From an uncultured bacterium (lineage in GTDB: Bacteria > Bacillota > Clostridia > Lachnospirales > Lachnospiraceae), in NCBI GenBank assembly GCA_947381965.1, contig CANCXX010000004.1, forward strand, positions 62,001-126,000: DNA of 64,000 nucleotides, written 5' to 3'. Below the pieces are notes generated by a model. That model made no database searches. It had not been told where the DNA came from and saw nothing but the letters and a program-made list of their open reading frames with translations. Positions 1-64,000 of the stretch are shown in pieces (the first letter of the stretch is position 1; every line of letters starts with the position of its first letter). The translations under genes and the position numbers were made by a program.

Positions 1-94
1 TCATGCTGCTTACAAAGGTGGCGACTACAACAAAGCCAAAAAAGCCAAAAATAAGGTAAGCAAGCAGAAATTTCAGGTAGAGGGTTTTTCTCAT
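1..94 (-). CDS. sensor histidine kinase, N-terminal fragment (cut by window edge)
   Basis: Only the first ~31 codons are inside the window. They read MRKTLYLKF followed by a strongly hydrophobic stretch (LLAYLIFGFFGFVVVA), which is a short cytoplasmic start plus the first membrane helix. The start codon overlaps the stop of the PhoB-like regulator gene as ATGA (91-94), so the two are translationally coupled. A membrane protein coupled behind an OmpR/PhoB regulator is almost always its sensor histidine kinase. That function is inferred from position, because no catalytic motif is visible in the window. Confidence 0.6.
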   Translation of the reverse strand, partial: MRKTLYLKFLLAYLIFGFFGFVVVATFVSSM

Positions 95-792
95 TGCCTC
101 ACCTCAAATTTGTAGCCAATGCCCCAGATGGTGGCAATCCGCCATCCTGCATGGTCGTTTATTTTTTCACGTAGCCGTTTGATATGTACGTCAACGGTTC
201 GCGTATCACCGATATATTCATAACCCCATATCTGGTCAAGAAGCTGTTCTCTTGTAAAAACGTGATTGGGGGAAGATGCCAGAAAGTATAATAATTCCAG
301 TTCCTTGGGCGGCATTTCCACGGTTTTGCCCATATAAATTACAGAGTAGTTGGTCTGGTTGATAATAAGATCCGGGTATTCCACACACTTAATGTCCGAA
401 GAGGCGGCAGCAGGGGGCGCAGGCTTATACCTTCGAAGCACAGCCTTTACCCGCGCCACCAGTTCTTTGGAATCAAAGGGCTTTTCCATATAATCATCTG
501 CTCCCAATTCCAGTCCCAGTACTTTGTCAAAGATTTCCCCTTTGGCGGAAAGCATAATAATGGGAATGGCGGATTTGGCCCGTATTTCCCGGCATACCTG
601 ATAGCCGTCAATGCCTGGAAGCATTAAATCAAGCAGGATCAGGTTCGGCTCAAAGGAGTCTGCAAGAAGCAGAGCGCTTTCCCCATCCCCGGCTATCATT
701 GTCTCAAAGCATTCTTTGGTGAGGTAAAGGGAAATCAGATCTGCAATGTTGCTGTCATCATCCACAATTAATATTTTTTGTTTGTTTACCAT
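91..792 (-). CDS. OmpR/PhoB-family response regulator
   Basis: A 233-residue two-domain regulator. The receiver shows the acidic cluster DDD at residues 11-13, the phosphoacceptor Asp at about residue 55 (LLDLMLPG) and the conserved Lys in EKPF near 104. Residues ~135-233 form a winged-helix DNA-binding domain with the usual DTRTVDVHIKRLREK recognition-helix region. It lies 17 bp downstream of mutS2 on the same strand and is coupled to a sensor kinase gene that runs off the window. It presumably controls transcription when phosphorylated. The target genes and the stimulus cannot be read from the sequence. Confidence 0.9.
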   Translation of the reverse strand: MVNKQKILIVDDDSNIADLISLYLTKECFETMIAGDGESALLLADSFEPNLILLDLMLPGIDGYQVCREIRAKSAIPIIMLSAKGEIFDKVLGLELGADDYMEKPFDSKELVARVKAVLRRYKPAPPAAASSDIKCVEYPDLIINQTNYSVIYMGKTVEMPPKELELLYFLASSPNHVFTREQLLDQIWGYEYIGDTRTVDVHIKRLREKINDHAGWRIATIWGIGYKFEVRQ

Positions 793-809
793 AAAATCAC
801 ACCTTCCAT

Positions 810-3197
810 TTATTCTTTAAAGGTTACAATTGTAACGCCTGCATCGCCCTCGCCATACTCTCCCAGCCGGTAGGACTTCACATACTTAATTTTTTTCAGG
901 TGGCTGTGCACCGCGTTTCTGAGGGCGCCTGTGCCTTTGCCATGTACGACCCTTACCGTGGAGAGACGTGAGAGATAGGCATCGTCTAAATATTTATCCA
1001 GTTCAGCAAGGGCTTCGTCCACTGTTTTTCCAAGCAGATTTATTTCAGGGGAAATATTTAGGGCTTTGGACATTTTAGCCCTGCTGGTATGGCTTTTTGG
1101 CTGGGGCGGCGTACTGGAAGAAGACTGTCCGGCAAGGACTGTAAGGTCTTTAATATTTGCCTGTGAGCGCATAATGCCACATTGCACAAAAAGGTTTCCC
1201 TTATGGTCTGGAAGCGTGCTTACAGTTCCCTGAAGACCCATGGAAATTATTTTTACACTGTCTCCTATTTTCAGCTGATCAGGTTTTAGCTGTTTTTCCC
1301 GTGGAGTATCTTTGGATTTTAAGGAAATTTTTTCATTCTTTTTGCCGATTTCTCCCCGGAGACGTTCTCTTGTTTTTTCCAGATCTTTTAAGGAAGCGCC
1401 AGGGCCTGCTTTTTGGAATATGCGGATGGTTTCGTCGGCAACGTTTTTGGCATCCTGGAGAATATCCCTTGCCTGTTCATTGGCTTCCCTTAAAATACGG
1501 GCTTTGGCGTTGTCTATTTTTTCATTTTTTTCATGCAGCTTTTCCTTCAGGGCTTTAATCTCTTCTTTATAAGAGGCAATTTCCAGCCGTTCTTTTTCTA
1601 TAGTGACCCGGCTGCTTTCCAAATCGGCAAGGAGATCTTCAAAACTCTTTTCCTCTGTGGTAATCTGCGCTTTGGCGGCGTCTATGATATAATCCGGCAG
1701 TCCTAGCTTGGAAGAGATGGCAAAAGCGTTGCTCTTTCCTGGAATTCCAACCAAGAGCCTGTAAGTGGGGGCTAAAGTTTCAATGTTAAACTCACAGCAG
1801 GCATTTTCCACAAAGCTGGTGGTCAGGGCATAAACCTTAAGCTCGCTGTAGTGGGTGGTAGCCATGGTGCGGATGCCCCGTGTGTGGAGATGGTCCAAAA
1901 CCGCAACAGCAAGGGCAGCGCCTTCTGTGGGGTCAGTTCCGGCCCCTAATTCATCAAAGAGGCAAAGGGAATTTTCGTCTGCGTTTTTTAAAATGGAGAC
2001 GATACTGGTCATGTGGGAGGAAAAGGTACTAAGGTTTTGCTCAATACTCTGTTCGTCACCGATGTCTGCAAAAACTTCTGTAAAAATGGAAAGCTCCGAG
2101 CGGTCCAGCGCCGGAATGTGGAGTCCTGCCTGACCCATCAAAGTAAACAGCCCCACCGTTTTTAAAGATACCGTTTTTCCGCCGGTGTTGGGTCCGGTTA
2201 CTACCAGTAAATCGAAATCCCTGCCCAGATAAATGTCAATGGGAACCACTTTTTTGGCAGGGAGCAGAGGATGGCGTCCCTTTCGGATGTTGATATACCG
2301 TTGGGTGTTAAAAAGAGGCATGGTGGCATTTTCATCTATGGCAAGAGAGGCCTTGGCAAACACAAAGTCAAGGAATGTCATGATACGCTGGTTTTCTTTA
2401 ATTTCCTGTGTGTGTCCGGCAGTCTGTGCACTTAAAGAGGCAAGAACGGCTTCAATTTCCTCTTTTTCTTTTATGGCAAGCTCCCGCAGCTGGTTATTTA
2501 AGTTTACAATGGCAGCCGGTTCAATAAAAAAGGTAGATCCGGTTGAGGACTGGTCGTGGACCATGCCCTGTACCTGACTTTTATATTCAGATTTTACAGG
2601 AATGCAATACCGGTTATCCCGCATTGTGATGACAGCATCCTGCAGATAGCTTCTGTAAGAGCCGTTTACCATAGAAGCAAGCTGGGAGTGGATTTTGTCA
2701 TTGGTAAGCTGGATAGAGCGGCGTACATGCTTAAGGCCCGGACTGGCGTCGTCAGCAATTTCCTCTTCGGAAAGGATGCAGCGGTTTATTTCACCGGAAA
2801 GGACAGTTAAAGGTTCCAATGCACGGAAATATTCCGTCAAAGTGGTTTCTTTTTCTTCCTCCTCATTCCTGGCGCTTCGGCCGTAGGCTTTGATGCGGTT
2901 AACATTATCAAGAAGCCGGGCAATTTTTAAAAGCTCAGGGGCGGAAAGCGTACTTCCCACCTCAAGACTTTGCATTGCCATGGCAACATCATGGTTGCCG
3001 CCAAAGGAGGAGGAGCCTTTCGCAAATAGCATGGAAAGGGCGTCAGAGGTTTGCTGCTGGGCAAGGCGGATGGCAGACAGGTCTGTCAGGGGCTTTAATT
3101 CCGCACACATGGCCCGGCCGGGGGCTGAAGACGCCTTTTGTACTAATAAGCTGATAATTTTATTGTATTCTAATGTGGTTAATACTTTTTCGTTCAT
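810..3197 (-). CDS. mutS2: endonuclease MutS2
   Basis: About 795 residues, the normal length for MutS2. The P-loop reads GPNTGGKT in the middle of the protein, followed by the Walker B segment LCLFDELGAGTDPTEG. A coiled-coil region rich in Glu and Lys follows. The C-terminal Smr nuclease domain carries LLGKTVDEAL and the catalytic-loop motif VHGKGTGALR. MutS2 acts on branched DNA and on collided ribosomes in Firmicutes and is not part of classical mismatch repair. I chose ATG at 3197 over one four codons upstream because GGAG sits at the right distance before it. It heads an operon with the two-component genes downstream. Confidence 0.95.
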   Translation of the reverse strand: MNEKVLTTLEYNKIISLLVQKASSAPGRAMCAELKPLTDLSAIRLAQQQTSDALSMLFAKGSSSFGGNHDVAMAMQSLEVGSTLSAPELLKIARLLDNVNRIKAYGRSARNEEEEKETTLTEYFRALEPLTVLSGEINRCILSEEEIADDASPGLKHVRRSIQLTNDKIHSQLASMVNGSYRSYLQDAVITMRDNRYCIPVKSEYKSQVQGMVHDQSSTGSTFFIEPAAIVNLNNQLRELAIKEKEEIEAVLASLSAQTAGHTQEIKENQRIMTFLDFVFAKASLAIDENATMPLFNTQRYINIRKGRHPLLPAKKVVPIDIYLGRDFDLLVVTGPNTGGKTVSLKTVGLFTLMGQAGLHIPALDRSELSIFTEVFADIGDEQSIEQNLSTFSSHMTSIVSILKNADENSLCLFDELGAGTDPTEGAALAVAVLDHLHTRGIRTMATTHYSELKVYALTTSFVENACCEFNIETLAPTYRLLVGIPGKSNAFAISSKLGLPDYIIDAAKAQITTEEKSFEDLLADLESSRVTIEKERLEIASYKEEIKALKEKLHEKNEKIDNAKARILREANEQARDILQDAKNVADETIRIFQKAGPGASLKDLEKTRERLRGEIGKKNEKISLKSKDTPREKQLKPDQLKIGDSVKIISMGLQGTVSTLPDHKGNLFVQCGIMRSQANIKDLTVLAGQSSSSTPPQPKSHTSRAKMSKALNISPEINLLGKTVDEALAELDKYLDDAYLSRLSTVRVVHGKGTGALRNAVHSHLKKIKYVKSYRLGEYGEGDAGVTIVTFKE

Positions 3198-3526
3198 AAT
3201 AATCTCCATTCTTGCTCAGCCCGCGAATTTGGGTGCAAGCACAAATTTGGGCGCAGGTAAATGTCTGATAGTAAACGACAAATAAATTGCCCTTTACTGT
3301 AAACTCGCCGGGGAATGCCGATGTAAGCTGTGGTTTGCACCGGATAAAAGGTGTTTTTATACTTTTCGCTATAGTATAACATATTTTAGACGGAGACACT
3401 ATACGAAAGAAAATAAAAGAGGAAAGCCTGAATGATTTCTGTGAAAAGAGGGTTCGTAACATTGCATTCCGTAATCAGTTTTGTTAAAATATTTTAATAT
3501 GGTAATGAAAGGAAAAGATAAGATAA
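3198..3526. other. divergent intergenic region between mutS2 and the DUF6056-like gene
   Basis: About 330 bp between two divergently read genes. It must carry both promoters, but I find no hexamer pair with good match and spacing on either strand. A TATACT at 3373-3378 (minus) is a possible -10 for mutS2 with no convincing -35. No gene, repeat or hairpin stands out. Confidence 0.4.
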
Positions 3527-4927
3527 GTGACAGATTTTGTGGAAAAACATAGAAAACATATTTTTTATCTGATAGTTGCAGCTGCGTTTCTGACAATTTA
3601 TGCCTATAATCTGCTGACGCCATATTTGTCAGACGATTATTTTTATGCGGTTGAAGTGGGGCAGGCATCCTCTTTATGGGATCTGGTAAGGCAGCAGTAT
3701 GGGGAATATCTTTCAAACAGCGGAAGGGTAATCGGACAGTTTAATGTGCGTCTTTCCCTGGCCATGGGCAAGCAGGCCTTTAATGTAATAAACAGCGGGA
3801 TGTTTGTTGGACTTGTGCTTCTAATGTATGCAAATATCCGTCGGAAAAAGAAACACGACTTGTTTGTGCTTTTACTTATTTTGACTTTTCTGTGGAAATA
3901 TGCAGTGGATTTTGGGCAGACAATGCTGTGGATTTGCGGTTCCTGCAATTATTTGTGGGGAAGTGTTTTTATTTTGGGATTTATTACCTTTTACCGGCAT
4001 TTTCTGGACCAGGGGGAGAAGATAAAACATGAGGGTGTATTAGCGGCAGGAGCTTTTCTGTTTGGCCTTCTGGCAGGGTGGTGCAATGAGAACACTTCCG
4101 GCGGCGGGCTTTTGCTTGTGCTTATGTTTGGAATAAACTTCTGGTGGAATCAGAGAACATCAGTAAAAAGAAGGATTCACCCTTTTATGCTTTCGGGCGT
4201 TCTTGGAATGTGCTGTGGAATACTGGGAATGATAAGCGCACCGGGAGTGCGAAGCAGAAGCTCGGTTATGGCGGAAGATGGATATACTGGTATTGTGGGG
4301 CTTCTTTCAAGAATCTATAAGATTACCATCAGCATAAGAGAACTGTTTTTTCCTGTGATAATTTTTCTGGTTATGGCGCTGGTATTTCTGGTACTTCAAA
4401 GGAAGCTGGTTATGTGGAAACAGATACGCTGTAATGAAACGGTGTTGTTTCTGGCTGCCGCTTTAGCTACCAGCTATGCCCTGGCTTTGGCGCCGACTCC
4501 TATGAACAGGGCATTCTTTGGGGCAGGGATTTTTCTTTTGACTGCCTGCCTGCAGGCAATTGTTGATGTGGCAGATAAAGAACAGACAGTAAAAGCGGTA
4601 AAGTATAGCTTGGTTTGCGGTTTATGTGTATGGCTGTTCTTTGCTTATTTGGACAATCTGGTAAATCTTGCCAGAATTTACCGGGAAGAAAAGGAGCGGA
4701 TTACGTTGATTCTGGAAGAAAAGGCAGATCCGGACGGCGATGGAATTGTGGTAGTGCCAAAGTTCCGGGAAGCCTTTAAGAATCCCTACAGCAATGCCCA
4801 TCATTCTGATATGGAGGATGACAGGGATTACTGGATTAATCTTTTTTATGAAACCTATTATGGGGTGGAGGAAATTACAGCCATTCCCCGTGAAGAATGG
4901 GATGAGCTTTATGGGGATAAAGAGTAA
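3527..4927 (+). CDS. polytopic membrane protein, DUF6056-like
   Basis: A 466-residue integral membrane protein with about ten hydrophobic helices, starting with FYLIVAAAFLTIYAYNLL. Just after the first helix there is an acidic DDYFY motif, as found in DUF6056-type and other GT-C-like membrane proteins where early-loop Asp residues bind a lipid-linked sugar donor. The C-terminal ~90 residues are soluble. The start is a GTG at 3527 with AAAGGA about 13 bp upstream, so the start is uncertain. The family assignment is from memory of similar proteins. A role in transferring sugars or polymers at the cell surface is inference only. Confidence 0.65.
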   Translation: MTDFVEKHRKHIFYLIVAAAFLTIYAYNLLTPYLSDDYFYAVEVGQASSLWDLVRQQYGEYLSNSGRVIGQFNVRLSLAMGKQAFNVINSGMFVGLVLLMYANIRRKKKHDLFVLLLILTFLWKYAVDFGQTMLWICGSCNYLWGSVFILGFITFYRHFLDQGEKIKHEGVLAAGAFLFGLLAGWCNENTSGGGLLLVLMFGINFWWNQRTSVKRRIHPFMLSGVLGMCCGILGMISAPGVRSRSSVMAEDGYTGIVGLLSRIYKITISIRELFFPVIIFLVMALVFLVLQRKLVMWKQIRCNETVLFLAAALATSYALALAPTPMNRAFFGAGIFLLTACLQAIVDVADKEQTVKAVKYSLVCGLCVWLFFAYLDNLVNLARIYREEKERITLILEEKADPDGDGIVVVPKFREAFKNPYSNAHHSDMEDDRDYWINLFYETYYGVEEITAIPREEWDELYGDKE

Positions 4928-4964
4928 CAATGAATCAGCAGTTAAAGGGGCGGGATAGGAAGAG

Positions 4965-5882
4965 ATGGAATGGAGAGGGCTAAGAGACAGTCCCTGTAAC
5001 TTATGTCCAAGGGAATGTTTGGCAAACCGGAGGGACGGGCAAATTGGGTTTTGCCGGATGGATGACCGGATTTTTCTTGCAAGGGCGGCCCTTCATATGT
5101 GGGAAGAGCCTTGCATATCGGGACAACAAGGATCCGGAGCCGTATTTTTTTCAGGATGTAATTTAAGGTGTATTTATTGCCAGAATTCTGAAATCTCATC
5201 AGGCAAAAGAGGAAAGCCGGTGTCAGTGGAACGGCTGTCAGAAATTTTTCTGGAACTGCAGGAAAAGGGAGCGGCCAACATTAATCTGGTTACGCCGGAT
5301 CATTATGTGGAGAAGGCGGCCAAAGCCGTCCTTATGGCCCGCAGAGACGGACTTGTAGTTCCGGTGGTATATAATGGAAGTGGTTATGAAAAAGGGGAGG
5401 TGATTAAGAATCTGCAGGGAATTGTGGATATTTTTCTCACAGATTTTAAATATATGGATGAGCAAGTGTCCCGAAAGTATTCAGGGGCGGCGGATTATCC
5501 GGAGGTTGCAAAAGAGGCGCTTGGAGAGATGGTAAAGATTACAGGGGAACCGGTTTTTGATGGGGACGGCATGATGCAAAAGGGAGTGATAGTCAGGCAT
5601 TTGCTTCTGCCCGGACATAAAAAGAACGCAAAGGATGTAATACGGTATGTATATGAGACATATGGGGACAAGATATATATCAGTCTGATGAACCAGTATA
5701 CGCCCTTGGAGCAATTAAAAGGAAATGGGACATTTGGGGAGCTTGGCAGAAGGGTAACGAAAAGAGAGTATGAGGCAGTGGTGGATTTTGCCATTTCGCT
5801 GGGGGTGGCAAATGCCTTTATCCAGGAGGGAGACACGGCAAAGGAGTGTTTCATCCCCGAATTTGATTGTGAAGGGATTTAA
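4965..5882 (+). CDS. radical SAM protein, PflX-like (COG1313 type)
   Basis: A 305-residue radical SAM protein with the cluster-binding motif CNLRCIYC near residue 70. A separate Cys-rich start (CNLCPRECLANRRDGQIGFC) is typical of the PflX/COG1313 group related to pyruvate formate-lyase activating enzymes. The SAM-binding glycine-rich strand and later barrel segments such as GVIVRHLLLPGH are present. No glycyl-radical enzyme is encoded nearby, so a glycyl-radical activase role is not supported by context. Substrates of this group are largely unassigned. AGGAAG precedes the ATG. Confidence 0.85.
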   Translation: MEWRGLRDSPCNLCPRECLANRRDGQIGFCRMDDRIFLARAALHMWEEPCISGQQGSGAVFFSGCNLRCIYCQNSEISSGKRGKPVSVERLSEIFLELQEKGAANINLVTPDHYVEKAAKAVLMARRDGLVVPVVYNGSGYEKGEVIKNLQGIVDIFLTDFKYMDEQVSRKYSGAADYPEVAKEALGEMVKITGEPVFDGDGMMQKGVIVRHLLLPGHKKNAKDVIRYVYETYGDKIYISLMNQYTPLEQLKGNGTFGELGRRVTKREYEAVVDFAISLGVANAFIQEGDTAKECFIPEFDCEGI

Positions 5883-6110
5883 GGGCAGGAGCGGAACTTA
5901 AAAACAGCGAAAGCCCATCCAAGGGCCCAGAGGAAATACTGGAAGAGAAGCAGACAGGATTTGCTCTGAAGAGTAAGGCCGTTGGAGGGGCAGGAGCGGA
6001 ACTTAAAAACAGCGAAAGCCCATCCAAGGGCCCAGAGGAAATACTGGAAGAGAAGCAGACAGGATTTGCTCTGAAGAGTAAGGCTTTTGGAGGGGCAGGA
6101 GCGGAACTTA
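5883..6110. repeat. tandem repeat array A, 105-bp unit
   Basis: Two complete 105-bp units (5891-5995 and 5996-6100) and a terminal partial copy lie between the radical SAM stop codon and the GH3 ribosome binding site. The units differ at only about three bases (GGCCGTT versus GGCTTTT near the end). Each unit starts at the core GCGGAACT and is preceded by GGGGCAGGA. The plus strand has an uninterrupted frame through both units, but it lacks a start codon. Related arrays occur at 41308-41562 and 52919-53257. Confidence 0.9.
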
Positions 6111-6128
6111 AAATAGGAGGTATCTGGA

Positions 6129-8405
6129 GTGGAAGCAGAAAAATTAAAGGAACTGATTGGAAAGATGACGCTGGAGGAAAAAGCAGCTTTTTGCTCCGGG
6201 GCAGATTTTTGGCATACGGAAGGGCTGGAAAGGCTGGGTATCCCGGCATCCATGGTTTCTGACGGCCCTCATGGGCTTAGAAAACAGGACGAAAAAGCAG
6301 ACCATCTTGGGGTGAATGAGAGCATTAAGGCAGTCTGTTTTCCGGCAGGGTGCGGAACCGCGGCTTCTTTTAACAGGGAGTTGCTTGTGGAAATGGGAAG
6401 GGTACTTGGAAAAGAGTGTCAGGCAGAGGGGGTCAGTGTGATTTTAGGGCCTGCAGTGAATATTAAACGTTCTCCCCTATGCGGACGAAATTTTGAATAT
6501 TATTCAGAAGATCCTCTGGTAGCATCTGAAATGGCAGGTGCTCTGGTTGAGGGGATACAAAGTCAGAATGTGGGAACCAGTATCAAACATTTTCTTGCCA
6601 ATAATCAGGAAACCAGAAGAATGACTGCAAGCTCACAGATAGATGAAAGAACCCTGCGGGAAATTTATCTGGCAGCTTTTGAGGGTGCGGTTACTAAAAA
6701 GAAACCCTGGACAGTGATGTGTTCCTATAACAAAATAAATGGCGTTTATGCGGCGGAAAATAAGAAATATCTGACAGATGTCCTTAGGGGCGAGTGGGGA
6801 TTTGACGGATATGTAATGAGTGACTGGGGCGCAGTAAATGATCGTGTGGCCGATTTAAAAGCCGGACTGGATTTAGAAATGCCATCTTCCATGGGGTTAA
6901 ATGACAAGCTGATTGTGGAAGCAGTGAAAAACGGGACCTTAGAGGAAGGAGTGGTGGACAGGGCGGTAGAGAGAATCTTAAATATCGTATATCGCTTTGA
7001 GGAAAACAGGGATAAAAATGCTATTTTTGACCGGGATAAGGATCACGAGGCAGCCAGAAGGGTGGCAGAGGAATCAATGGTTCTTTTAAAGAATGAAGAT
7101 AATCTGCTTCCTCTTTCGGAAGAGCGGAAAGTGGCGTTTATTGGCAGATTTGCCGAAAAGCCCCGTTATCAGGGAGGCGGAAGCTCCCATATCAACAGCC
7201 ATAAAGTGACCAGTGCGCTTGACGCATCAGCAGGCAATGACAACATTATTTATGCGCAAGGATACGGCGTGGAAAAAGATGAGACGGATGAAGCGCTTCT
7301 GGCCGAGGCAGTAAAGGCAGCGGCGGAGGCCGAAGCCGCCGTGATTTTTGCCGGACTGCCAGACAGCTTCGAATCAGAAGGGTTTGACAGAAGCCATATG
7401 GCTTTGCCAGCCTGTCAGAACAGGCTGATTGAAGAAGTGGCTAAGGTACAGCCAAATGTGGTGGTGGTGCTCCACAATGGTTCTCCTGTGGAAATGCCAT
7501 GGATTTCTAAAGTAAAAGGCGTGCTGGAAAGCTATTTGGGCGGACAGGCAGTGGGAAGCGCCCAATATGACATTTTGTTTGGAAAGGTGAACCCCAGCGG
7601 AAAGCTGCCTGAGACATTTCCTGTGAAGCTGGAAGACAACCCCTCTTACCTGAACTTTCCGGGGGAAAAAGATCTGGTGGAGTACCGGGAGGGAGTTTTT
7701 GTAGGATACCGCTATTACGACAAGAAAAAAATGGAAGTATTGTTTCCCTTTGGATATGGACTTTCTTACACAACCTTTTCCTATACCAATTTAAAGCTGG
7801 ATAGCCGCAGAATAAAAGATACGGAAGGGCTGACTGTTTCGGTGGAAGTGACTAACACAGGAAGCCGTGCCGGAAAAGAAGTGGTGCAGCTTTATGTGGC
7901 GGATAAAGAAAGTACGGTAATGCGCCCGGTAAAGGAGTTACGTGACTTTGCAAAAGTGGAGTTACAGCCGGGAGAAACTAAGACGGTAACTTTTACTTTG
8001 GGAAAAAGGGCATTTGCTTATTACAGTACCCAGATTCATGACTGGCATGTGGAAAGCGGGGAGTTTACGGTTATGATTGGTAAATCTTCACGGAATGTTG
8101 TATTGCAGGAGGATGTGTATGTGGAATCAACCGTAACGATTCCTGTACATTACACCACAGATTCCACCTTTGGTGATGTGATGGAAAATCCCAAGGCTGC
8201 CCAAATTGTAAAGGGACTGATGTCGCAAAATATGCTGGGAGGAAGCGACGAAGGCGGTAGTGTGACTTCAGAAGCGATTTCCGGGGAAATGATAGAAGCA
8301 ATGATGCGTTACATGCCTTTAAGAGGTGTGCTTAGTTTTGCAGGAGGTTCCGGCGTAGGGGCGAAAGAACTGCAGGCGCTGATTGATAAACTTAATGAAG
8401 CATAA
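6129..8405 (+). CDS. glycoside hydrolase family 3, beta-glucosidase-like
   Basis: 758 residues with the three-part GH3 layout. The N-terminal TIM barrel contains KHFLANNQE and the nucleophile Asp at about residue 232 in VMSDWGA. The alpha/beta sandwich domain contains GGGSSH and LPDSFESEGFDR. A fibronectin III-like domain covers residues ~560-660. There is no signal peptide, so it probably acts on imported oligosaccharides in the cytoplasm. The start is GTG at 6129 with AGGAGG 8 bp upstream; that ribosome site directly follows tandem array A. Exact sugar specificity (glucoside, xyloside or other) cannot be read from the sequence. Confidence 0.92.
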   Translation: MEAEKLKELIGKMTLEEKAAFCSGADFWHTEGLERLGIPASMVSDGPHGLRKQDEKADHLGVNESIKAVCFPAGCGTAASFNRELLVEMGRVLGKECQAEGVSVILGPAVNIKRSPLCGRNFEYYSEDPLVASEMAGALVEGIQSQNVGTSIKHFLANNQETRRMTASSQIDERTLREIYLAAFEGAVTKKKPWTVMCSYNKINGVYAAENKKYLTDVLRGEWGFDGYVMSDWGAVNDRVADLKAGLDLEMPSSMGLNDKLIVEAVKNGTLEEGVVDRAVERILNIVYRFEENRDKNAIFDRDKDHEAARRVAEESMVLLKNEDNLLPLSEERKVAFIGRFAEKPRYQGGGSSHINSHKVTSALDASAGNDNIIYAQGYGVEKDETDEALLAEAVKAAAEAEAAVIFAGLPDSFESEGFDRSHMALPACQNRLIEEVAKVQPNVVVVLHNGSPVEMPWISKVKGVLESYLGGQAVGSAQYDILFGKVNPSGKLPETFPVKLEDNPSYLNFPGEKDLVEYREGVFVGYRYYDKKKMEVLFPFGYGLSYTTFSYTNLKLDSRRIKDTEGLTVSVEVTNTGSRAGKEVVQLYVADKESTVMRPVKELRDFAKVELQPGETKTVTFTLGKRAFAYYSTQIHDWHVESGEFTVMIGKSSRNVVLQEDVYVESTVTIPVHYTTDSTFGDVMENPKAAQIVKGLMSQNMLGGSDEGGSVTSEAISGEMIEAMMRYMPLRGVLSFAGGSGVGAKELQALIDKLNEA

Positions 8406-8632
8406 AGTTTTTTAAAGATATTTTTTGACAATAGTTAAGAATAATTCTCCATTTTTTACAGATAATAACTCCATGACCAATGCGAAAATATACCGGTTGA
8501 TTTGAGAGGATGGCAGGCTTTTTTCTGATGAAAAAGTCCAAATGGCGACAGCATCCGGATTTTTGGGATGACAGATGAAGCCGGATACCGGAAGAAGCAT
8601 GGATATGCCGGTGGAAATGGAGGAAGTGATAA

Positions 8633-9178
8633 ATGAAAGCAACAGGCATTGTAAGACGGATAGATGATTTAGGCCGTATTGTAATACCCAAGGAAATCAG
8701 GCGCACACTCCGCATAAGGGAGAGTGACCCGCTGGAAATATTTACCGACAGGGAAGGCGAGATTATTTTAAAAAAATATTCTCCCATAGGTGAGATGAAT
8801 ACCTTTGCAAAGCAGTATGCGGAAAGCCTTGCGCAGGTGTCCGGGAGGACGGCGCTTATAGCGGACCGGGATCAGTTTATTGCAGTATCAGGCGGATTTA
8901 AGAGTATTCTTGGAAAGTCAATCAGTAAGGAACTGGAGGAAAAGCTGAATAAGCGGGAAATGGTGATTGCCTCAAAGGAGGACACGAATTTTATTCCCAT
9001 TACCCAGGATGTTACGGATGAATTTCATCAGGAAGCCATTTTCCCAATTATCTGTGAAGGAGATATGATTGGCGGCGTGGTGCTGATTGACAACGACGAA
9101 AAGGGAAAAATGGGAGAAGTGGAACAAAAGCTGATCCAGTCGGCGGCAGGGTTTCTTGGAAGACAGATGGAACAGTAG
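8633..9178 (+). CDS. spoVT: stage V sporulation protein T
   Basis: 181 residues. Residues 1-50 are an AbrB-type swapped-hairpin DNA-binding domain (MKATGIVRRIDDLGRIVIPKE), and residues ~55-181 are a GAF-like sensor domain. Length and both domains match SpoVT, a forespore regulator that modulates sigma-G genes in endospore formers. This is the clearest sign in the window that the organism sporulates. I could not identify a convincing sigma-G promoter in the 227 bp upstream. Confidence 0.93.
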   Translation: MKATGIVRRIDDLGRIVIPKEIRRTLRIRESDPLEIFTDREGEIILKKYSPIGEMNTFAKQYAESLAQVSGRTALIADRDQFIAVSGGFKSILGKSISKELEEKLNKREMVIASKEDTNFIPITQDVTDEFHQEAIFPIICEGDMIGGVVLIDNDEKGKMGEVEQKLIQSAAGFLGRQMEQ

Positions 9179-9209
9179 GGACTATCAAAAATCATGGCAA
9201 AATGGAAGG

Positions 9210-9252
9210 CCCGGAATTGTAAAATGAAATTTTTGCAGTTCCGGGTTTGTTT
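9210..9252 (+). terminator. terminator-like hairpin after spoVT
   Basis: CCCGGAAT at 9210 pairs with the CCGGG ending at 9245 (extended by AGTT), and is followed by the T-rich TTTGTTT. It is placed 30 bp past the spoVT stop. Confidence 0.6.
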
Positions 9253-9272
9253 ATGAATTTCCAGGAGGATTT

Positions 9273-9299
9273 ATGATTAGAAAGGCAACGGTACTGTAA
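9273..9299 (+). pseudogene. possible truncated start of a GNAT acetyltransferase
   Basis: A perfect AGGAGG ribosome site precedes an ATG and eight codons (MIRKATVL) before a stop. MIRKAT is a common opening of GNAT acetyltransferases, so this may be the stump of a deleted gene. With so few residues it could also be chance. Confidence 0.25.
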
Positions 9300-9303
9300 C
9301 AGG

Positions 9304-9918
9304 CTATAATTTTGTAACGTTTGTATTGTACATAACCAACGCTTCCCGACAGCAGAAGCTTCCCATTTCGTAGTATCCCTTTGTTATCCGGTTCAGACGG
9401 CTGATGGAAACGGAGCGGTTTGCCCGTTTGGGCTGATCCATAATAAAGCGGATTTCATCTGTGTGATATTCTTCATCCAGCTCCGGATCATCTGTCTCCT
9501 CATAAAAGGGGTCAAAGAGCAAAATTCTGTCATTCTCTATTCCTGTAAGGAGCACATAATGACCTACGTCCAGAAAAAGGTGCAGCAATACCACACCGCC
9601 TTTTGCAAGGGCAGCTGTGACGGGGCTTTCCGGTGTAAGCGTAACATCCTCCCCGGAGTAATGCTCACAGTGAATAGGGAAATTTTTGACCTTTCCAAAG
9701 TGGTTCAGCCAGCATGTGACATAATTCATGGCAGCTGCTGAAGTGCCGTGTTTACATGGCTCGCCTGCTTCATTGTAGGTATCCATACAAAAAGACATAA
9801 TAAATTTTATAATTTCGGGATAAATTTCTTCCCTTTCAAAAAGATAGCGAATGCCGTTTAAAATGGTAACTGGTCCGCAGTCATATTCTGAAGTCTGGTA
9901 ATTTAATAAATTTTTCAT
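9304..9918 (-). CDS. stand-alone C39-like cysteine peptidase domain protein
   Basis: About 204 residues from the chosen ATG, which has GGAG upstream; an in-frame ATG 27 codons earlier gives an unlikely extension. The start LLNYQTSEYDCGPVTILNG matches the Cys-box of C39/C39-like peptidases. The His segment is DVGHYVLLTGIEND and the Asp segment is LLFDPFYEE. There is no membrane or ABC domain and no signal peptide, so it is not an exporter. The gene lies convergent to spoVT and divergent from the PatB gene. The substrate is unknown. Members of this family often process or degrade small peptides. Confidence 0.75.
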   Translation of the reverse strand: MKNLLNYQTSEYDCGPVTILNGIRYLFEREEIYPEIIKFIMSFCMDTYNEAGEPCKHGTSAAAMNYVTCWLNHFGKVKNFPIHCEHYSGEDVTLTPESPVTAALAKGGVVLLHLFLDVGHYVLLTGIENDRILLFDPFYEETDDPELDEEYHTDEIRFIMDQPKRANRSVSISRLNRITKGYYEMGSFCCREALVMYNTNVTKL

Positions 9919-10088
9919 TATGTACTCCGTGACAAAACTGTCAAAAAATTGTATGATGCAAAGTGATAGTAATATACTGCTGTTTTGGCGATTTGTCAAG
10001 AAGCCGCAGCGAGAATTTAAAGGCAGTATTTGTCAGGCAGATATTATAAAAGGCTATTAAAAAAGTGTGACACGAGGAGGATAAAAAG

Positions 10089-11273
10089 ATGGCAGAGAGA
10101 AACCTTGATTTTGACAGGGTGATAGACAGAAGAAATACAGATTCAGTGAAATACAATTTCGCAATAAATAAGGAGCTTCCAAAGGACGCCCTGTCTATGT
10201 GGGTTGCGGATATGGACTTTCAGATTTCTTCTTATATTCAGGAAGCGCTGGAAGAGCAGGTAAAGCATGGGATTTATGGATACTGTGAAGTGGGTGAAGA
10301 CTACTTTGAAGCGTTGCGGTCATGGTTTATCAGGCATCATGATTTTGAAATAAATCCGGGATGGGTGGTAAAGACTCCGGGAGTAGTTTTTGCCTTATCC
10401 ATGGCAGTGAAAGCTTTTACCAATGTAGGGGATGCGGTTTTGATTCAGCAGCCGGTTTACCATCCATTTAGCAATGTGGTTACAAATAACAAACGAACAG
10501 TAGTGAGCAATACCCTGATTTGTGACGAACAGGGAAATTACCACATGGATATACAGGATTTTGAGGATAAAGTAGTCAGAAACAATATTAAGCTGTTCCT
10601 CCTTTGCAGCCCTCATAATCCGGTGGGAAGAGTCTGGACAAAGGAGGAATTGACGGCTGTAGGGGATATCTGCCTGAAACATCATGTAATTGTAGTCAGT
10701 GACGAGATTCATGCAGATTTTGTTCATCAGGGCAGACATCATGTTTTTGCGGGAGTCAAAGAAGAATATAAGGATATTTCCGTTGTCTGTACGGCACCCA
10801 GCAAAACCTTTAATATTGCAGGGCTTCAGGCGTCCAATATTCTGATACCATCGGCGGCCCTTCGGCATCCTTTTAAAAAACAGGTGGAGGCTTCCGGGTA
10901 CAGTGAGTTAAATGCTGCCGGAGCCATTGCATGCAGGGCAGCCTATGGGCATGGGGAAGAATGGTATCAGGCGGTTCTTAAATATATTGAAGGAAATATA
11001 GATTATATGAAGGAATACATTGATTCCCATATTCCCAAGGTAAAAATGAATAAACCGGAAGGCACATATCTTGTATGGCTGGATTTCCGCGGACTTGAGC
11101 TTACTAACAGTAGGCTGGAAGAACTGATTGTGAAAAAGGCAGGATTATGGCTGGATGAGGGTTCTATTTTTGGAGATGCCGGGGCCGGGTTCCAGAGAGT
11201 AAATACTGCCTGTCCCAGGGCTGTTTTGGAACAGGCGTTAAGAAGGCTGGAAGAAGCGGTAAATAATTATTAG
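10089..11273 (+). CDS. patB: PatB/MalY-type PLP-dependent C-S lyase (cystathionine beta-lyase)
   Basis: 394 residues of aminotransferase fold type I. The opening (FDRVIDRRNTDSVKYN, then LSMWVADMDF) is diagnostic of the MalY/PatB group. The PLP Lys is in APSKTFNIAGLQ and the phosphate and ring contacts are in SPHNPVGRVW and VSDEIHAD. The enzyme cleaves cystathionine or cysteine conjugates to thiols, pyruvate and ammonia. It sits 55 bp before cysteine synthase on the same strand, which fits sulfur amino acid metabolism. GAGG precedes the ATG. Confidence 0.9.
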   Translation: MAERNLDFDRVIDRRNTDSVKYNFAINKELPKDALSMWVADMDFQISSYIQEALEEQVKHGIYGYCEVGEDYFEALRSWFIRHHDFEINPGWVVKTPGVVFALSMAVKAFTNVGDAVLIQQPVYHPFSNVVTNNKRTVVSNTLICDEQGNYHMDIQDFEDKVVRNNIKLFLLCSPHNPVGRVWTKEELTAVGDICLKHHVIVVSDEIHADFVHQGRHHVFAGVKEEYKDISVVCTAPSKTFNIAGLQASNILIPSAALRHPFKKQVEASGYSELNAAGAIACRAAYGHGEEWYQAVLKYIEGNIDYMKEYIDSHIPKVKMNKPEGTYLVWLDFRGLELTNSRLEELIVKKAGLWLDEGSIFGDAGAGFQRVNTACPRAVLEQALRRLEEAVNNY

Positions 11274-11328
11274 ATAAGGCGGGTAAGCTTAAAGCCGCAA
11301 TTACGGAATTTAAATGAAGGAGTATATG

Positions 11329-12267
11329 ATGGAAAAAATTAAAGAAAGTGCGCTGGAATTAATTGGCGGCACGCCAATTTTGAAAATGAATCGTTATGGA
11401 GCACAGGCGGGAGCCGGAAATGCCTGCCTGCTGGCAAAGCTGGAATATTTAAATCCGGCTGGTTCTGTAAAGGACCGTGCAGCGCTTGCCATGGTGGAGG
11501 ACGCTGAAAGTAAGGGAATTTTAAGGCCGGGGGCTACGATTATTGAGCCTACTTCCGGCAATACGGGCATTGGGCTTGCGCTTGTGGCGGCGGCTAAGGG
11601 ATACAAGGCTGTCTTTACGCTGCCAGATACAATGAGCGTGGAGCGGAGAAATCTTCTGGGCGCATATGGCGCGCAGCTGGTGCTTACAGAAGGTGCAAAG
11701 GGGATGAAGGGGGCTATTGAAAAGGCGGATGAGCTGAAGGACTCTATTCCCGGCGCTGTGATACTGGGACAGTTTGTCAATCCGGCCAACGCCAAAGCCC
11801 ACAAGGATACGACTGGTCCTGAAATCTGGGAACAGACAGATGGAAAGGTGGATATTTTTGTAGCAGGCGTAGGCACTGGTGGAACAGTAACTGGCGTGGG
11901 GGAATATTTAAAATCCCAAAATCCGCAGGTCAGGGTGGTGGCAGTAGAGCCAGCGTCCAGTCCTGTTTTATCTAAGAAAACAGCAGGCCCCCATAAGATT
12001 CAGGGAATTGGCGCAGGATTTGTGCCGGAGGTGCTGAACACGGAAATATATGATGAAGTTATTGTGATTGAAGATGAGGATGCGTTTGCGGAAGGAAGAC
12101 GGTTTGCCCACAGCGAGGGGATTTTAGTGGGAATTTCTTCAGGGGCGGCATTAAAAGCGGCAGTGCTTTTATCCCAAAGGCCGGAAAACGAAGGAAAAAC
12201 AATTGTGGCTCTGCTTCCGGATTCCGGCGACAGGTACCTGTCCACTCCTCTGTTTGCAGAAAGCTAA
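11329..12267 (+). CDS. cysK: cysteine synthase (O-acetylserine sulfhydrylase)
   Basis: About 312 residues of PLP fold type II. The internal aldimine Lys lies in NPAGSVKDRAAL, the substrate loop is PTSGNTGIGLA, and the PLP-phosphate loop is GVGTGGTVTGVG. It makes cysteine from O-acetylserine and sulfide. Three in-frame ATGs are available; the third (11329) has AAGGAG at 6 bp spacing and gives a normal N-terminus (MEKIKESALELIGGTP). It probably shares a transcript with the PatB-type lyase upstream. Confidence 0.92.
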   Translation: MEKIKESALELIGGTPILKMNRYGAQAGAGNACLLAKLEYLNPAGSVKDRAALAMVEDAESKGILRPGATIIEPTSGNTGIGLALVAAAKGYKAVFTLPDTMSVERRNLLGAYGAQLVLTEGAKGMKGAIEKADELKDSIPGAVILGQFVNPANAKAHKDTTGPEIWEQTDGKVDIFVAGVGTGGTVTGVGEYLKSQNPQVRVVAVEPASSPVLSKKTAGPHKIQGIGAGFVPEVLNTEIYDEVIVIEDEDAFAEGRRFAHSEGILVGISSGAALKAAVLLSQRPENEGKTIVALLPDSGDRYLSTPLFAES

Positions 12268-12340
12268 GCTTCCGGTTTGGCCTAAGACCGTTATCTTTTA
12301 CAATTTTTACGTTATATGAATAAATTTATTTTGGAGAATA

Positions 12341-12369
12341 TTGACATTTGAATTTGGTAACAGTATAAT
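12341..12369 (+). promoter_or_regulatory. consensus sigma-A promoter of the opp operon
   Basis: TTGACA at 12341-12346 and TATAAT at 12364-12369 with a 17-bp spacer match consensus at every position. It is placed about 147 bp before the substrate-binding protein start. Confidence 0.88.
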
Positions 12370-12387
12370 GAACCAACTATTAAAATT

Positions 12388-12417
12388 CAGCATCGGATGA
12401 TGAGTCATCTGGTGCTG
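12388..12417 (+). promoter_or_regulatory. inverted repeat in the opp leader
   Basis: CAGCATCGGATGA and TCATCTGGTGCTG pair at 11 of 13 positions around a TGAG loop, starting about 12 bp after the predicted transcription start. There is no T-run, so it is not a standard terminator. It could be an operator for a dimeric repressor or a structured 5' UTR element. Confidence 0.5.
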
Positions 12418-12515
12418 TAATCGGGTAAGGAAGTTTAGGTTCCTGCCCATTGCGCCGGCGCATTTTGTATAACATATATGTAATTTTGTGGGCCGGGCAG
12501 AAAGGGAGGTTGATT

Positions 12516-14225
12516 ATGAAGAAATTTGTAAGAAGGATGCTTGGTCTTGCGCTGGTTTTGGCAGTTATGGTTACCATGGCAGGATGTTCCTCTTCCGGTA
12601 ATCAGGATAAAGGAACAGACAAAGCGGATAATGGAACAGCAGCCGGAGGCGGGACGGAGAACACAGCCGGAAATGAAGGGTTGGAAGGAGAAAATGCACC
12701 GGAGGGTGCAGCGGCGGGAGAAAAAATTGTGAATGTAGGGGTGACAGATTCCCTTGGCGGGATCAATCCTTTTGTGATTGACCAGACGGAAATCAATAAA
12801 TATGCTGTGGGGCTTATGTTTCTTCCTCTGGTGGAGCTTGACAAGGATTTGAACTTCCAGTATATGCTTGCGGATTCCATCACTACAGAGGATAATGTGA
12901 ATTTTGTGGTCCATATTGACGATAAGGCAGTGTGGTCGGACGGAACGCCGGTGACGGCAGCGGATTTGGAATATACAGTGCGCCGTCTTGCAAGTCCTGT
13001 GGTAAATAATACAACATTGATGCTGTATGCTTTTGAGGGCGTAGGAGATGACGGCTTTGTGGAAGCAGATGCAAAAAGCGTTGCAGGCATACAGGTGATT
13101 GACGAAAAGACGGTACAGTTTACTTCCAAATACCCTATGGCGCTTACCACCTTTGAAAACACATATGCAAGGTATCTTCATACCATGCCAAAGCATATAA
13201 TTGAAAAATACAGTGAAGAAGAGCTTTTGACAGCAGACTGGTTTAATCAGCCGGATGTAATCAGCGGCCCGTTTTTCCTGACAGATTATGATAATAACCA
13301 TTATATTTCTTATAAGGCAAATGGGGACTATTGGAAAGGGGCGCCTAAAATTGACAAACTGAATATAAGGATTGTAGATGCCAGTCAGATTTATGCGGGC
13401 CTGCAGTCAGGGGAAATTGATATAACCCATCACACAATGACGGCGGTTCCACAGGAAGACTTTGACAGCATTGAAGCCCTTGAAAATGTGGAGACTGTGT
13501 ACGGTTCCCCTATAACCAACCAGTCAGCATTTATCCAGACTGTTAATCTACCCGATGCAAGGGTTCGTCAGGCGCTTCTTTATGCCATTGACAGACAGCA
13601 GCTGGTAGACCAGCTTTTAAAGGGACATGGAGAGGTGGTAGATGGCTTCCTTTCTTCTGCAAGTCCATTCTTTGATGAAAGCATTACTCCGGTTCCTTAT
13701 GATCCTGAAAAGGCAAAGGCACTTTTGGAAGAAGCGGGATGGGATGGCTCCCAGACACTTCGTTTTTATGTAAACTCCGGCGACAGTACATTTGTGAACG
13801 GCGCTCAGGTACTGGTGGCACAGTGGGCGGCTGTGGGGATCAAAGTGGAAGTGCAGACAGTGGACTTAGCGACCCTTATGTCCATTGCGGGAACAACGGA
13901 TTATGATATTATGGCGGTACAGTATACCTATGCCCCGGTGGACCCTTATCCGGATGCAGGATGGCTTTTGGGCGGAGAAGGAAGCTGGACAGGATATGCC
14001 AGTGAGGAGATTAACGAAGCCCTGGCGGGAACGCAGATGACCAGCGACATTGAGGAGATTAGAGGGTTGTATGCCATTGTTGATAAAAAGGTACAAGAGG
14101 ATGTTCCCATGTTTTCCGTATATATTATCAGTGCACAGGGGGCAGTGAGCAAGCGCTTAAGCGGTGCGCAGCCCAGCGCTTACGGTTTCTTTAATGATGT
14201 CCAGAACTGGGATGTTGTAGAATAA
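12516..14225 (+). CDS. oligopeptide ABC transporter substrate-binding lipoprotein
   Basis: About 569 residues of the SBP_bac_5 (OppA/DppA) family. A lipoprotein signal peptide ends in VTMAGC, giving a lipid-anchored Cys, followed by a Ser/Gly/Glu-rich linker. Domain motifs include SDGTPVTAADLEYTVRR and the later DARVRQALLYAIDRQ. It captures peptides (or possibly nickel or other ligands, as some family members do) outside the cell and hands them to the downstream permeases. I chose the ATG at 12516, which follows GGGAGG and begins MKKFVRRMLG, over an upstream in-frame ATG without a ribosome site. Confidence 0.93.
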   Translation: MKKFVRRMLGLALVLAVMVTMAGCSSSGNQDKGTDKADNGTAAGGGTENTAGNEGLEGENAPEGAAAGEKIVNVGVTDSLGGINPFVIDQTEINKYAVGLMFLPLVELDKDLNFQYMLADSITTEDNVNFVVHIDDKAVWSDGTPVTAADLEYTVRRLASPVVNNTTLMLYAFEGVGDDGFVEADAKSVAGIQVIDEKTVQFTSKYPMALTTFENTYARYLHTMPKHIIEKYSEEELLTADWFNQPDVISGPFFLTDYDNNHYISYKANGDYWKGAPKIDKLNIRIVDASQIYAGLQSGEIDITHHTMTAVPQEDFDSIEALENVETVYGSPITNQSAFIQTVNLPDARVRQALLYAIDRQQLVDQLLKGHGEVVDGFLSSASPFFDESITPVPYDPEKAKALLEEAGWDGSQTLRFYVNSGDSTFVNGAQVLVAQWAAVGIKVEVQTVDLATLMSIAGTTDYDIMAVQYTYAPVDPYPDAGWLLGGEGSWTGYASEEINEALAGTQMTSDIEEIRGLYAIVDKKVQEDVPMFSVYIISAQGAVSKRLSGAQPSAYGFFNDVQNWDVVE

Positions 14226-14301
14226 AGGTTGTATGAAGACACAGTAAGTTTATGAATTTCGCAATTGGTTGTGTTGTATAATAGATTGTGAGGAAAAAGG
14301 T

Positions 14302-15294
14302 ATGTCACATTTGCTGGAAGTTCAGGGACTGACAACTGCTTTTACCAGTGATTATGGAGAAAGCGTCAGTGTGGATCATATTCACTTTCATGTAGACGCG
14401 GGAGAAGTTGTCTGCATTGTAGGTGAGTCCGGATGCGGAAAAAGTGTGACCTCATTGTCAATTATGGGATTATTAAGAAGGGGCGGAGCTGTCATTGACG
14501 GCTCTGTCCTGTTTGATGGTAAGAATCTTCTTGCCATGCCGGAAAAAGAGCTGGACAAATTAAGGGGCGATCAGATTACCATGATTTTCCAGGATCCTCT
14601 TACGTCCTTAAATCCTGTATTTACAGTGGGGAATCAGATTACGGAAAGCATCAGGACGCATATGCACCTGCCTAAAGAAGAAGCGGTAAAGCGGGCGGAG
14701 AGCCTTCTTCAAAAGGTAGGAATGCCGGATCCGAAAGGGACTATGAAAAAGTTTCCCCATACTTTGTCAGGAGGAATGCGTCAAAGAGTGATGATTGCAA
14801 TGGCGCTGTCCTGTAATCCCAGGCTTTTGATTGCGGACGAGCCAACCACAGCGCTGGATGTCACCATTCAGGCCCAGATTATGGAGCTGCTTGGCGGCCT
14901 GCAGAAAGAGACGGGAATGTCCATGATACTGATTACCCATGACATTGGCCTGGTTGCTAATATGGCGGACCGGGTTCTTGTTATGTACGCAGGCCAGATT
15001 ATTGAAGAGGCGCCGGTAAAGGAATTATTTGAAAATCCCTGCCATCCATATACCAGAGCGCTTCTTGATACGGTTCCTACCATAAAAGATGGGGCGGAGA
15101 GAGAACTGTTTGCCATACCCGGTATTGTGCCGGAAAGCTACGATGACATCAGAGGATGTCGTTTTGCAGACCGATGCAGGTACCGGAGAGGAGCGTGTGA
15201 CAATCCTCAGGAAGATTATGTATTTGGTCCCTGTCACAGGGCAAAATGTATTGTCATGAAGGAAGGGGGGATACCGGTACATGAGCATGGATAA
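14302..15294 (+). CDS. oppD: oligopeptide ABC transporter ATP-binding protein, OppD type
   Basis: About 330 residues. Walker A is GESGCGKS, the Q-loop is FQDPLTSLNP, the signature is LSGGMRQR, Walker B is LLIADEPT and the switch His is in ITHD. The C-terminal oligopeptide-transporter extension holds the Cys-rich FADRCRYRRGAC segment that often carries an Fe-S cluster. The start at 14302 follows GAGG; the upstream in-frame ATG lacks one. It overlaps the OppF-type gene by 14 bp. Confidence 0.94.
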   Translation: MSHLLEVQGLTTAFTSDYGESVSVDHIHFHVDAGEVVCIVGESGCGKSVTSLSIMGLLRRGGAVIDGSVLFDGKNLLAMPEKELDKLRGDQITMIFQDPLTSLNPVFTVGNQITESIRTHMHLPKEEAVKRAESLLQKVGMPDPKGTMKKFPHTLSGGMRQRVMIAMALSCNPRLLIADEPTTALDVTIQAQIMELLGGLQKETGMSMILITHDIGLVANMADRVLVMYAGQIIEEAPVKELFENPCHPYTRALLDTVPTIKDGAERELFAIPGIVPESYDDIRGCRFADRCRYRRGACDNPQEDYVFGPCHRAKCIVMKEGGIPVHEHG

Positions 15295-16300
15295 GAAGCT
15301 TCCATTGGTGCAGGTGGAAGATTTAAAGGTGTATTATCCCGTAAAAGGAGGAATTATTAACCATACAACCGGATATGTAAAGGCGGTGGATGGGGTCAGT
15401 TTTTCTATTATGGAAGGGGAAACCTTAGGGCTGGTGGGAGAATCCGGCTGTGGGAAATCCACCATTGGAAGGCAGCTGGTGGGGCTTGAGCATCCTACGG
15501 AAGGAAAGATTTTTTACCAGGGAAGGGATCTGGCTTTGCTGCAAAAAGGGGAGATGCGGGAAATCAGAACACAGCTTCAAATGGTGTTTCAGGACCCGTA
15601 TTCTTCTTTAAATCCCAGAAAACATATATTTGAAATTCTGTCACAGCCCATGCTTTATCACAAGATATCTTCCAAAAAAACGGTGGAGAAGGATATAATA
15701 AAAATTTTGGATATGGTGGGGCTTCCCAGAAGTGTTCTTGGCAGGTATCCTCATGAATTTTCAGGCGGACAGCGTCAGAGAATCGGTATAGCAAAAGCCC
15801 TTTCCTTAAATCCTAAGTTTATTGTCTGCGATGAGCCGGTAAGCGCCCTAGACGTCTCTATACAGGCTCAAATTTTAAATCTGCTCAAAAACCTGCAAAA
15901 GGAGCTGGGACTTACTCTGCTTTTTGTAGGGCACGGGCTGGGAGCGGTAAATTATGTCAGCGACAAAGTGGCGGTTATGTATTTGGGAAAAATTGTGGAG
16001 ACGGGTGATGCAAAAGAGATTTTTAACAATCCGGTCCATCCATATACAAAGGCGCTGCTGGAGGCGGTACCTGTGCCGGAGCCAGGGGAAAGGGAAAAGA
16101 GAAGAAAACTTCTGCAAGGGGAAATAGGCAATAGTTCCAATCCTCCGGAAGGCTGTCCCTTTCACCCCAGATGTCTCCATGCCACAGAGATTTGCGGGCA
16201 AAGAGCGCCAAAACTTCTGGAAACTGCTGATGGTTCCGGGCATGATGCCGCCTGTCCCATTGTGATGGGCGGCGGGAAGGATTTTGCTAATATGCTTTAG
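15281..16300 (+). CDS. oppF: oligopeptide ABC transporter ATP-binding protein, OppF type
   Basis: 339 residues. Walker A is GESGCGKST, the signature is FSGGQRQR and Walker B is FIVCDEPVSALD. The switch position reads VGHG rather than the usual (T/S)HD: the His is present (LLFVGHGLGAV) but the Asp after it is replaced by Gly, a small departure in the D/H-loop. The C-terminus has the family Cys cluster (CPFHPRCLHATEIC). It pairs with OppD to form the heterodimeric motor of this importer. It overlaps the end of oppD and has a G-rich ribosome site inside it. Confidence 0.93.
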   Translation: MSMDKKLPLVQVEDLKVYYPVKGGIINHTTGYVKAVDGVSFSIMEGETLGLVGESGCGKSTIGRQLVGLEHPTEGKIFYQGRDLALLQKGEMREIRTQLQMVFQDPYSSLNPRKHIFEILSQPMLYHKISSKKTVEKDIIKILDMVGLPRSVLGRYPHEFSGGQRQRIGIAKALSLNPKFIVCDEPVSALDVSIQAQILNLLKNLQKELGLTLLFVGHGLGAVNYVSDKVAVMYLGKIVETGDAKEIFNNPVHPYTKALLEAVPVPEPGEREKRRKLLQGEIGNSSNPPEGCPFHPRCLHATEICGQRAPKLLETADGSGHDAACPIVMGGGKDFANML

Positions 16301-16370
16301 CGCTTTACATTGAAAGCTTCAGGGAACTTTTATGCAGGGCATAGAATGTCTGGTAAGGAGGAACAGGGGA

Positions 16371-17318
16371 TTGGGAAAATACATTGTTAAAAGAATTTTG
16401 ATTGCCATTCCGGTTTTAATAGGCATTACAATTATAGATTACGCAATTATGTGTATGGCGGGCAGTCCGCTGGAAATGCTGCAGGGACCCAGAGTTTCGC
16501 AGGCGGCGGTGGAAGCCAAAAAAATAGCCCTTGGATTGGACAAGCCTGTCTATGTCCAGTATTTTGTCTGGCTGGGACAGCTTCTTAGGGGAAATATGGG
16601 ATATTCCATTAAGTCCTATCAGCCGGTTGCTGAAATGATCAGCAGTCATTTGGGTCCCACGTTGCTGCTAATGGGCGTGTCCCTTCTGGCAAGTCTTCTT
16701 CTGGCGGTTCCGGCAGGAATTTATAGTGCCATTCACCAATATTCCAAGGGGGACTATGCGGTAGTAACCTTTTCCTTTCTGGGAAGCAGTATACCAGGGT
16801 TTTTTTTGTCATTGCTGCTTATTTATATTTTTACCGTTAAGCTGGGATGGCTGCCCTCCAGCGGAATGATAACCCTTGGCACTGAAGGCGGGGCTGGGGA
16901 TGTGGCAAAGCATATGATTATGCCGGTGGTGGTGCTTGCAGCTTCTATGGCAGGCAGCAATATCCGGTATATAAGAAGCGCTGTGCTGGAAATTTTACAG
17001 CAGGATTATCTGCGCACAGCAAAGGCAAAAGGAATTGGACGCTTTAAGGTGATTAATAAACATGCCCTGCGCAATGCCCTGGTACCCATTGTGACAGTCA
17101 TTGGCATGGAAATCCCGGTCCTTTTTGGCGGTGCTGTTATTATAGAGCAGGTGTTTTCATGGCCGGGGCTGGGACTTATGACAATGAGCGCCATTACAAG
17201 CAGGGATTATCCGGTAATTATGGGCGTATGTCTGTTGTCGGCGGTTGTTGTACTTTTGGCAAATCTGGTAACAGATATTTTGTATGCTCTGGTGGACCCT
17301 ACCATCCAGCTTGATTAG
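16371..17318 (+). CDS. oppB: oligopeptide ABC transporter permease, OppB type
   Basis: About 315 residues with six predicted helices and the permease EAA loop (RTAKAKGIGRFKVINKHALRNALVP) that docks on the ATPases. I chose TTG at 16371, which gives MGKYIVKRILIAIPVL, the usual OppB start, with AAGGAGG 9-10 bp upstream. An ATG 13 codons earlier would add a hydrophilic extension unusual for the family. It is co-directional with oppD and oppF, 70 bp downstream. Confidence 0.9.
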   Translation: MGKYIVKRILIAIPVLIGITIIDYAIMCMAGSPLEMLQGPRVSQAAVEAKKIALGLDKPVYVQYFVWLGQLLRGNMGYSIKSYQPVAEMISSHLGPTLLLMGVSLLASLLLAVPAGIYSAIHQYSKGDYAVVTFSFLGSSIPGFFLSLLLIYIFTVKLGWLPSSGMITLGTEGGAGDVAKHMIMPVVVLAASMAGSNIRYIRSAVLEILQQDYLRTAKAKGIGRFKVINKHALRNALVPIVTVIGMEIPVLFGGAVIIEQVFSWPGLGLMTMSAITSRDYPVIMGVCLLSAVVVLLANLVTDILYALVDPTIQLD

Positions 17319-17324
17319 GAGGGG

Positions 17325-18269
17325 ATGATGAAAAATAATAATTACCATGAGACAAAGGAATATACCGAGAAGAGAACTTACGGGGCCAGGGAAGAGATGG
17401 CCTCTGTGAAAAAGGACATTGCAAATGAAAGTTATGGGCAGACTGTTTTCCGCCGTTTCCGGCGGCATCATCTGGCGGTGATAAGCCTTGCGGTGGTGGC
17501 TCTTTTAGGAGGGGCAGCGCTTCTTGCTCCGGTGATAGCTCCTTATGAGCCGGATGCCATTGTGGGTCCTTTTGGAGGGGCGCCCAGCAAAGATTTCTGG
17601 CTGGGAACAGACCAGATTGGAAGGGATGTACTTAGCAGACTTTTGTATGCCATGCGGATTTCCCTGCTGGTGGGGGTTATGGCAACTTTAATCTCCACAG
17701 GGATTGGCGTAGTGCTGGGACTGATTGCCGGCTATTTTGGCGGCGTGGCGGATATGATTATTATGCGGTTTACAGATATGGTAATGTCTTTTCCCTATAT
17801 TCTGCTTGTGCTGGTGGCAGCGGCCATTTTTAAACCCGGATTGTGGAACATTATTTTGATCCTTGGATTTGTAGACTGGCCGGGGATTGCAAGACTGGTC
17901 CGTGGGAATGTGCTCAGCCTGAGGGAAACCAATTTTATAAAGGGAAATCTTGTGGCGGGCATGTCCACACGGCATATTTTATTTTCAGAAATACTGCCTA
18001 ATACGGTGGCTCCTATTTTGGTATATGCAACTTCCGTGCTTGCGCTTTCCATGCTGGACGAAGCGGCTTTGAGCTTTTTGGGACAGGGGGTTCAGCCGCC
18101 AACCCCAAGCCTTGGAAATATGCTAAACGGTGCGCAGTCCCTTACAGTGCTGACGAAACAGCCCTGGTTGTGGATACCGGCCGGTTTTTTGATTGTGGTG
18201 CTGGTGATGGCAATTAACTTTATCGGGGATGCGCTTCGGGACGCGCTTGATCCGAATAGCAGAAGATAG
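17325..18269 (+). CDS. oppC: oligopeptide ABC transporter permease, OppC type
   Basis: 314 residues with an extended cytoplasmic N-terminus, six helices, and the OppC-type N-terminal segment RRHHLAVISLAVVALL. The periplasmic-side motif GTDQIGRDVLSRLLY is strongly conserved in this family. The EAA region lies near FIKGNLVAGMSTRHILF. It begins 6 bp after oppB behind AGGAGG and is the last gene of the opp operon. Confidence 0.92.
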   Translation: MMKNNNYHETKEYTEKRTYGAREEMASVKKDIANESYGQTVFRRFRRHHLAVISLAVVALLGGAALLAPVIAPYEPDAIVGPFGGAPSKDFWLGTDQIGRDVLSRLLYAMRISLLVGVMATLISTGIGVVLGLIAGYFGGVADMIIMRFTDMVMSFPYILLVLVAAAIFKPGLWNIILILGFVDWPGIARLVRGNVLSLRETNFIKGNLVAGMSTRHILFSEILPNTVAPILVYATSVLALSMLDEAALSFLGQGVQPPTPSLGNMLNGAQSLTVLTKQPWLWIPAGFLIVVLVMAINFIGDALRDALDPNSRR

Positions 18270-18339
18270 CTCTTTTTGCAGAAGCAAAGTATTAGAGATA
18301 TAGAAAGGCGGTAATGGTGCAGTATCGCAGGTGTATAAA

Positions 18340-19546
18340 ATGAAAAAGCAATATAATAAAACGATTACGGCCTGCTTTGTGGGCTATATTGTCCAGGCCA
18401 TTGTGAACAATTTTGCTCCTTTGTTGTTTCTGTTTTTTCAAAGGAGCTATCAGATTCCACTTTCACAGATTACTCTGCTGGTGACTTTTAATTTTGGAAT
18501 ACAGCTTTTGGTGGATCTTCTTTCGGTGGGGGGTTGTGGATAAGATAGGGTATCGGACATCAATGATAGCGGCCCATGTGATGGCGGCAGCGGGGCTGGT
18601 TCTTCTTACAATTTTGCCAGAGATATTACCGTCTCCGTTTATGGGAATTTTGACTGCGGTAATGGTATATGCCATTGGCGGAGGTCTTTTGGAAGTGCTG
18701 GTCAGCCCTGTGGTGGAGGCGTGTCCTTCTGACAATAAGGAGAAGGCCATGAGTATGCTACATTCTTTTTACTGTTGGGGCCATGCAGGAGTGGTTCTGC
18801 TGTCAACTGTGTTTTTTTACTTTGCAGGAATTGCTAACTGGAAAATACTGGCCCTTATCTGGGCGATGGTTCCCATTTGCAATGCTTTTGTATTTACAAA
18901 GGTTCCTATTGCGTCTCTGATAGAGGACGGAGAGAAGGGGATGAGGCTTAAGGACCTGTTTGGCATGAAGGTATTCTGGATACTGCTGGTGATGATGATT
19001 TGCGCAGGGGCAAGCGAACAGGCAGTGAGCCAGTGGGCCTCTACTTTTGCAGAAAAGGGACTGGGAATTACCAAGACAGCAGGGGATTTGGCGGGACCAA
19101 TGACATTTGCGATTCTGATGGGGGCATCCAGGGCGTTTTATGGTAAATATGGAGACAGGATTCATTTGGAACGTTTTATGGTTTACAGCTGCATCCTGTG
19201 CATCCTTTCCTACCTGGGAATTGCTCTTTTGCCATTGCCCCAGCTTAGCCTGATTGCCTGTGGAGTATGCGGTCTGTCAGTTGGCATTATGTGGCCGGGG
19301 ACCTTCAGTAAAGCATCGGCAACGCTGCCCAAAGGAGGAACCGCCATGTTTGCACTGCTGGCTTTAGGCGGAGATATTGGCTGCTCCGGAGGGCCTACGG
19401 TGGTTGGAATGGTATCCGGTGCAGTGGGAGACGACTTGAAAATGGGGGTTCTGGCAGGCGTTGTGTTTCCGGTATTACTGCTGACCGGGATTGGAATGCT
19501 GGCGACGGGCACAGGGAAAATAAAAGATAAGGTTGACTTTATGTAA
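18340..19546 (+). pseudogene. MFS transporter, frameshifted in a G6 run
   Basis: Two overlapping frames together encode a roughly 400-residue major facilitator. The first reads MKKQYNKTITACFVGYIVQ to LLVDLLS and ends soon after; the second continues VVDKIGYRTSMIAAHVMAAAG to the stop at 19546. The switch point is six consecutive Gs at 18528-18533. Removing one G restores the reading DLLSVGVVDKIGYRTS, which contains the conserved MFS loop D-x-x-G-x-R. It is either a true disruption, a phase-variable run, or a sequencing error. The resemblance is to the fucose/sugar-permease-like branch. It follows oppC and ends in a strong terminator. Confidence 0.8.
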
Positions 19547-19594
19547 TGGAGCCGCCGACAGGCTTAAAATAAAGGCAGCTTAATAAAAAAGTAT

Positions 19595-19637
19595 AAAGGC
19601 GCATGGAACAGTAATGTGAACCATGCGCCTTTTTGGT
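19595..19637 (+). terminator. strong intrinsic terminator after the MFS gene
   Basis: AAAGGCGCATGG pairs perfectly with CCATGCGCCTTT around a 14-nt loop and runs into T residues. Confidence 0.9.
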
Positions 19638-19758
19638 GTCTGAAAAACGGAAAATGAGTGTGAGATAAATTTTATATAATTTACAAATTATGTATTGACC
19701 ATACTGCGACTGTACGGTTTATGCTAATGACATAAAATTAAAAAAGGAGAAGATGAAT

Positions 19759-20937
19759 ATGAAGAAGACAGGTATTATTATTGCAGGTATTGGAGCTGCA
19801 GGCGGGACGCTGTGGCTGTTATTTGGAAAAAAGATAAAGATGCTGCTTACATCTTTGAATAGTTTTAAGGACGAAAATTTAGCGCATACTTTTCAGCATA
19901 CTCCTGAAATACAGCCCACGAAAAAAATCAGCAAAGGAAATAATGTTTTCCGGTTTTTAAAGGAGGAAGACTCTCCATTGGCGGAGGGCTTTACTTTCAA
20001 AGATGATTTTTATGCTTCCGGAAAATTTATGGAGGATACAAAAACTTCTGCCATGATAGTAATTAAAGATGATGTAATAAAGTATGAAAAATACTTTTTT
20101 GGAGGAAATAAAGATACTTTATTCTCTTCTAATTCAATGGGAAAATCTTTTGTGTCCGCTTTGATGGGGATTGCTGTGTCGGAAGGATACATTGAAAGCA
20201 TAGAGGAGCCGCTTGGAAAATATATTCCTGAGTTTGTCGGTACAGCGCTGGAAAACATACCAATCCGGGCGTGCCTGAAAATGGCGTCGGGTATTGACTT
20301 TGATGAGGAAAAGGATATGAGCGGATTTTCCATGCGCACTTTATTGGGTATTCCGGCGGTAAAGATAATAGCGAAATATGGCGTAAAGGAACCTCCGTTT
20401 ACATATCGCAGGTATTTGAGTATCAACACGGAAATTTTGGGTCAGGTCATTACAAATGCTGTGGGATGCGGCCTTGCGGAATATATGGAGAGAACATTGT
20501 GGAAACGTATTGGCGCAGGGCATGACGCTTACTGGACGCTTAGCAATGGCAGAGAACTGGCAATGGGAGGGCTAAGCGTTACGCTTAGAGATTATGCGCG
20601 TTTTGCAAGACTGTATCTTAATGAAGGGAATTATAATGGGGAACAGATTTTGCCAAAGGAGTGGGTGAGAGACAGCATGGATATCAGTGAAGGGTATTCA
20701 AAACCTGGGGCAAATTATGATGCTTATAATGCAATTGGGTATGGATATCAATGGTGGGTTCCGGAAGGCGATAAAGGAGAGTTTATGGCAATCGGAGTTT
20801 ATGGGCAATGGATTTATGTGAATCCGCCCAAAAGAATAATCATTGTCAAGACCAGTGCAGATCCGGATTTTATGGAAAAAGGATATGAACTGAAGCATGT
20901 AGAATTTTTCCGTGCAATCGCAAATGCAATAGAGTGA
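19759..20937 (+). CDS. membrane-anchored serine hydrolase, class C beta-lactamase fold
   Basis: About 393 residues. A single N-terminal helix (TGIIIAGIGAAGGTLWLLFG) anchors the protein. The SxxK motif is SMGK in FSSNSMGKSFVSALMG, and a tyrosine motif lies in YRRYLSINTE (a YxxxN arrangement rather than YxN). A VKTSAD segment occupies the place of the KTG triad. Such proteins are penicillin-binding-protein-like esterases or peptidases. Resistance to beta-lactams is not implied. ATG at 19753 or 19759 is possible; the second has better spacing from AAGGAG. The MATE gene follows at once. Confidence 0.82.
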   Translation: MKKTGIIIAGIGAAGGTLWLLFGKKIKMLLTSLNSFKDENLAHTFQHTPEIQPTKKISKGNNVFRFLKEEDSPLAEGFTFKDDFYASGKFMEDTKTSAMIVIKDDVIKYEKYFFGGNKDTLFSSNSMGKSFVSALMGIAVSEGYIESIEEPLGKYIPEFVGTALENIPIRACLKMASGIDFDEEKDMSGFSMRTLLGIPAVKIIAKYGVKEPPFTYRRYLSINTEILGQVITNAVGCGLAEYMERTLWKRIGAGHDAYWTLSNGRELAMGGLSVTLRDYARFARLYLNEGNYNGEQILPKEWVRDSMDISEGYSKPGANYDAYNAIGYGYQWWVPEGDKGEFMAIGVYGQWIYVNPPKRIIIVKTSADPDFMEKGYELKHVEFFRAIANAIE

Positions 20938-20957
20938 GAATTAGGGAGGAAAAGAAA

Positions 20958-22289
20958 ATGGAAAACCAAAATGTTTATTTGAAACCAGTAACATTAAAAA
21001 ATATTTTAAAATTTGCAGTTCCAACCATTGCCATGACTGTATTTATGTCTTTTTATACAATGGTTGACGGTTTGTTTGTGTCAAATTTGATTGGAACGAA
21101 CGCGCTTTCGGCAATTAATCTGACGGCGCCCATTATCCAGCTTGTCACTGCCATTTCCACTATGCTTGCTACTGGAGGAAGTGCGGTGATTATGAAAAAA
21201 ATGGGCGAGCAGAAAAGGGAAGAGGCAAAGGAGGACTTTACGTTCCTGATTCTTGTTAATGTATTGGCAGGTATTGTTATGTGCACGCTGGGGTACCTGG
21301 TAATGGAACGTATTTTTGCGGGAATGAACCTTTCCCCGGCTGTGGAAGGATATTGTGTGGAATATTTAAGCCGGTACCTTGTATTTACCGTACCTATCCT
21401 TCTGATGAATAACTTTACGCTTTATATGATTGCCAGTGAGAAGGCGACACTTTCCTTAGTATGTTCTGTGACGGGAGGCGTCCTTAACATGGCGCTTGAT
21501 TATTTGTTTATTGCAGGCTTTCATATGGGAATCAGTGGGGCGGCAATTGCAACAGGTTTGGGATATTCAGTAACGGCGGTTGTTGGATTATTTATTTTCA
21601 GTCAGAAAAAGAATCTTCTGCATTTTAAGAAACCGGCCTTTCGGTTCAGGGTTCTTGTAAGTGCGGCTACAAATGGCTGTTCGGAAATGGCAACAGCCCT
21701 TGTGACCGGAATTATAACAATGATGTTTAACTGGACGATGCTTCATTATGTGGGGGAAGACGGCGTTGCAGCCGTTACGATTATTATGTATGTACTGATG
21801 TTTGCAAGCTCCCTCTACACAGGCTATTCTTATGGTGTGGCGCCTATGCTGAGCTTTTATTATGGAGAGCAAAATCATGAAAAGCTAAAGAAGCTTGTGA
21901 CAGTCAGTCTGAAAGTAATTGTGTTTATTTCCGTAATAACGGTTGCGGCGTCTTTTATATTGACGAAGCCTCTGGTATCAGTATTTGCCCGCCCGGATAA
22001 TCCGGTATATGCTCTGGCAGTAACCGGAAACAGAATATGTACCATAGCGTTATTTTTTATTGGGTTTAATATTTTTGCCAGCGGGATGTTCACCGCATTA
22101 TCCAACGGATTGGTTTCAGCAGTTCTTGCATTTTCAAGATCCTTTGTATTTATGCTGATTACAATGATAATGCTTCCAATGATTTTTGGAGTGAATGGAA
22201 TTTGGTTTGCCACGCCTGCGGCGGAGCTTATGGCGCTAACCCTGTCTGCATTTATGTTCCTGAAATACAAAAAGAAATACGGCTATTAA
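20958..22289 (+). CDS. MATE family multidrug/drug:cation exporter
   Basis: About 443 residues with twelve helices. The N-terminal motif is MTVFMSFYTMVDGLFVSNLIGTNALSAIN and a related segment recurs in the second half, the MATE internal duplication. These exporters use Na+ or H+ gradients to expel cationic drugs or metabolites. The start at 20958 follows GGGAGG; a GTG eight codons upstream has none. It begins 20 bp after the serine hydrolase stop, so the two are probably cotranscribed. Confidence 0.92.
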   Translation: MENQNVYLKPVTLKNILKFAVPTIAMTVFMSFYTMVDGLFVSNLIGTNALSAINLTAPIIQLVTAISTMLATGGSAVIMKKMGEQKREEAKEDFTFLILVNVLAGIVMCTLGYLVMERIFAGMNLSPAVEGYCVEYLSRYLVFTVPILLMNNFTLYMIASEKATLSLVCSVTGGVLNMALDYLFIAGFHMGISGAAIATGLGYSVTAVVGLFIFSQKKNLLHFKKPAFRFRVLVSAATNGCSEMATALVTGIITMMFNWTMLHYVGEDGVAAVTIIMYVLMFASSLYTGYSYGVAPMLSFYYGEQNHEKLKKLVTVSLKVIVFISVITVAASFILTKPLVSVFARPDNPVYALAVTGNRICTIALFFIGFNIFASGMFTALSNGLVSAVLAFSRSFVFMLITMIMLPMIFGVNGIWFATPAAELMALTLSAFMFLKYKKKYGY

Positions 22290-22314
22290 AAAGCTTATAA
22301 GTAAATGACGGTAC

Positions 22315-22341
22315 GGCTCCCATTAATGATGGGAGCTTTTC
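22315..22341 (+). terminator. intrinsic terminator after the MATE gene
   Basis: GCTCCCAT and ATGGGAGC form a perfect 8-bp stem followed by TTTTC, 25 bp past the stop codon. Confidence 0.85.
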
Positions 22342-22664
22342 GTTATATTCACGGCATGGGCAGCCAGTGGGCATTCCTGACCCGTGAAAAGTAACAGCTT
22401 TTCCATTTAATGAAGTCATACTGTGAAAATAAATTTTTCACAGGCAACTTTGTGCCTGCGGCTCAAAGTTTGCAGGCTATGGAAAGGGCATGGTTAATAG
22501 TATGAATACCTTCTTGCCTATAATTTTATGAAAGTTTATAATAACATGAAAGAGCGCATAATGTAAAATAACAGGCAATTGTTTTTCCTAAATTGTTAAA
22601 TACGCTTTATTGTTTATCAGAATATGCGCCGCAAAAAGTTTTATTATACGGAAAGGAAACAGAA
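22342..22664. other. intergenic region upstream of the DUF2087 gene
   Basis: About 320 bp with no gene. A Cys-free open frame runs into the DUF2087 gene from 22593 but has no ribosome site. I see no clear promoter; a short palindromic stretch (CTTTGTGCCTGCGGCTCAAAG) around 22450 is the only local structure. Confidence 0.4.
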
Positions 22665-22979
22665 ATGATGGAAAGAGAATTGGAGGTATATCGTAAGAAG
22701 CTAAGCGGGTATTATAACTCTGCAGGAGAGCTGGTACAGTATCCGTCAAAGCGGCCAATGAGAATTTTTGCGCTTATAGAAATTGCCAGAAAATTTGATT
22801 TGGAGAAAAGATACACAGAAAAAGAAGTGAATGAAATTATCAGGGAATCGATTGCTTTTGGGGATATTGAACTGGTGAGAAGGGAAATGTTTCAATACAA
22901 GCTGATTGGAAGACTGCGGGACGGCTCCCAGTATTGGGCGGAGCCGGACTGGGAAAGTAAGTATGAAGAATATCTTTAA
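22665..22979 (+). CDS. DUF2087 domain protein
   Basis: About 104 residues. The pattern YPSKRPMRIFALIEIARKFDLEKRYTEKEVNEII followed by RREMFQYKLIGRLRDGSQYW matches DUF2087, a small winged-helix-like domain found alone or fused to HTH regulators. Its role is probably nucleic-acid related, but no specific function is established. The start at 22665 (or the adjacent ATG at 22668) follows AAAGGA. Confidence 0.8.
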   Translation: MMERELEVYRKKLSGYYNSAGELVQYPSKRPMRIFALIEIARKFDLEKRYTEKEVNEIIRESIAFGDIELVRREMFQYKLIGRLRDGSQYWAEPDWESKYEEYL

Positions 22980-23061
22980 GCAGTATGGGAAAAGTTGGCG
23001 GAAGGGGAATAGATAATCTGACAGGTGTGCGATAAGGAATGGAGGAAAGGAGAGGGAGATA

Positions 23062-24201
23062 ATGAGACAATGGGAAGAAAAACTTATAAATTATTTTGAA
23101 TGGTTTCACAGGCACCCGGAGCTGTCTTATAAAGAATATGACACAACAGAAAAAATAAAGGAAATCCTGACAGAGGCAGGCGTGGAAATCCTTCCGCTGC
23201 ATTTGGAAACAGGACTTGTGGCAGTAGTAAGAGGGAAAAAGGAAGGAACAGTGCAGGCGCTGCGCTGTGATATTGACGCATTGCCGGTTCAGGAAGAGAC
23301 GGGGCTTTCTTATGCCTCAGAATATCCGGGAAAAATGCACGCCTGCGGGCATGATTTTCATATAACTGCGGGAATCGGATGCGCAGTTTTGCTGAATGAA
23401 AGAAAAGAAGCGCTTGAGGGAATAGTAAAAATCATATTCCAGCCGGCAGAGGAGACGTCTCTGGGCGCCCTGAAAATACTGGAAACCGATGTGATGGATG
23501 ATGTGGAGGCAATCTGGGGGATTCATGCAGATCCTACCAATGAGGTGGGAACCATTGGAATCAGAGAAGGGTATGTGACCGCAGCGGTAGACCGTTTTGT
23601 GATTACCGTAAGGGGGATGGGATGCCACGGCGCCCACCCGGATGACGGAACTGACCCAATTCCGGCGGCAGCGGCAGTAGTTCAGGCTTTTCAGACCATT
23701 GTAACAAGAAATGTAAATGCCTTTCATCCCTCCCTGATTAGCGTTACAAGAATACAGGCGGGAAATACATGGAATGTGATACCGGAAACGGCAGTGTTGG
23801 AGGGCACTGTGCGCACTATGGACAGAGAAGACCGGGTTTTATTTGAAAAGAGAGTGAAGGAAATTGCAAGAAACACAGCGGCGGCTTATGGGGCGGAGGC
23901 AGAAACAGAGTGGACAGCAGGGTCGCCGGCCACCTTTAACGATGGGAAAATGGTGGAAAAAGCCATCAAAGTGGCAAAAACATGGGGTTTTGCAACAGTT
24001 CCGGAAGAAAGCTCTATGGGTGGGGACGATTTCTCTTTTCTGGAAGAAAAGATTCCAGGATGCTATATCAAAGTGGGGACTGGCAGGGGACAGCTGATTC
24101 ACCAGCCGGGGTTTTGTGTAGATAAGAGGGTGATACTTCCGACTGCAGAGTATCTGACGGCGTTATTGGGGGGACCAGATGGCTTTAGAGAAAGCGAATG
24201 A
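23062..24201 (+). CDS. M20 family amidohydrolase (N-acyl amino acid/hippurate hydrolase type)
   Basis: 379 residues. Metal-binding motifs are visible as RCDIDALPVQEE, MHACGHDFH, QPAEET (catalytic Glu) and HADPTNEVG, with the last ligand in HQPGF near the C-terminus. A dimerisation lid lies between ~residues 175 and 290. The family removes acyl groups from amino acids or from IAA/hippurate-like conjugates using a dinuclear metal centre. The exact substrate cannot be assigned. A GGAGAGGGAG stretch precedes the ATG. Confidence 0.88.
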   Translation: MRQWEEKLINYFEWFHRHPELSYKEYDTTEKIKEILTEAGVEILPLHLETGLVAVVRGKKEGTVQALRCDIDALPVQEETGLSYASEYPGKMHACGHDFHITAGIGCAVLLNERKEALEGIVKIIFQPAEETSLGALKILETDVMDDVEAIWGIHADPTNEVGTIGIREGYVTAAVDRFVITVRGMGCHGAHPDDGTDPIPAAAAVVQAFQTIVTRNVNAFHPSLISVTRIQAGNTWNVIPETAVLEGTVRTMDREDRVLFEKRVKEIARNTAAAYGAEAETEWTAGSPATFNDGKMVEKAIKVAKTWGFATVPEESSMGGDDFSFLEEKIPGCYIKVGTGRGQLIHQPGFCVDKRVILPTAEYLTALLGGPDGFRESE

Positions 24202-24272
24202 TTGGGTAGGTTACGATAGAAAACGGCAGAAATGGGAAACAAGTCTGTCTGGAAAACAAGGGAGGGCAGGAG

Positions 24273-24875
24273 ATGGAAAGGTGTGCGTGGTGTCTGTGTA
24301 ATGAAAAAATGATAAAGTATCATGATGAGGAATGGGGCGTGCCGCTGCATGACGATCAGAAACAGTTTGAATTCCTGATGATGGAGGCTATGCAGTGCGG
24401 CTTAAACTGGAACATGATGATTCAAAAAAGAGAGATATTCCGTGCCTGTTTTGACAATTTTGATTATCGGAAGGTGGCAGCGTATACACAGGACGACATC
24501 CAGCGGATTTTGGAGACAGAAGGAATGATTAAATCTCCAGGGAAGGTTGCGGCAATTATACATAATGCAAAATGCTTTTTGGAAGTACAGAAAGAATTTG
24601 GTACTTTTAGCAGTTACCTGTGGGGATTTTCAAAGGGAAAGATCATCATGTATATGGGGCATCAAAAAGGAGGAATTCCGGCCAGAAACGGACTTTCGGA
24701 TATAATCAGTAAAGATTTGAAAAAAAGAGGGTTCAAATATCTTGGTTCTGTTACTGTGTACTCCCACTTACAGGCATGCGGCATCATTAATGACCATATG
24801 GAAGAGTGCTTCAGGTACCAGAAGGTTATGGGGGAACACCCGGTAGTGCGTAAACGGAGAGATAAGGAAACTTAA
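24273..24875 (+). CDS. tag: DNA-3-methyladenine glycosylase I
   Basis: 200 residues of the Tag family. The zinc ligands are in the opening CAWCLCNEKMIKYHDEEWG and in the C-terminal HLQACGIINDHMEECF. The aromatic and acidic base-flipping region is FEFLMMEAMQCGLNWNMMIQKRE. The enzyme excises 3-methyladenine from alkylated DNA. It is the last gene before base composition becomes visibly AT-rich, so it marks the left edge of the accessory island. Confidence 0.92.
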   Translation: MERCAWCLCNEKMIKYHDEEWGVPLHDDQKQFEFLMMEAMQCGLNWNMMIQKREIFRACFDNFDYRKVAAYTQDDIQRILETEGMIKSPGKVAAIIHNAKCFLEVQKEFGTFSSYLWGFSKGKIIMYMGHQKGGIPARNGLSDIISKDLKKRGFKYLGSVTVYSHLQACGIINDHMEECFRYQKVMGEHPVVRKRRDKET

Positions 24876-24913
24876 AAGGAAAAAATACATTTATTTAGTG
24901 GATATAAGAGAAG

Positions 24914-25612
24914 ATGATTACAATTGGAATATGTGACGATCAAAATTATATTGTAGATATTTTAAAAGAGAAAATTGGGGTATGTATTAGTGAACATTTT
25001 ATTCAGGTGGAATTTTTAAAGTTTTATTCGGGAAAGGAATTATTGGATTGTGGACAGCAAATTGATTTGCTTTTTCTTGATATTGACATGCCTGGAACCG
25101 ATGGAATTGAAACTGGTATACGTTTTCGTAATAAAAACAAAGATTGTAAAATTGTTATGGCGACTGTAAGAAGCGACCGGATGAAGGAAGCTTTCTTTCT
25201 GGAAGCATACAGGTTTATCACAAAACCATTTGATGATGAAGAGATTAGGGAAGCAATAGATTCATTTATAAAAGGGCGGGTGGGGTGGCAGAAGATTTTA
25301 TTATATGACAGACGTAAAATGGTTGAGATATATCAGCATCAGATTATGTACATACAGACTTTTGACAGTTATACAGAATTTATTATGGCTACAAATATTC
25401 TAAGAAGTGAAAAGTCACTGAAAGAACTGGAGATGGAGCTGGATGGACGTCTGTTTGCCAGAGCTGATAAAAAATACATAATCAATTTTAAAAATATTGA
25501 CAGGTTTGAGAACGGAATGGTATTTATTTTAGGAAAACAGATTAAGGTATCGCGCAGAAGACTTCGTGGGTTTGAAGAACGCTATAGAGAGTTTGACTTA
25601 AGATATCGCTAG
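24914..25612 (+). CDS. LytTR-family response regulator (AgrA-like)
   Basis: 232 residues. The receiver has the phosphoacceptor Asp at about residue 56 (LLFLDIDMPGTDGIE) and the Lys in ITKPFDDEE. Residues ~130-232 form a LytTR DNA-binding domain (IMYIQTFDSYTEF, then ARADKKYIINFKNIDRFE). LytTR regulators bind pairs of short direct repeats, and such a pair lies at 26904-26937 before the peptide operon. It is followed within 10 bp by the GHKL kinase gene. This layout is the quorum-sensing type found with Agr, Com and bacteriocin clusters. Confidence 0.92.
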   Translation: MITIGICDDQNYIVDILKEKIGVCISEHFIQVEFLKFYSGKELLDCGQQIDLLFLDIDMPGTDGIETGIRFRNKNKDCKIVMATVRSDRMKEAFFLEAYRFITKPFDDEEIREAIDSFIKGRVGWQKILLYDRRKMVEIYQHQIMYIQTFDSYTEFIMATNILRSEKSLKELEMELDGRLFARADKKYIINFKNIDRFENGMVFILGKQIKVSRRRLRGFEERYREFDLRYR

Positions 25613-25621
25613 GAGATGATT

Positions 25622-26899
25622 ATGAATTTTACAATAATTGGTAGTATATATATCATGGAAACTGTCAAATATCACATGGCGTTTGAGATGGTTTACAGGG
25701 AAAAGCTGCAAAAAAAGTGGAATTATTGCGTGGGTGGACTGGTAGTTTTGGTTTATATGCTTTATGCAGGTGGAGATGATTTAAGGGATTATATATTAAC
25801 ATATGCGAGTGTTGTTTTGGCAACAGCCTTTGCGATAACTGGAAAGTGTAAGGATAAAATCTTAAAATCATTTTTAATATGTATTCTGATTACAAGTATT
25901 GATGAGGTCCCTTCATCCTTTCTTTCGCAGATAGAATTGTTATTGCAGCATATACAGGATATTCATTATTGGATAAATTTTTTTACCAGTTTATGGGGAC
26001 TGGTAGTTTTAAAAACTGCTTTTTATTTTTATAAAAAAGGAAAAGAACATTTCTTTTTAAGTAGAAATAAGATTATATTTATTGTTATAATTAGCGGATT
26101 ATCGCTTGCACTTACAATCGCTAGTTTGAATGTTGCAAAGGAGTCAGTGGATAAGGGGTTTAAGTATTTTACCGACTTTGTAGTATCAATTGCATATATT
26201 AGCTTGTGCATGCTGTGTTGGTTATTGGTTTATTTTAGAAATCAGCATGAGCAGAAAACAAGAGAAATTGAACTGAAAAGAATGCTGATGGAAGAACAGA
26301 AAAGCTATTATCAGACGTTATTGAAAAAAGAAGATGATACACGCAGATTCCGCCATGATATTGAAAATCATCTTTTATGTCTTGACGAACTGGCAGGGCA
26401 GGGAGACATAGCCAGACTAAAGCAGTATTTACATAATATGTCAGGACAAATAAAAAAGATCCGGAATATGTTGTACACAACAGGGAATACATTTGTTGAC
26501 GTAATTTTAAATGATAAAATCGAACAGTTGGAAAAAGAAGCAACGATAACAGTGAGAGGAATTTTCCCACCGAAACTAAATCTTTTAGAAATGGATATCT
26601 GCACCATTTTTTCGAATCTTTTTCAAAATGCTGTAGAAGAAATCAATCAGCAGGAGGAAGGATGGCTGAAGGTAGTGGTGCAGTCTGGAAAGCAGTATAC
26701 AGAAATTGTGATACAAAATAGTGCGAGAGGGGAAATAACACTGGACAAAAATGGATTGCCATATACGGTAAAGGATAATAAAAAAAATCATGGTTTGGGA
26801 TTACAAAATGTAAAAGCTGCTGTGGAGAAAAACAATGGAAGACTTATAATTTATAGTAAACGGGACAGCTTTGAGGTAAAAATACAATTTCATAATTGA
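25622..26899 (+). CDS. GHKL-type sensor histidine kinase (AgrC/ComD-like)
   Basis: About 425 residues. The first ~210 contain six or seven hydrophobic helices, as in peptide-sensing AgrC/ComD kinases. The H-box is FRHDIENHL at about residue 245, the N-box is NLFQNAVEEI and the G-box is HGLGLQNVKAAVEKNNG, giving the HPK10/GHKL arrangement. It presumably phosphorylates the adjacent LytTR regulator in response to an extracellular peptide. No agrB or agrD is nearby. I preferred ATG at 25622 because AGGAG touches the first ATG (25616). Confidence 0.9.
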   Translation: MNFTIIGSIYIMETVKYHMAFEMVYREKLQKKWNYCVGGLVVLVYMLYAGGDDLRDYILTYASVVLATAFAITGKCKDKILKSFLICILITSIDEVPSSFLSQIELLLQHIQDIHYWINFFTSLWGLVVLKTAFYFYKKGKEHFFLSRNKIIFIVIISGLSLALTIASLNVAKESVDKGFKYFTDFVVSIAYISLCMLCWLLVYFRNQHEQKTREIELKRMLMEEQKSYYQTLLKKEDDTRRFRHDIENHLLCLDELAGQGDIARLKQYLHNMSGQIKKIRNMLYTTGNTFVDVILNDKIEQLEKEATITVRGIFPPKLNLLEMDICTIFSNLFQNAVEEINQQEEGWLKVVVQSGKQYTEIVIQNSARGEITLDKNGLPYTVKDNKKNHGLGLQNVKAAVEKNNGRLIIYSKRDSFEVKIQFHN

Positions 26900-26903
26900 C
26901 CAG

Positions 26904-26937
26904 TAAGGAAGTTAAAGAACCGATAAGGGAGTTTAAG
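26904..26937 (+). promoter_or_regulatory. LytTR-box-like direct repeat
   Basis: Two copies of TAAGGnAGTTnAAG (26904-26917 and 26924-26937) differ at two positions and are offset by 20 bp. They start just after the kinase stop codon and end exactly where the predicted -35 begins. LytTR regulators such as AgrA and ComE bind tandem ~9-bp sites about two helical turns apart just upstream of -35. The regulator assignment is inferred. Confidence 0.7.
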
Positions 26938-26966
26938 TTGAAGGCATAGGTTTATTCTGCTATATA
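26938..26966 (+). promoter_or_regulatory. promoter of the peptide/radical SAM operon
   Basis: TTGAAG at 26938-26943 and TATATA at 26961-26966 with a 17-bp spacer. The LytTR-like direct repeat abuts the -35 and the first ribosome site (AGGAGG, 26987-26992) lies about 15 bp past the expected start point. Confidence 0.7.
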
Positions 26967-27000
26967 TGATTTAAGGATTAAAATATAGGAGGTTAAATCT

Positions 27001-27084
27001 ATGCTTATTTATTTTATATCAGGCGTATCAGCAAGGGGAATATGGGAGGACATAATTCGTTTTTTTTTGGAATCAATTAAGTAG
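27001..27084 (+). CDS. 27-residue peptide, possible signal peptide of the LytTR/GHKL system
   Basis: MLIYFISGVSARGIWEDIIRFFLESIK, split here as MLIYFISGVSARG and IWEDIIRFFLESIK, is read from an ATG that has a perfect AGGAGG at 8 bp spacing. It is the first gene after the LytTR-box promoter. It has a hydrophobic start and an amphipathic C-terminal half, no Cys and no double-glycine motif. That argues against a classical AgrD thiolactone or a C39-processed pheromone. It may be a leaderless inducer, a toxin-like short peptide or an untranslated remnant. The assignment rests on position and ribosome site only. From 27085 to the next gene I see only a 14-codon frame near 27256. Confidence 0.45.
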   Translation: MLIYFISGVSARGIWEDIIRFFLESIK

Positions 27085-27288
27085 CATTTAAATCGTATGG
27101 GTGGATATGACCTTAGATAGGTGCAAATCAATATAGCATAAAGTGATTTTTGCGAAGCAGAAAACAAATGAAGAACAATATTTGAGAATTAGCGCTGAAG
27201 AAGTTTATTTGTAGCATGATAAGATGAGTAATGATTTACAAGGAAGGAAATACAATGTTTAAGTTTAAACATCATGTAAGGTATTTCG

Positions 27289-28457
27289 ATGGATGCTAAA
27301 TACTTTAAAAATAGTTATTGTAGAGAAATTGTACATGGTAATTATACGCTTATTATAGCCCACGATTCCGGGACATACATAAATTTACGTAGCTCAATTT
27401 GGAATAATATTCAGTATTATATGGAGAATAATATAAAAATAGATAAAAAGTATGAGGATATAATACGGGTATTATTAGAATATGGAATTATTTACCAGAC
27501 CTGTAAGGGGAACTTAGTTTATAAATCTATTATGTTACAACTGACAAGTGCATGTAATTTACATTGTATACATTGTTGTGCCCAAATGATTAGCTCTAAA
27601 GGAATAGTAACGATGGAAATTATTAATAAAGTTATCAACTTAAATCCTCAATTACTTATTTTAACTGGTGGGGAACCAATGATGCATCCTCAATTTTGGA
27701 GTATAGCGAAATATATAAGAAAGCATTTTCGCAATGAACTTAGGCTAATGACGAATGCAACATTAATTACAGAGAAAAATATTGGCGATTTATGTAGTTA
27801 CTTTGATTCGGTTGATATAAGTATGGATGGGAAAAATAATGAGGATACTAGTCGTATCCGTGGGGGAGGAGTATATGAACATGCAATAAATGCTATACAC
27901 TTATTAAAAAAATATGATAAGAAAGTTACCGTTTCAGCGGTGGTAGAATGTTTTACAGAAGATTTTGCAAATCAATTTGATGAACTGGCCTTTTCACTGG
28001 GTGTAGATACAATATTAAGAGAACTTGATATCGTAGATGAGGTTATGAAAAATTTTGATGATATTGTTGTGGGAGGAAAAAACATTATATTGAGAATAAA
28101 ATAAGGACAATACAAGAAACTGTTCCTAACAATATAGAATTCCATAAATGCCCTATGGCACGTTATTCTTTATTTTTTGATGTTAAAGGGAACATCTATC
28201 CTTGTGGTGGATTGGCAAAGGATAAGTTCTGTATTGGAAACATTGACGATTTATCTAATATATCTGATTATAATTATTTAGAACAAATACTGTTAAAAGA
28301 AGATAAGTATGCCGAATGCCGTAACTGTATATACAGAGCAGGATGCTGGGACTGTCTGAATGAACTTGAAAATTGTTCTAAGATTCCAGAAGTATTTTGG
28401 GCATATTGTCAGAATCATAAAAAAAAGTGGAAGAATATTTTGGAGGATAAGGTGTAG
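27289..28457 (+). pseudogene. radical SAM/SPASM peptide maturase 1, frameshifted at A6
   Basis: Two frames join into one protein of about 388 residues. Residues ~10-75 resemble a PqqD-like recognition domain (DSGTYINLRSSIWNNI, then VLLEYGIIYQ). The cluster motif is CNLHCIHC (Cys 89, 93, 96), followed by LILTGGEPMMHP. The first frame stops at 28104. The SPASM domain (FHKCPMARYSLFFDVKGN, YPCGG, ECRNCIYRAGCWDC) is in the -1 frame and stays open upstream to the A-run at 28077-28082. The run is set in frame as A AAA AAC, a classical -1 slippery heptamer. One extra A would also restore a single frame. The next gene starts 3 bp after the stop. Confidence 0.8.
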
Positions 28458-28459
28458 GT

Positions 28460-29506
28460 ATGTTTTTTACTATCTGGCTTACAACAGAATGTAATTTGCA
28501 ATGTACATATTGCTATGAAGGAAGTGAAAAGAAGCAAGGAATAATGTCTATGGAGACAGCACAAGCGGTAATTGATTTTATTTATTTGCAAATTATAACA
28601 CAAAAAACAATTTATAGCTATTTGTCAATTGATTTTTTAGGTGGAGAGCCATTACTAAATTATGAAGTCATGTGTTACATAATAGAAAAAGTAAGGTCCT
28701 GGCAGTTGGCAGTGCCCGTATACATAAGCATGACAACTAACGCTACACTATTAACAAAAGAAAAGATTGCTTATCTAATTAATTCGTTAGATGAAATTTC
28801 GGTGAGTATTGATGGTGATAAGCAAACGCACGATATGTATCGAAAATTTTCTGATGGTAGCGGAAGCTATAAAATAGTTATCGAAAATATAAGGGAACTT
28901 TTAAAATATCAAAAATCATTTTGTAATTTTCGAGCGCGTATGACAATTAGACCGGAAACAGCAAAGCTTCTTTATGAAAATGTAAATTATATGATTGACT
29001 TAGGATTTAAAACAATTGTTCCAGTTATGGATAGATTTATTGACTGGACCCAGGAAGAAGCTGATTGTCTTTATACAGAAATGATAAAAATTTATGAAAA
29101 ATTTATTGTAAACAGAAAGGACTTATTTATAGGATTGGTTGATGATATAACTTTAAGGCGGGAGTCGCTTTGCTTGGGGGGTGAAATAACTTTGCAGATT
29201 AGTCCAAACGGTGTTATTTTTCCATGTTCTTATGTAATGGGACAAGATAATTTTGCTTTTGGTGATGTTCAAAACGGAGTTCAAAATGAAAAAAAGGAGT
29301 GGATAAAAAAAATTAATAATATGCCGATGACAGAGTCCTGTAATTTTTGTGCATGGCAATGCTTTTGTAATGGCAACAGGTGTCGTTTATTAAATTATGC
29401 TACAACGGGAGACTTTACTATCCCTTCTGCAGCAACATGCCTTAATGAACGTTTACAACTAAAATTATGCAGAGAGTACTATAGATCAGAGAAACGTAGT
29501 CAATGA
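28460..29506 (+). CDS. radical SAM/SPASM peptide maturase 2
   Basis: 348 residues beginning almost directly with the cluster motif CNLQCTYC (Cys 11, 15, 18), then IDFLGGEPLLNYEV and SIDGDKQTHDMYR. The C-terminal SPASM region has many Cys (LCLGGEITLQISPNG, FPCSYVMG, SCNFCAWQCFCNGNRC) for auxiliary Fe-S clusters. This is the architecture of maturases that form Cys thioether bonds in sactipeptides and ranthipeptides; it lacks an N-terminal recognition domain of its own. It may rely on the recognition domain of the adjacent maturase 1. It is similar in style to Cys-rich-peptide maturases of clostridia (CcpM-like), from memory. Confidence 0.87.
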   Translation: MFFTIWLTTECNLQCTYCYEGSEKKQGIMSMETAQAVIDFIYLQIITQKTIYSYLSIDFLGGEPLLNYEVMCYIIEKVRSWQLAVPVYISMTTNATLLTKEKIAYLINSLDEISVSIDGDKQTHDMYRKFSDGSGSYKIVIENIRELLKYQKSFCNFRARMTIRPETAKLLYENVNYMIDLGFKTIVPVMDRFIDWTQEEADCLYTEMIKIYEKFIVNRKDLFIGLVDDITLRRESLCLGGEITLQISPNGVIFPCSYVMGQDNFAFGDVQNGVQNEKKEWIKKINNMPMTESCNFCAWQCFCNGNRCRLLNYATTGDFTIPSAATCLNERLQLKLCREYYRSEKRSQ

Positions 29507-29666
29507 CCTTCTTCAAAAAAATCATGGAAAGCATAAAGATGATATATGATTGCCTTTACTTAGAGGAGGGATAAATTTTGAAGAGATGTAATATATATGA
29601 AAAATAAATTTTTTACAGGAAAATAGATGCCTACACTAAAATACACAGACAGGACAGAGTTAGAGG

Positions 29667-30797
29667 ATGATTATACTGATAAAGAATGAAGTACATAAAT
29701 TGTTTAAAATAAAAGTATTGCCATTTTCATTACTTGTTGTAATTCTAGGATTAATATATTTAATGATGATTTATGGAGAGTTTGGTTATGATATAAGCAG
29801 GCTGTTAACAACACATTCTGATAAAGGATTAATTGCATATTCCGAGAAAGATGGCAGGCTACTGACTGGACAGGAAGGATATGAACAAAATAAAAAAGTT
29901 GCAAGCATGTATTCTGAGGAAATAAATGATGTATTTCTCGCGCAGCTTCATGCAGATTATAAATCTTCTTCTTATGTGTCATTTGAAAACGGTGAAAGAT
30001 TTTATAATGCTACTTATAGTTTTTTTCAAGATGTATTTAATATAGGGGCAGAAAATTATGGAAAGAGGAATGATGTTTGGGGAAAAGTAAAGGGATCTAT
30101 ACAGTATGGTTTTACTGGAGACTGGGAGGCTTTGGAAAATATTTTACATAGTTTTTTCTTATTGTTTTCTATTTTTATTATTATTTTTGCAGCGCCTCTC
30201 TTTACTTTTGACAGAGAGTGTGGTATGAACGCTTATCTTAACACAGCAAAGAACGGAGGAAGTAATTTATTAAAATATAAAATAGTAGCAATGTTTGGTG
30301 CAATAAATATTCTGATGTTTGTAGTACTTATAGTAATTAGTACTATACATTTTGTACAATATGGATTTGCTAATGCGAATGTAAATATTCAATGCAGTTA
30401 TGACCAAAGATATATTGGTGCAACGATTAATTGTACTATGGGTCAGCTTACTATCTGGACATTGATTTCAGGCATAATTGGATGTAATATGATTCTTCTC
30501 CTGACGGTATTAATATCTATGATAAATAACACTACCCTGGCATCATTTTCAATATCTTTAGCAATAATCTGGCTTCCAGGATATCCTTTTATGCAAATGT
30601 TGGAGAATGACTGTATATTAAGGTTGCTTTTATCTGTAGTACCTGTTAATGCTTTATATGTAAATGCTTTAATTCGGGATATTTCTACATGGAACGCTTT
30701 GTGGGGGATATTTTTGATGCGCCTCATACTATTTGGAATACTATTTTTTATAACAACAATGGTTTGGAGGAAAAAGTATATGCAATTTAATGGATAA
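29667..30797 (+). CDS. ABC-2 type permease of the peptide cluster (first subunit)
   Basis: 376 residues. One helix near the N-terminus (VLPFSLLVVILGLIYLMMIYG) is followed by a ~120-residue extracytoplasmic segment and then five helices. This layout is common in LanE/LanG- or BcrB-like permeases that remove antimicrobial peptides from the membrane. It forms a three-gene set with the ATPase and second permease downstream (spacings 11 and 21 bp). A 160-bp gap with AGGAGG at ~29563 but no convincing gene precedes it. Self-protection is likely by context but not proven. Confidence 0.8.
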   Translation: MIILIKNEVHKLFKIKVLPFSLLVVILGLIYLMMIYGEFGYDISRLLTTHSDKGLIAYSEKDGRLLTGQEGYEQNKKVASMYSEEINDVFLAQLHADYKSSSYVSFENGERFYNATYSFFQDVFNIGAENYGKRNDVWGKVKGSIQYGFTGDWEALENILHSFFLLFSIFIIIFAAPLFTFDRECGMNAYLNTAKNGGSNLLKYKIVAMFGAINILMFVVLIVISTIHFVQYGFANANVNIQCSYDQRYIGATINCTMGQLTIWTLISGIIGCNMILLLTVLISMINNTTLASFSISLAIIWLPGYPFMQMLENDCILRLLLSVVPVNALYVNALIRDISTWNALWGIFLMRLILFGILFFITTMVWRKKYMQFNG

Positions 30798-30808
30798 GGA
30801 GAGAGAAT

Positions 30809-31681
30809 ATGGTTTTGGAATTAAAAGACGTTGTAAAGAATTACAATAAAAGGGTATTAGACCATGTAAACTGTACATTTAAAAGTGGTGTATATGGTCT
30901 GCTTGGCCCAAACGGGTCGGGAAAATCCACGTTAATACGTTTAATATGCCATCTTGAAGTGCCGACAGAAGGAAAGATTTCCCTAGATGGAGTATCCATT
31001 GATCAATTGGACAAACAGTATCGTAGTATATTAGGATATGTTCCTCAAAAAGCAGGCTATTATCCTGATTTTACAGCAAGTGATTATTTAAACTACCTAT
31101 GTATAATGAAAGGAATTCCATACAGAGAAGCAAAGAAACGTATTGAGAATGTGCTTATGCAGGTTAATCTTTCTGATACTGGTTTAATGAAAATAAAAGA
31201 CTTTTCAGGAGGAATGAAGCAGCGGCTTAGTATTGCGCAGGCGATTTTAAATAATCCAGAAATTTTACTTTTGGATGAGCCAACAGTGGGATTAGATTTG
31301 GAAGAAAGAATGAAGTTTAAACAATTTATCAGCGAGTATTCTGGCAATAAAATTGTAATATTAGTAACTCATATTATTAGTGATATTGAAGATATTGGCA
31401 ATGAAATAATTATTTTGGGTAATGGAAAGATAAAGGCGCATTCGACACCAGAAGAGTTGCTTTCTGGCTTAAAAGGAAAAGTATGGGAATGTATTTGTAC
31501 AAAAGAAGAGGCAATTGAGCTGAGAAAAATATATAGTTCTTCTAATGTTAAAGTAAAAGGAAATTGTGTAGAATTACGTTTGATCGCAGATAGCAAACCA
31601 ATGGAAAATTCCTTTATGGTAGAAGGAGATCTACAGGATTTATATTTGTCCATACTCGACAATGTCAAGGCATACAGATAA
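30809..31681 (+). CDS. ABC transporter ATP-binding protein (BcrA/LanF-like)
   Basis: 290 residues. Walker A is GPNGSGKST, the Q-loop is VPQKAGYYPDFT, the signature is FSGGMKQRLS, Walker B is ILLLDEPTVGLD and the switch His is in VTHI. The C-terminal ~70 residues form the variable domain seen in drug- and lantibiotic-exporter ATPases. It lies between two permease genes and should drive them. Confidence 0.92.
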   Translation: MVLELKDVVKNYNKRVLDHVNCTFKSGVYGLLGPNGSGKSTLIRLICHLEVPTEGKISLDGVSIDQLDKQYRSILGYVPQKAGYYPDFTASDYLNYLCIMKGIPYREAKKRIENVLMQVNLSDTGLMKIKDFSGGMKQRLSIAQAILNNPEILLLDEPTVGLDLEERMKFKQFISEYSGNKIVILVTHIISDIEDIGNEIIILGNGKIKAHSTPEELLSGLKGKVWECICTKEEAIELRKIYSSSNVKVKGNCVELRLIADSKPMENSFMVEGDLQDLYLSILDNVKAYR

Positions 31682-31702
31682 AATAAAGGAGAAGACTGCT
31701 TT

Positions 31703-32491
31703 ATGCTGTATTACGAACTGAAAAAATTATTTGGGAAAAAGAGATGTATAGTGTTGTTATTTATACTTTCCTCCATCACATGTTTTATGATTATTATGTT
31801 GTACCAGATGAAAAGTAATTATTATAATAAAATTTCGCCTTTTGAAGAGTTTTTGTCATATTACTGGCTTTATGGTTTGTCATATTTATATATTATCATA
31901 TTTTTTAATATATCTGTTTTTCCGTTAGAAGAAAAAAATGCTATGTCACAGATACTTTTGATTTCACAGTGCGGAAGGGAGAAACTTGCAAAAACAAAAT
32001 TAACGATATCTTTAATAGTTACTAATATTCTTCTCATATGGTTTATAGTATCTTCTTTCTTTGGGTATTTAGCAGTTTTTTCATCAGATTTTCATATACC
32101 AATAACAGAAAATTACGATACAATCTATAATATAAATTCCATTGTGGCTACTTCGGGAGATGTATTTTTAATTTGTATTATTTCCTTTATTGTTACTGCA
32201 AATTTTACGGCAATATTAAGTATATATTTATCTGTAAAAATAAAGAATACATATTTTGTCTGTATATTATTATTTACCGGATGCTTTATGACTATTTTTA
32301 GCCTGAATCCAGAATTTGGAATATTTTTTTCACTTATGCCCTTAGGGAATTATATTGTTACAGCAGATAGCTTGAAAGTACGATTTGTGTTAGCAAACAT
32401 TCCGCTTACTATACATAGTATAAGCCTTGTTGTTGATTTTATACTTATATGTATTTTAACTATAAAGATAAAAAATGTGTATCGAATATAA
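31703..32491 (+). CDS. ABC-2 type permease of the peptide cluster (second subunit)
   Basis: 262 residues with six hydrophobic segments (for example CIVLLFILSSITCFMIIMLY). There is no sequence motif beyond the general ABC-2 permease pattern. It follows the ATPase gene by 21 bp and completes a LanFEG-like transporter with the first permease. It ends 11 bp before a perfect palindrome that separates it from the exporter gene. Confidence 0.78.
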   Translation: MLYYELKKLFGKKRCIVLLFILSSITCFMIIMLYQMKSNYYNKISPFEEFLSYYWLYGLSYLYIIIFFNISVFPLEEKNAMSQILLISQCGREKLAKTKLTISLIVTNILLIWFIVSSFFGYLAVFSSDFHIPITENYDTIYNINSIVATSGDVFLICIISFIVTANFTAILSIYLSVKIKNTYFVCILLFTGCFMTIFSLNPEFGIFFSLMPLGNYIVTADSLKVRFVLANIPLTIHSISLVVDFILICILTIKIKNVYRI

Positions 32492-32502
32492 GATAATTTT
32501 AA

Positions 32503-32533
32503 TACTTTATATTTAGGGAGTAAATATAAAGTA
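32503..32533 (+). promoter_or_regulatory. perfect 13-bp inverted repeat between transporter genes
   Basis: TACTTTATATTTA and TAAATATAAAGTA flank a GGGAG loop. No T-run follows, so it may be an operator, an mRNA processing or stability hairpin, or a weak attenuator before the exporter gene. Confidence 0.55.
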
Positions 32534-32621
32534 CGAGATGATATGTTGTGAAAAGTAAGTTTTATACAAAAAATTTGTGCTTGTGCCCTAATTGGCAGTT
32601 GAGCAAGAATGAGGGATTATA

Positions 32622-34724
32622 ATGAGAAAAGTACCTTTCGTGCCACAGTTAAATTCAACGGAATGTGGAGTTTGTGTATTAACAATGATACTTCGCTATT
32701 ATGGCGCATATTATTCTATAAATGAAATACGTAATCATTTACCTTCAGGTAGAGATGGAGTTACTATACGAAGGCTCATTAACGGCTTTCTAAATTATGG
32801 TATTGACGCTACTGCATACCGTGGAGATGTAGATAGTAAATCTGTTTTACCACTTCCGGCGATTGTTACGTGGGAAGAAGGTCATTATGTTATTATTGAA
32901 CGTATAAATCGCAAATATATGTATATTGTAGACCCTAATTTAGGACGGCTAAAGATAACTTCTGATGAATTTGTTAAAGGATATTCAGGTATAATAATTT
33001 TACTAAAAAAAACAATGCATTTTAAAAAGAGACAAAAGCATACACATTTTAAAAATTCATTTTTCCCCATAATGAAATATTATAGAAATGAATTTATTTT
33101 ATTAATGAACTTATCTTTATTTACACAATTATCTGCACTTTCTGTGCCTATTTCTATAAAATACTTAATTGATGATTTGGTTAGTATGAATGTTAAGTCT
33201 TATCATATATATTTTTTTATTGGTTCTATGTTAGCGAATTCAATTTTTTTATACTTAAAAAAATATTATTTGACAGTACTTGGGGTTAATATTGATCGTG
33301 AAGTAAACAAAAAACTTTTAGCAAAACTCTTGACAGTCAAATACAGTTTTTACGATAACAAAAATAATGCAGATATAATTTACGCATTGGATAATGTGGG
33401 GTGTATAAAAAATATTTATCTTGATAATATTTTAGGCAGTATATTTGATTTGGCTTTAATGTTTTTTATTATAGCATATTTATTTTATACTAATCCTATT
33501 TTGGGCATAATCGCTTTAATTGCTTTACTGCCCAATATTAGTCTTTTAATTTTTACTGATAAGCCTATTCAAAGAGACATTCGGTTAATGATTCATGAGT
33601 ATGAAAATGTTTATGAGCAACAAATTGCAATAATCTATTCTATTTTAGGAATAAAAATATCCGCTATAGAAAATCCCATTTTGGATAAATGGGTGAAAAT
33701 CTATAATCTTTACTATAAAAAAGAAAAAGACTATCAAACTAAAGTTAATACATTTAAAGTTGCATTGACTGCAATAATTAACTTGTCGCCTATTGTAGTA
33801 TTAATGCTTGTGCTTCAATTTACCTCAAAAGGGTTTATGACTATTGGAAGTGTGATGGCGTTTTATACTATGACCAATATGTTATTTGGCTCTGTCAATA
33901 TTATTATAAACAATATACGTAATTTACGAGATAATTTGACTCTGTTTAAAAGAATTGAGGAAATTATGCAGTATGATGAAGAAATTCTATTAGAGCAGGA
34001 ATCTGATGAATTAGATATTAATGGAGATATAAAGATTAATAATATTAGCTTTAAGTATTCAGAGGATGGAGAATACATATTAAAAAATATTTCCTGTACT
34101 ATTAAGAAAGGAAGTAAGGCTGCAATTACAGGTGATTCGGGGTCTGGAAAAAGTACTTTTTTAAAGGTTTTATCAGGGCTATATGAGTTAGAAAGTGGTA
34201 ACGTCCTGTATAATAATAATGAAATGAACTATTGCAATAAAGCGTCTATAAGGAAACAGATTGGTTTTATTGCACAAAATGTTTGGCCCTTAACTCAAAG
34301 CATTAAGGAATATATGCTATTAGGTTTGAACAATATAACAATGGATGATATTGAAAACGCATGTAAAATTGTTAATATACATGATGAAATAATGCACATG
34401 CCAATGAAATATCATACAATTATTTCAGAAACAGGTAAAAATATATCTGGTGGACAGTGTCAGCGTATTATGTTAGCACGAATGGTATTGTTAAAGCCTC
34501 GAATTTTGTTTTTAGATGAGGCGACAAACGCACTGGACACTATAAATGAAAATAAAATTTTAGATTATTTTTTTAAAAATAAATGTACTATAGTTATGGT
34601 CACACATAAGTTAGACTATATAAAAAAATGTGACGAGATATTTATTATGAAGGATGGAAGGTTATTTACTAGTGGAAAATATGATGAATTAGTACAGCAA
34701 GGGTATAGAAATATATTAATTTAA
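32622..34724 (+). CDS. peptidase-containing ABC exporter (C39 domain, bacteriocin type)
   Basis: 700 residues in the PCAT layout. The N-terminal C39 protease has Cys15 in NSTECGVC, His88 in EEGHYVII and Asp104 in IVDPNLG. Six transmembrane helices span about 160-440. The ATPase has Walker A GDSGSGKST near residue 504, signature ISGGQCQR and Walker B ILFLDEAT. Such exporters cut the leader of a peptide after a GG-like site and pump out the core. The six-Cys peptide downstream is the obvious cargo, though its cleavage site is unusual. All three catalytic residues are intact. Confidence 0.93.
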   Translation: MRKVPFVPQLNSTECGVCVLTMILRYYGAYYSINEIRNHLPSGRDGVTIRRLINGFLNYGIDATAYRGDVDSKSVLPLPAIVTWEEGHYVIIERINRKYMYIVDPNLGRLKITSDEFVKGYSGIIILLKKTMHFKKRQKHTHFKNSFFPIMKYYRNEFILLMNLSLFTQLSALSVPISIKYLIDDLVSMNVKSYHIYFFIGSMLANSIFLYLKKYYLTVLGVNIDREVNKKLLAKLLTVKYSFYDNKNNADIIYALDNVGCIKNIYLDNILGSIFDLALMFFIIAYLFYTNPILGIIALIALLPNISLLIFTDKPIQRDIRLMIHEYENVYEQQIAIIYSILGIKISAIENPILDKWVKIYNLYYKKEKDYQTKVNTFKVALTAIINLSPIVVLMLVLQFTSKGFMTIGSVMAFYTMTNMLFGSVNIIINNIRNLRDNLTLFKRIEEIMQYDEEILLEQESDELDINGDIKINNISFKYSEDGEYILKNISCTIKKGSKAAITGDSGSGKSTFLKVLSGLYELESGNVLYNNNEMNYCNKASIRKQIGFIAQNVWPLTQSIKEYMLLGLNNITMDDIENACKIVNIHDEIMHMPMKYHTIISETGKNISGGQCQRIMLARMVLLKPRILFLDEATNALDTINENKILDYFFKNKCTIVMVTHKLDYIKKCDEIFIMKDGRLFTSGKYDELVQQGYRNILI

Positions 34725-34839
34725 TACTTCTCTTACTATATATAGTAATTATAATTATGGTAAATTACAGTATGTATAAATTTTAATGCTTTTGTTTTAT
34801 CATAAAGTTTTCATAATATTAAAAGGTTAGTTATTATTC

Positions 34840-34867
34840 TTGCAAATCGTTAAAAATTATTTGTAAT
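34840..34867 (+). promoter_or_regulatory. possible separate promoter of the precursor peptide
   Basis: TTGCAA (34840-34845) and TGTAAT (34862-34867) are 16 bp apart and would give a 5' UTR of only ~17 nt. GTTA-containing half-sites at 34849 and 34870 are 21 bp apart, like LytTR boxes, but they overlap the promoter itself, so this is weak. Confidence 0.3.
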
Positions 34868-34890
34868 CAGTTAGAAAGGAGGTGAAAAAT

Positions 34891-35073
34891 ATGAAAAATA
34901 TAAGTAGAGTGTTAGTTCCTGTATCTGAGGAGGAAATGGATACAGCTTACGGGAAAAGGTGTGGTGTTTGCCAAAACTGCAAGGAAGTAAATCAAATAGG
35001 GCTTGGTCCCACATGTTGCAGACATGATTGCCTTTTGGGGTTAGCAAAATCATTTATTTCTAAAGACAAATAG
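34891..35073 (+). CDS. six-cysteine RiPP precursor peptide
   Basis: 60 residues from an ATG with AGGAGG at 8 bp spacing. Residues 1-23 are leader-like (MKNISRVLVPVSEEEMDTAYGKR). SEEEMDTAYGK aligns with the LSxxELxxIxGG leader of C39 substrates, but the second Gly is Lys. The core has Cys at 24, 27, 30, 42, 43 and 47 in the pattern CxxCxxC-x11-CCxxxC and ends in a Cys-free amphipathic tail. GPTCCRHDC (39-47) fits GPxxCxxxC, which I recall in ruminococcin C1, and Cys42/Asp46 is a CX3D pair as in ranthipeptides. With two radical SAM enzymes and a C39 exporter, it is almost certainly the modified and exported product. Confidence 0.82.
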   Translation: MKNISRVLVPVSEEEMDTAYGKRCGVCQNCKEVNQIGLGPTCCRHDCLLGLAKSFISKDK

Positions 35074-35099
35074 GAAGTAAAACTTGTGGTCTACTAGTT

Positions 35100-35217
35100 C
35101 TACAGCGTACACTTGATACTATACTCACTTTCTGCAAAGAAATTTGCGTGAAATTAACAGCAATAACAGCCGAATGTCGTAGTTTCACATATGCTAATTT
35201 TGAAATGTGCGCTGTAG
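35100..35217. repeat. imperfect inverted repeat pair bounding ~118 bp after the precursor gene
   Basis: CTACAGCGTACACTT at the left and AATGTGCGCTGTAG at the right are reverse complements with two mismatches. A second, internal palindrome (TTTCTGCAAA and TTTGCGTGAAA) lies near 35130-35155. It may be a small non-autonomous element or an mRNA fold. No clean target duplication is visible. Confidence 0.35.
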
Positions 35218-35418
35218 TACTAAAGAACGAATGACACTCTCCATATAAATAAATGCTTAAGGTTTGATGGAATGTGTATGGCTTCTGGTAGATAATGCTG
35301 GAAGCCTTTACGTTTAAAATGGGTAGGAAGTGGAGCTTTTCTGCTCTATTAACAATCCAGAAGGTTTAGGTTATAATATATTTAAAACTTACACAGATTT
35401 CATAATAGAGGTGCTGGT
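35218..35418. other. AT-rich intergenic stretch with weak hairpin
   Basis: No gene is visible. GGCTTC (35280) and GAAGCC (35301) form a six-bp stem followed by TTTACGTTT, a possible weak terminator for the peptide operon on the plus strand. Confidence 0.3.
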
Positions 35419-35640
35419 ATGTGTGATGTGAAAAAGAACGAAAAAATCTATGAAGATATAAAAATGCTTCAACCGGAAGACACTTTACAGCTTGTGTTGG
35501 AAGCTTGATATAGTATGTTTGGATAATTATATCATGGAATATGCTCAAGATGAAGATATGTTTTTCCATTCAGCAAATATGTTATACCAGATTAGTTTAA
35601 ATTTTAATACCTTAAACAAAAAAGCAGAGCTAATAACCAT
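35419..35640 (+). pseudogene. broken small gene of unknown function
   Basis: ATG at 35419, with GAGGTG upstream, opens 29 codons (MCDVKKNEKIYEDIKMLQPE...) and stops at 35508. A second frame, open from about 35490, continues with LDNYIMEYAQDEDMFFHSAN. Together they look like one ~75-residue acidic protein interrupted by a frameshift. I do not recognise it. It sits next to other remnants and is probably debris of a mobile element. Confidence 0.35.
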
Positions 35641-35662
35641 GAGTAAACAACTCATGTGTTAT
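35614..35662 (-). terminator. terminator of the GntR/ABC operon
   Basis: Read on the minus strand, ATAACACATGAGT pairs with ACTCATGGTTAT around a 5-nt loop, and CTTTTTTGTTT follows. It overlaps the stop codon of the 42-residue membrane protein. Confidence 0.7.
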
Positions 35663-35780
35663 CGGTTCTTGAAGATTGCTGTCTTTGTCCCCTTTTTTTC
35701 CTATATTCCTTGATAGCCTTGTTTCTAAGCGGTATTCCAACACCAATTAAAAGTCCCACGATTATAACTGTAAAATCCAT
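35652..35780 (-). CDS. 42-residue single-helix membrane protein at the end of the GntR/ABC operon
   Basis: MDFTVIIVGLLIGVGIPLRN followed by KAIKEYRKKRGQ and a polar tail: one transmembrane helix and a very basic cytoplasmic end. The ATG lies 9 bp after the permease stop and GAGGTAAG precedes it at good spacing. A terminator overlaps its end, so it is the last gene of the operon. It may be a small accessory subunit of the ABC transporter. I do not recognise a named family. Confidence 0.6.
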   Translation of the reverse strand: MDFTVIIVGLLIGVGIPLRNKAIKEYRKKRGQRQQSSRTDNT

Positions 35781-35789
35781 GTTCTTACC

Positions 35790-36440
35790 TCACATTTCTT
35801 TATTTTTCAATATCTTAATAGACACCAATATAGAAATAACATACATGATGACAACAAGCATAATAACTAATAACATTAGCAGGACAGGAGAATTGATTAC
35901 TGTAATAAGCAGCTTTCTTTTACCAGCTGGAATTTTTGTAATAAGCAGCAAGGTTATCAAAAATCCTGCAACCGGGATATACATAAATACCCTGCCTTTG
36001 ATAGAGCCAAGTTTATAATATCCGGGCAGTTGAAAAACTGTATAAAGAGCAAAAAGGAATATTCCTATGGCAGCAGCGCTTATAAAATCAAATATGCTAA
36101 TGGTTTCTCCCAAAATAGTTAATATAACAGGGTGAGCAACTAAAGAAAATATCAGTGCAGTGATACCCATGATAATAATAAAAATATATCGCCCAATAAC
36201 CATGTCTCTTTTTTGAATTGGTAAAAAACCGTAAAGCCGTTCCATAGCATTCTTTTCTGTAATAGAAAAGGTATATCCCGTTGTCATGGCAATAAAGCAC
36301 ATAGCAAATGAAATTCCTGTCAGTAAAGAACGGTTGATAGCGGCAAATACAACAGGCAATACCATTGTGAAACATATTGTTTTCACATAGGGCTTTACTA
36401 AAGAAAAATCCAGTTTTGCTGATTTCCAAATATTACTCAT
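35790..36440 (-). CDS. ABC-2 type permease (YtrA-operon type)
   Basis: About 216 residues with six helices. The segment SITEKNAMERLYGFLPIQKRDMVIGRY is characteristic of the ABC2_membrane_5 permease group that accompanies YtrA-type GntR regulators. The start at 36440 (MSNIWKSAKLDFSLV) has AGAGGTGA upstream and overlaps the ATPase gene by 8 bp, so they are translationally coupled. The substrate is unknown. Related Bacillus operons respond to cell-wall antibiotics. Confidence 0.82.
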   Translation of the reverse strand: MSNIWKSAKLDFSLVKPYVKTICFTMVLPVVFAAINRSLLTGISFAMCFIAMTTGYTFSITEKNAMERLYGFLPIQKRDMVIGRYIFIIIMGITALIFSLVAHPVILTILGETISIFDFISAAAIGIFLFALYTVFQLPGYYKLGSIKGRVFMYIPVAGFLITLLLITKIPAGKRKLLITVINSPVLLMLLVIMLVVIMYVISILVSIKILKNKEM

Positions 36441-37293
36441 ACTGTTCACCTCTCTTGCTGGTAAATACCACAATATCGTCAATGGTTGCCGGTTCCACAT
36501 TTAAGTGTGCAAACTGTTTCAAATCCTCGGTTTTGACAAGAGCTTCAAATCCAGTTGAAAAATTTCTGATACCAAGCATTTTTTTACCCAAATCCGCAGA
36601 CAGTTCTTCACACCCGCCTTTGACTATCCTAAAACTATCTATAAATTCATCTTTACCGCCACTGAAAAACAATTCCCCATAACTGATATAGGTAATGTAG
36701 TCAGCAGCACGTTCCAAATCCCCGGTAATATGGGTAGAGAACAAAACACTATGCTCACCATCCTCAATGTATTCAGACAAAATATGAAGAAGTTCATCTC
36801 TTGAAACAGGGTCAAGCCCGCTGGTAGGTTCATCTAATATCAATAACTTTGCGTCATACGAAAAAGCGCAGGCAAGCATAAGTTTCATCTGCATACCTTT
36901 GGAAAGCTCCTTTACCTTTTTAGAGGGCTGGATATGAAATCTTTTCAATATTTCTGAAAATTTTTGTGTATTCCAGTTTTCATAAAAAGCGGATATAGAC
37001 TTTTCAACCTGTGAAACTTTCCATTCATCGCTAAAATAATTGGAGTCAAAAACAACGCCTAATTTTCTTTTTGCTTCCTGTTCGCCTGTAATATTGTCAA
37101 AACCTAAAATTTTTATTTCTCCACTTGTGCGTTTTAACATATTCAGTATGAGTTTGATCGTGGTGGTTTTTCCAGAGCCATTGGGACCGATCAGTCCCAT
37201 AATATATCCTTTGGGCAAAGTAAAGGTAATGTTGTGTAACTGGAAACCCTCAAAAGACTTTGACAGATTTTTTACTTCTAAATAATTATTCAT
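36433..37293 (-). CDS. ABC transporter ATP-binding protein (YtrB-like)
   Basis: 286 residues. Walker A is GPNGSGKTT, the Q-loop region is VVFDSNYFSDEW, the signature is LSKGMQMKLM (the Lys-Gly form usual in this subfamily), Walker B is LLILDEPT and the switch His is in STHI. It overlaps both neighbours by 8 bp, in the order regulator, ATPase, permease. Confidence 0.9.
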   Translation of the reverse strand: MNNYLEVKNLSKSFEGFQLHNITFTLPKGYIMGLIGPNGSGKTTTIKLILNMLKRTSGEIKILGFDNITGEQEAKRKLGVVFDSNYFSDEWKVSQVEKSISAFYENWNTQKFSEILKRFHIQPSKKVKELSKGMQMKLMLACAFSYDAKLLILDEPTSGLDPVSRDELLHILSEYIEDGEHSVLFSTHITGDLERAADYITYISYGELFFSGGKDEFIDSFRIVKGGCEELSADLGKKMLGIRNFSTGFEALVKTEDLKQFAHLNVEPATIDDIVVFTSKRGEQYE

Positions 37294-37669
37294 CTGTTTT
37301 TTCCTCCATTAAGATACTCAAAAGATGATGTAATTCTTCTTCGGAAAGATTAGCAACACGCGCTGCGCTTATTGCTTCCGATAAGTTGTTTTCAATTTTG
37401 CAGATTAGCTGTTCTCTCAAAAGTTCAGAACCCTGTCCTAAGACAAAACAACCCCGTCCTTGAATATTCTTTACAAATCCCTCCTGTTCTAATTCCGTAT
37501 ATGCTCTCGTTACAGTCAAAACACTAATTTTTAATTCCTTAGCAAGTGTCCGCAATGAGGGAAGCGTTTCGTCCTTCTGTAAATCACCGGACATAATGGC
37601 AGATTTAACTTGCTGTTTAATTTGCTCGTATATTGGTATACCCGATATATTTGAAATAATGAGTTTCAC
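37286..37669 (-). CDS. GntR-family repressor, YtrA subfamily
   Basis: 127 residues. Residues 1-75 are a GntR winged helix (IPIYEQIKQQVKSAIMSGDLQ, LPSLRTLAKELKISVLTVTRAYTELEQ). The C-terminal ~50 residues form only the short two-helix dimerisation tail typical of YtrA, with no large effector domain. It is the first gene of the operon and presumably represses it through the palindrome at 37693-37716. Confidence 0.9.
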   Translation of the reverse strand: MKLIISNISGIPIYEQIKQQVKSAIMSGDLQKDETLPSLRTLAKELKISVLTVTRAYTELEQEGFVKNIQGRGCFVLGQGSELLREQLICKIENNLSEAISAARVANLSEEELHHLLSILMEEKTDE

Positions 37670-37692
37670 AATCCACCTCTTAACTGATTATT

Positions 37693-37716
37693 CTGTTATG
37701 TTATTATGTATAACAG
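37693..37716 (-). promoter_or_regulatory. operator-like palindrome for the GntR regulator
   Basis: CTGTTAT (37693-37699) and ATAACAG (37710-37716) form a perfect 7-bp inverted repeat with a 10-bp spacer. It overlaps the -10 element and transcription start of the operon, a typical repressor position. Confidence 0.7.
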
Positions 37717-37743
37717 TATAACACACAAAACAGTAAAAAACAA
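37715..37743 (-). promoter_or_regulatory. promoter of the GntR/ABC operon
   Basis: On the minus strand TTGTTT (37743-37738) and TATACT (37720-37715) are separated by exactly 17 bp. Confidence 0.75.
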
Positions 37744-37902
37744 GAAATTTTCAAAAAATTTACCTTTACTTCATCTTTTCAAAATACGGTATAACACTAA
37801 ATGTATTCTATTTTGAGTAACTAATAGAATTGTGTATACATATTCAAAAGAAAAGGTAAACAACGAAATGTTTATATCGCCACGCTGCCTTGCGAATATT
37901 GA

Positions 37903-38154
37903 GAACAAGGGGGAGTACCCAAGTTTACAGTATATGACTACTCTGCAAAAGGTGTAAAATGTGTATTCGATATGCACCTTGTATGCTTCTGTGCAAATCC
38001 GTTCACAAAAACCGGACTTAAAAACGTATCTGCCGAATATGATAAGCTTTTCAAGATATTAAAGGACAAGCATGAAAGCAATTCATCACATAATACTACG
38101 AATTCAAACAATACATTCGTAATCCTTACTTGTCGAAAGTGTTTATGTACGTAA
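37903..38154 (+). pseudogene. unrecognised coding remnant
   Basis: An open frame without a credible start reads FTVYDYSAKGVKCVFDMHL, then VCFCANPFTKTGLKNVSAEY and DKLFKILKDKH, which looks like real protein. It then degenerates into low-complexity Ser/Asn/Thr. I cannot name it. It is probably the tail of a deleted gene. The bases from 37744 to 37902 and from 38155 to 38245 hold nothing I can support. Confidence 0.3.
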
Positions 38155-38256
38155 AGGACAGAAATCAAAAACAATAATTGAGGTAGAGAAAATAAATCTG
38201 TGATATACTTTATTTAGAATTGCAGTAGGGAGATGACAGGCTATAATGGAATATAA

Positions 38257-38471
38257 TAGGTAATTGCGAAACTTGAAGTTGTGGAAATATTCTGACAATA
38301 AATTCCGCTCAAATCCTGTTGCACCGTGCATTCCATCAAGCCCAGCAGGACAGAAGACAGTCGGGGAGCGTCCCTCCTGCCTTCTATGGTCTTGATTCCA
38401 TGGTGCATAAGGCTTTTCGCAGAATAGATTGTCAGAATATTCAGCAAGTTTACGAGTTTCTCAATTACCTA
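38257..38471. mobile_element. MITE copy 1 (215 bp) with 11-bp target duplication
   Basis: The ends TAGGTAATTGCGAAAC and (reverse complement of the right end) TAGGTAATTGAGAAAC begin imperfect inverted repeats of ~44 bp that both reach AATATTCTGACAAT. A perfect 11-bp direct repeat ATGGAATATAA flanks the element (38246-38256, 38472-38482). An internal hairpin uses AGAAGACAG and CTGCCTTCT. There is no coding frame. A near-identical copy lies at 39176-39389. Confidence 0.88.
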
Positions 38472-38694
38472 ATGGAATATAAGTATATGAGGATTCAGGG
38501 CAGAGAAAACTCCTATATTACAAAGTGTCCCAAAGGGGTATTCAGTCTTTGCTGGAACCTGAAAGCCTGCTATAGCGCTTTTAGACAAGTATGAAAAACC
38601 TTATGATGTGGTTTATACAAATTTTGTGGGAACTGTCATTTATGAAGATGATTGGCAGATTGCTGTTCAGGTTGAGAATGGAGAGATGGTATAA
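38472..38694 (+). pseudogene. broken small gene next to MITE copy 1
   Basis: MEYKYMRIQGRENSYITKCP starts inside the right target duplication of the MITE. The reading continues in another frame as GIQSLLEPESLL and, after one more base shift, as ALLDKYEKPYDVVYTNFVGT to VENGEMV and a stop at 38694. The pieces make one coherent ~75-residue acidic protein with at least two frameshifts. The MITE landed at its start codon, which would separate it from its ribosome site. The family is not recognised. Confidence 0.5.
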
Positions 38695-38739
38695 GCAATA
38701 TTGACAACAAAGTAAAATTTAAATGATGGAGGAATAACA

Positions 38740-39195
38740 ATGCGATATGGTTCAATCTATTTGATTGTTAAGGACTTTGAGTTATCTGTTTCTTTTTATG
38801 AAAAGATATTAGACATGAAAGTAAGTGCTGAAAATGGAAAACGGTTTGCAATTTTTAATTGTGAAGGACTAAACCTCTGTTTGATGAACGGTTATTATGA
38901 TGATGAAAATAAGAGTCAGGTAATAACAAAAGGAGAGTATTGGGATATATATGATAATCAAAGTGAAATTGCAAATAACATAAATACGCGTAAGGTGTTC
39001 ATCAATTTAAGTGTTGAAGATTTAAAAGCAGAATATAACAGGATAAAAAATTTAGGAATTGCAACACAATTAACCGCAATTCGTTTCATTAATGTTTTTT
39101 CACCCTATTGGTATTTTACCTTTATGGACCCTGATGGAAATCCTGTTGAAATTACGGGCGGTTATATAGAAGAAATAGGTAATTGCGAAGTTTAA
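38740..39195 (+). CDS. VOC-family (glyoxalase/bleomycin-resistance-like) protein with MITE-derived C-terminus
   Basis: 151 residues with two beta-alpha-beta-beta-beta modules (YLIVKDFELSVSFYEKILDM, then the end FMDPDGNPVEITGGYIEE). The PDGNPVEI motif carries a possible metal-binding Glu. Substrates in this family range from methylglyoxal to antibiotics, and none can be assigned. The last seven codons (IGNCEV and the stop) are MITE copy 2 sequence. Removing the MITE would give the ending EEYLTGALYE and a stop that overlaps the next start codon. GGAGG precedes the ATG. Confidence 0.85.
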   Translation: MRYGSIYLIVKDFELSVSFYEKILDMKVSAENGKRFAIFNCEGLNLCLMNGYYDDENKSQVITKGEYWDIYDNQSEIANNINTRKVFINLSVEDLKAEYNRIKNLGIATQLTAIRFINVFSPYWYFTFMDPDGNPVEITGGYIEEIGNCEV

Positions 39196-39389
39196 AGTTG
39201 TGGAAATATTCTGACAATATATTTCTCTCAAATCCTGTTGCACAGGGCTTCCATCAAGCCCAGCAGGACAGAAGGCAGTCGGGCAGCGTCCCTCCTGCCT
39301 TCTACGGTTTTGTTTTCAGGGTGCATAAGGCTTTTTGCAGAATATATGGTCAGAATATTTAGCAAGTTTACGAGTTTCGCAATTACCTA
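39176..39389. mobile_element. MITE copy 2 (214 bp) with ~10-bp target duplication
   Basis: It has the same ends and internal order as copy 1. The flanks are ATAGAAGAAA (39166-39175) and ATAGAAGAAT (39390-39399), 9 of 10 identical. The internal hairpin AGAAGGCAG / CTGCCTTCT is perfect here. It sits across the former end of the VOC gene and just upstream of the ribosome site of the alkylation-repair gene. Confidence 0.88.
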
Positions 39390-39417
39390 ATAGAAGAATA
39401 TTTGACAGGAGCGTTAT

Positions 39418-40092
39418 ATGAATAAAATAGTCAGAGAAGCGATTAGCAAAATAGAGGAAATGGAAAAAAATACACCTTGTGGGAAACACATGATTACGGC
39501 AGATATACGAAAGCTATCAGCTAAATTATTTAGACAGATTAAAGATAAAAGTATTGATAATGTTTTTCTTTTGTGTGAAGAACTATTAGAAGAACATACA
39601 TGGGCATTAGGCGTCATTGCTTTTGATTTTGCATATCGGATGCAAGGCCAATATAATGAATCAACATATAATATTTTCTATCAATGGCTTAAAGAGTATG
39701 TGAGAGGGTGGGGCGATTGTGATGACTTTTGCACCCATGCGTTCGGCGAGTTGCTCAGGCAAAATAAATCTTTGTTTGAAAAAGTGGTATTCTGGACAGA
39801 GGATAATGATTTTTGGGTACGTAGAGCTTCAGCAGTTATATTAATTCCTTCTATATTAAAAAATGACTATGATGGAATTAATCCACTTGTAATATCAGAC
39901 TGTCTGATGAACGATGAGCACGATTTAGTATTAAAAGGGTATGGCTGGATGTTAAAATCCTATTCACAAGTTAATCAAAGCTGTGTAAAGGAATATTTAA
40001 TACAAAACCATAAAAAAATGCCGCGAATTGCATATCGTTATGCTCTTGAAAAATTTGATAAGGAGACAAGGACTATGCTGATGCAAATGTAA
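39418..40092 (+). CDS. DNA alkylation repair protein (AlkD-like HEAT-repeat glycosylase)
   Basis: 224 residues of repeated helical pairs. WVRRASAVILIPSI and VLKGYGWMLKSYSQVNQ match the AlkD core, where Trp, Asp and Arg residues handle N3/N7-alkylpurines; the HAFGELL segment is also conserved. It excises bulky or cationic alkyl adducts without base flipping in AlkD itself. GGAG precedes the ATG. Before the MITE insertion its start overlapped the VOC gene stop, so the two were coupled. Confidence 0.82.
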   Translation: MNKIVREAISKIEEMEKNTPCGKHMITADIRKLSAKLFRQIKDKSIDNVFLLCEELLEEHTWALGVIAFDFAYRMQGQYNESTYNIFYQWLKEYVRGWGDCDDFCTHAFGELLRQNKSLFEKVVFWTEDNDFWVRRASAVILIPSILKNDYDGINPLVISDCLMNDEHDLVLKGYGWMLKSYSQVNQSCVKEYLIQNHKKMPRIAYRYALEKFDKETRTMLMQM

Positions 40093-40231
40093 TATATTTA
40101 AATTTGCGTAAAATAAATGATTTCCAAATGAATATGGGAATCATTCTATGTATAATTATCTCATAAAAACTTAAAATATATATTTGAATAAAACTGCAAA
40201 CAGAAAAATTAGGCAGGATTGGGGGTTTTTT

Positions 40232-41305
40232 ATGCAAATGGGTTTTCGCTGGTATGGCGAAGGAAACGATAATATTAAATTGTCAGATATTAAGCAAATC
40301 CCAGGAGTTACAAGCATCGTGTGGGCACTGCACGAAAAGCTGCCGGGGGAAGTCTGGGAGGTGGAGGAGATTGCAGAAGTACAGAAACAATTGCAACCGT
40401 ATGGTTTTAATATGGATGTGGTCGAATCGGTCAATGTACATGATGATATCAAAATCGGTCTGCCTTCCCGTGAGCAGTATATTGAAAATTATATTCAGAC
40501 GATCTATAATCTCGCAAAGTTTGGCGTTAAGGTTATCTGTTATAATTTTATGCCAGTTTTTGACTGGACTCGAACAGATTTGTTTCATCCGGTAGGCGAT
40601 GGCTCTACTGCCTTATATTATGAAGCGGACAAGATTTTAGATGATTCAAAGAAAATGGCAGATTATATTTTAAATAATCTGCATGGGATGACCTTTCCAG
40701 GCTGGGAGCCGGAACGTATGGAAAAGCTGGATGAATTATTTGAGGCATACAGGCCGGTTACAAAAGAAAAGTTGTGGGAGAACCTGAAGTATTTTTTGGA
40801 AAAACTGATGCCTGTTTGTCATCAGTGTGATATTAAAATGGCAATACACATGGACGATCCTCCATGGGATATTTTTGGACTTCCGCGTTTACTGGTAGAT
40901 GCGGCATCCATAGATAAGTTTCTGTCAATGGTGGATGATCCCTATAATTGCCTTACCCTGTGCGCAGGAAGTCTGAATGCAAATCCGGGAAACAAAGTTT
41001 CAGAAATTATATACAGGCATTGTGATCGTATTGCTTTTGCACATATCAGAAATGTCAAACATTTTCCAAACGGGGATTTTTCGGAAGCCAGTCACCGGGA
41101 CTGCGATGGGGATACGGGGATTCTGGATATTGTTAAGGCGTATCATGACTGTGGTTATCAGGGCTATATCCGTCCCGACCACGGACGGCATTTGTGGAAT
41201 GAAGGGCCGGGAAATGTGCGCCCTGGTTATGGACTGTATGATCGTGCATTGGGAATTATGTATATGTGGGGCATCTGGGATATGCTGGACAAATTAAAAC
41301 AATAA
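40232..41305 (+). CDS. uxuA: mannonate dehydratase
   Basis: About 357 residues. The start MQMGFRWYGEGNDNIKLSDI is the usual UxuA opening, so I placed the start at 40232 rather than an ATG 16 codons upstream that lacks a ribosome site. Metal and substrate regions include NFMPVFDWTRTD, IHMDDPPWDIFG, LCAGSLNANPGN and HIRNVKHFPNG. It dehydrates D-mannonate to 2-keto-3-deoxygluconate in glucuronate breakdown. The fructuronate reductase-like gene downstream would supply its substrate. Confidence 0.93.
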   Translation: MQMGFRWYGEGNDNIKLSDIKQIPGVTSIVWALHEKLPGEVWEVEEIAEVQKQLQPYGFNMDVVESVNVHDDIKIGLPSREQYIENYIQTIYNLAKFGVKVICYNFMPVFDWTRTDLFHPVGDGSTALYYEADKILDDSKKMADYILNNLHGMTFPGWEPERMEKLDELFEAYRPVTKEKLWENLKYFLEKLMPVCHQCDIKMAIHMDDPPWDIFGLPRLLVDAASIDKFLSMVDDPYNCLTLCAGSLNANPGNKVSEIIYRHCDRIAFAHIRNVKHFPNGDFSEASHRDCDGDTGILDIVKAYHDCGYQGYIRPDHGRHLWNEGPGNVRPGYGLYDRALGIMYMWGIWDMLDKLKQ

Positions 41306-41307
41306 GT

Positions 41308-41562
41308 GCGGAACAGGAAAAGGCAGCTTGAGGGGCAGCTGCGGAACTGGAAATCAGCAGATGACCCGAAAGAGGCCCCAGAAGAAATGCAGACTGTGAA
41401 GCAGGAGGAATTTCTTCTGACGGAAAAGGCAGCTTGAGGGGCAGCTGCGGAACTGGAAATCAGCAGATGACCCGAAAGAGGCCCCAGAAGAAATGCAGAC
41501 TGTGAAGCAGGAGGAATTTCTTCTGACGGAAAAGGCAGCTTGAGGGGCAGCTGCGGAACTGG
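41308..41562. repeat. tandem repeat array B, 106-bp unit
   Basis: A degenerate partial copy begins at 41308, followed by two identical 106-bp units (41341-41446, 41447-41552) and a terminal partial GCGGAACTGG. The array fills the gap between uxuA and the reductase gene. Because the period is not a multiple of three, no frame stays open through it on the plus strand. The order of conserved blocks (GCGGAACT, CAGC, GCCCCAGAAGAAAT, GGGGCAG) parallels array A. Confidence 0.9.
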
Positions 41563-41583
41563 AATAGAAAGGATTAGTAGGGT

Positions 41584-43194
41584 ATGTTATTAAGTGATCA
41601 GGGACTAAAGGAGAGTGCTGTATGGGAAGCTTCCGGCTTTGCGCTTCCGCAGTTTGACCGTGAAAAGGTAAGAAATGCAACCAGAGAAACCCCATTTTGG
41701 ATACATTTTGGGGCAGGAAATATTTTTCGTGCTTTTCAGGCCAATGTGGTCCAGTATCTTTTAAACAATAATATTTTAGACAGGGGATTAATAGTTGCGG
41801 AGGGCTTTGACTATGAAATTATTGGGAAGATGTACCGTCCCCATGATGATTACGGGATAGCAGTGACTTTAAAAGCAGACGGAACCATAGACAAGACAGT
41901 AGTGGGCAGTGTGGTGGAGTCCTGTATTCTGGATTCGGAAAATGATAAGGAATATGGCAGATTAAAAGAAATATTTGAGAAGAATTCTCTTCAGATTGCA
42001 AGCTTCACCATTACGGAAAAGGGCTATAGCCTTGTGGACGGAAAAGGGGAGATGGTACCTGGCGTGGCGTCAGACTTTGAAGCCGGCCCTGAAAAGCCTG
42101 AAAGCTATATGGGGAAGGTGGCATCTTTGCTGTATGTCCGGTATAAAGCCGGAAAACTGCCAGTTGCCATGGTAAGTATGGATAATTGTTCGCATAATGG
42201 CGATAAGCTGTATGCCGCAATCAATACTTTTGCAGAAAAATGGGCGGAAAAGAGACTGATTGATGCAGGGTTTGTTACTTATATTAATGATAAGACGAAG
42301 GTTACTTTCCCGTGGACTATGATTGATAAGATAACGCCCCGTCCTGACGCTTCTGTGGAAAAAATTTTAAAGGAAGACGGTGTAGAAGGGTTAGAGCCTG
42401 TAATTACCTCGAAAAATACCTATGTTGCCCCATTTGTAAATGCGGAAGAGTGCGAATATCTGGTGATTGAGGACGCCTTTCCAAATGGCAGGCCGGAGCT
42501 TGAAAAAGGAGGAATCATATTTACCCGGCGGGAGTTGGTGGATAAGGTGGAAAAAATGAAGGTGTGTACCTGTTTAAATCCACTGCATACCTGTCTGGCA
42601 ATATTTGGATGTATTCTTGGATATCAGAAGATTTCAGAGGAAATGAAAGACAGGGAATTGATAAAGCTGATTAAAGCAGTAGGATATAAGGAAGGATTGC
42701 CGGTTGTGGTTAATCCGGGTATATTAGATCCGAAAGAATTTATTGATAAAGTGATAAATGTCCGTTTCCCCAATCCTTTTATGCCGGATACGCCTCAGCG
42801 TATAGCTACAGACACATCCCAAAAGCTGGCAGTTCGTTTTGGCGAAACCATCAAAGCCTATCAGAAATCTCCGGAAAGGAATGTAAAAGAATTAAAGATG
42901 ATTCCGCTGGTTTTGGCAGGATGGCTGCGTTATCTGATGGGAATTGACGATGCAGGGAGGAGGTTTGAATTAAGCCCGGATCCTCTGCTTTCAGCGGTGC
43001 TTCCTTATGTTTCGGGATTGAAACTGGGCGGAACGGTGGACAGTGAGACTATCAGGCATGTTCTGGAAAATAAAAATATATTTGGCATAAACCTGTATGA
43101 GGCGGGCATGGCTGAAATGGTCACAGGATATTTAAATGAAATGATTGCAGGCGTTGGTGCGGTTAGGGCAACACTAAAGAAATATTTGCCTTAA
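41584..43194 (+). CDS. uxuB: fructuronate reductase-like, mannitol dehydrogenase family
   Basis: 536 residues. The NAD-binding N-terminal domain opens with WIHFGAGNIFRAF, and the C-terminal helical domain holds the catalytic Lys region VVNPGILDPKEFIDKVINVRFPNPFMPDTPQRIATD. Its place directly after uxuA supports D-fructuronate to D-mannonate reduction, although tagaturonate or mannitol activity is possible in this family. AAAGGA precedes the ATG and follows tandem array B. Confidence 0.87.
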   Translation: MLLSDQGLKESAVWEASGFALPQFDREKVRNATRETPFWIHFGAGNIFRAFQANVVQYLLNNNILDRGLIVAEGFDYEIIGKMYRPHDDYGIAVTLKADGTIDKTVVGSVVESCILDSENDKEYGRLKEIFEKNSLQIASFTITEKGYSLVDGKGEMVPGVASDFEAGPEKPESYMGKVASLLYVRYKAGKLPVAMVSMDNCSHNGDKLYAAINTFAEKWAEKRLIDAGFVTYINDKTKVTFPWTMIDKITPRPDASVEKILKEDGVEGLEPVITSKNTYVAPFVNAEECEYLVIEDAFPNGRPELEKGGIIFTRRELVDKVEKMKVCTCLNPLHTCLAIFGCILGYQKISEEMKDRELIKLIKAVGYKEGLPVVVNPGILDPKEFIDKVINVRFPNPFMPDTPQRIATDTSQKLAVRFGETIKAYQKSPERNVKELKMIPLVLAGWLRYLMGIDDAGRRFELSPDPLLSAVLPYVSGLKLGGTVDSETIRHVLENKNIFGINLYEAGMAEMVTGYLNEMIAGVGAVRATLKKYLP

Positions 43195-43227
43195 GCTTTC
43201 CTGCAAGTATATGATATTTGATACAAA

Positions 43228-43267
43228 AATAAGAATCTGGCAAATTGAATTGTCAGGTTCTTATTTT
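43228..43267 (+). terminator. terminator after uxuA/uxuB
   Basis: AATAAGAATCTGGCA pairs with TGTCAGGTTCTTATT (two or three mismatches) and ends in TTTT. The following ~265 bp to the response regulator hold no gene; a TATACT near 43450 is a possible -10. Confidence 0.75.
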
Positions 43268-43532
43268 AAAGTTTCATATGCCGTTTCCGGTATTTGCCGG
43301 GGGGACGGACAGATAAAAAAATATGTGCCGGACATTCTGTTTTATGTTTTGTAAGAATAGAAAGTCGGGTGTTTTTCTGTTTAAAATAATTGGTGAAGTT
43401 AGATTATGTTTTAAAAACTTTTAAAATGATTTCTGCATTAGTGCGTGATATACTATTATGTGAATGAACAGGCAGGTAGCAGCCACTTGGCTCGTTGCTG
43501 GTGGGAATAAATAATAAAGGAAATCTTAAAAA

Positions 43533-44216
43533 ATGAAAAAAGTACTGATAATTGAAGATGACGAAATCCTAAATGCAGGATTGTGTTACAACTTACAAAA
43601 AAGGGATATTGAACCGTCCCCTGCCTACACGATAGAAGAAGCAAAAGGGTTATTATCTCAAAATTCCTATGATTTGATTATATTAGATGTTAATTTGCCG
43701 GACGGAAATGGTTTCGAGTTTGGTAGGGAAATAATCAGACGCTATGAGATATCTTTAATATTTCTGACAGCGCATAATTTGGATGAAGAAATTATTGAAG
43801 GATATCATTTGGGAGCAGACGATTATATTACAAAGCCTTTCAGCGTTAAAGTCGTTATGGAGAAAATACAGGCAGTGTTGCGCAGATGCGGGGGCCAAGG
43901 GGAAAATAACCAGTGTTCCTGCGGAAACCTGGACATGGATTTTGAAAAACGGATTGTGAGAAAAGGCGGAGAAATTCTGTCTCTTACCCCCACAGAATTT
44001 GACCTGCTTCATTTTTTTTATAAGAACCGAAGACAGATTTTGACCAAGGAAGCTTTATTGGAAAATATATGGGACAGTAAAGGCAATTATGTAAATGAAC
44101 ATACTCTGGCTTTAAATATCAGCCGTTTAAGGAATAAAATTTCTGACAAAGATTTCTGTTATATTAAAACAGTTTACGGTATGGGGTATAAATGGATTGG
44201 AACCGGGGAGGAATAA
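43533..44216 (+). CDS. OmpR-family response regulator of a Bce-type module
   Basis: 227 residues. The acidic pocket is EDDE, the phosphoacceptor Asp is in LIILDVNLPDGNG and the Lys in ITKPFSVK. The winged-helix domain ends VKTVYGMGYKW. It is followed by a short-sensor kinase, an ATPase and a large FtsX-type permease, the BceRS-AB arrangement that detects and resists cell-wall-active peptides in Firmicutes. Confidence 0.9.
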   Translation: MKKVLIIEDDEILNAGLCYNLQKRDIEPSPAYTIEEAKGLLSQNSYDLIILDVNLPDGNGFEFGREIIRRYEISLIFLTAHNLDEEIIEGYHLGADDYITKPFSVKVVMEKIQAVLRRCGGQGENNQCSCGNLDMDFEKRIVRKGGEILSLTPTEFDLLHFFYKNRRQILTKEALLENIWDSKGNYVNEHTLALNISRLRNKISDKDFCYIKTVYGMGYKWIGTGEE

Positions 44217-44217
44217 A

Positions 44218-45234
44218 ATGAAGCTTTTTAAATCAGCATTGTCAGCGGCCAATGTCTTTTTGTTTGTTATGGGTGGCTGTTTTCTTATGACACAAATACC
44301 GGAGAGCAATGGAAGGTCCGTCTTATTTGTAATTCTGGTTTGCATGGAGATTTTGAATTGGGGATATTATATTTATTTTCGAAAAAGATTTATTGAATTT
44401 TCGGAGGAAGTCTGTCGCAATACGGAAAGGATAATGCGGCATGAAAAAGAAAGGTTCCATTTAAATAAGGAAACCCTTACATCGAAGATGGTTATGGAAC
44501 TAGAGAAGATGGAGGATGTTGTCAGTAACCGTCTGCAGGAAAGCGAACGGGAGAGGGACAGACTTAAGCATACAATTTCTGAAATATCACATCAGTTAAA
44601 AACCCCGCTTTCCAATATATGTATGTATCACGATATGGTTTCCGATCCGGATATTACGGTTGATGAGGCGGAAAGTTTTATGGGAATTATCCGTCAGCAG
44701 CTGGAAAAACTGGAATTTCTTATTGATTCTTTGATTAAATCCTCCCGTTTAGAGAGCGAAATGATGAAAATGAATATAGACAATAACAGCATCTTTCGTA
44801 CAATGGAGCTTGCGGTTAATGGAATTGTCCAAAAGGCTGATAAAAAGGATATTGATATTTCATTCAATTGCCATAAAGGGGAAAAAGCGCTGCATGATAT
44901 AAAGTGGACAGCGGAGGCAGTTGAAAATATTTTAGATAATGCAGTGAAATATACGGAAAAAGGAGGAAATATCTGTATCAATGTTATCTCAGGGGAAATG
45001 TATGTTGAGATAAAGGTACAGGATACAGGAAGGGGAATATCTCCTGAGCATTATAACGATATTTTTAAACGGTTTTACAGGGAAAAGACAGCTCCTTTGG
45101 ACGATGGGTTAGGACTTGGCCTGTATATTGCCAGAAATATTATTGCACTTCAGGGCGGTTATATTATGGTACATTCCATAGTAGGACAGGGCTCTTGTTT
45201 CTCCGTATTTTTACCGAAAGGGAAAAGCAGGTAA
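44218..45234 (+). CDS. sensor histidine kinase, intramembrane-sensing (BceS-like)
   Basis: About 338 residues. Two close-set N-terminal helices with almost no extracytoplasmic loop precede a coiled segment. The H-box is ISEISHQLKTPLSN, the N-box is ENILDNAVKYT, and G-boxes are DTGRGIS and GLGLGLYIARNI. Such kinases sense through their partner permease. The start at 44218 follows GGGAGG and overlaps the regulator gene's 3' end closely. Confidence 0.9.
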   Translation: MKLFKSALSAANVFLFVMGGCFLMTQIPESNGRSVLFVILVCMEILNWGYYIYFRKRFIEFSEEVCRNTERIMRHEKERFHLNKETLTSKMVMELEKMEDVVSNRLQESERERDRLKHTISEISHQLKTPLSNICMYHDMVSDPDITVDEAESFMGIIRQQLEKLEFLIDSLIKSSRLESEMMKMNIDNNSIFRTMELAVNGIVQKADKKDIDISFNCHKGEKALHDIKWTAEAVENILDNAVKYTEKGGNICINVISGEMYVEIKVQDTGRGISPEHYNDIFKRFYREKTAPLDDGLGLGLYIARNIIALQGGYIMVHSIVGQGSCFSVFLPKGKSR

Positions 45235-45236
45235 TT

Positions 45237-45273
45237 GTTTCGGTTTTGATATAATTTCTTTTAAAACCGAAAC
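45237..45273 (+). promoter_or_regulatory. perfect 11-bp inverted repeat between kinase and ABC genes
   Basis: GTTTCGGTTTT and AAAACCGAAAC flank 15 bp that include GATATAAT. It lies between the sensor and transporter halves of the module, where such regulators usually bind. A second palindrome CTCCTTTT / AAAAGGAG follows at about 45289-45316. It may be an operator or a partial terminator. Confidence 0.5.
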
Positions 45274-45361
45274 CGGAACGATAACATCTCCTTTTAAACT
45301 GAAAGTATAAAAGAAAAGGAGAGATGCAGCTTTACAGAAAAAAGCTGCAAAGGGGCAGTAT

Positions 45362-46036
45362 ATGAATATTTTACAGACAAATAATTTAACAAAATATTAT
45401 GGTAAGGAGCCATTATTGGTCAAAGCGCTTGACGGAATTACGTTAGAGATTGAACAGGGCATTTTTACCGCCATTGTCGGAACTTCCGGTTCCGGTAAAA
45501 GCACGCTGCTTCATATGCTGGGAGGGCTGGATATCCCAACAAGCGGAAGCGTCATAGTGGACGGACAGGAGTTGTCCCAAATGGAGAAGAGTGAGCTGGC
45601 TGTTTTCCGCAGGAGAAAGATCGGATTTATTTTTCAGAATTATAATCTCCTTCCCAATCTGACTGTTTATGATAATATTGTACTTCCGGTGGAGCTGGAC
45701 GGAAGAAGTGTGGACGGACAATATTTTAACGAGATTGTAAGTGCCTTAGGACTGGAGGATAAGCTGAAAAGAAAGCCAGATAAATTATCAGGAGGACAGC
45801 AGCAGAGGGTGGCGATTGCCAGGGCTTTAATTACAAAGCCTGCGATTATACTGGCGGATGAGCCAACAGGAAATCTTGACAGCCATACCAGTCAGGAAGT
45901 GATAGGACTGCTTCAGGCAGCCAGCAGGAAATTTCACCAGACACTTGTTATGATTACCCATAACGATGAGATTGCACAGATTGCGGATCGGTCTGTCCGT
46001 ATAGAGGACGGACGGATTGCAAAGAGCAGATGGTAA
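45362..46036 (+). CDS. ABC transporter ATP-binding protein (BceA/MacB-like)
   Basis: 224 residues. Walker A is GTSGSGKST, the Q-loop is FIFQNYNLLP, the signature is LSGGQQQRVA, Walker B is IILADEPTGNLD and the switch His is in ITHN. It pairs with the large permease downstream. A hairpin GCAGCTTT / AAAGCTGC sits just before its ribosome site. Confidence 0.93.
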   Translation: MNILQTNNLTKYYGKEPLLVKALDGITLEIEQGIFTAIVGTSGSGKSTLLHMLGGLDIPTSGSVIVDGQELSQMEKSELAVFRRRKIGFIFQNYNLLPNLTVYDNIVLPVELDGRSVDGQYFNEIVSALGLEDKLKRKPDKLSGGQQQRVAIARALITKPAIILADEPTGNLDSHTSQEVIGLLQAASRKFHQTLVMITHNDEIAQIADRSVRIEDGRIAKSRW

Positions 46037-46085
46037 AGGTGAAAAGAATTTCAGGGCCTGCGGTATGCGGGGAAGGAGGTAAGTC

Positions 46086-48467
46086 ATGAAACTGGATTCG
46101 AATAATAATGAAGGCATTATTTATCGGATTGCAAAGAGCAATTTGATGGGGAAAAAGCTGTATACCTTTTTTACCTTATTATCAATTGTGCTTTCAATTT
46201 CCTTTGTGAGCGCAATGGTGTTTTTTTTACAGGGAAAACAGATGGCGGAAAAACGTATGCTGGAGGGGATGCAGCATGTTATGTTTATGAATTTATCTGA
46301 GGAGCAGATGGAGAAAATTGGGGCAGATCCCCAAACGGAAATTATGGTTCCCTATAAAGAAGGAGGAGAAATATTTAGGACGGAAGGTATAAAATATAGA
46401 TATAATTATCTGGAAAGTCAGTCAGAAAAAATAAAAACATTTGTGCCTGCGGAGGGCAGGGCGCCGGAAAAATACAATGAAATTGTTGTGGACAGACGCT
46501 TTATGGACAATATAGGTCAGGAGTGTAAAATCGGTGGGAAAGTATTGCTGCAGGCCGGGGATGCACAGGAAGAATTTGTAATCTGCGGCTTTACAGACAG
46601 ACCTGATGGGGTGTCTGTCTGTCCGGTGTATGTATCCAGGGAGTTTGCAAGGCGGAGCCCCTTGATGAAGGAGACAGGATTTACGGCTCTTGTGCGGATT
46701 GTGGATGCCGCCCAAATGGAATCGTCCGGATTTGAAACAATCGTATACCAGATGGCAGCGGATTATAGGGTTAAAAGAGCGGATGTCAATATAAATGGCA
46801 GATTTGAGGAATTTTTGCAAAGGGGCAATACCATCGTATATGCAGCTGTCTTTATTTCACTGTTTATATTAACTGCCTGTGGAATTGTTATATACTGTAT
46901 ATTTTATCTTTCTGTTTCTTCGCGGACCAGACAGATTGGACAGCTTCAGACAATTGGCATGACGCAAAAACAGATTAAGAAGATGGTTCGAAGGGAAGGC
47001 TTTTTGCTAAGCAGTACAGCCATTCCTTTGGGAATCGTTTTAGGAGGCATTATTGCGTACCTTTTAGAACCCCAGGGGTGGAACTTTCAAAATAATGCAC
47101 TGGCAGCAGGTATTATTGGACTCTTTGGTTTGATTGTAGTGCAAATTTCCGTAGGAAAACCGGCGGCTCTTGCGGCAAAGGTATCACCGATTGAGGCGGC
47201 GGAAAATTTGAACAGGGGGGATAATCCTAAAGAGCATACCTGGAAGCACAAAAGGCTGAGTGCGTTTGTACTGGCACAGGCAGGGCAGGAAGGGAATCAT
47301 AAAAAAACAAGTCTTATGACAGTATCGCTGTCATTTGGGGGAGTGGTTTTTATGATAGCGGCTTCTTACCTGTATGGCTGGGACGAAGCTTCTTTTTCAA
47401 GGGAAGGAGAGTTTGAAAATGCGGAATATATTTTATCATATAATTACAATGCCCACAATCCGTCCGCCTATGGGCCTACGGAAATGCAGATGAGAGGGCA
47501 GCTAAGCGAAGAATTAAAAGAAAAACTGCTGGAAATTCCCTATATCCGGTCTGTAAAGGCAGAAGAGGCCGCCTATGGAAACATAGAGTATCAGGGGGCT
47601 ACCTGGACGGAAGCGTTTTACAAGCTTACCGAAAGTTCTTATGAGCAGTTTGATATGGATGTGGAGGGGAATAACAGCTATGAATATCTGTGCGAACATG
47701 ATGGGGTTATAATTACAAACAGTGAATTTATAGAAGGAATTAACGGCGTGTCATTTAAGGTGGGGGATAAAATTACATTACGCTGGTTTGATGGGGAGGA
47801 ACATGTGTCAGAACTGGAAATTGCAGCGGTTACTCCGGCTGAAATGGACACCAGTGCAGGTACTATGTGTATGGCAGACAAAACCATGGAGAAGCTGTGG
47901 AGCGGCATGAATACTGCCTGTTCTTTCCAGATTTCTGTTACAGAATACGAAAAATATGGCGGGCAGGCGGAACAGGAAATTCGCAATGCTATTGAGCCGT
48001 ATACCGATTTAACAATGGAAACACTGCGGGAAAAGATGATAAGTGATGCTGCCAATATAAAGAAAATTAAAATACAGATTTATGGAATTACTTCCTTTGT
48101 TATTCTGTTTAGCATATTGAATCTGGTAAATATGCTGATTGGAAATATAGTTGCGCGAAAAAGAGAACTTTCTATGTTGGAATCTATTGGAATGGAGGAA
48201 AGACAGATAAGAAATATGATGTTTTGGGAGAGCATTCGGTTTGTATTTCCTGCGCTTTTGATTACGTTTGTCATTGGCGGCATAGCGGGATATGGTTTTG
48301 TTGTTTTCCTGCAGAAGACCATAAGCTATATGGATTACAGATTACCAGTTATTCCGGGCATACTGTACGGCGTGGGAGTGATTTTGATGCCGGTTGTTAT
48401 ATCGTATATCAGCCTGAAGGGGATGAGCAAAACTTCTCTGGTAGAACGGATTAAGCATGTGGACTGA
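46086..48467 (+). CDS. FtsX-type ABC permease (BceB-like)
   Basis: 793 residues. One helix at the N-terminus is followed by a ~200-residue extracytoplasmic domain. An FtsX helix bundle spans about 250-370 (TRQIGQLQTIGMTQKQIKKM). A second large extracytoplasmic domain follows, and a final FtsX bundle has ARKRELSMLESIGMEERQI. With two extracytoplasmic domains it is longer than typical BceB (about 650), closer to the MacB/SalY-like group. It probably extracts a membrane-bound antimicrobial peptide and signals to the kinase. GGAGG precedes the ATG. Confidence 0.88.
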   Translation: MKLDSNNNEGIIYRIAKSNLMGKKLYTFFTLLSIVLSISFVSAMVFFLQGKQMAEKRMLEGMQHVMFMNLSEEQMEKIGADPQTEIMVPYKEGGEIFRTEGIKYRYNYLESQSEKIKTFVPAEGRAPEKYNEIVVDRRFMDNIGQECKIGGKVLLQAGDAQEEFVICGFTDRPDGVSVCPVYVSREFARRSPLMKETGFTALVRIVDAAQMESSGFETIVYQMAADYRVKRADVNINGRFEEFLQRGNTIVYAAVFISLFILTACGIVIYCIFYLSVSSRTRQIGQLQTIGMTQKQIKKMVRREGFLLSSTAIPLGIVLGGIIAYLLEPQGWNFQNNALAAGIIGLFGLIVVQISVGKPAALAAKVSPIEAAENLNRGDNPKEHTWKHKRLSAFVLAQAGQEGNHKKTSLMTVSLSFGGVVFMIAASYLYGWDEASFSREGEFENAEYILSYNYNAHNPSAYGPTEMQMRGQLSEELKEKLLEIPYIRSVKAEEAAYGNIEYQGATWTEAFYKLTESSYEQFDMDVEGNNSYEYLCEHDGVIITNSEFIEGINGVSFKVGDKITLRWFDGEEHVSELEIAAVTPAEMDTSAGTMCMADKTMEKLWSGMNTACSFQISVTEYEKYGGQAEQEIRNAIEPYTDLTMETLREKMISDAANIKKIKIQIYGITSFVILFSILNLVNMLIGNIVARKRELSMLESIGMEERQIRNMMFWESIRFVFPALLITFVIGGIAGYGFVVFLQKTISYMDYRLPVIPGILYGVGVILMPVVISYISLKGMSKTSLVERIKHVD

Positions 48468-48492
48468 CAGATGTTGACTTTAGGAAGTAAAT

Positions 48493-48530
48493 ACCCCGCT
48501 GTAAGCATCGCTGTTTACAGCGGGGCTTTT
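48493..48530 (+). terminator. terminator between convergent genes
   Basis: CCCCGCTGTAA pairs with TTTACAGCGGGG and is followed by CTTTTGG. It ends the Bce-type module and overlaps the last codons of the methyltransferase on the other strand. Confidence 0.85.
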
Positions 48531-49114
48531 GGTTTAGGAACAATTCCTAAATACCGACGGACCTTTTTCTGATATTCCAAATAGTCCGCTCCAAATGTCT
48601 CAATCAGAAAAGTTTCTTCTACATTCACAATTTGCAGATGCAGCATAACAACAGCAAATATAGAGGCTGTCAGCAATACCCAATTAAAAAACATCATCAA
48701 AATGCTGATATATACAAGGTCAAAGCCCAGAAAAGCAGGGTTTCGGCTAATCTGATAGATACCTCTTGTCACAAGTTTCGTTTTTTCTGTTTTTGAAACT
48801 CCAGCTCTCCAGCTATCCTGCATTGTAAGTACGGAAGCAGTAAATATGGCAACGCCAGCTATTCCTACAAAAGTGCCAATTATTCTGACAGGCATTGGAA
48901 AAAAACTGGCATTAAAAATGATACTTGCAATTTCTACAATAAGAACTGTATAGGTAGCAGCCTTCATGGTTAATTCAATGAATTTTACAGGCCCCGTTTT
49001 CCCTATACCTATCTGGTCAGTTTTAATTCCTTTTTTCTTCTGACTTATCATCTTAATAAGATAGCATCCATAAAATAAAAGCAAAATGGCTGCGCCTGTT
49101 ATTTGAAATCCCAT
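48515..49114 (-). CDS. isoprenylcysteine carboxyl methyltransferase-like membrane protein
   Basis: 199 residues, four or five helices. The C-terminal half has the ICMT/PEMT signature: RAGVSKTEKTKLVTRGIYQISRNPAF, then NVEETFLIETFGADYLEYQKKVRRYLG, which binds SAM and lipid substrate. Bacterial members methylate membrane lipids or unknown targets. The gene stands alone and convergent to the Bce-type module. Confidence 0.85.
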   Translation of the reverse strand: MGFQITGAAILLLFYGCYLIKMISQKKKGIKTDQIGIGKTGPVKFIELTMKAATYTVLIVEIASIIFNASFFPMPVRIIGTFVGIAGVAIFTASVLTMQDSWRAGVSKTEKTKLVTRGIYQISRNPAFLGFDLVYISILMMFFNWVLLTASIFAVVMLHLQIVNVEETFLIETFGADYLEYQKKVRRYLGIVPKPKAPL

Positions 49115-49473
49115 TTTTATTCCTTTGCTTTTTACAGACTAAATCTGTGAAACCATATCAATAGACAAAAATAGACGCTTTGTATACGGCGGATCTTGTC
49201 CGAAGAACCGTATTCTTATGCAGCTATATGATACCACAGCCCTGGATTTGGGTCAAATTTTTTAGAATTTTTCCATGGAAGTGAAGTTTTCAACTTTTCC
49301 CCCATGGAAATTCTTGGGTTTTCTTCCGGGGCGGCCTGCATAGATTTGGGATAAGCTTCAAATAGGGCCAAATCCAATTGACTTTAGCGGAAGAATATAA
49401 TAAGATGATGTCAGAAATCAGCGAATAAATAGACAACCCAAAAGAGGAAAATCCAATGCTGGGAGGTGTAAGT
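49115..49473. other. intergenic region before the rhodanese operon
   Basis: About 360 bp. TTTCCATGG near 49269 and CCATGGAAA near 49302 are inverted copies 25 bp apart, and each is itself nearly palindromic, possibly an operator. No gene is visible; a clear promoter could not be chosen among several AT-rich hexamers. Confidence 0.35.
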
Positions 49474-49563
49474 ATGAAAGGACATAAATTTTGGTCCTGT
49501 CTGTTGCTTGTCAGCTGCATTATGTGCATTATCACAGGACATCAGGTGGTAAAACAAAAATGA
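49474..49563 (+). CDS. 29-residue membrane peptide coupled to the rhodanese gene
   Basis: MKGHKFWSCLLLVSCIMCI continues to HQVVKQK: a basic start and a single helix. GGGAGG lies at good spacing before the ATG. Its TGA stop overlaps the start of the rhodanese lipoprotein as ATGA, which argues for real translation. Similar short MKxHKxW openings occur in small clostridial membrane proteins (from memory), so it could be a truncated relative. Confidence 0.5.
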   Translation: MKGHKFWSCLLLVSCIMCIITGHQVVKQK

Positions 49564-50015
49564 CAGGTCAGGAGAAAAGGTTGATAAAACATAAAATAAA
49601 AATAGTTTTGATTCTGGCCTTTATGGGTATATTATGTTTGAACGGCTGTCAGACAGGCACCGTCAAAGAAAACGGCAAAGCATCGGAGAATTCCTATATG
49701 AAAATATCCGCAGAGGAAGCAAAAGAAATCATGGACAGCACGGATGATTTTGTGCTTGTTGATGTAAGGGAAGAAGATGAATATGCCCAGGAGCATATTC
49801 AGGGCGCGCTGCTCATACCCTATGGTGAAATCGGACAGAGGGCTGAAACGGAACTTACTGACAAGGGACAGACAATACTGGTATATTGTCGCAGCGGCAG
49901 AAGAAGCGCTATAGCAGCAAAGACGCTGGCGGAGCTTGGTTATACGAACGTGAAGGATTTTGGCGGAATAATCGACTGGCTGGCTTATACCGAAAGTTTG
50001 CAGGAGGATGAATAA
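49560..50015 (+). CDS. rhodanese-domain lipoprotein
   Basis: About 151 residues. A lipoprotein signal ends in LCLNGC, and residues ~45-150 form a rhodanese domain (FVLVDVREEDEYAQEHIQGA) with the active-site loop VYCRSGRRS, so the sulfur-carrying Cys is present. It is anchored outside the membrane and may handle thiosulfate, polysulfide or a persulfide relay. I placed the start at 49560, coupled to the small upstream gene; an earlier in-frame start would bury the signal peptide. Confidence 0.87.
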   Translation: MTGQEKRLIKHKIKIVLILAFMGILCLNGCQTGTVKENGKASENSYMKISAEEAKEIMDSTDDFVLVDVREEDEYAQEHIQGALLIPYGEIGQRAETELTDKGQTILVYCRSGRRSAIAAKTLAELGYTNVKDFGGIIDWLAYTESLQEDE

Positions 50016-50147
50016 GAATGTGGAGTGGGAAACTGCTTCGCATTTTTAGTTTGTAAGGCATACATCCTGATCTGGCCGGCATGGGCAGAAAAGTTCGGGT
50101 CAGCGATAAAAACCTGTGATATAATGATAGTCAGCAAAGGAGAGTAT

Positions 50148-50996
50148 ATGTATACTTTAATAGCAGGGATTCAGGACGCCATAGCCTATATTGAGGAGAA
50201 CATTACAAAAGAGATAACAATTAAGGACATTGCAGAGGCGGCAGGTGTGTCAGAGTTTTATTTTCAGCGTACTTTTACTGCTTTGTGCGGCTTTACGGTA
50301 GGCGAATATATCCGAAACAGGAGACTGACGCTGGCGGCCTTAGAAATATCAGGAAAAACAGACAGGATTATTGATATTGCAGTTAAATATGGCTACACGT
50401 CACCAGAGGGTTTTACGAAAGCATTTTCCAGGTTTCATGGAGTGACGCCCTCTGCTGCAAGAGAAAAAGAGGTAAAACTGCGCAACTTTACGCCGTTAAA
50501 GATAAATATTTTATTGGAAGGCGGGACTGCGATGGACTACAAAATTGCGGAAAAGCCGGCTTTTACAATTATGGGGAGGAAGAAAAGATGTAATACGGAC
50601 AATTCCTATCTTCAGATACCCAGGTTCTGGAATGAACACTGGAAAAATGGCGGTAGCCAGGTGGTCATGGGGATGTATGGCCTGTGTATTGACTTGGACG
50701 GCAATTATTTTGACTATTACATTGCTGATAATTATAGGCCTGAGCAGGATATACCGGAAGGATATGAAATAAGAACGCTGCCTGGGGGAACATGGGCAAT
50801 ATTTCCCTGTACCCTGGAAACATTACAGGATACGAATACAAAAATGTGGGGAGAGTGGCTTCCGTGCTGCAGAGAGTACAAACTGGGAGGAAACTATAAT
50901 ATTGAATATTATTTTCCTCTTTGTAAAGCTAACCCCCAGAAAAGCCCCTGCGAGCTGTGGCTGCCGTTGGAAAAAGTTAAGGAGGATTATGTATGA
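50148..50996 (+). CDS. AraC-family regulator with GyrI-like effector domain
   Basis: About 282 residues. Two HTH motifs (ITIKDIAEAAGVSEFYFQRTF and IIDIAVKYGYTSPEGFTKAFSRFHGVTPSAA) lie in residues 1-105. A GyrI/Rob-like ligand domain follows (FTIMGRKKRC, then WAIFPC and EYYFPL near the end). This is the N-terminal-HTH arrangement of Rob and SAV-type multidrug regulators. The start at 50148 has AAAGGAGAG upstream. Its stop overlaps the next start as ATGA. Confidence 0.9.
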   Translation: MYTLIAGIQDAIAYIEENITKEITIKDIAEAAGVSEFYFQRTFTALCGFTVGEYIRNRRLTLAALEISGKTDRIIDIAVKYGYTSPEGFTKAFSRFHGVTPSAAREKEVKLRNFTPLKINILLEGGTAMDYKIAEKPAFTIMGRKKRCNTDNSYLQIPRFWNEHWKNGGSQVVMGMYGLCIDLDGNYFDYYIADNYRPEQDIPEGYEIRTLPGGTWAIFPCTLETLQDTNTKMWGEWLPCCREYKLGGNYNIEYYFPLCKANPQKSPCELWLPLEKVKEDYV

Positions 50997-51463
50997 AAAT
51001 GAATAAATGTGTTAAGGAGTCTTTTGTTGTCATAGGCAAGGAAGGAGCAACAGAAGATGGAGACGGATTTATCCGGAAATTATGGGAAGATGCAAATAGC
51101 CATTTTCAGGAAGTTGCGCATCTGGCAAAAAAGAATGATGACGGAAATCTAATTGGTATTTGGGGGGCCATGTCAGATTTATCACATTCTTTTCTGCCAT
51201 GGGAGGAAGATTTTACAAAGGGTTTATATCTGGCAGGGGTTGAATGCACAGAAAACGCAAAAGCGCCGGAAGGCTGGACAAAATGGGTGATCCCAGGATA
51301 TGAATATATTGTTGTGGAAAATGAAAATGGAAATATTTTTCCGGAGGTGATACGGTATCTACAGGAAAATGACATTCCGCTTGTAGGAGCGGTACACGAT
51401 TTTACCTGTCCCTGGACGGGAAAAGGATATATGTTTTTTCCAATCCGCAAATTGTGTTCTTAG
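50993..51463 (+). CDS. GyrI-like small-molecule-binding domain protein
   Basis: 156 residues. It has the GyrI/AraC effector-binding fold pattern: VKESFVVIGKEG, then GIWGAMSDLS, TKWVIPGYEYIVVE and a final YMFFPIRK. It has no DNA-binding part. It is coupled to the AraC/GyrI regulator (ATGA overlap, AGGAGG upstream), so it may bind or hydrolyse the same ligand. Confidence 0.82.
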   Translation: MKMNKCVKESFVVIGKEGATEDGDGFIRKLWEDANSHFQEVAHLAKKNDDGNLIGIWGAMSDLSHSFLPWEEDFTKGLYLAGVECTENAKAPEGWTKWVIPGYEYIVVENENGNIFPEVIRYLQENDIPLVGAVHDFTCPWTGKGYMFFPIRKLCS

Positions 51464-51736
51464 TTTTTATTATGTACGGTTTGGTTTATTTAAACTGGCG
51501 GGCAGATCAAAGGATTTTGGTTTGTCTTTTTTATGCGGAAGTTCCATGCAGATATCTGATGAAATTATAGCGGGATTTCTTGCATAAAAATGGAGGTGAA
51601 TCTTATCCTGGAAGGTGTTATAATTTATGTGTTGTCATTGAGGATAAGCTTTAATTGTTACTAAATTTACTACTGGTGCAGTATCGCAAGCGTTGCCTGC
51701 GATATGCGGAGCTATTATAATGGAGTAAAAAGCAGT

Positions 51737-52012
51737 ATGAATAATATACAGGAAGAGAAAAGAAAATTTAACCGTTTTATTGTAAATCCGCAGGATTTAG
51801 TTACAGCTCATAGTCAGACACGCGCAGGTTTTTTACAAATTGCACTGGAAAAGAATATGCTTGGCGACCCCTACGTGAAAAATGCTTTGGCATTTAAAAC
51901 TATGGCAGCCGGAACTTTAGGAGCAAATGAGCTTCTTTATAAATCATCAGTACGCCCTTTTATGCTTACTGCAGCAGGTTTATCAGGAAGAATGCTGCTT
52001 TTAAGGAAATAA
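51737..52012 (+). pseudogene. N-terminal fragment of a type II restriction endonuclease-like protein
   Basis: About 91 residues (FNRFIVNPQDLVTAHSQTRA to RPFMLTAAGLSGRML), after which the frame ends quickly. The segments resemble the start of type II restriction enzymes encoded next to N4/N6 methyltransferases. The following sequence belongs to a methyltransferase in another frame, so a deletion seems to have fused the two genes out of frame near 51985. The assignment of this half is mostly by association. Confidence 0.45.
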
Positions 52013-52353
52013 TATATGCACTTGAAAAAAGGAAGGAGAATGGGGATCTTAATAATAATGGTGTTATCCGTATGGTTGAGGGATATTTTACAGAACTTGC
52101 ATTTATTTATGCAGAGCTTTACAGGGTGTGCAGGAAAGGTGCAATGGTGGCCTTTGTAAATGATAATGTCCGATATGGAGGGGAAGTTATTCCTGTAGAT
52201 TTTTTAAGTTCATCTTTAGCTGAACAATTTGGATTTAAAGTCAAAAAGATCTATTGCCTCAAACAGCAGAAAGGAAATAGCAGCCAGCAGATGGCTAAGT
52301 TTGGACGGGTTGCGCTGAGAAAAAGTATAACGGTTTGGATAAAAGAGGAATAA
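51991..52353 (+). pseudogene. C-terminal fragment of a DNA methyltransferase
   Basis: An open frame reads FKEIIYALEKRKENG, then MVEGYFTELAFIYAELYRVC, RKGAMVAFVNDNVRYGGEVI and QQMAKFGRVALRKS. This is the end of an N6/N4-type DNA methyltransferase, after the catalytic motif. The SAM site and the catalytic (D/N/S)PPY part are missing, so the protein cannot be active. Confidence 0.7.
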
Positions 52354-52426
52354 TAAAAAACTGCCACTTCAATAACAAAAAAATTCCATAAATTGTTAAA
52401 AAATAATTAAATTTTAAAAGAAAATC

Positions 52427-52456
52427 TTGACGAAAAGACGAAAAAAATGATATGGT
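52427..52456 (+). promoter_or_regulatory. promoter of the coiled-coil gene
   Basis: TTGACG (52427-52432) and TATGGT (52451-52456) are 18 bp apart, 89 bp before the start codon at 52545. Confidence 0.55.
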
Positions 52457-52544
52457 AATTTTGTGAATGACAGATGAAGTCCCAGGAATATTCATATTTT
52501 AAGTGGTTATCAATTTTTTGAATGACTGAAAGGAAGGTTAAAAT

Positions 52545-52910
52545 ATGAATAATGAAAACTTAATACAACAAATTTATGATGAGATGCAGGAAATGAAGGA
52601 GCAGCAGGAGAGTATCCATAAGCGTCTGGACGATATGGATGGGCGTTTTGAAAGTATGGACAAGCGTCTTGATGTAATTGAGGGGCATGCGCTTGACAAT
52701 GCGGAAGAATTGAAAAGTATTAATATCTGCCTTGAAAATGAAATATGGCCCAGCATCAAACGGGTTGCGGAAGGGCATCTGGATTTAAGTAGAAATTTGA
52801 AGGAAGCCTTAAAGACGGACCAGGAGAAAGAAACAATCATTCTCAGAATTAATTATCTTGAGGGTGAGCTGGGACGGATAAAGGCAAAGCTGGCATCTGC
52901 CGGTCGCTAA
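52545..52910 (+). CDS. small coiled-coil protein
   Basis: 121 residues, nearly all helical with heptad patterns (EMQEMKEQQESIHKRLDDMD, RFESMDKRLDVIEG) and no Cys. There is no signal or membrane segment. Similar short DMDxRFExMDxRL repeats occur in many clostridial and phage-associated proteins without a firm function. GGAAGG precedes the ATG. Tandem array C starts right after its stop codon. Confidence 0.75.
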   Translation: MNNENLIQQIYDEMQEMKEQQESIHKRLDDMDGRFESMDKRLDVIEGHALDNAEELKSINICLENEIWPSIKRVAEGHLDLSRNLKEALKTDQEKETIILRINYLEGELGRIKAKLASAGR

Positions 52911-52918
52911 AGCGTGAA

Positions 52919-53257
52919 GTGCAGATGCGGAACTGTAAACAGCATAAGCCTGTATGATGCCCAGAGCATTTACGGACGCAGGGTAAAAGCGGCCGGAAAT
53001 GACTCTGCCAGAAGAGGCATCGGGAAGGCAGATGCGGAACTGTAAACAGCATAAGCCTGTATGATGCCCAGAGCATTTACGGACGCAGGGTAAAAGCGGC
53101 CGGAAATGACTCTGCCAGAAGAGGCATCGGGAAGGCAGATGCGGAACTGTAAACAGCATAAGCCTGTATGATGCCCAGAGCATTTACGGACGCAGGGTAA
53201 AAGCGGCCGGAAATGACTCTGCCAGAAGAGGCATCAGGAAGGCAGATGCGGAACTGT
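52919..53257. repeat. tandem repeat array C, 107-bp unit
   Basis: Three 107-bp units (52927-53033, 53034-53140, 53141-53247) and a terminal partial copy fill the space between two coiled-coil genes. The only unit difference I noticed is CATCGGG versus CATCAGG in the last one. Each begins GCGGAACTGTAAACAGC and is preceded by GGCAGAT. The last partial copy runs straight into the AAGGAGG of the next gene. Confidence 0.92.
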
Positions 53258-53273
53258 AATAAGGAGGTTTACT

Positions 53274-53606
53274 GTGAGGGAAGAAACAGAGAAAGCAATG
53301 CTTAAAAAGTGTACGGAATTAAATATTCAAATGATCGGAGTAGAACACCAGCTATTACTAATAAAAGAAAAGCTGGATGCTATGTGTGCAGGTCAGGAGG
53401 AAAAAGAGGACCTTTCACAGATTCAGAAAATCCTTGTGGATAATGTGATGAATGCGTTCCAGAAAACAATGGACAGCTGTTATGAACTTTACCGGAAGGT
53501 AAACAATGAAGCAGAGACAAGAGAAATGAAGCGTCTGGTGTTACTGCGTCTGGATACATTTGAAGAGGAAATAGCAAGTGTGAAAAAGCAGCTTTCTTTG
53601 CAGTAA
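53274..53606 (+). CDS. small coiled-coil protein
   Basis: 110 residues, helical, with charged heptads (VEHQLLLIKEKLDAM, RLDTFEEEIASVKKQ). The start is GTG with AAGGAGG at 8 bp. It has a domain style like its upstream neighbour across array C but no clear sequence match to it, so common descent is not shown. Function is unknown. Confidence 0.7.
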   Translation: MREETEKAMLKKCTELNIQMIGVEHQLLLIKEKLDAMCAGQEEKEDLSQIQKILVDNVMNAFQKTMDSCYELYRKVNNEAETREMKRLVLLRLDTFEEEIASVKKQLSLQ

Positions 53607-53630
53607 CCGGGTATTTTAATGATGTGGTTA

Positions 53631-53666
53631 AAAATGCTGTCCCATTTAAAAAGGGGCAGCATTTTT
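53631..53666 (+). terminator. terminator between the coiled-coil gene and pncB
   Basis: AATGCTGTCCC pairs with GGGGCAGCATT (one mismatch) followed by TTT. Because A and T runs flank both sides it can serve the convergent pncB too. Confidence 0.8.
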
Positions 53667-53681
53667 GGCGCAAGAAAATCT

Positions 53682-55136
53682 TTATTTTTCACTCATCTGG
53701 TCCAGAAGTTTTATTTTTATGTCATATAATTTTTTGGATAAGTCCACGTAAATTGGGTGAGGGTTTACAAAACGTTTTGTCTCATCCCAGAGGGTACCCA
53801 GTTCTTTCTGACAATAGGTTCTGATATCCATTACTTTAGGGGATTCATAGCAGCACGTTCCACTTTTGAATACAGGAACCATCAACTCGCGCAAGGTATA
53901 AGTACCGGCGGGAAGCTTTGTCTTTTTCCAGGGCTCTAACGGGTCAAACAGATGGAGAGGTTCATTTTCATTAAATGTTTCATCCACAAGGCAGATTAAG
54001 TCAGCTTTTACCTTTCCGCTGTCTTTCTCATAAATTCGGTAGATAGTTTTATTACCCGGATTGGTTACTTTTTCTGTATTTTCCGACAGCTTGATTTTTG
54101 GAATGAAGGTTCCGTCTGCGCCTTTGATGGCGGACAGCTTATATACCCCCCCAAAGGCTGGATTATCTTTTGCGGTGATTAGGTTGGTGCCCACTCCCCA
54201 GGAAGTGATGGCAGCCCCCTGCGCTTTTAAGCTTTCAATCAGATATTCATCCAAATCATTGGAAGCGGAAATTACAGCGTCAGTAAATCCAGCAGCATCC
54301 AGCATTTTTCTTGCCTTTTTGGAAAGATAGGCTAAGTCGCCGCTGTCTAAGCGTATGCCATAGAAGGTAAGGGGAATATTTGCAGCCCGCATTTCCTGAA
54401 AAACGCGTATGGCGTTGGGGATGCCCGATTTTAAAGTATCGTAGGTGTCTACCAGTAATATGCAGGCGGATGGGTACATATCCGCATAGGTCTTAAACGC
54501 TGTGTATTCATCAGGAAAGCTCATAATCCAGCTGTGTGCATGGGTGCCTTTGACGGGAACATCAAAAAGCTGCCCGCAAAGAACATTGGAGGTTCCGATA
54601 CAACCGCCAATAATGGCAGCTCTTGCGCCGTAAATACCAGCGTCAGGCCCCTGGGCACGGCGCAATCCGAATTCCATAATGCCGTCTCCTTTGGCGGCAT
54701 AACAGACTCTTGCCGCTTTCGTGGCGATCAGACTCTGATGGTTGATAATGTTTAAGATAGCAGTTTCCACCAGCTGGGCTTCCATGATGGGTGCGATAAC
54801 TTTTACCAGAGGTTCTCTGGGAAAAACAACAGTACCTTCCGGGATGGCATAGATATCACCGGAAAACCGAAAGCTGGAAAGATAGTCCAGAAAATCTTTA
54901 TCAAAAATACCCAGGCTGGAAAGATATTTTATGTCTTCAGGAAAAAAGTGCAGTTCTTTGATATATTGAATCAGCTGTTCCAGACCAGCGGTAACTGCAT
55001 ATCCTCCGTCACAGGGATTGGTTCTGTAAAAGGCATCAAAAATAACGGTTTCGTTTCTGTCTTTGTGTTTGAAGTAACCCTGCATCATGGTAAGTTCATA
55101 GAGATCAGTGAGAAGCGTCAGGTTTTGTCTGTCCAT
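53682..55136 (-). CDS. pncB: nicotinate phosphoribosyltransferase
   Basis: About 484 residues. The opening LTLLTDLYELTMMQGYFKHK is diagnostic; later motifs include EFGLRRAQGPDAG, GTHAHSWIMSFPDE and the phosphate-binding IRLDSGDLAYLSKKAR. It joins nicotinate and PRPP to make nicotinate mononucleotide for NAD salvage. The start at 55136 follows AAGGAGA; an in-frame ATG 12 codons upstream has no ribosome site. Confidence 0.94.
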   Translation of the reverse strand: MDRQNLTLLTDLYELTMMQGYFKHKDRNETVIFDAFYRTNPCDGGYAVTAGLEQLIQYIKELHFFPEDIKYLSSLGIFDKDFLDYLSSFRFSGDIYAIPEGTVVFPREPLVKVIAPIMEAQLVETAILNIINHQSLIATKAARVCYAAKGDGIMEFGLRRAQGPDAGIYGARAAIIGGCIGTSNVLCGQLFDVPVKGTHAHSWIMSFPDEYTAFKTYADMYPSACILLVDTYDTLKSGIPNAIRVFQEMRAANIPLTFYGIRLDSGDLAYLSKKARKMLDAAGFTDAVISASNDLDEYLIESLKAQGAAITSWGVGTNLITAKDNPAFGGVYKLSAIKGADGTFIPKIKLSENTEKVTNPGNKTIYRIYEKDSGKVKADLICLVDETFNENEPLHLFDPLEPWKKTKLPAGTYTLRELMVPVFKSGTCCYESPKVMDIRTYCQKELGTLWDETKRFVNPHPIYVDLSKKLYDIKIKLLDQMSEK

Positions 55137-55412
55137 TGGAAGTCTCCTTTTGCGGTTTTTTCTAATATACACCTAATTGCAGGCAGTGGCAATAAAAAAT
55201 TGGTTTCTGCACAGTTTCCTGCTATGAAAAATATATGTTATATTTTATGGCTTGCCGGCCTGTAAACTACAACAAATAAATTGAGTAAAGAGGGGGGCTG
55301 TGTTAAACTAAAGGTCAGAGTTGTCAGTCAGCGCAGTAAGACTGATATTTTACAGTTTATAGTGGCTATTGACTTTGTGCGGCTTTGGCTGTGTATGAAA
55401 GAGGATATGGTT

Positions 55413-58400
55413 ATGATAGATAAAAAGAAGATAAAAAAACTTACCAATACAGCAACCTACAATAAAGGGCTTGATATATACTATCAGGATAAAGTGGTGA
55501 TGTTTGAGACGGATAAAATCGTTCAGGATCAGATTACAATTAAGGCCATGGTAAAGGGCAGCGGAAGGAAAAGGTATGAGGTGGAGTTGTTGTATGACGA
55601 GGAATACGATAATATTGTGGAAGAATATTGCGAATGTCCGGCCTTTTACAGTTATAGTGGAATCTGTAAGCACTGTGTTGCGGTTCTTTTGGAATTTGAG
55701 AAATATCAGTATAAGCAGCAGACGATTTTTGACTTCATAGATGAGCATTCCCATAAAGATGAAAAGACATCTTCAGGCAAGAGCAGGGAAGAGGGCAAAA
55801 GCGGATATGGAAGACGAATGCTTCCGGCACATGCGAAAGAAACGACGCCGGTTATGAAGGAGCTGCTCCATCGCCAGATGGTGAAGGCAACGCTGCCTTT
55901 GCTCGCCCAGGATACTTATGGAAAAATAGAACTGGAGCCTATCTTTGAATGCAGCCCTGGCTATATCGCGGTGGAGTTTAAAGTCGGGGCTGCTGTGAAA
56001 TATGTGTTGAAAGATATATTTGAATTTGTCAGAAACCTGGAAATGGGTCTTGAGCATTCTTATGGAAAAAAACTGAAATTCGTACATGTGGCAGGGGCAT
56101 TTGAACCCTCTTCCTGGAAAATGGCAGAGTTTATATTACGATGGGTGAAAGAAAATGGAAACAGGTATATTCAGTACACGTATAGCAATTACTCTTATGG
56201 AACCGCCTATTCCAAATTAAGAAAAATTTCCCTTAGCGGCGGGGAACTGGAAGAACTTTTTGAAGCGCTGGGGCAAAAGCCGGTTATGATTAATGTCAAT
56301 GGGACAGGGGAGCGCATGTGGGAGTTTTCAGATCAGAAAATGCCCAGAAATATGCGGATAACCGGGCAAAAAAACGGGATAGAGGTGGAGGCGGATCAGA
56401 TATTTGGCTACCAGTGTGTGTACCATACGATTACATTTAAGGACGGATTTATTTATAAGGAAAGTAAGGAAGAACTGCTGCCTATACAGGATTTCATCCA
56501 CTGCATGGCAGAGCTTCCGGACAGGAAATTTTATCTGGACAAAAATGATGTGCCGATATTTTGCAGAGAGCTTCTTCCCCTTTTGGAAAAGCAATATAAG
56601 TGTGAAAAGACGAATTTTGACGAGGCCGTTTATGGCGTGACGCAAGTTTCTTTCGAAATTTATCTGGATGCGCCTCAAAGAGATTTTATCACCTGTAAGG
56701 TCTGGGCGGTGTATGGAGAGAAAAAGTATGAGGTTTACAAAAAAGGGGAGGAAAGCGGTGGAAGGGACATTGTAAAGGAAACCCAGGTTGGAAACATTGT
56801 GGCTTCTTTCTGTAATGCTTTTGATGAAGGAGAACATGCCATGGTGATTTCCGGCGAGGAGGATAAAATTTATGAGCTTCTTGTTCATGGCATTCCCAGA
56901 CTGCAGGAGTTAGGGGAAGTTTTTATCTCTGATACCCTAAAGCGGATTAACGTGGTGCAGACCAGCAGAGTGGAGGTGGGCGTATCTCTTTCCGGGGACA
57001 TGCTGGAATTAAAGGTTACGGCATCGGATTTATCCAGGGATGAACTGGCGGAAATTCTGTCAAAATACGACCGGAAAAAGAAGTACTATCGCCTTAGAAG
57101 CGGCAGTTTTATTAATGTGGAAGATGAGGGAATGCAGACGCTTCTGGAAGTAAAACAGAACCTGAACCTGACAGAAGCCCAGCTGAAAAAGGACAATGTA
57201 GCGGTGCCCAGGTACCGGGCCCTTTATCTGGATGGTGCGCTTAAGGAAAAACATAATGTGCTTGCAGTAAGAAACAGGACGTTTAAGGAACTTGTAAGAA
57301 ATATGAAAACCATAGAGGATAATGACTTTGAAGTTCCTGCCAGTCTTGAAACAATTCTCCGCCAGTATCAGAAAACAGGATTTACCTGGTTAAAAACTTT
57401 GCGGCATAATGGATTTGGAGGAATATTGGCCGATGATATGGGACTTGGAAAAACTTTGCAGGTTATAGCATTTCTTTTGTCCGAGTTTTTGGAGGCGAAG
57501 GCGCAGGACAACCGGAGGGCGCTGATTGTGGCTCCAGCATCTTTGGTATTTAACTGGAAAAGCGAGTTTGTGCGTTTTGCCCCCAGCCTTCCGGTGAAGA
57601 TGGTGACTGGTCCGGCGCCGGAGCGCAGGGAGATAATACAAAAGTCCCAGGGCAGGGATATTCTGATTACCTCCTATGAATTGCTGAAAAGAGATATTAA
57701 GGAATATGAAGGAATTCAGTTTTTCTGTGAGGTGATAGATGAGGCACAGTATATTAAAAATCATACAACACAATCAGCAAAAGCGGTAAAGGAAATTGAG
57801 GCGGGATGCCGCTTTGCCCTGACAGGAACGCCTATAGAGAACAGGCTCAGCGAGCTTTGGAGTATCTTTGACTACCTGATGCCGGGATTTTTGTACAGTT
57901 ACCAGCATTTCCGGTCTGACATAGAACTGCCTGTGGTACAAAACCAGGATGAAAAAGCTATGGGGAAGCTGCAGAGAATGGTACGGCCCTTTGTATTAAG
58001 GAGACTGAAAAGGGATGTGCTTACGGATCTGCCGGACAAGCTGGAGGAGTGTGTGTATGCCCATATGGAGGGTGAACAGTGGAAGCTTTACTGTGCCCAC
58101 GTACAGAGGCTGAAAATGATGATTGACAAACAATCAGAAGAAGAGTTTAAAAGCGCAAAAATACAGGTTTTAGCAGAGCTTACAAAGCTAAGGCAGCTAT
58201 GCTGTGATCCTTCCCTGATTTATGAGAATTATGAAAATCCTTCAGCGAAAGCGGCCATGTGTCTGGACTTAATTAAAAATGCCATAGAGGGAGGACATAA
58301 GGTGCTTTTGTTTTCCCAGTTTACTTCTATGCTGGAAAACCTGCAAAGAAAGCTGGATGAAGAACAGATATCCTATTATGTGCTTACCGGTGCAACTCCT

Positions 58401-58754
58401 AAGGAAAAAAGGCTGAAACTGGTGGAAAGCTTTAATAAGGATGACACCAGTGTATTTTGTATCTCGCTAAAAGCAGGAGGCACAGGATTAAATCTGACTG
58501 CCGCTGATATTGTAATACATTATGATCCCTGGTGGAATCTGGCAGTACAGAATCAGGCAACAGACAGAGCCCACCGTATTGGACAAAAAAATGTGGTAAG
58601 TGTTTATAAGCTTATTATGAAGGATACCATTGAAGAAAATATTATAAGACTTCAGGAGCGGAAAAAAGAACTGGCGGAACAAGTGCTCTCCGGTGAAAAT
58701 ATAGGGAGCGGAAACTTTTCGAAAGAAGAACTGCTGGAGCTGCTTACAATGTAG
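55413..58754 (+). CDS. SWIM zinc-finger SNF2-family helicase
   Basis: About 1113 residues. A SWIM zinc finger lies near the N-terminus (CECPAFYSYSGICKHC). A long middle region is followed by the SNF2 ATPase: motif I DDMGLGKT, motif II DEAQ (in VIDEAQYIKNH), motif III LTGTPIENRLSELW, and motif VI QATDRAHRIGQ. Such bacterial SNF2 proteins act on protein-DNA or transcription complexes. Their exact target is not established. ATG at 55413 has GAGG 8 bp upstream; several earlier in-frame starts have none. Confidence 0.9.
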   Translation: MIDKKKIKKLTNTATYNKGLDIYYQDKVVMFETDKIVQDQITIKAMVKGSGRKRYEVELLYDEEYDNIVEEYCECPAFYSYSGICKHCVAVLLEFEKYQYKQQTIFDFIDEHSHKDEKTSSGKSREEGKSGYGRRMLPAHAKETTPVMKELLHRQMVKATLPLLAQDTYGKIELEPIFECSPGYIAVEFKVGAAVKYVLKDIFEFVRNLEMGLEHSYGKKLKFVHVAGAFEPSSWKMAEFILRWVKENGNRYIQYTYSNYSYGTAYSKLRKISLSGGELEELFEALGQKPVMINVNGTGERMWEFSDQKMPRNMRITGQKNGIEVEADQIFGYQCVYHTITFKDGFIYKESKEELLPIQDFIHCMAELPDRKFYLDKNDVPIFCRELLPLLEKQYKCEKTNFDEAVYGVTQVSFEIYLDAPQRDFITCKVWAVYGEKKYEVYKKGEESGGRDIVKETQVGNIVASFCNAFDEGEHAMVISGEEDKIYELLVHGIPRLQELGEVFISDTLKRINVVQTSRVEVGVSLSGDMLELKVTASDLSRDELAEILSKYDRKKKYYRLRSGSFINVEDEGMQTLLEVKQNLNLTEAQLKKDNVAVPRYRALYLDGALKEKHNVLAVRNRTFKELVRNMKTIEDNDFEVPASLETILRQYQKTGFTWLKTLRHNGFGGILADDMGLGKTLQVIAFLLSEFLEAKAQDNRRALIVAPASLVFNWKSEFVRFAPSLPVKMVTGPAPERREIIQKSQGRDILITSYELLKRDIKEYEGIQFFCEVIDEAQYIKNHTTQSAKAVKEIEAGCRFALTGTPIENRLSELWSIFDYLMPGFLYSYQHFRSDIELPVVQNQDEKAMGKLQRMVRPFVLRRLKRDVLTDLPDKLEECVYAHMEGEQWKLYCAHVQRLKMMIDKQSEEEFKSAKIQVLAELTKLRQLCCDPSLIYENYENPSAKAAMCLDLIKNAIEGGHKVLLFSQFTSMLENLQRKLDEEQISYYVLTGATPKEKRLKLVESFNKDDTSVFCISLKAGGTGLNLTAADIVIHYDPWWNLAVQNQATDRAHRIGQKNVVSVYKLIMKDTIEENIIRLQERKKELAEQVLSGENIGSGNFSKEELLELLTM

Positions 58755-58763
58755 ATATATGAA

Positions 58764-58810
58764 AGTATGTTTGAAAATTGCACTCCTTAAATGCAATTTT
58801 CAAACATACT
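58764..58810. terminator. perfect 19-bp inverted repeat between convergent genes
   Basis: AGTATGTTTGAAAATTGCA and its exact reverse complement flank a 9-nt loop. It lies between the helicase stop and the stop of the convergent acetyltransferase, so it probably terminates both. The GTTTGAAAA inside resembles the ends of the 60099-60188 element. Confidence 0.7.
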
Positions 58811-58822
58811 GTGGATCGTTTT

Positions 58823-60070
58823 TTAAAAATAATCAGAAAAGTATGGCTTTTCCACTGGAATCAGCCGCTCCAGCCAGGTGAGCATATAGTATTCGGTCTT
58901 GATTTTTTCATGGTCATAAAGGTAGGAGGGACGTTTGTATCCCATCAGCATTGCGGTTAAAGTGTTTACGTCAAGCTCCACAACATTGATGGACTGGTTG
59001 TTTTCAACCTGTTCGCAGAGGGTTTCCCCATCATGCCAGGACACCATATAATCCCCTTCATTCCAGGGGGCCATATTGTCATGTACTTTAAAGTGCAGTT
59101 TTAAATCTTCCGGCTGTATCTGATAAGGGTAATCCTCCAGGAAATCCCGCACATTTACGATTCGGGCCATAATGTAGGGGGAGATGGTTTCCGTAATTTC
59201 ACTGTCTTCAAACAGATAGGCCATAGGTTCGCCGGAATAATTGTCTCCCTGAACCTGGTCAATCATGGAAAAGTGGGCAGTGATATAATTCCAAAGCCCG
59301 TAATTGGCCTCTATATTTAAGTATACCATTTCTTTAATATGGAAAATGTCATTTGCAATGTAATAAACCACATAACCTAAAGGCTTATGTTCTTTATTAT
59401 AATAAACAGCAGCGATCATATCATCATTGTCCCAGCGCCAGTATTCCTCCCATGAGAGATTGTCCCGAATCAGGCAGCCATGCCGCTGCAGTGCAAAATA
59501 GGAATGGACATTGTGGTAATCGGCGGAGTCTAAAGGGACACGTTCCACCATTCCGCTGACAGGGCGGGCTTTGGGAAGCTGGGTATCTTTTACGGTGAAG
59601 GACAATTTATCTGAAACGATTTCCCAGCCCATCTTTCTGTAAAAAGGGATGGAATAGGGGTATAGAAAGGAAATGGGCATTCCCTGTTCATGTATGTAAT
59701 TCAGAGCATGTTTCATAAGAGAATGAATCAGACCTCTTCCGGTATATTCCGGATAAGTGGCAACGCCAGTAATGCCGCCCATATCCATAATTTCATCGTG
59801 GATGTTAATTTTCATGGAGTAAACCACAATCATGGAGGCAAGCTTTTCCTGATAAAACCAACCGATTACAAAGGCTTCTTCCAGAATGGGTCTTTTGGCG
59901 TATTTAATTTCATCCTGTTCCCAGCCTGTCTGGAACAGGTCATAGGATGTTACCTGAAAGGCGTATTGGAGTAAGGCGTTAAACTGTTCCAAATCACTTT
60001 TATCAAGTTCACGCATTCGGAAATCGCCGTTGACTTCAAGGTAAACATGTTTTTCTTTTTTGTCCTGCAT
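58823..60070 (-). CDS. Eis-like GNAT acetyltransferase
   Basis: 415 residues with the Eis three-part layout: an N-terminal GNAT domain whose acetyl-CoA loop is VATYPEYTGRGLIHSL, a second degenerate GNAT domain, and a C-terminal SCP2-like domain. It ends in YFSDYF, the C-terminal aromatic whose carboxylate takes part in catalysis in Eis. Family members acetylate amines including aminoglycosides, but a resistance role here is not shown. Confidence 0.85.
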   Translation of the reverse strand: MQDKKEKHVYLEVNGDFRMRELDKSDLEQFNALLQYAFQVTSYDLFQTGWEQDEIKYAKRPILEEAFVIGWFYQEKLASMIVVYSMKINIHDEIMDMGGITGVATYPEYTGRGLIHSLMKHALNYIHEQGMPISFLYPYSIPFYRKMGWEIVSDKLSFTVKDTQLPKARPVSGMVERVPLDSADYHNVHSYFALQRHGCLIRDNLSWEEYWRWDNDDMIAAVYYNKEHKPLGYVVYYIANDIFHIKEMVYLNIEANYGLWNYITAHFSMIDQVQGDNYSGEPMAYLFEDSEITETISPYIMARIVNVRDFLEDYPYQIQPEDLKLHFKVHDNMAPWNEGDYMVSWHDGETLCEQVENNQSINVVELDVNTLTAMLMGYKRPSYLYDHEKIKTEYYMLTWLERLIPVEKPYFSDYF

Positions 60071-60098
60071 AAATATAGCCTTTCCATAATTATTCCCC

Positions 60099-60188
60099 TA
60101 GAGCGTGTTTGAAAAATCATTTCCAACATCTGCACGCGGAAAACCGCGTCCCCACATTTGCTGGGAAGCATTTTTCAAACACGCTCTA
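60099..60188. mobile_element. 90-bp palindromic element flanked by TA (possible IS630-type MITE)
   Basis: TAGAGCGTGTTTGAAAAAT at both ends is a perfect 19-bp inverted repeat, and the element is bounded by TA on each side. The centre folds again with ACGCGG, an AAAA loop and CCGCGT. TA at both borders is the mark of Tc1/IS630 transposition, although a TA that is part of the repeat cannot be told from a duplication. It carries no gene. Confidence 0.65.
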
Positions 60189-60430
60189 AGACTGCAGATT
60201 GTTATTTCATGACCAGGGAAGAGATATCCTGCCATGTAAATGATGGCTTTGTTAAAGCCTTGTCAGTCTGGTGCGGGATTTTTGGCCTGCTGGCGGATTT
60301 GCCTTAGCCAGCTTTATTTTACACCAGAAAAAAAGATTATTCAACTTTTTCAATTAATTCCGTTATCCTCCGGCAGTAATTAAAAATTGATTACTATGCA
60401 AAAATTGCTATGCAAAAATGATTATGGGGC

Positions 60431-60460
60431 TTGACAAAACAGGCATTTATGGTGTAGCTT
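60431..60460 (+). promoter_or_regulatory. promoter of the ileS leader
   Basis: TTGACA (60431-60436) with a TAGCTT about 18 bp downstream. The T-box leader begins roughly 40 bp later. The -10 is a poor match. Confidence 0.5.
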
Positions 60461-60499
60461 TTAATAAAGTAAACGATTATCTGTGTAATTTATATTAAA

Positions 60500-60740
60500 A
60501 ATGCTAAGACGAAGACAGTAGCTGGTTTTTGAACGTAACAGCGAGCCGGAAGGGTGAGAGCCGGTACCAGTAGGAAAGCAGGGAAAATCACTTTCGAGCA
60601 GCGGGCTGAAAATAAGTAGGCTTTGCCGGATTCCTCCGTTATGGGAAAACATATTAAGCCGTAGTATAATCGGTGCGTATGGTAAACAGGTGGTTAGCGT
60701 GATATACATCCCGTCCTTTTTACGGACGGGATTTTTTTGT
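60500..60740 (+). promoter_or_regulatory. T-box riboswitch (isoleucine) controlling ileS
   Basis: The leader has the usual T-box order. An AGTA-containing segment is at ~60518, and the stem I apical sequence is GAGCCGGAAGGGTGAGAGCC. A candidate specifier ATC (Ile) lies at 60587-60589. The T-box bulge region is GGTGGTTAGCGTG near 60690, in which TGGT would pair with a tRNA ending ACCA. The terminator CCCGTCC / GGACGGG with seven Ts lies at 60710-60738. Uncharged tRNA-Ile should favour the antiterminator and allow ileS expression. Confidence 0.87.
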
Positions 60741-60798
60741 ATCCTGGAAAGGGTACGACTGTTGCCACCTTTGCCTGATATTCAGAAAGGAGAAAACA

Positions 60799-63700
60799 AT
60801 GTACAAAAAAGTATCTACTGATTTAAATTTCGTGGCGCGGGAAAAAGGTATAGAAAAATTCTGGCGTGAAAATGATATTTTTAACAAAAGTATGGAAAAC
60901 AGAAAGGACGGACCGACTTATACCTTTTATGACGGACCTCCCACGGCAAATGGCAAGCCCCATATCGGCCATGTGCTGACCCGTGTTATTAAGGACATGA
61001 TTCCCAGATACCGTACCATGAAGGGATATATGGTGCCCAGAAAGGCAGGCTGGGATACCCATGGGCTTCCGGTAGAGCTGGAAGTGGAAACGCTGCTGGG
61101 ACTGGATGGAAAAGAACAGATTGAGGAATATGGCCTTGGGCCTTTTATAGATAAGTGTAAGGAAAGTGTGTGGAAATATAAGGGAATGTGGGAGGACTTC
61201 TCTGCTACAGTTGGTTTCTGGGCAGATATGGACGATCCTTATGTGACATATCATGACAATTTTATTGAATCTGAGTGGTGGGCGCTGAAGCAGATCTGGG
61301 ACAAAGGGCTGCTGTATAAAGGGTTTAAAATTGTGCCTTACTGTCCAAGATGCGGAACCCCGCTTTCTTCCCACGAAGTAGCACAGGGGTATAAGGCGGT
61401 TAAAGAGCGTTCTGCGGTTGTACGTTTTAAGGTTGTGGGAGAGGATGCGTATTTTCTTGCATGGACTACAACGCCCTGGACTCTTCCCTCTAATGTGGCG
61501 CTGTGTATGAATCCTGAAGAGGTTTATGTGAAGGCAGCGGCGGCGGATGGTTATACCTACTATCTGGCACAGGCTCTTTTGGACAAAGTTTTAGGAGGGC
61601 TTGCAAAGGAGGATGTGCCTGCCTATAAGGTACTGGAAACTTATACAGGGAAGGAACTGGAATATAAAGAATATGAACCTTTATTTGCCTGTGCCGGGGA
61701 AGCAGCGGCAAAGCAGCATAAAAAGGGACATTTTGTAACCTGCGACGGTTATGTTACCATGACAGATGGTACTGGTATTGTTCATATTGCTCCGGCATTT
61801 GGCGAGGACGACGCCAAGGTGGGACGCCGGTACGATCTGCCTTTTGTACAATTTGTAGACGGAAAAGGAAATATGACGGAGGAAACTCCTTATGCAGGAA
61901 AGTTTGTAAAGGATGCAGACCGTGACATTCTGGTAGATCTTGAAAAAGAAGGGAAGCTTTTTGACGCGCCTAAATTTGAACATGATTATCCATTCTGCTG
62001 GCGGTGCGATACGCCCCTTATCTATTATGCAAGAGAGTCCTGGTTTATTAAGATGACGGCAGTGCGTGATGATCTGGTGCGCAACAATAAGACGGTAAAC
62101 TGGATACCTGAGTCCATTGGGGAAGGGCGTTTTGGAAACTGGCTGGAAAATATCCAGGATTGGGGGGTTTCCCGTAACCGTTATTGGGGAACACCTTTAA
62201 ACATCTGGGAGTGTGAAGACTGCGGACATCAGGTATCCGTAGGCTCAAGGGAAGATTTGGAAAAGCTAAGTGGCAATCCGGCGGCTGGAACGGTAGAACT
62301 GCACAGACCTTACATTGATGAGATAACCGGTGTCTGCCCCAAATGTGGTAAGACCATGAAACGGGTGCCGGAAGTAATTGACTGCTGGTTTGATTCCGGC
62401 GCCATGCCTTTTGCGCAGCATCACTATCCTTTTGAGAATAAAGAGCTATTTGAATCCCAGTTCCCGGCCCAGTTTATTTCAGAAGCAGTGGATCAGACCC
62501 GTGGATGGTTTTATTCCCTGATGGCAGAATCCACCCTGCTGTTTAACAAAGCTCCTTATGAAAATGTTATTGTCCTTGGGCATGTACAGGATGAAAATGG
62601 GCAGAAAATGAGTAAATCCAAGGGAAATGCGGTAGATCCTTTTGATGCCCTTGCCACTTATGGGGCAGATGCTATCCGCTGGTATTTTTATATCAACTCT
62701 GCGCCATGGCTTCCAAACCGTTTCCACGGAAAGGCAGTGATGGAAGGACAGCGCAAGTTCCTTGGCACCTTATGGAACACTTATGCGTTCTTCATCCTTT
62801 ATGCGAATATAGATGAATTTGACGCAACCAAATACACTCTGGAATATGACCGGCTTCCGGTAATGGATAAGTGGCTTTTGTCCAAATTAAATACGGCAAT
62901 TAAAGAAGTGGACGAACATCTGGACAACTACCGGATTCCAGAGGCAGCAAGGGTGCTGGATAATTTTGTGGATGAAATGAGCAATTGGTATGTCCGCCGC
63001 TGCCGGGAACGTTTTTGGGCGAAGGGCATGGAGCAGGATAAAATTAATGCTTATATGACTTTATATACTGCGCTGACCCAGATATGCAAATGTGCAGCTC
63101 CGCTGATCCCCTTTATGACAGAAGAAATATACCAGAACCTTGTAAGAAGTAATGACAAGGATGCGCCAGAGAGCATTCATTTGTGTGATTTCCCTGTGTC
63201 AGATGCGTCTATGATTGATAAAGAGCTGGAAGAAAATATGGAGGAGGCGCTTGCTATTGTAGTGATGGGACGTGCAGCCCGTAATGGCGCCAATATTAAG
63301 AACCGCCAGCCGGTTGGATGTATGTACGTAAAGGCTGCGCATTCTCTTGACGGATACTTTAAGGATATTGTGGAGGATGAGCTGAATGTAAAGGAAGTCG
63401 TATTTAAGGACGATGTCAGCGACCTTACCACTTACAGCTTTAAACCCCAGCTGCGCACAGTGGGCCCAAAATATGGAAAACAGCTTGGTGGTATCCGTCA
63501 GTATCTGTCAGAAATTGACGGGACAAACGCTATGAAAACGCTGAAAGAAGAAGGTGCAATCACTTTTGAAACAGGCGGCGTGGTTGTGTCTCTTGCAGAG
63601 GAGGACTTGCTGATTGAGACAGCACAGAAGGCAGGATTTGTGACAGAAAGTGACGGTCAGATGAGCGTTGTGCTGGATACAAACCTTACGCCGGAGTTAA

Positions 63701-63954
63701 TTGAGGAGGGGTTTGTATATGAAATCATCAGCAAAATCCAGACTATGCGTAAGGAGGCTGGTTTTGAGGTGATGGACCATATTGCGGTAGCCATAAATGG
63801 GAACGGCAAGATTGCTGAAATTGTGAATGCAAATAAAGAGGCAATTTCTGAAAAGGTACTTGCAGATGAAATCCTTACGGATAAAGAACTGGCAGTTTGT
63901 AAGGAATGGAATGTTAACGGTGAAAAGGTTACGGTTGGTGTTGAAAAGAAATAA
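60799..63954 (+). CDS. ileS: isoleucyl-tRNA synthetase, class 2 (eukaryote-like) type
   Basis: 1051 residues. HIGH is at residues 55-58 (KPHIGHVLTR), the editing domain follows, and KMSKS is near residue 603 (KMSKSKGN). The length and the start KEKGIEKFWRENDIF-style region match IleRS2, the eukaryote-like form that in several bacteria is naturally less sensitive to mupirocin. It charges tRNA-Ile and edits valine. It is controlled by the T-box upstream; AAAGGAG precedes the ATG. Confidence 0.95.
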   Translation: MYKKVSTDLNFVAREKGIEKFWRENDIFNKSMENRKDGPTYTFYDGPPTANGKPHIGHVLTRVIKDMIPRYRTMKGYMVPRKAGWDTHGLPVELEVETLLGLDGKEQIEEYGLGPFIDKCKESVWKYKGMWEDFSATVGFWADMDDPYVTYHDNFIESEWWALKQIWDKGLLYKGFKIVPYCPRCGTPLSSHEVAQGYKAVKERSAVVRFKVVGEDAYFLAWTTTPWTLPSNVALCMNPEEVYVKAAAADGYTYYLAQALLDKVLGGLAKEDVPAYKVLETYTGKELEYKEYEPLFACAGEAAAKQHKKGHFVTCDGYVTMTDGTGIVHIAPAFGEDDAKVGRRYDLPFVQFVDGKGNMTEETPYAGKFVKDADRDILVDLEKEGKLFDAPKFEHDYPFCWRCDTPLIYYARESWFIKMTAVRDDLVRNNKTVNWIPESIGEGRFGNWLENIQDWGVSRNRYWGTPLNIWECEDCGHQVSVGSREDLEKLSGNPAAGTVELHRPYIDEITGVCPKCGKTMKRVPEVIDCWFDSGAMPFAQHHYPFENKELFESQFPAQFISEAVDQTRGWFYSLMAESTLLFNKAPYENVIVLGHVQDENGQKMSKSKGNAVDPFDALATYGADAIRWYFYINSAPWLPNRFHGKAVMEGQRKFLGTLWNTYAFFILYANIDEFDATKYTLEYDRLPVMDKWLLSKLNTAIKEVDEHLDNYRIPEAARVLDNFVDEMSNWYVRRCRERFWAKGMEQDKINAYMTLYTALTQICKCAAPLIPFMTEEIYQNLVRSNDKDAPESIHLCDFPVSDASMIDKELEENMEEALAIVVMGRAARNGANIKNRQPVGCMYVKAAHSLDGYFKDIVEDELNVKEVVFKDDVSDLTTYSFKPQLRTVGPKYGKQLGGIRQYLSEIDGTNAMKTLKEEGAITFETGGVVVSLAEEDLLIETAQKAGFVTESDGQMSVVLDTNLTPELIEEGFVYEIISKIQTMRKEAGFEVMDHIAVAINGNGKIAEIVNANKEAISEKVLADEILTDKELAVCKEWNVNGEKVTVGVEKK

Positions 63955-63957
63955 ATT

Positions 63958-63994
63958 AAAAAGGTTCAGGAGCTTTGTTTCCTGAACCTTTTTT
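63958..63994 (+). terminator. intrinsic terminator of ileS
   Basis: AAGGTTCAGGA pairs perfectly with TCCTGAACCTT and is followed by TTTT, directly after the stop codon. Confidence 0.92.
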
Positions 63995-64000
63995 AACAGT

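What the first reader, a model, noticed from the sequence alone, without database searches (positions are those of the whole stretch)
24914..35073. Complete peptide-natural-product island with two radical SAM enzymes and a six-Cys precursor
One AT-rich block holds a LytTR/GHKL sensing pair, a regulated promoter, two SPASM radical SAM proteins, a LanFEG-like transporter, a C39 exporter and a Cys-rich 60-residue precursor. The parts list resembles the ruminococcin C cluster as I remember it (two-component system, two sactisynthases, FEG transporter, peptidase exporter). Here there is a single precursor at the far 3' end and its cysteine pattern differs. This is the best candidate in the window for an undescribed antimicrobial or signalling peptide.
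Basis: partly seen in the sequence, partly recalled or inferred. Interest (0 to 1): 0.85.

Follow-up and report, generated by a model that had tools for sequence, protein, structure and literature searches.

The report
Paired-radical-enzyme peptide cluster, new exporter
A bacterium carries genes that probably make and export a small cross-linked peptide; relatives use the same pair of enzymes but a different cutting and export system, and one enzyme gene here is split between two reading frames.

Summary
The parts list is real: LytTR/GHKL pair, two radical SAM genes, ATPase with two membrane partners, a C39 peptidase-exporter (the one C39 match in this genome) and a 60-codon, 6-Cys ORF, the only frame among 1251 short candidates in the window with a strict double-glycine-type leader signature. 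The ruminococcin C analogy fails: the enzymes are 26% identical and score best against other models.

They belong to a pair spread in Clostridia (one StsB-like, one PapB-like enzyme). I found 17 other loci with it; 17 of 17 have a QhpE-like S8 protease nearby, 0 of 17 a match to the window's C39 domain, and 17 of 17 a short frame with the motif CxxDC. The window's 60-mer has CxxDC too (C43-RH-D46-C47), so it is plausibly the pair's substrate (2.5-6.3% by shuffling). The window looks like a variant in which protease, leader and exporter were exchanged for a C39 system while the motif stayed. PapB joins Cys to Asp, so such a link is predicted. rSAM1 is split between frames at an A-run; decay, error or programmed slippage is open. 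No relative of the precursor was found. New variant of a known kind.

The parts
24914..25612 (+). LytTR-type response regulator
   Evidence: Response_reg 62.3 bits, LytTR 51.0 bits
25616..26899 (+). GHKL sensor kinase, distantly AgrC-like
   Evidence: HATPase_c_5 64.2 bits; AgrC model 36 bits, far below cut-off 500
26899..26937 (+). direct repeat, two 19-base copies at 20-bp period (15 of 19 equal, my count), candidate LytTR site
   Evidence: a repeat of the same period lies just after the kinase stop in L104 (read by eye)
27001..27084 (+). 27-codon ORF with a GGAGG ribosome site, first ORF behind the repeat; role unknown
   Evidence: sequence
27289..28104 (+). rSAM1, front part: N-terminal domain plus radical SAM core, CxxxCxxC intact
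   Evidence: PF04055 59.9 bits; StsB model 71.5 bits, cut-off 625; C89, C93, C96 invariant in 9 of 9
28062..28104 (+). stretch in which the rSAM1 frame must change by -1; holds an A-run forming A_AAA_AAC in phase (28077-28083)
   Evidence: stops mapped
28155..28457 (+). rSAM1, rear part: SPASM domain in the -1 frame (frame open from 28062)
   Evidence: PF13186 26.3 bits; five Cys of this piece invariant in 9 of 9
28460..29506 (+). rSAM2, PapB-like radical SAM/SPASM enzyme, intact
   Evidence: PapB model 192.3 bits, cut-off 340; C11/15/18 and seven SPASM-region Cys invariant in 11 of 11
29667..30797 (+). membrane protein, probable ABC permease
   Evidence: no family match; hydropathy
30809..31681 (+). 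ABC ATPase, LanF-like, probable self-protection
   Evidence: TIGR01188 176 bits (cut-off 312.45), TIGR03740 150.6 bits (cut-off 309.75)
31703..32491 (+). membrane protein, probable ABC permease
   Evidence: no relevant family match (one NCBIfam hit at E 0.018, read as chance); hydropathy
32622..34724 (+). C39 peptidase-containing ABC exporter (PCAT), C15/H88/D104 present
   Evidence: PF03412 110 bits; residues 3-691 of 700 align with 4ry2, 282 bits; the one PF03412 match in the genome
34891..35073 (+). precursor peptide, 60 aa: double-glycine-type leader with K at -1, core with C24 C27 C30 C42 C43 C47 and CxxDC at 43-47

Best explanation
The island is a RiPP cluster built on an rSAM1+rSAM2 pair that is spread in Clostridia. 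The LytTR/GHKL pair switches on the operon. rSAM1 and rSAM2 act together on the 60-aa precursor; rSAM2, which is PapB-like, joins a Cys to the Asp of the CxxDC motif (C43 or a neighbouring Cys to D46) by a thioether and perhaps links other Cys too. The C39 exporter cuts the leader behind the G-K site and exports the 38-residue core; the ATPase and its two membrane partners protect the producer. It differs from its relatives by having a C39 exporter and a double-glycine-type leader in place of an S8 protease, an ABC exporter without a C39 match, and the relatives' own leader. Shown by sequence: gene content, family placement, motif, leader register, no S8 found. Inferred: the chemistry, the cut site, the pairing of enzymes and precursor, protection and activity. 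Whether this strain makes full-length rSAM1 is open.
For: rSAM2 lies inside the clade of S8-type pair enzymes (100/99 for the 19-row clade; its place within the clade is not resolved). Pair conserved in 17 other loci, 17 of 17 with S8 within 8.5 kb, 0 of 17 with a C39-domain match within 9 kb, same strand, on the stretches held, 17 of 17 with a CxxDC peptide (14 by the ribosome-site scan; L014, L022 and L129 by the frame scan). In 16 aligned precursor candidates the only invariant columns are C, D, C of CxxDC; the window 60-mer has it, and hhalign, given only the 60-mer and that alignment, pairs CCRHDCLLG with that stretch (p 0.008, but probability only 5). The other two CxxDC in six frames of 24-40 kb lie in stop-to-stop frames of 27 and 46 codons. 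The leader register V-12 S-11 E-8 M-7 A-4 G-2 is unique to this frame in the window in its strict form and fits the -12/-7/-4 rule for PCATs (PMC10885120, passages). One C39 match in the genome; no match to the relatives' S8 in it (a search without a positive control). L104 has regulator (149 bits), kinase (155), rSAM1 and rSAM2 in the same order. PapB links Cys to Asp and in vitro accepts Cys-Xn-Asp with n 0-6 (PMC9413430, passages); TrnC/TrnD show two rSAM enzymes acting as one complex (PMC12093266, passages).
Against: CxxDC arises in this peptide in 2.5%, 4.0% or 6.3% of shuffles by scheme, so the enzyme-precursor link is moderate. A review passage says that PapB mostly failed when its motif was shortened to Cys-X2-Asp, the spacing found here (PMC8172795), against the in vitro result above. 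The precursor has no relative in 396 other family genomes (three weak hits, read as chance), 36 other genus genomes, plasmids, viral contigs (31) or phages. rSAM1 is split between frames and lacks about 11 residues of the N-terminal domain. The leader ends GK, while PCATs are described as cutting after GG, GA or GS. rSAM2 scores below the PapB cut-off. The precursor is 5.4 kb behind rSAM2, unlike in the relatives.
Confidence: 0.58

Rival explanations
1. Two unrelated modules lie side by side. The PCAT and precursor make an unmodified, disulfide-bonded double-glycine bacteriocin, and the rSAM pair is a decaying relic that has lost its own precursor, its S8 protease and its frame.
For: rSAM1 frame break and 11-residue gap; no S8 match in the genome; behind rSAM2, where 14 of 17 relatives carry their peptide, there is only a strong ribosome site and a 9-codon frame; six Cys suit disulfides.
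Against: rSAM2 is intact with all cluster Cys, and the rear rSAM1 frame stays open with its SPASM Cys kept; the precursor carries the pair's invariant motif.
Confidence: 0.25
2. A ruminococcin C-type sactipeptide cluster, with Cys to alpha-carbon thioethers made by two equivalent sactisynthases.
For: Similar parts list: precursor of about 60 residues, two rSAM genes, ABC transporters (PMC6779426, passages).
Against: The enzymes are 26% identical, RumMC 74 bits against cut-off 720, six Cys not four, one precursor not five.
Confidence: 0.05
3. Same chemistry, but the product is a signal sensed by the GHKL kinase, not an antimicrobial.
For: Kinase is distantly AgrC-like; two related plasmid clusters carry genes annotated as AgrB and cyclic lactone autoinducer next to their kinase.
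Against: Those clusters keep a separate autoinducer, so the rSAM product need not be the signal; a LanF-like ATPase points to self-protection.
Confidence: 0.12

Closest known systems
PapA/PapB (freyrasin, ranthipeptide)
   Same: rSAM2 matches the PapB model best (192 bits), as all 11 scanned rSAM2 relatives match it; Cys and Asp in the motif
   Different: Below the model's cut-off of 340; PapA has six CX3D/E motifs and one enzyme, here one CxxDC and two enzymes
Thuricin CD (TrnC+TrnD)
   Same: Two non-identical rSAM/SPASM enzymes, shown there to act as one complex
   Different: Sactipeptide with two precursors; there both enzymes are modelled with RRE domains, here the rSAM1 N-terminal domain matched no RRE model
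S8-type paired-rSAM clusters with CxxDC peptides (L013, L104, L146 and others; no name found)
   Same: Same enzyme pair, same motif, in L104 the same regulator-kinase half
   Different: S8 protease and an ABC exporter without C39 match; other leader; peptide next to the pair in most
QHNDH maturation (QhpD/QhpE)
   Same: rSAM enzyme making Cys-Asp/Glu links (PMC8172795, passages); the S8 proteins of two relatives match QhpE best (101 and 97 bits against cut-off 165)
   Different: There the substrate is an enzyme subunit; no S8 was found in the window
AC3_0185 family rSAM-modified Cys-rich RiPP (TIGR04118)
   Same: 1 of 16 relatives' peptides matches weakly (E 0.0097)
   Different: 15 of 16 and the window precursor do not
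Ruminococcin C
   Same: rSAM peptide cluster with ABC transporters
   Different: See rival 2

Membership tests
PapB ranthipeptide maturase (NF047865) | score over curated cut-off 340 | tested here: not met
   192.3 bits, best model
Ranthipeptide | Cys thioether to a non-alpha carbon | not testable with these tools
   needs mass spectrometry or NMR
Ruminococcin C | maturase over RumMC cut-off (720) | tested here: not met
   74 bits for rSAM2
Ruminococcin C | two near-identical maturases, several 63-aa four-Cys precursors | tested here: not met
   26% identity; one six-Cys precursor
S8-type CxxDC paired-rSAM clusters | rSAM1+rSAM2 pair of this clade | tested here: met
   rSAM2 inside the clade, 100/99; rSAM1 adjacent
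S8-type CxxDC paired-rSAM clusters | CxxDC precursor | tested here: met
   C43-D46-C47, at 2.5-6.3% chance
S8-type CxxDC paired-rSAM clusters | QhpE-like S8 protease | tested here: not met
   none near the pair and no match in the genome (no positive control)
PCAT / double-glycine peptides | C39 domain with Cys-His-Asp | tested here: met
   C15, H88, D104 aligned with 4ry2; the triad is recalled
PCAT / double-glycine peptides | leader ending GG, GA or GS | tested here: not met
   register fits but the site reads G-K
RRE (PqqD-like) domain on rSAM1 | match to a known RRE model or structure | tested here: inconclusive
   PqqD not among the Pfam matches of 9 rSAM1 proteins at E up to 1; one matched HTH_57 at E 0.26; 3 weak PDB hits, none named an RRE; fold job not returned

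The most novel reading that the evidence does not exclude
A two-enzyme radical SAM module that makes a Cys-Asp cross-link at CxxDC has been moved from an S8-processed to a C39-processed peptide: leader, protease and exporter were exchanged together while only the cross-link motif was kept, and rSAM1 output is set by -1 slippage at A_AAA_AAC that decides whether the SPASM domain is made.
Probability: 0.07. Interest if true: 0.75.

Novelty: new variant of a known kind. Interest (0 to 1): 0.5.

Why it matters
If the motif-substrate link holds, the motif CxxDC, not the leader, is what this enzyme pair keeps across a change of leader, protease and exporter. That would be a natural case of module swapping and a handle on which residues the pair joins. 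It also points to a family of Clostridia clusters, found here in 17 other loci, for which I saw no description in the listings of nine paper searches (open-access library only) or in passages of six papers; the other listed papers were not opened.

Tried and rejected
Tried without result: direct genome contigs and viral-contig scans with rSAM2; precursor searches; the three weak precursor hits were opened and read as chance: two have stops inside, the third lies opposite a 601-codon frame; homologues of the two membrane proteins (41 and 55 for the first, 54 for the second, 57 for both); Rfam and tRNA scans (14, 15: nothing); a clean empty site (nearest congener G745 shares only the neighbouring glycosylase gene with this window in the 16 kb compared); promoter-like sites near the precursor (4 found, 2.7 expected), not used. 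The Hungate1000 bacteriocin paper (PMC13289728, passages) holds no occurrence of 'radical SAM'. Considered and rejected: a stimulating RNA structure behind the A-run (z -0.64, 52 of 200 shuffles at least as stable), so the slippage reading has only the heptamer; in-phase heptamers of all kinds would be expected 0.17 times in a stretch of that length, and an A-run is also where errors and mutations fall. A truncated rSAM1 start was considered; the window start lines up with L147, so it was dropped. The PqqD/RRE label for the rSAM1 N-terminus was my own assumption and was not confirmed (93, 99). L022 and L023 come from one genome, and L015 and L034 are close relatives, so 17 loci are fewer independent cases. 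The tree used 37 of the 80 proteins, chosen by me. The CxxDC motif was first seen in 16 peptides, most of them picked by ribosome site and at least two Cys; one search then used the motif as the search key, so the 17 of 17 is not blind. Among 654 short ORFs with at least five Cys in all loci held then, 9 have CxxDC, real peptides and repeat copies included.

Full report
OBSERVATION. The window lies in contig C4 of a 4.3 Mb draft of 92 contigs (completeness 96.66, contamination 7.31). The precursor ORF starts best at ATG 34891 behind a strong ribosome site. Among 1251 candidate starts giving 30-110 aa it is the only frame with six Cys and a strong site, and the only frame with a strict double-glycine-type signature (nested starts counted once).

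RELATIVES. rSAM2 matches in 3 other genomes of 397 family genomes searched (own included) at E 1e-40, the front piece of rSAM1 in 4 others of 392 order genomes at 1e-25, and rSAM2 in 15 others of 391 class genomes at 1e-38. In the genus, 37 genomes were searched and 7 others match at 29-30% identity, in longer proteins (open frames of 464-507 aa). A scan of the named-genome collection with a four-sequence profile kept 80 loci. Two plasmid clusters of Paraclostridium sordellii were added.

THE PAIR. Among the loci examined 80 rSAM2-like proteins score at least 100 bits; 18, the window included, have an rSAM1-like gene within 3.5 kb on the same strand. The 17 others each have an S8 match within 8.5 kb and none a protein that matches the window's C39 domain within 9 kb; the window is the reverse. 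The C39 test used one query sequence, so a distant C39 domain could be missed. The S8 proteins of L013 and L014 match QhpE best, below its cut-off. In a tree of 37 of the 80 proteins the window's rSAM2 falls inside a 19-row clade with L024 and the 17 (100/99); its place inside is not resolved, and the best identity is 39%.

THE MOTIF. Sixteen precursor candidates share one set of invariant columns, CxxDC, and mostly a leader of the type KIxKIxDK. By two scans each of the 17 pair loci has such a peptide. The window has three CxxDC in six frames between 24 and 40 kb; the other two lie in stop-to-stop frames of 27 and 46 codons. Shuffling the whole precursor gives CxxDC in 2.5% of trials, the core 4.0%, the core with Cys fixed 6.3%. 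A profile comparison pairs the same nine residues (p 0.008, probability 5). I read this as moderate support that the 60-mer is the substrate of the pair. A second, more distant class with PapB-like enzymes and S8 also has CxxDC peptides (L025, L029, L032, L035, L097).

EXPORT. The exporter is a full PCAT with Cys15, His88 and Asp104 and holds the one C39 match in the genome. Counting back from K22, the leader has V-12, S-11, E-8, M-7, A-4 and G-2, the register given for PCAT leaders (PMC10885120, passages), but Lys at -1. So exporter and precursor fit each other except for the last residue.

REGULATION. A 20-bp-period direct repeat starts at the kinase stop codon; L104 has one of the same period at the same place (by eye). 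The two plasmid clusters have genes annotated as AgrB and autoinducer behind the kinase. None was seen in the window; the genome's one AgrB match is on another contig.

THE SPLIT GENE. rSAM1 changes frame by -1 between 28062 and 28104. Both pieces keep their cluster Cys. The rSAM1 genes of the 17 relatives are single frames. Decay, sequencing error and programmed slippage all remain; no stimulating structure was seen.

JUDGEMENT. A RiPP cluster, yes; ruminococcin C, no. It is best seen as a C39 variant of an S8-type paired-rSAM family, with a predicted Cys-Asp link by analogy with PapB (PMC9413430, passages; PMC8172795, reports poor PapB action at this spacing). Chemistry, processing and activity are inferred.

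Noticed in passing
27001-27084: 27-codon ORF (MLIYFISGVSARGIWEDIIRFFLESIK) with a strong ribosome site directly behind the direct repeat; could be a linear signal peptide.
   Followed up: no
29560-29610: Strong ribosome site followed by a 9-codon TTG frame (MKRCNIYEK) where 14 of 17 relatives carry their peptide; possible relic of a lost S8-type precursor.
   Followed up: partly
27255-27299: 14-codon ORF with its own ribosome site that overlaps the rSAM1 start.
   Followed up: no
35790-37669: Minus-strand genes that look like a GntR-type regulator, an ABC ATPase and a membrane protein, in the same AT-rich block (read by eye, not searched).
   Followed up: no
L024:9355-9863: Blautia sp. Marseille-P3201T has five CxxDC frames near a PapB-like enzyme and S8; three lie in a row at 9355-9863.
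   Followed up: partly
L025, L029, L032, L035, L097: Second class of CxxDC clusters with PapB-like rSAM enzymes and S8; four of the five show CLNDC, CMNDC or CLTDC, L035 has CKKDC.
   Followed up: partly
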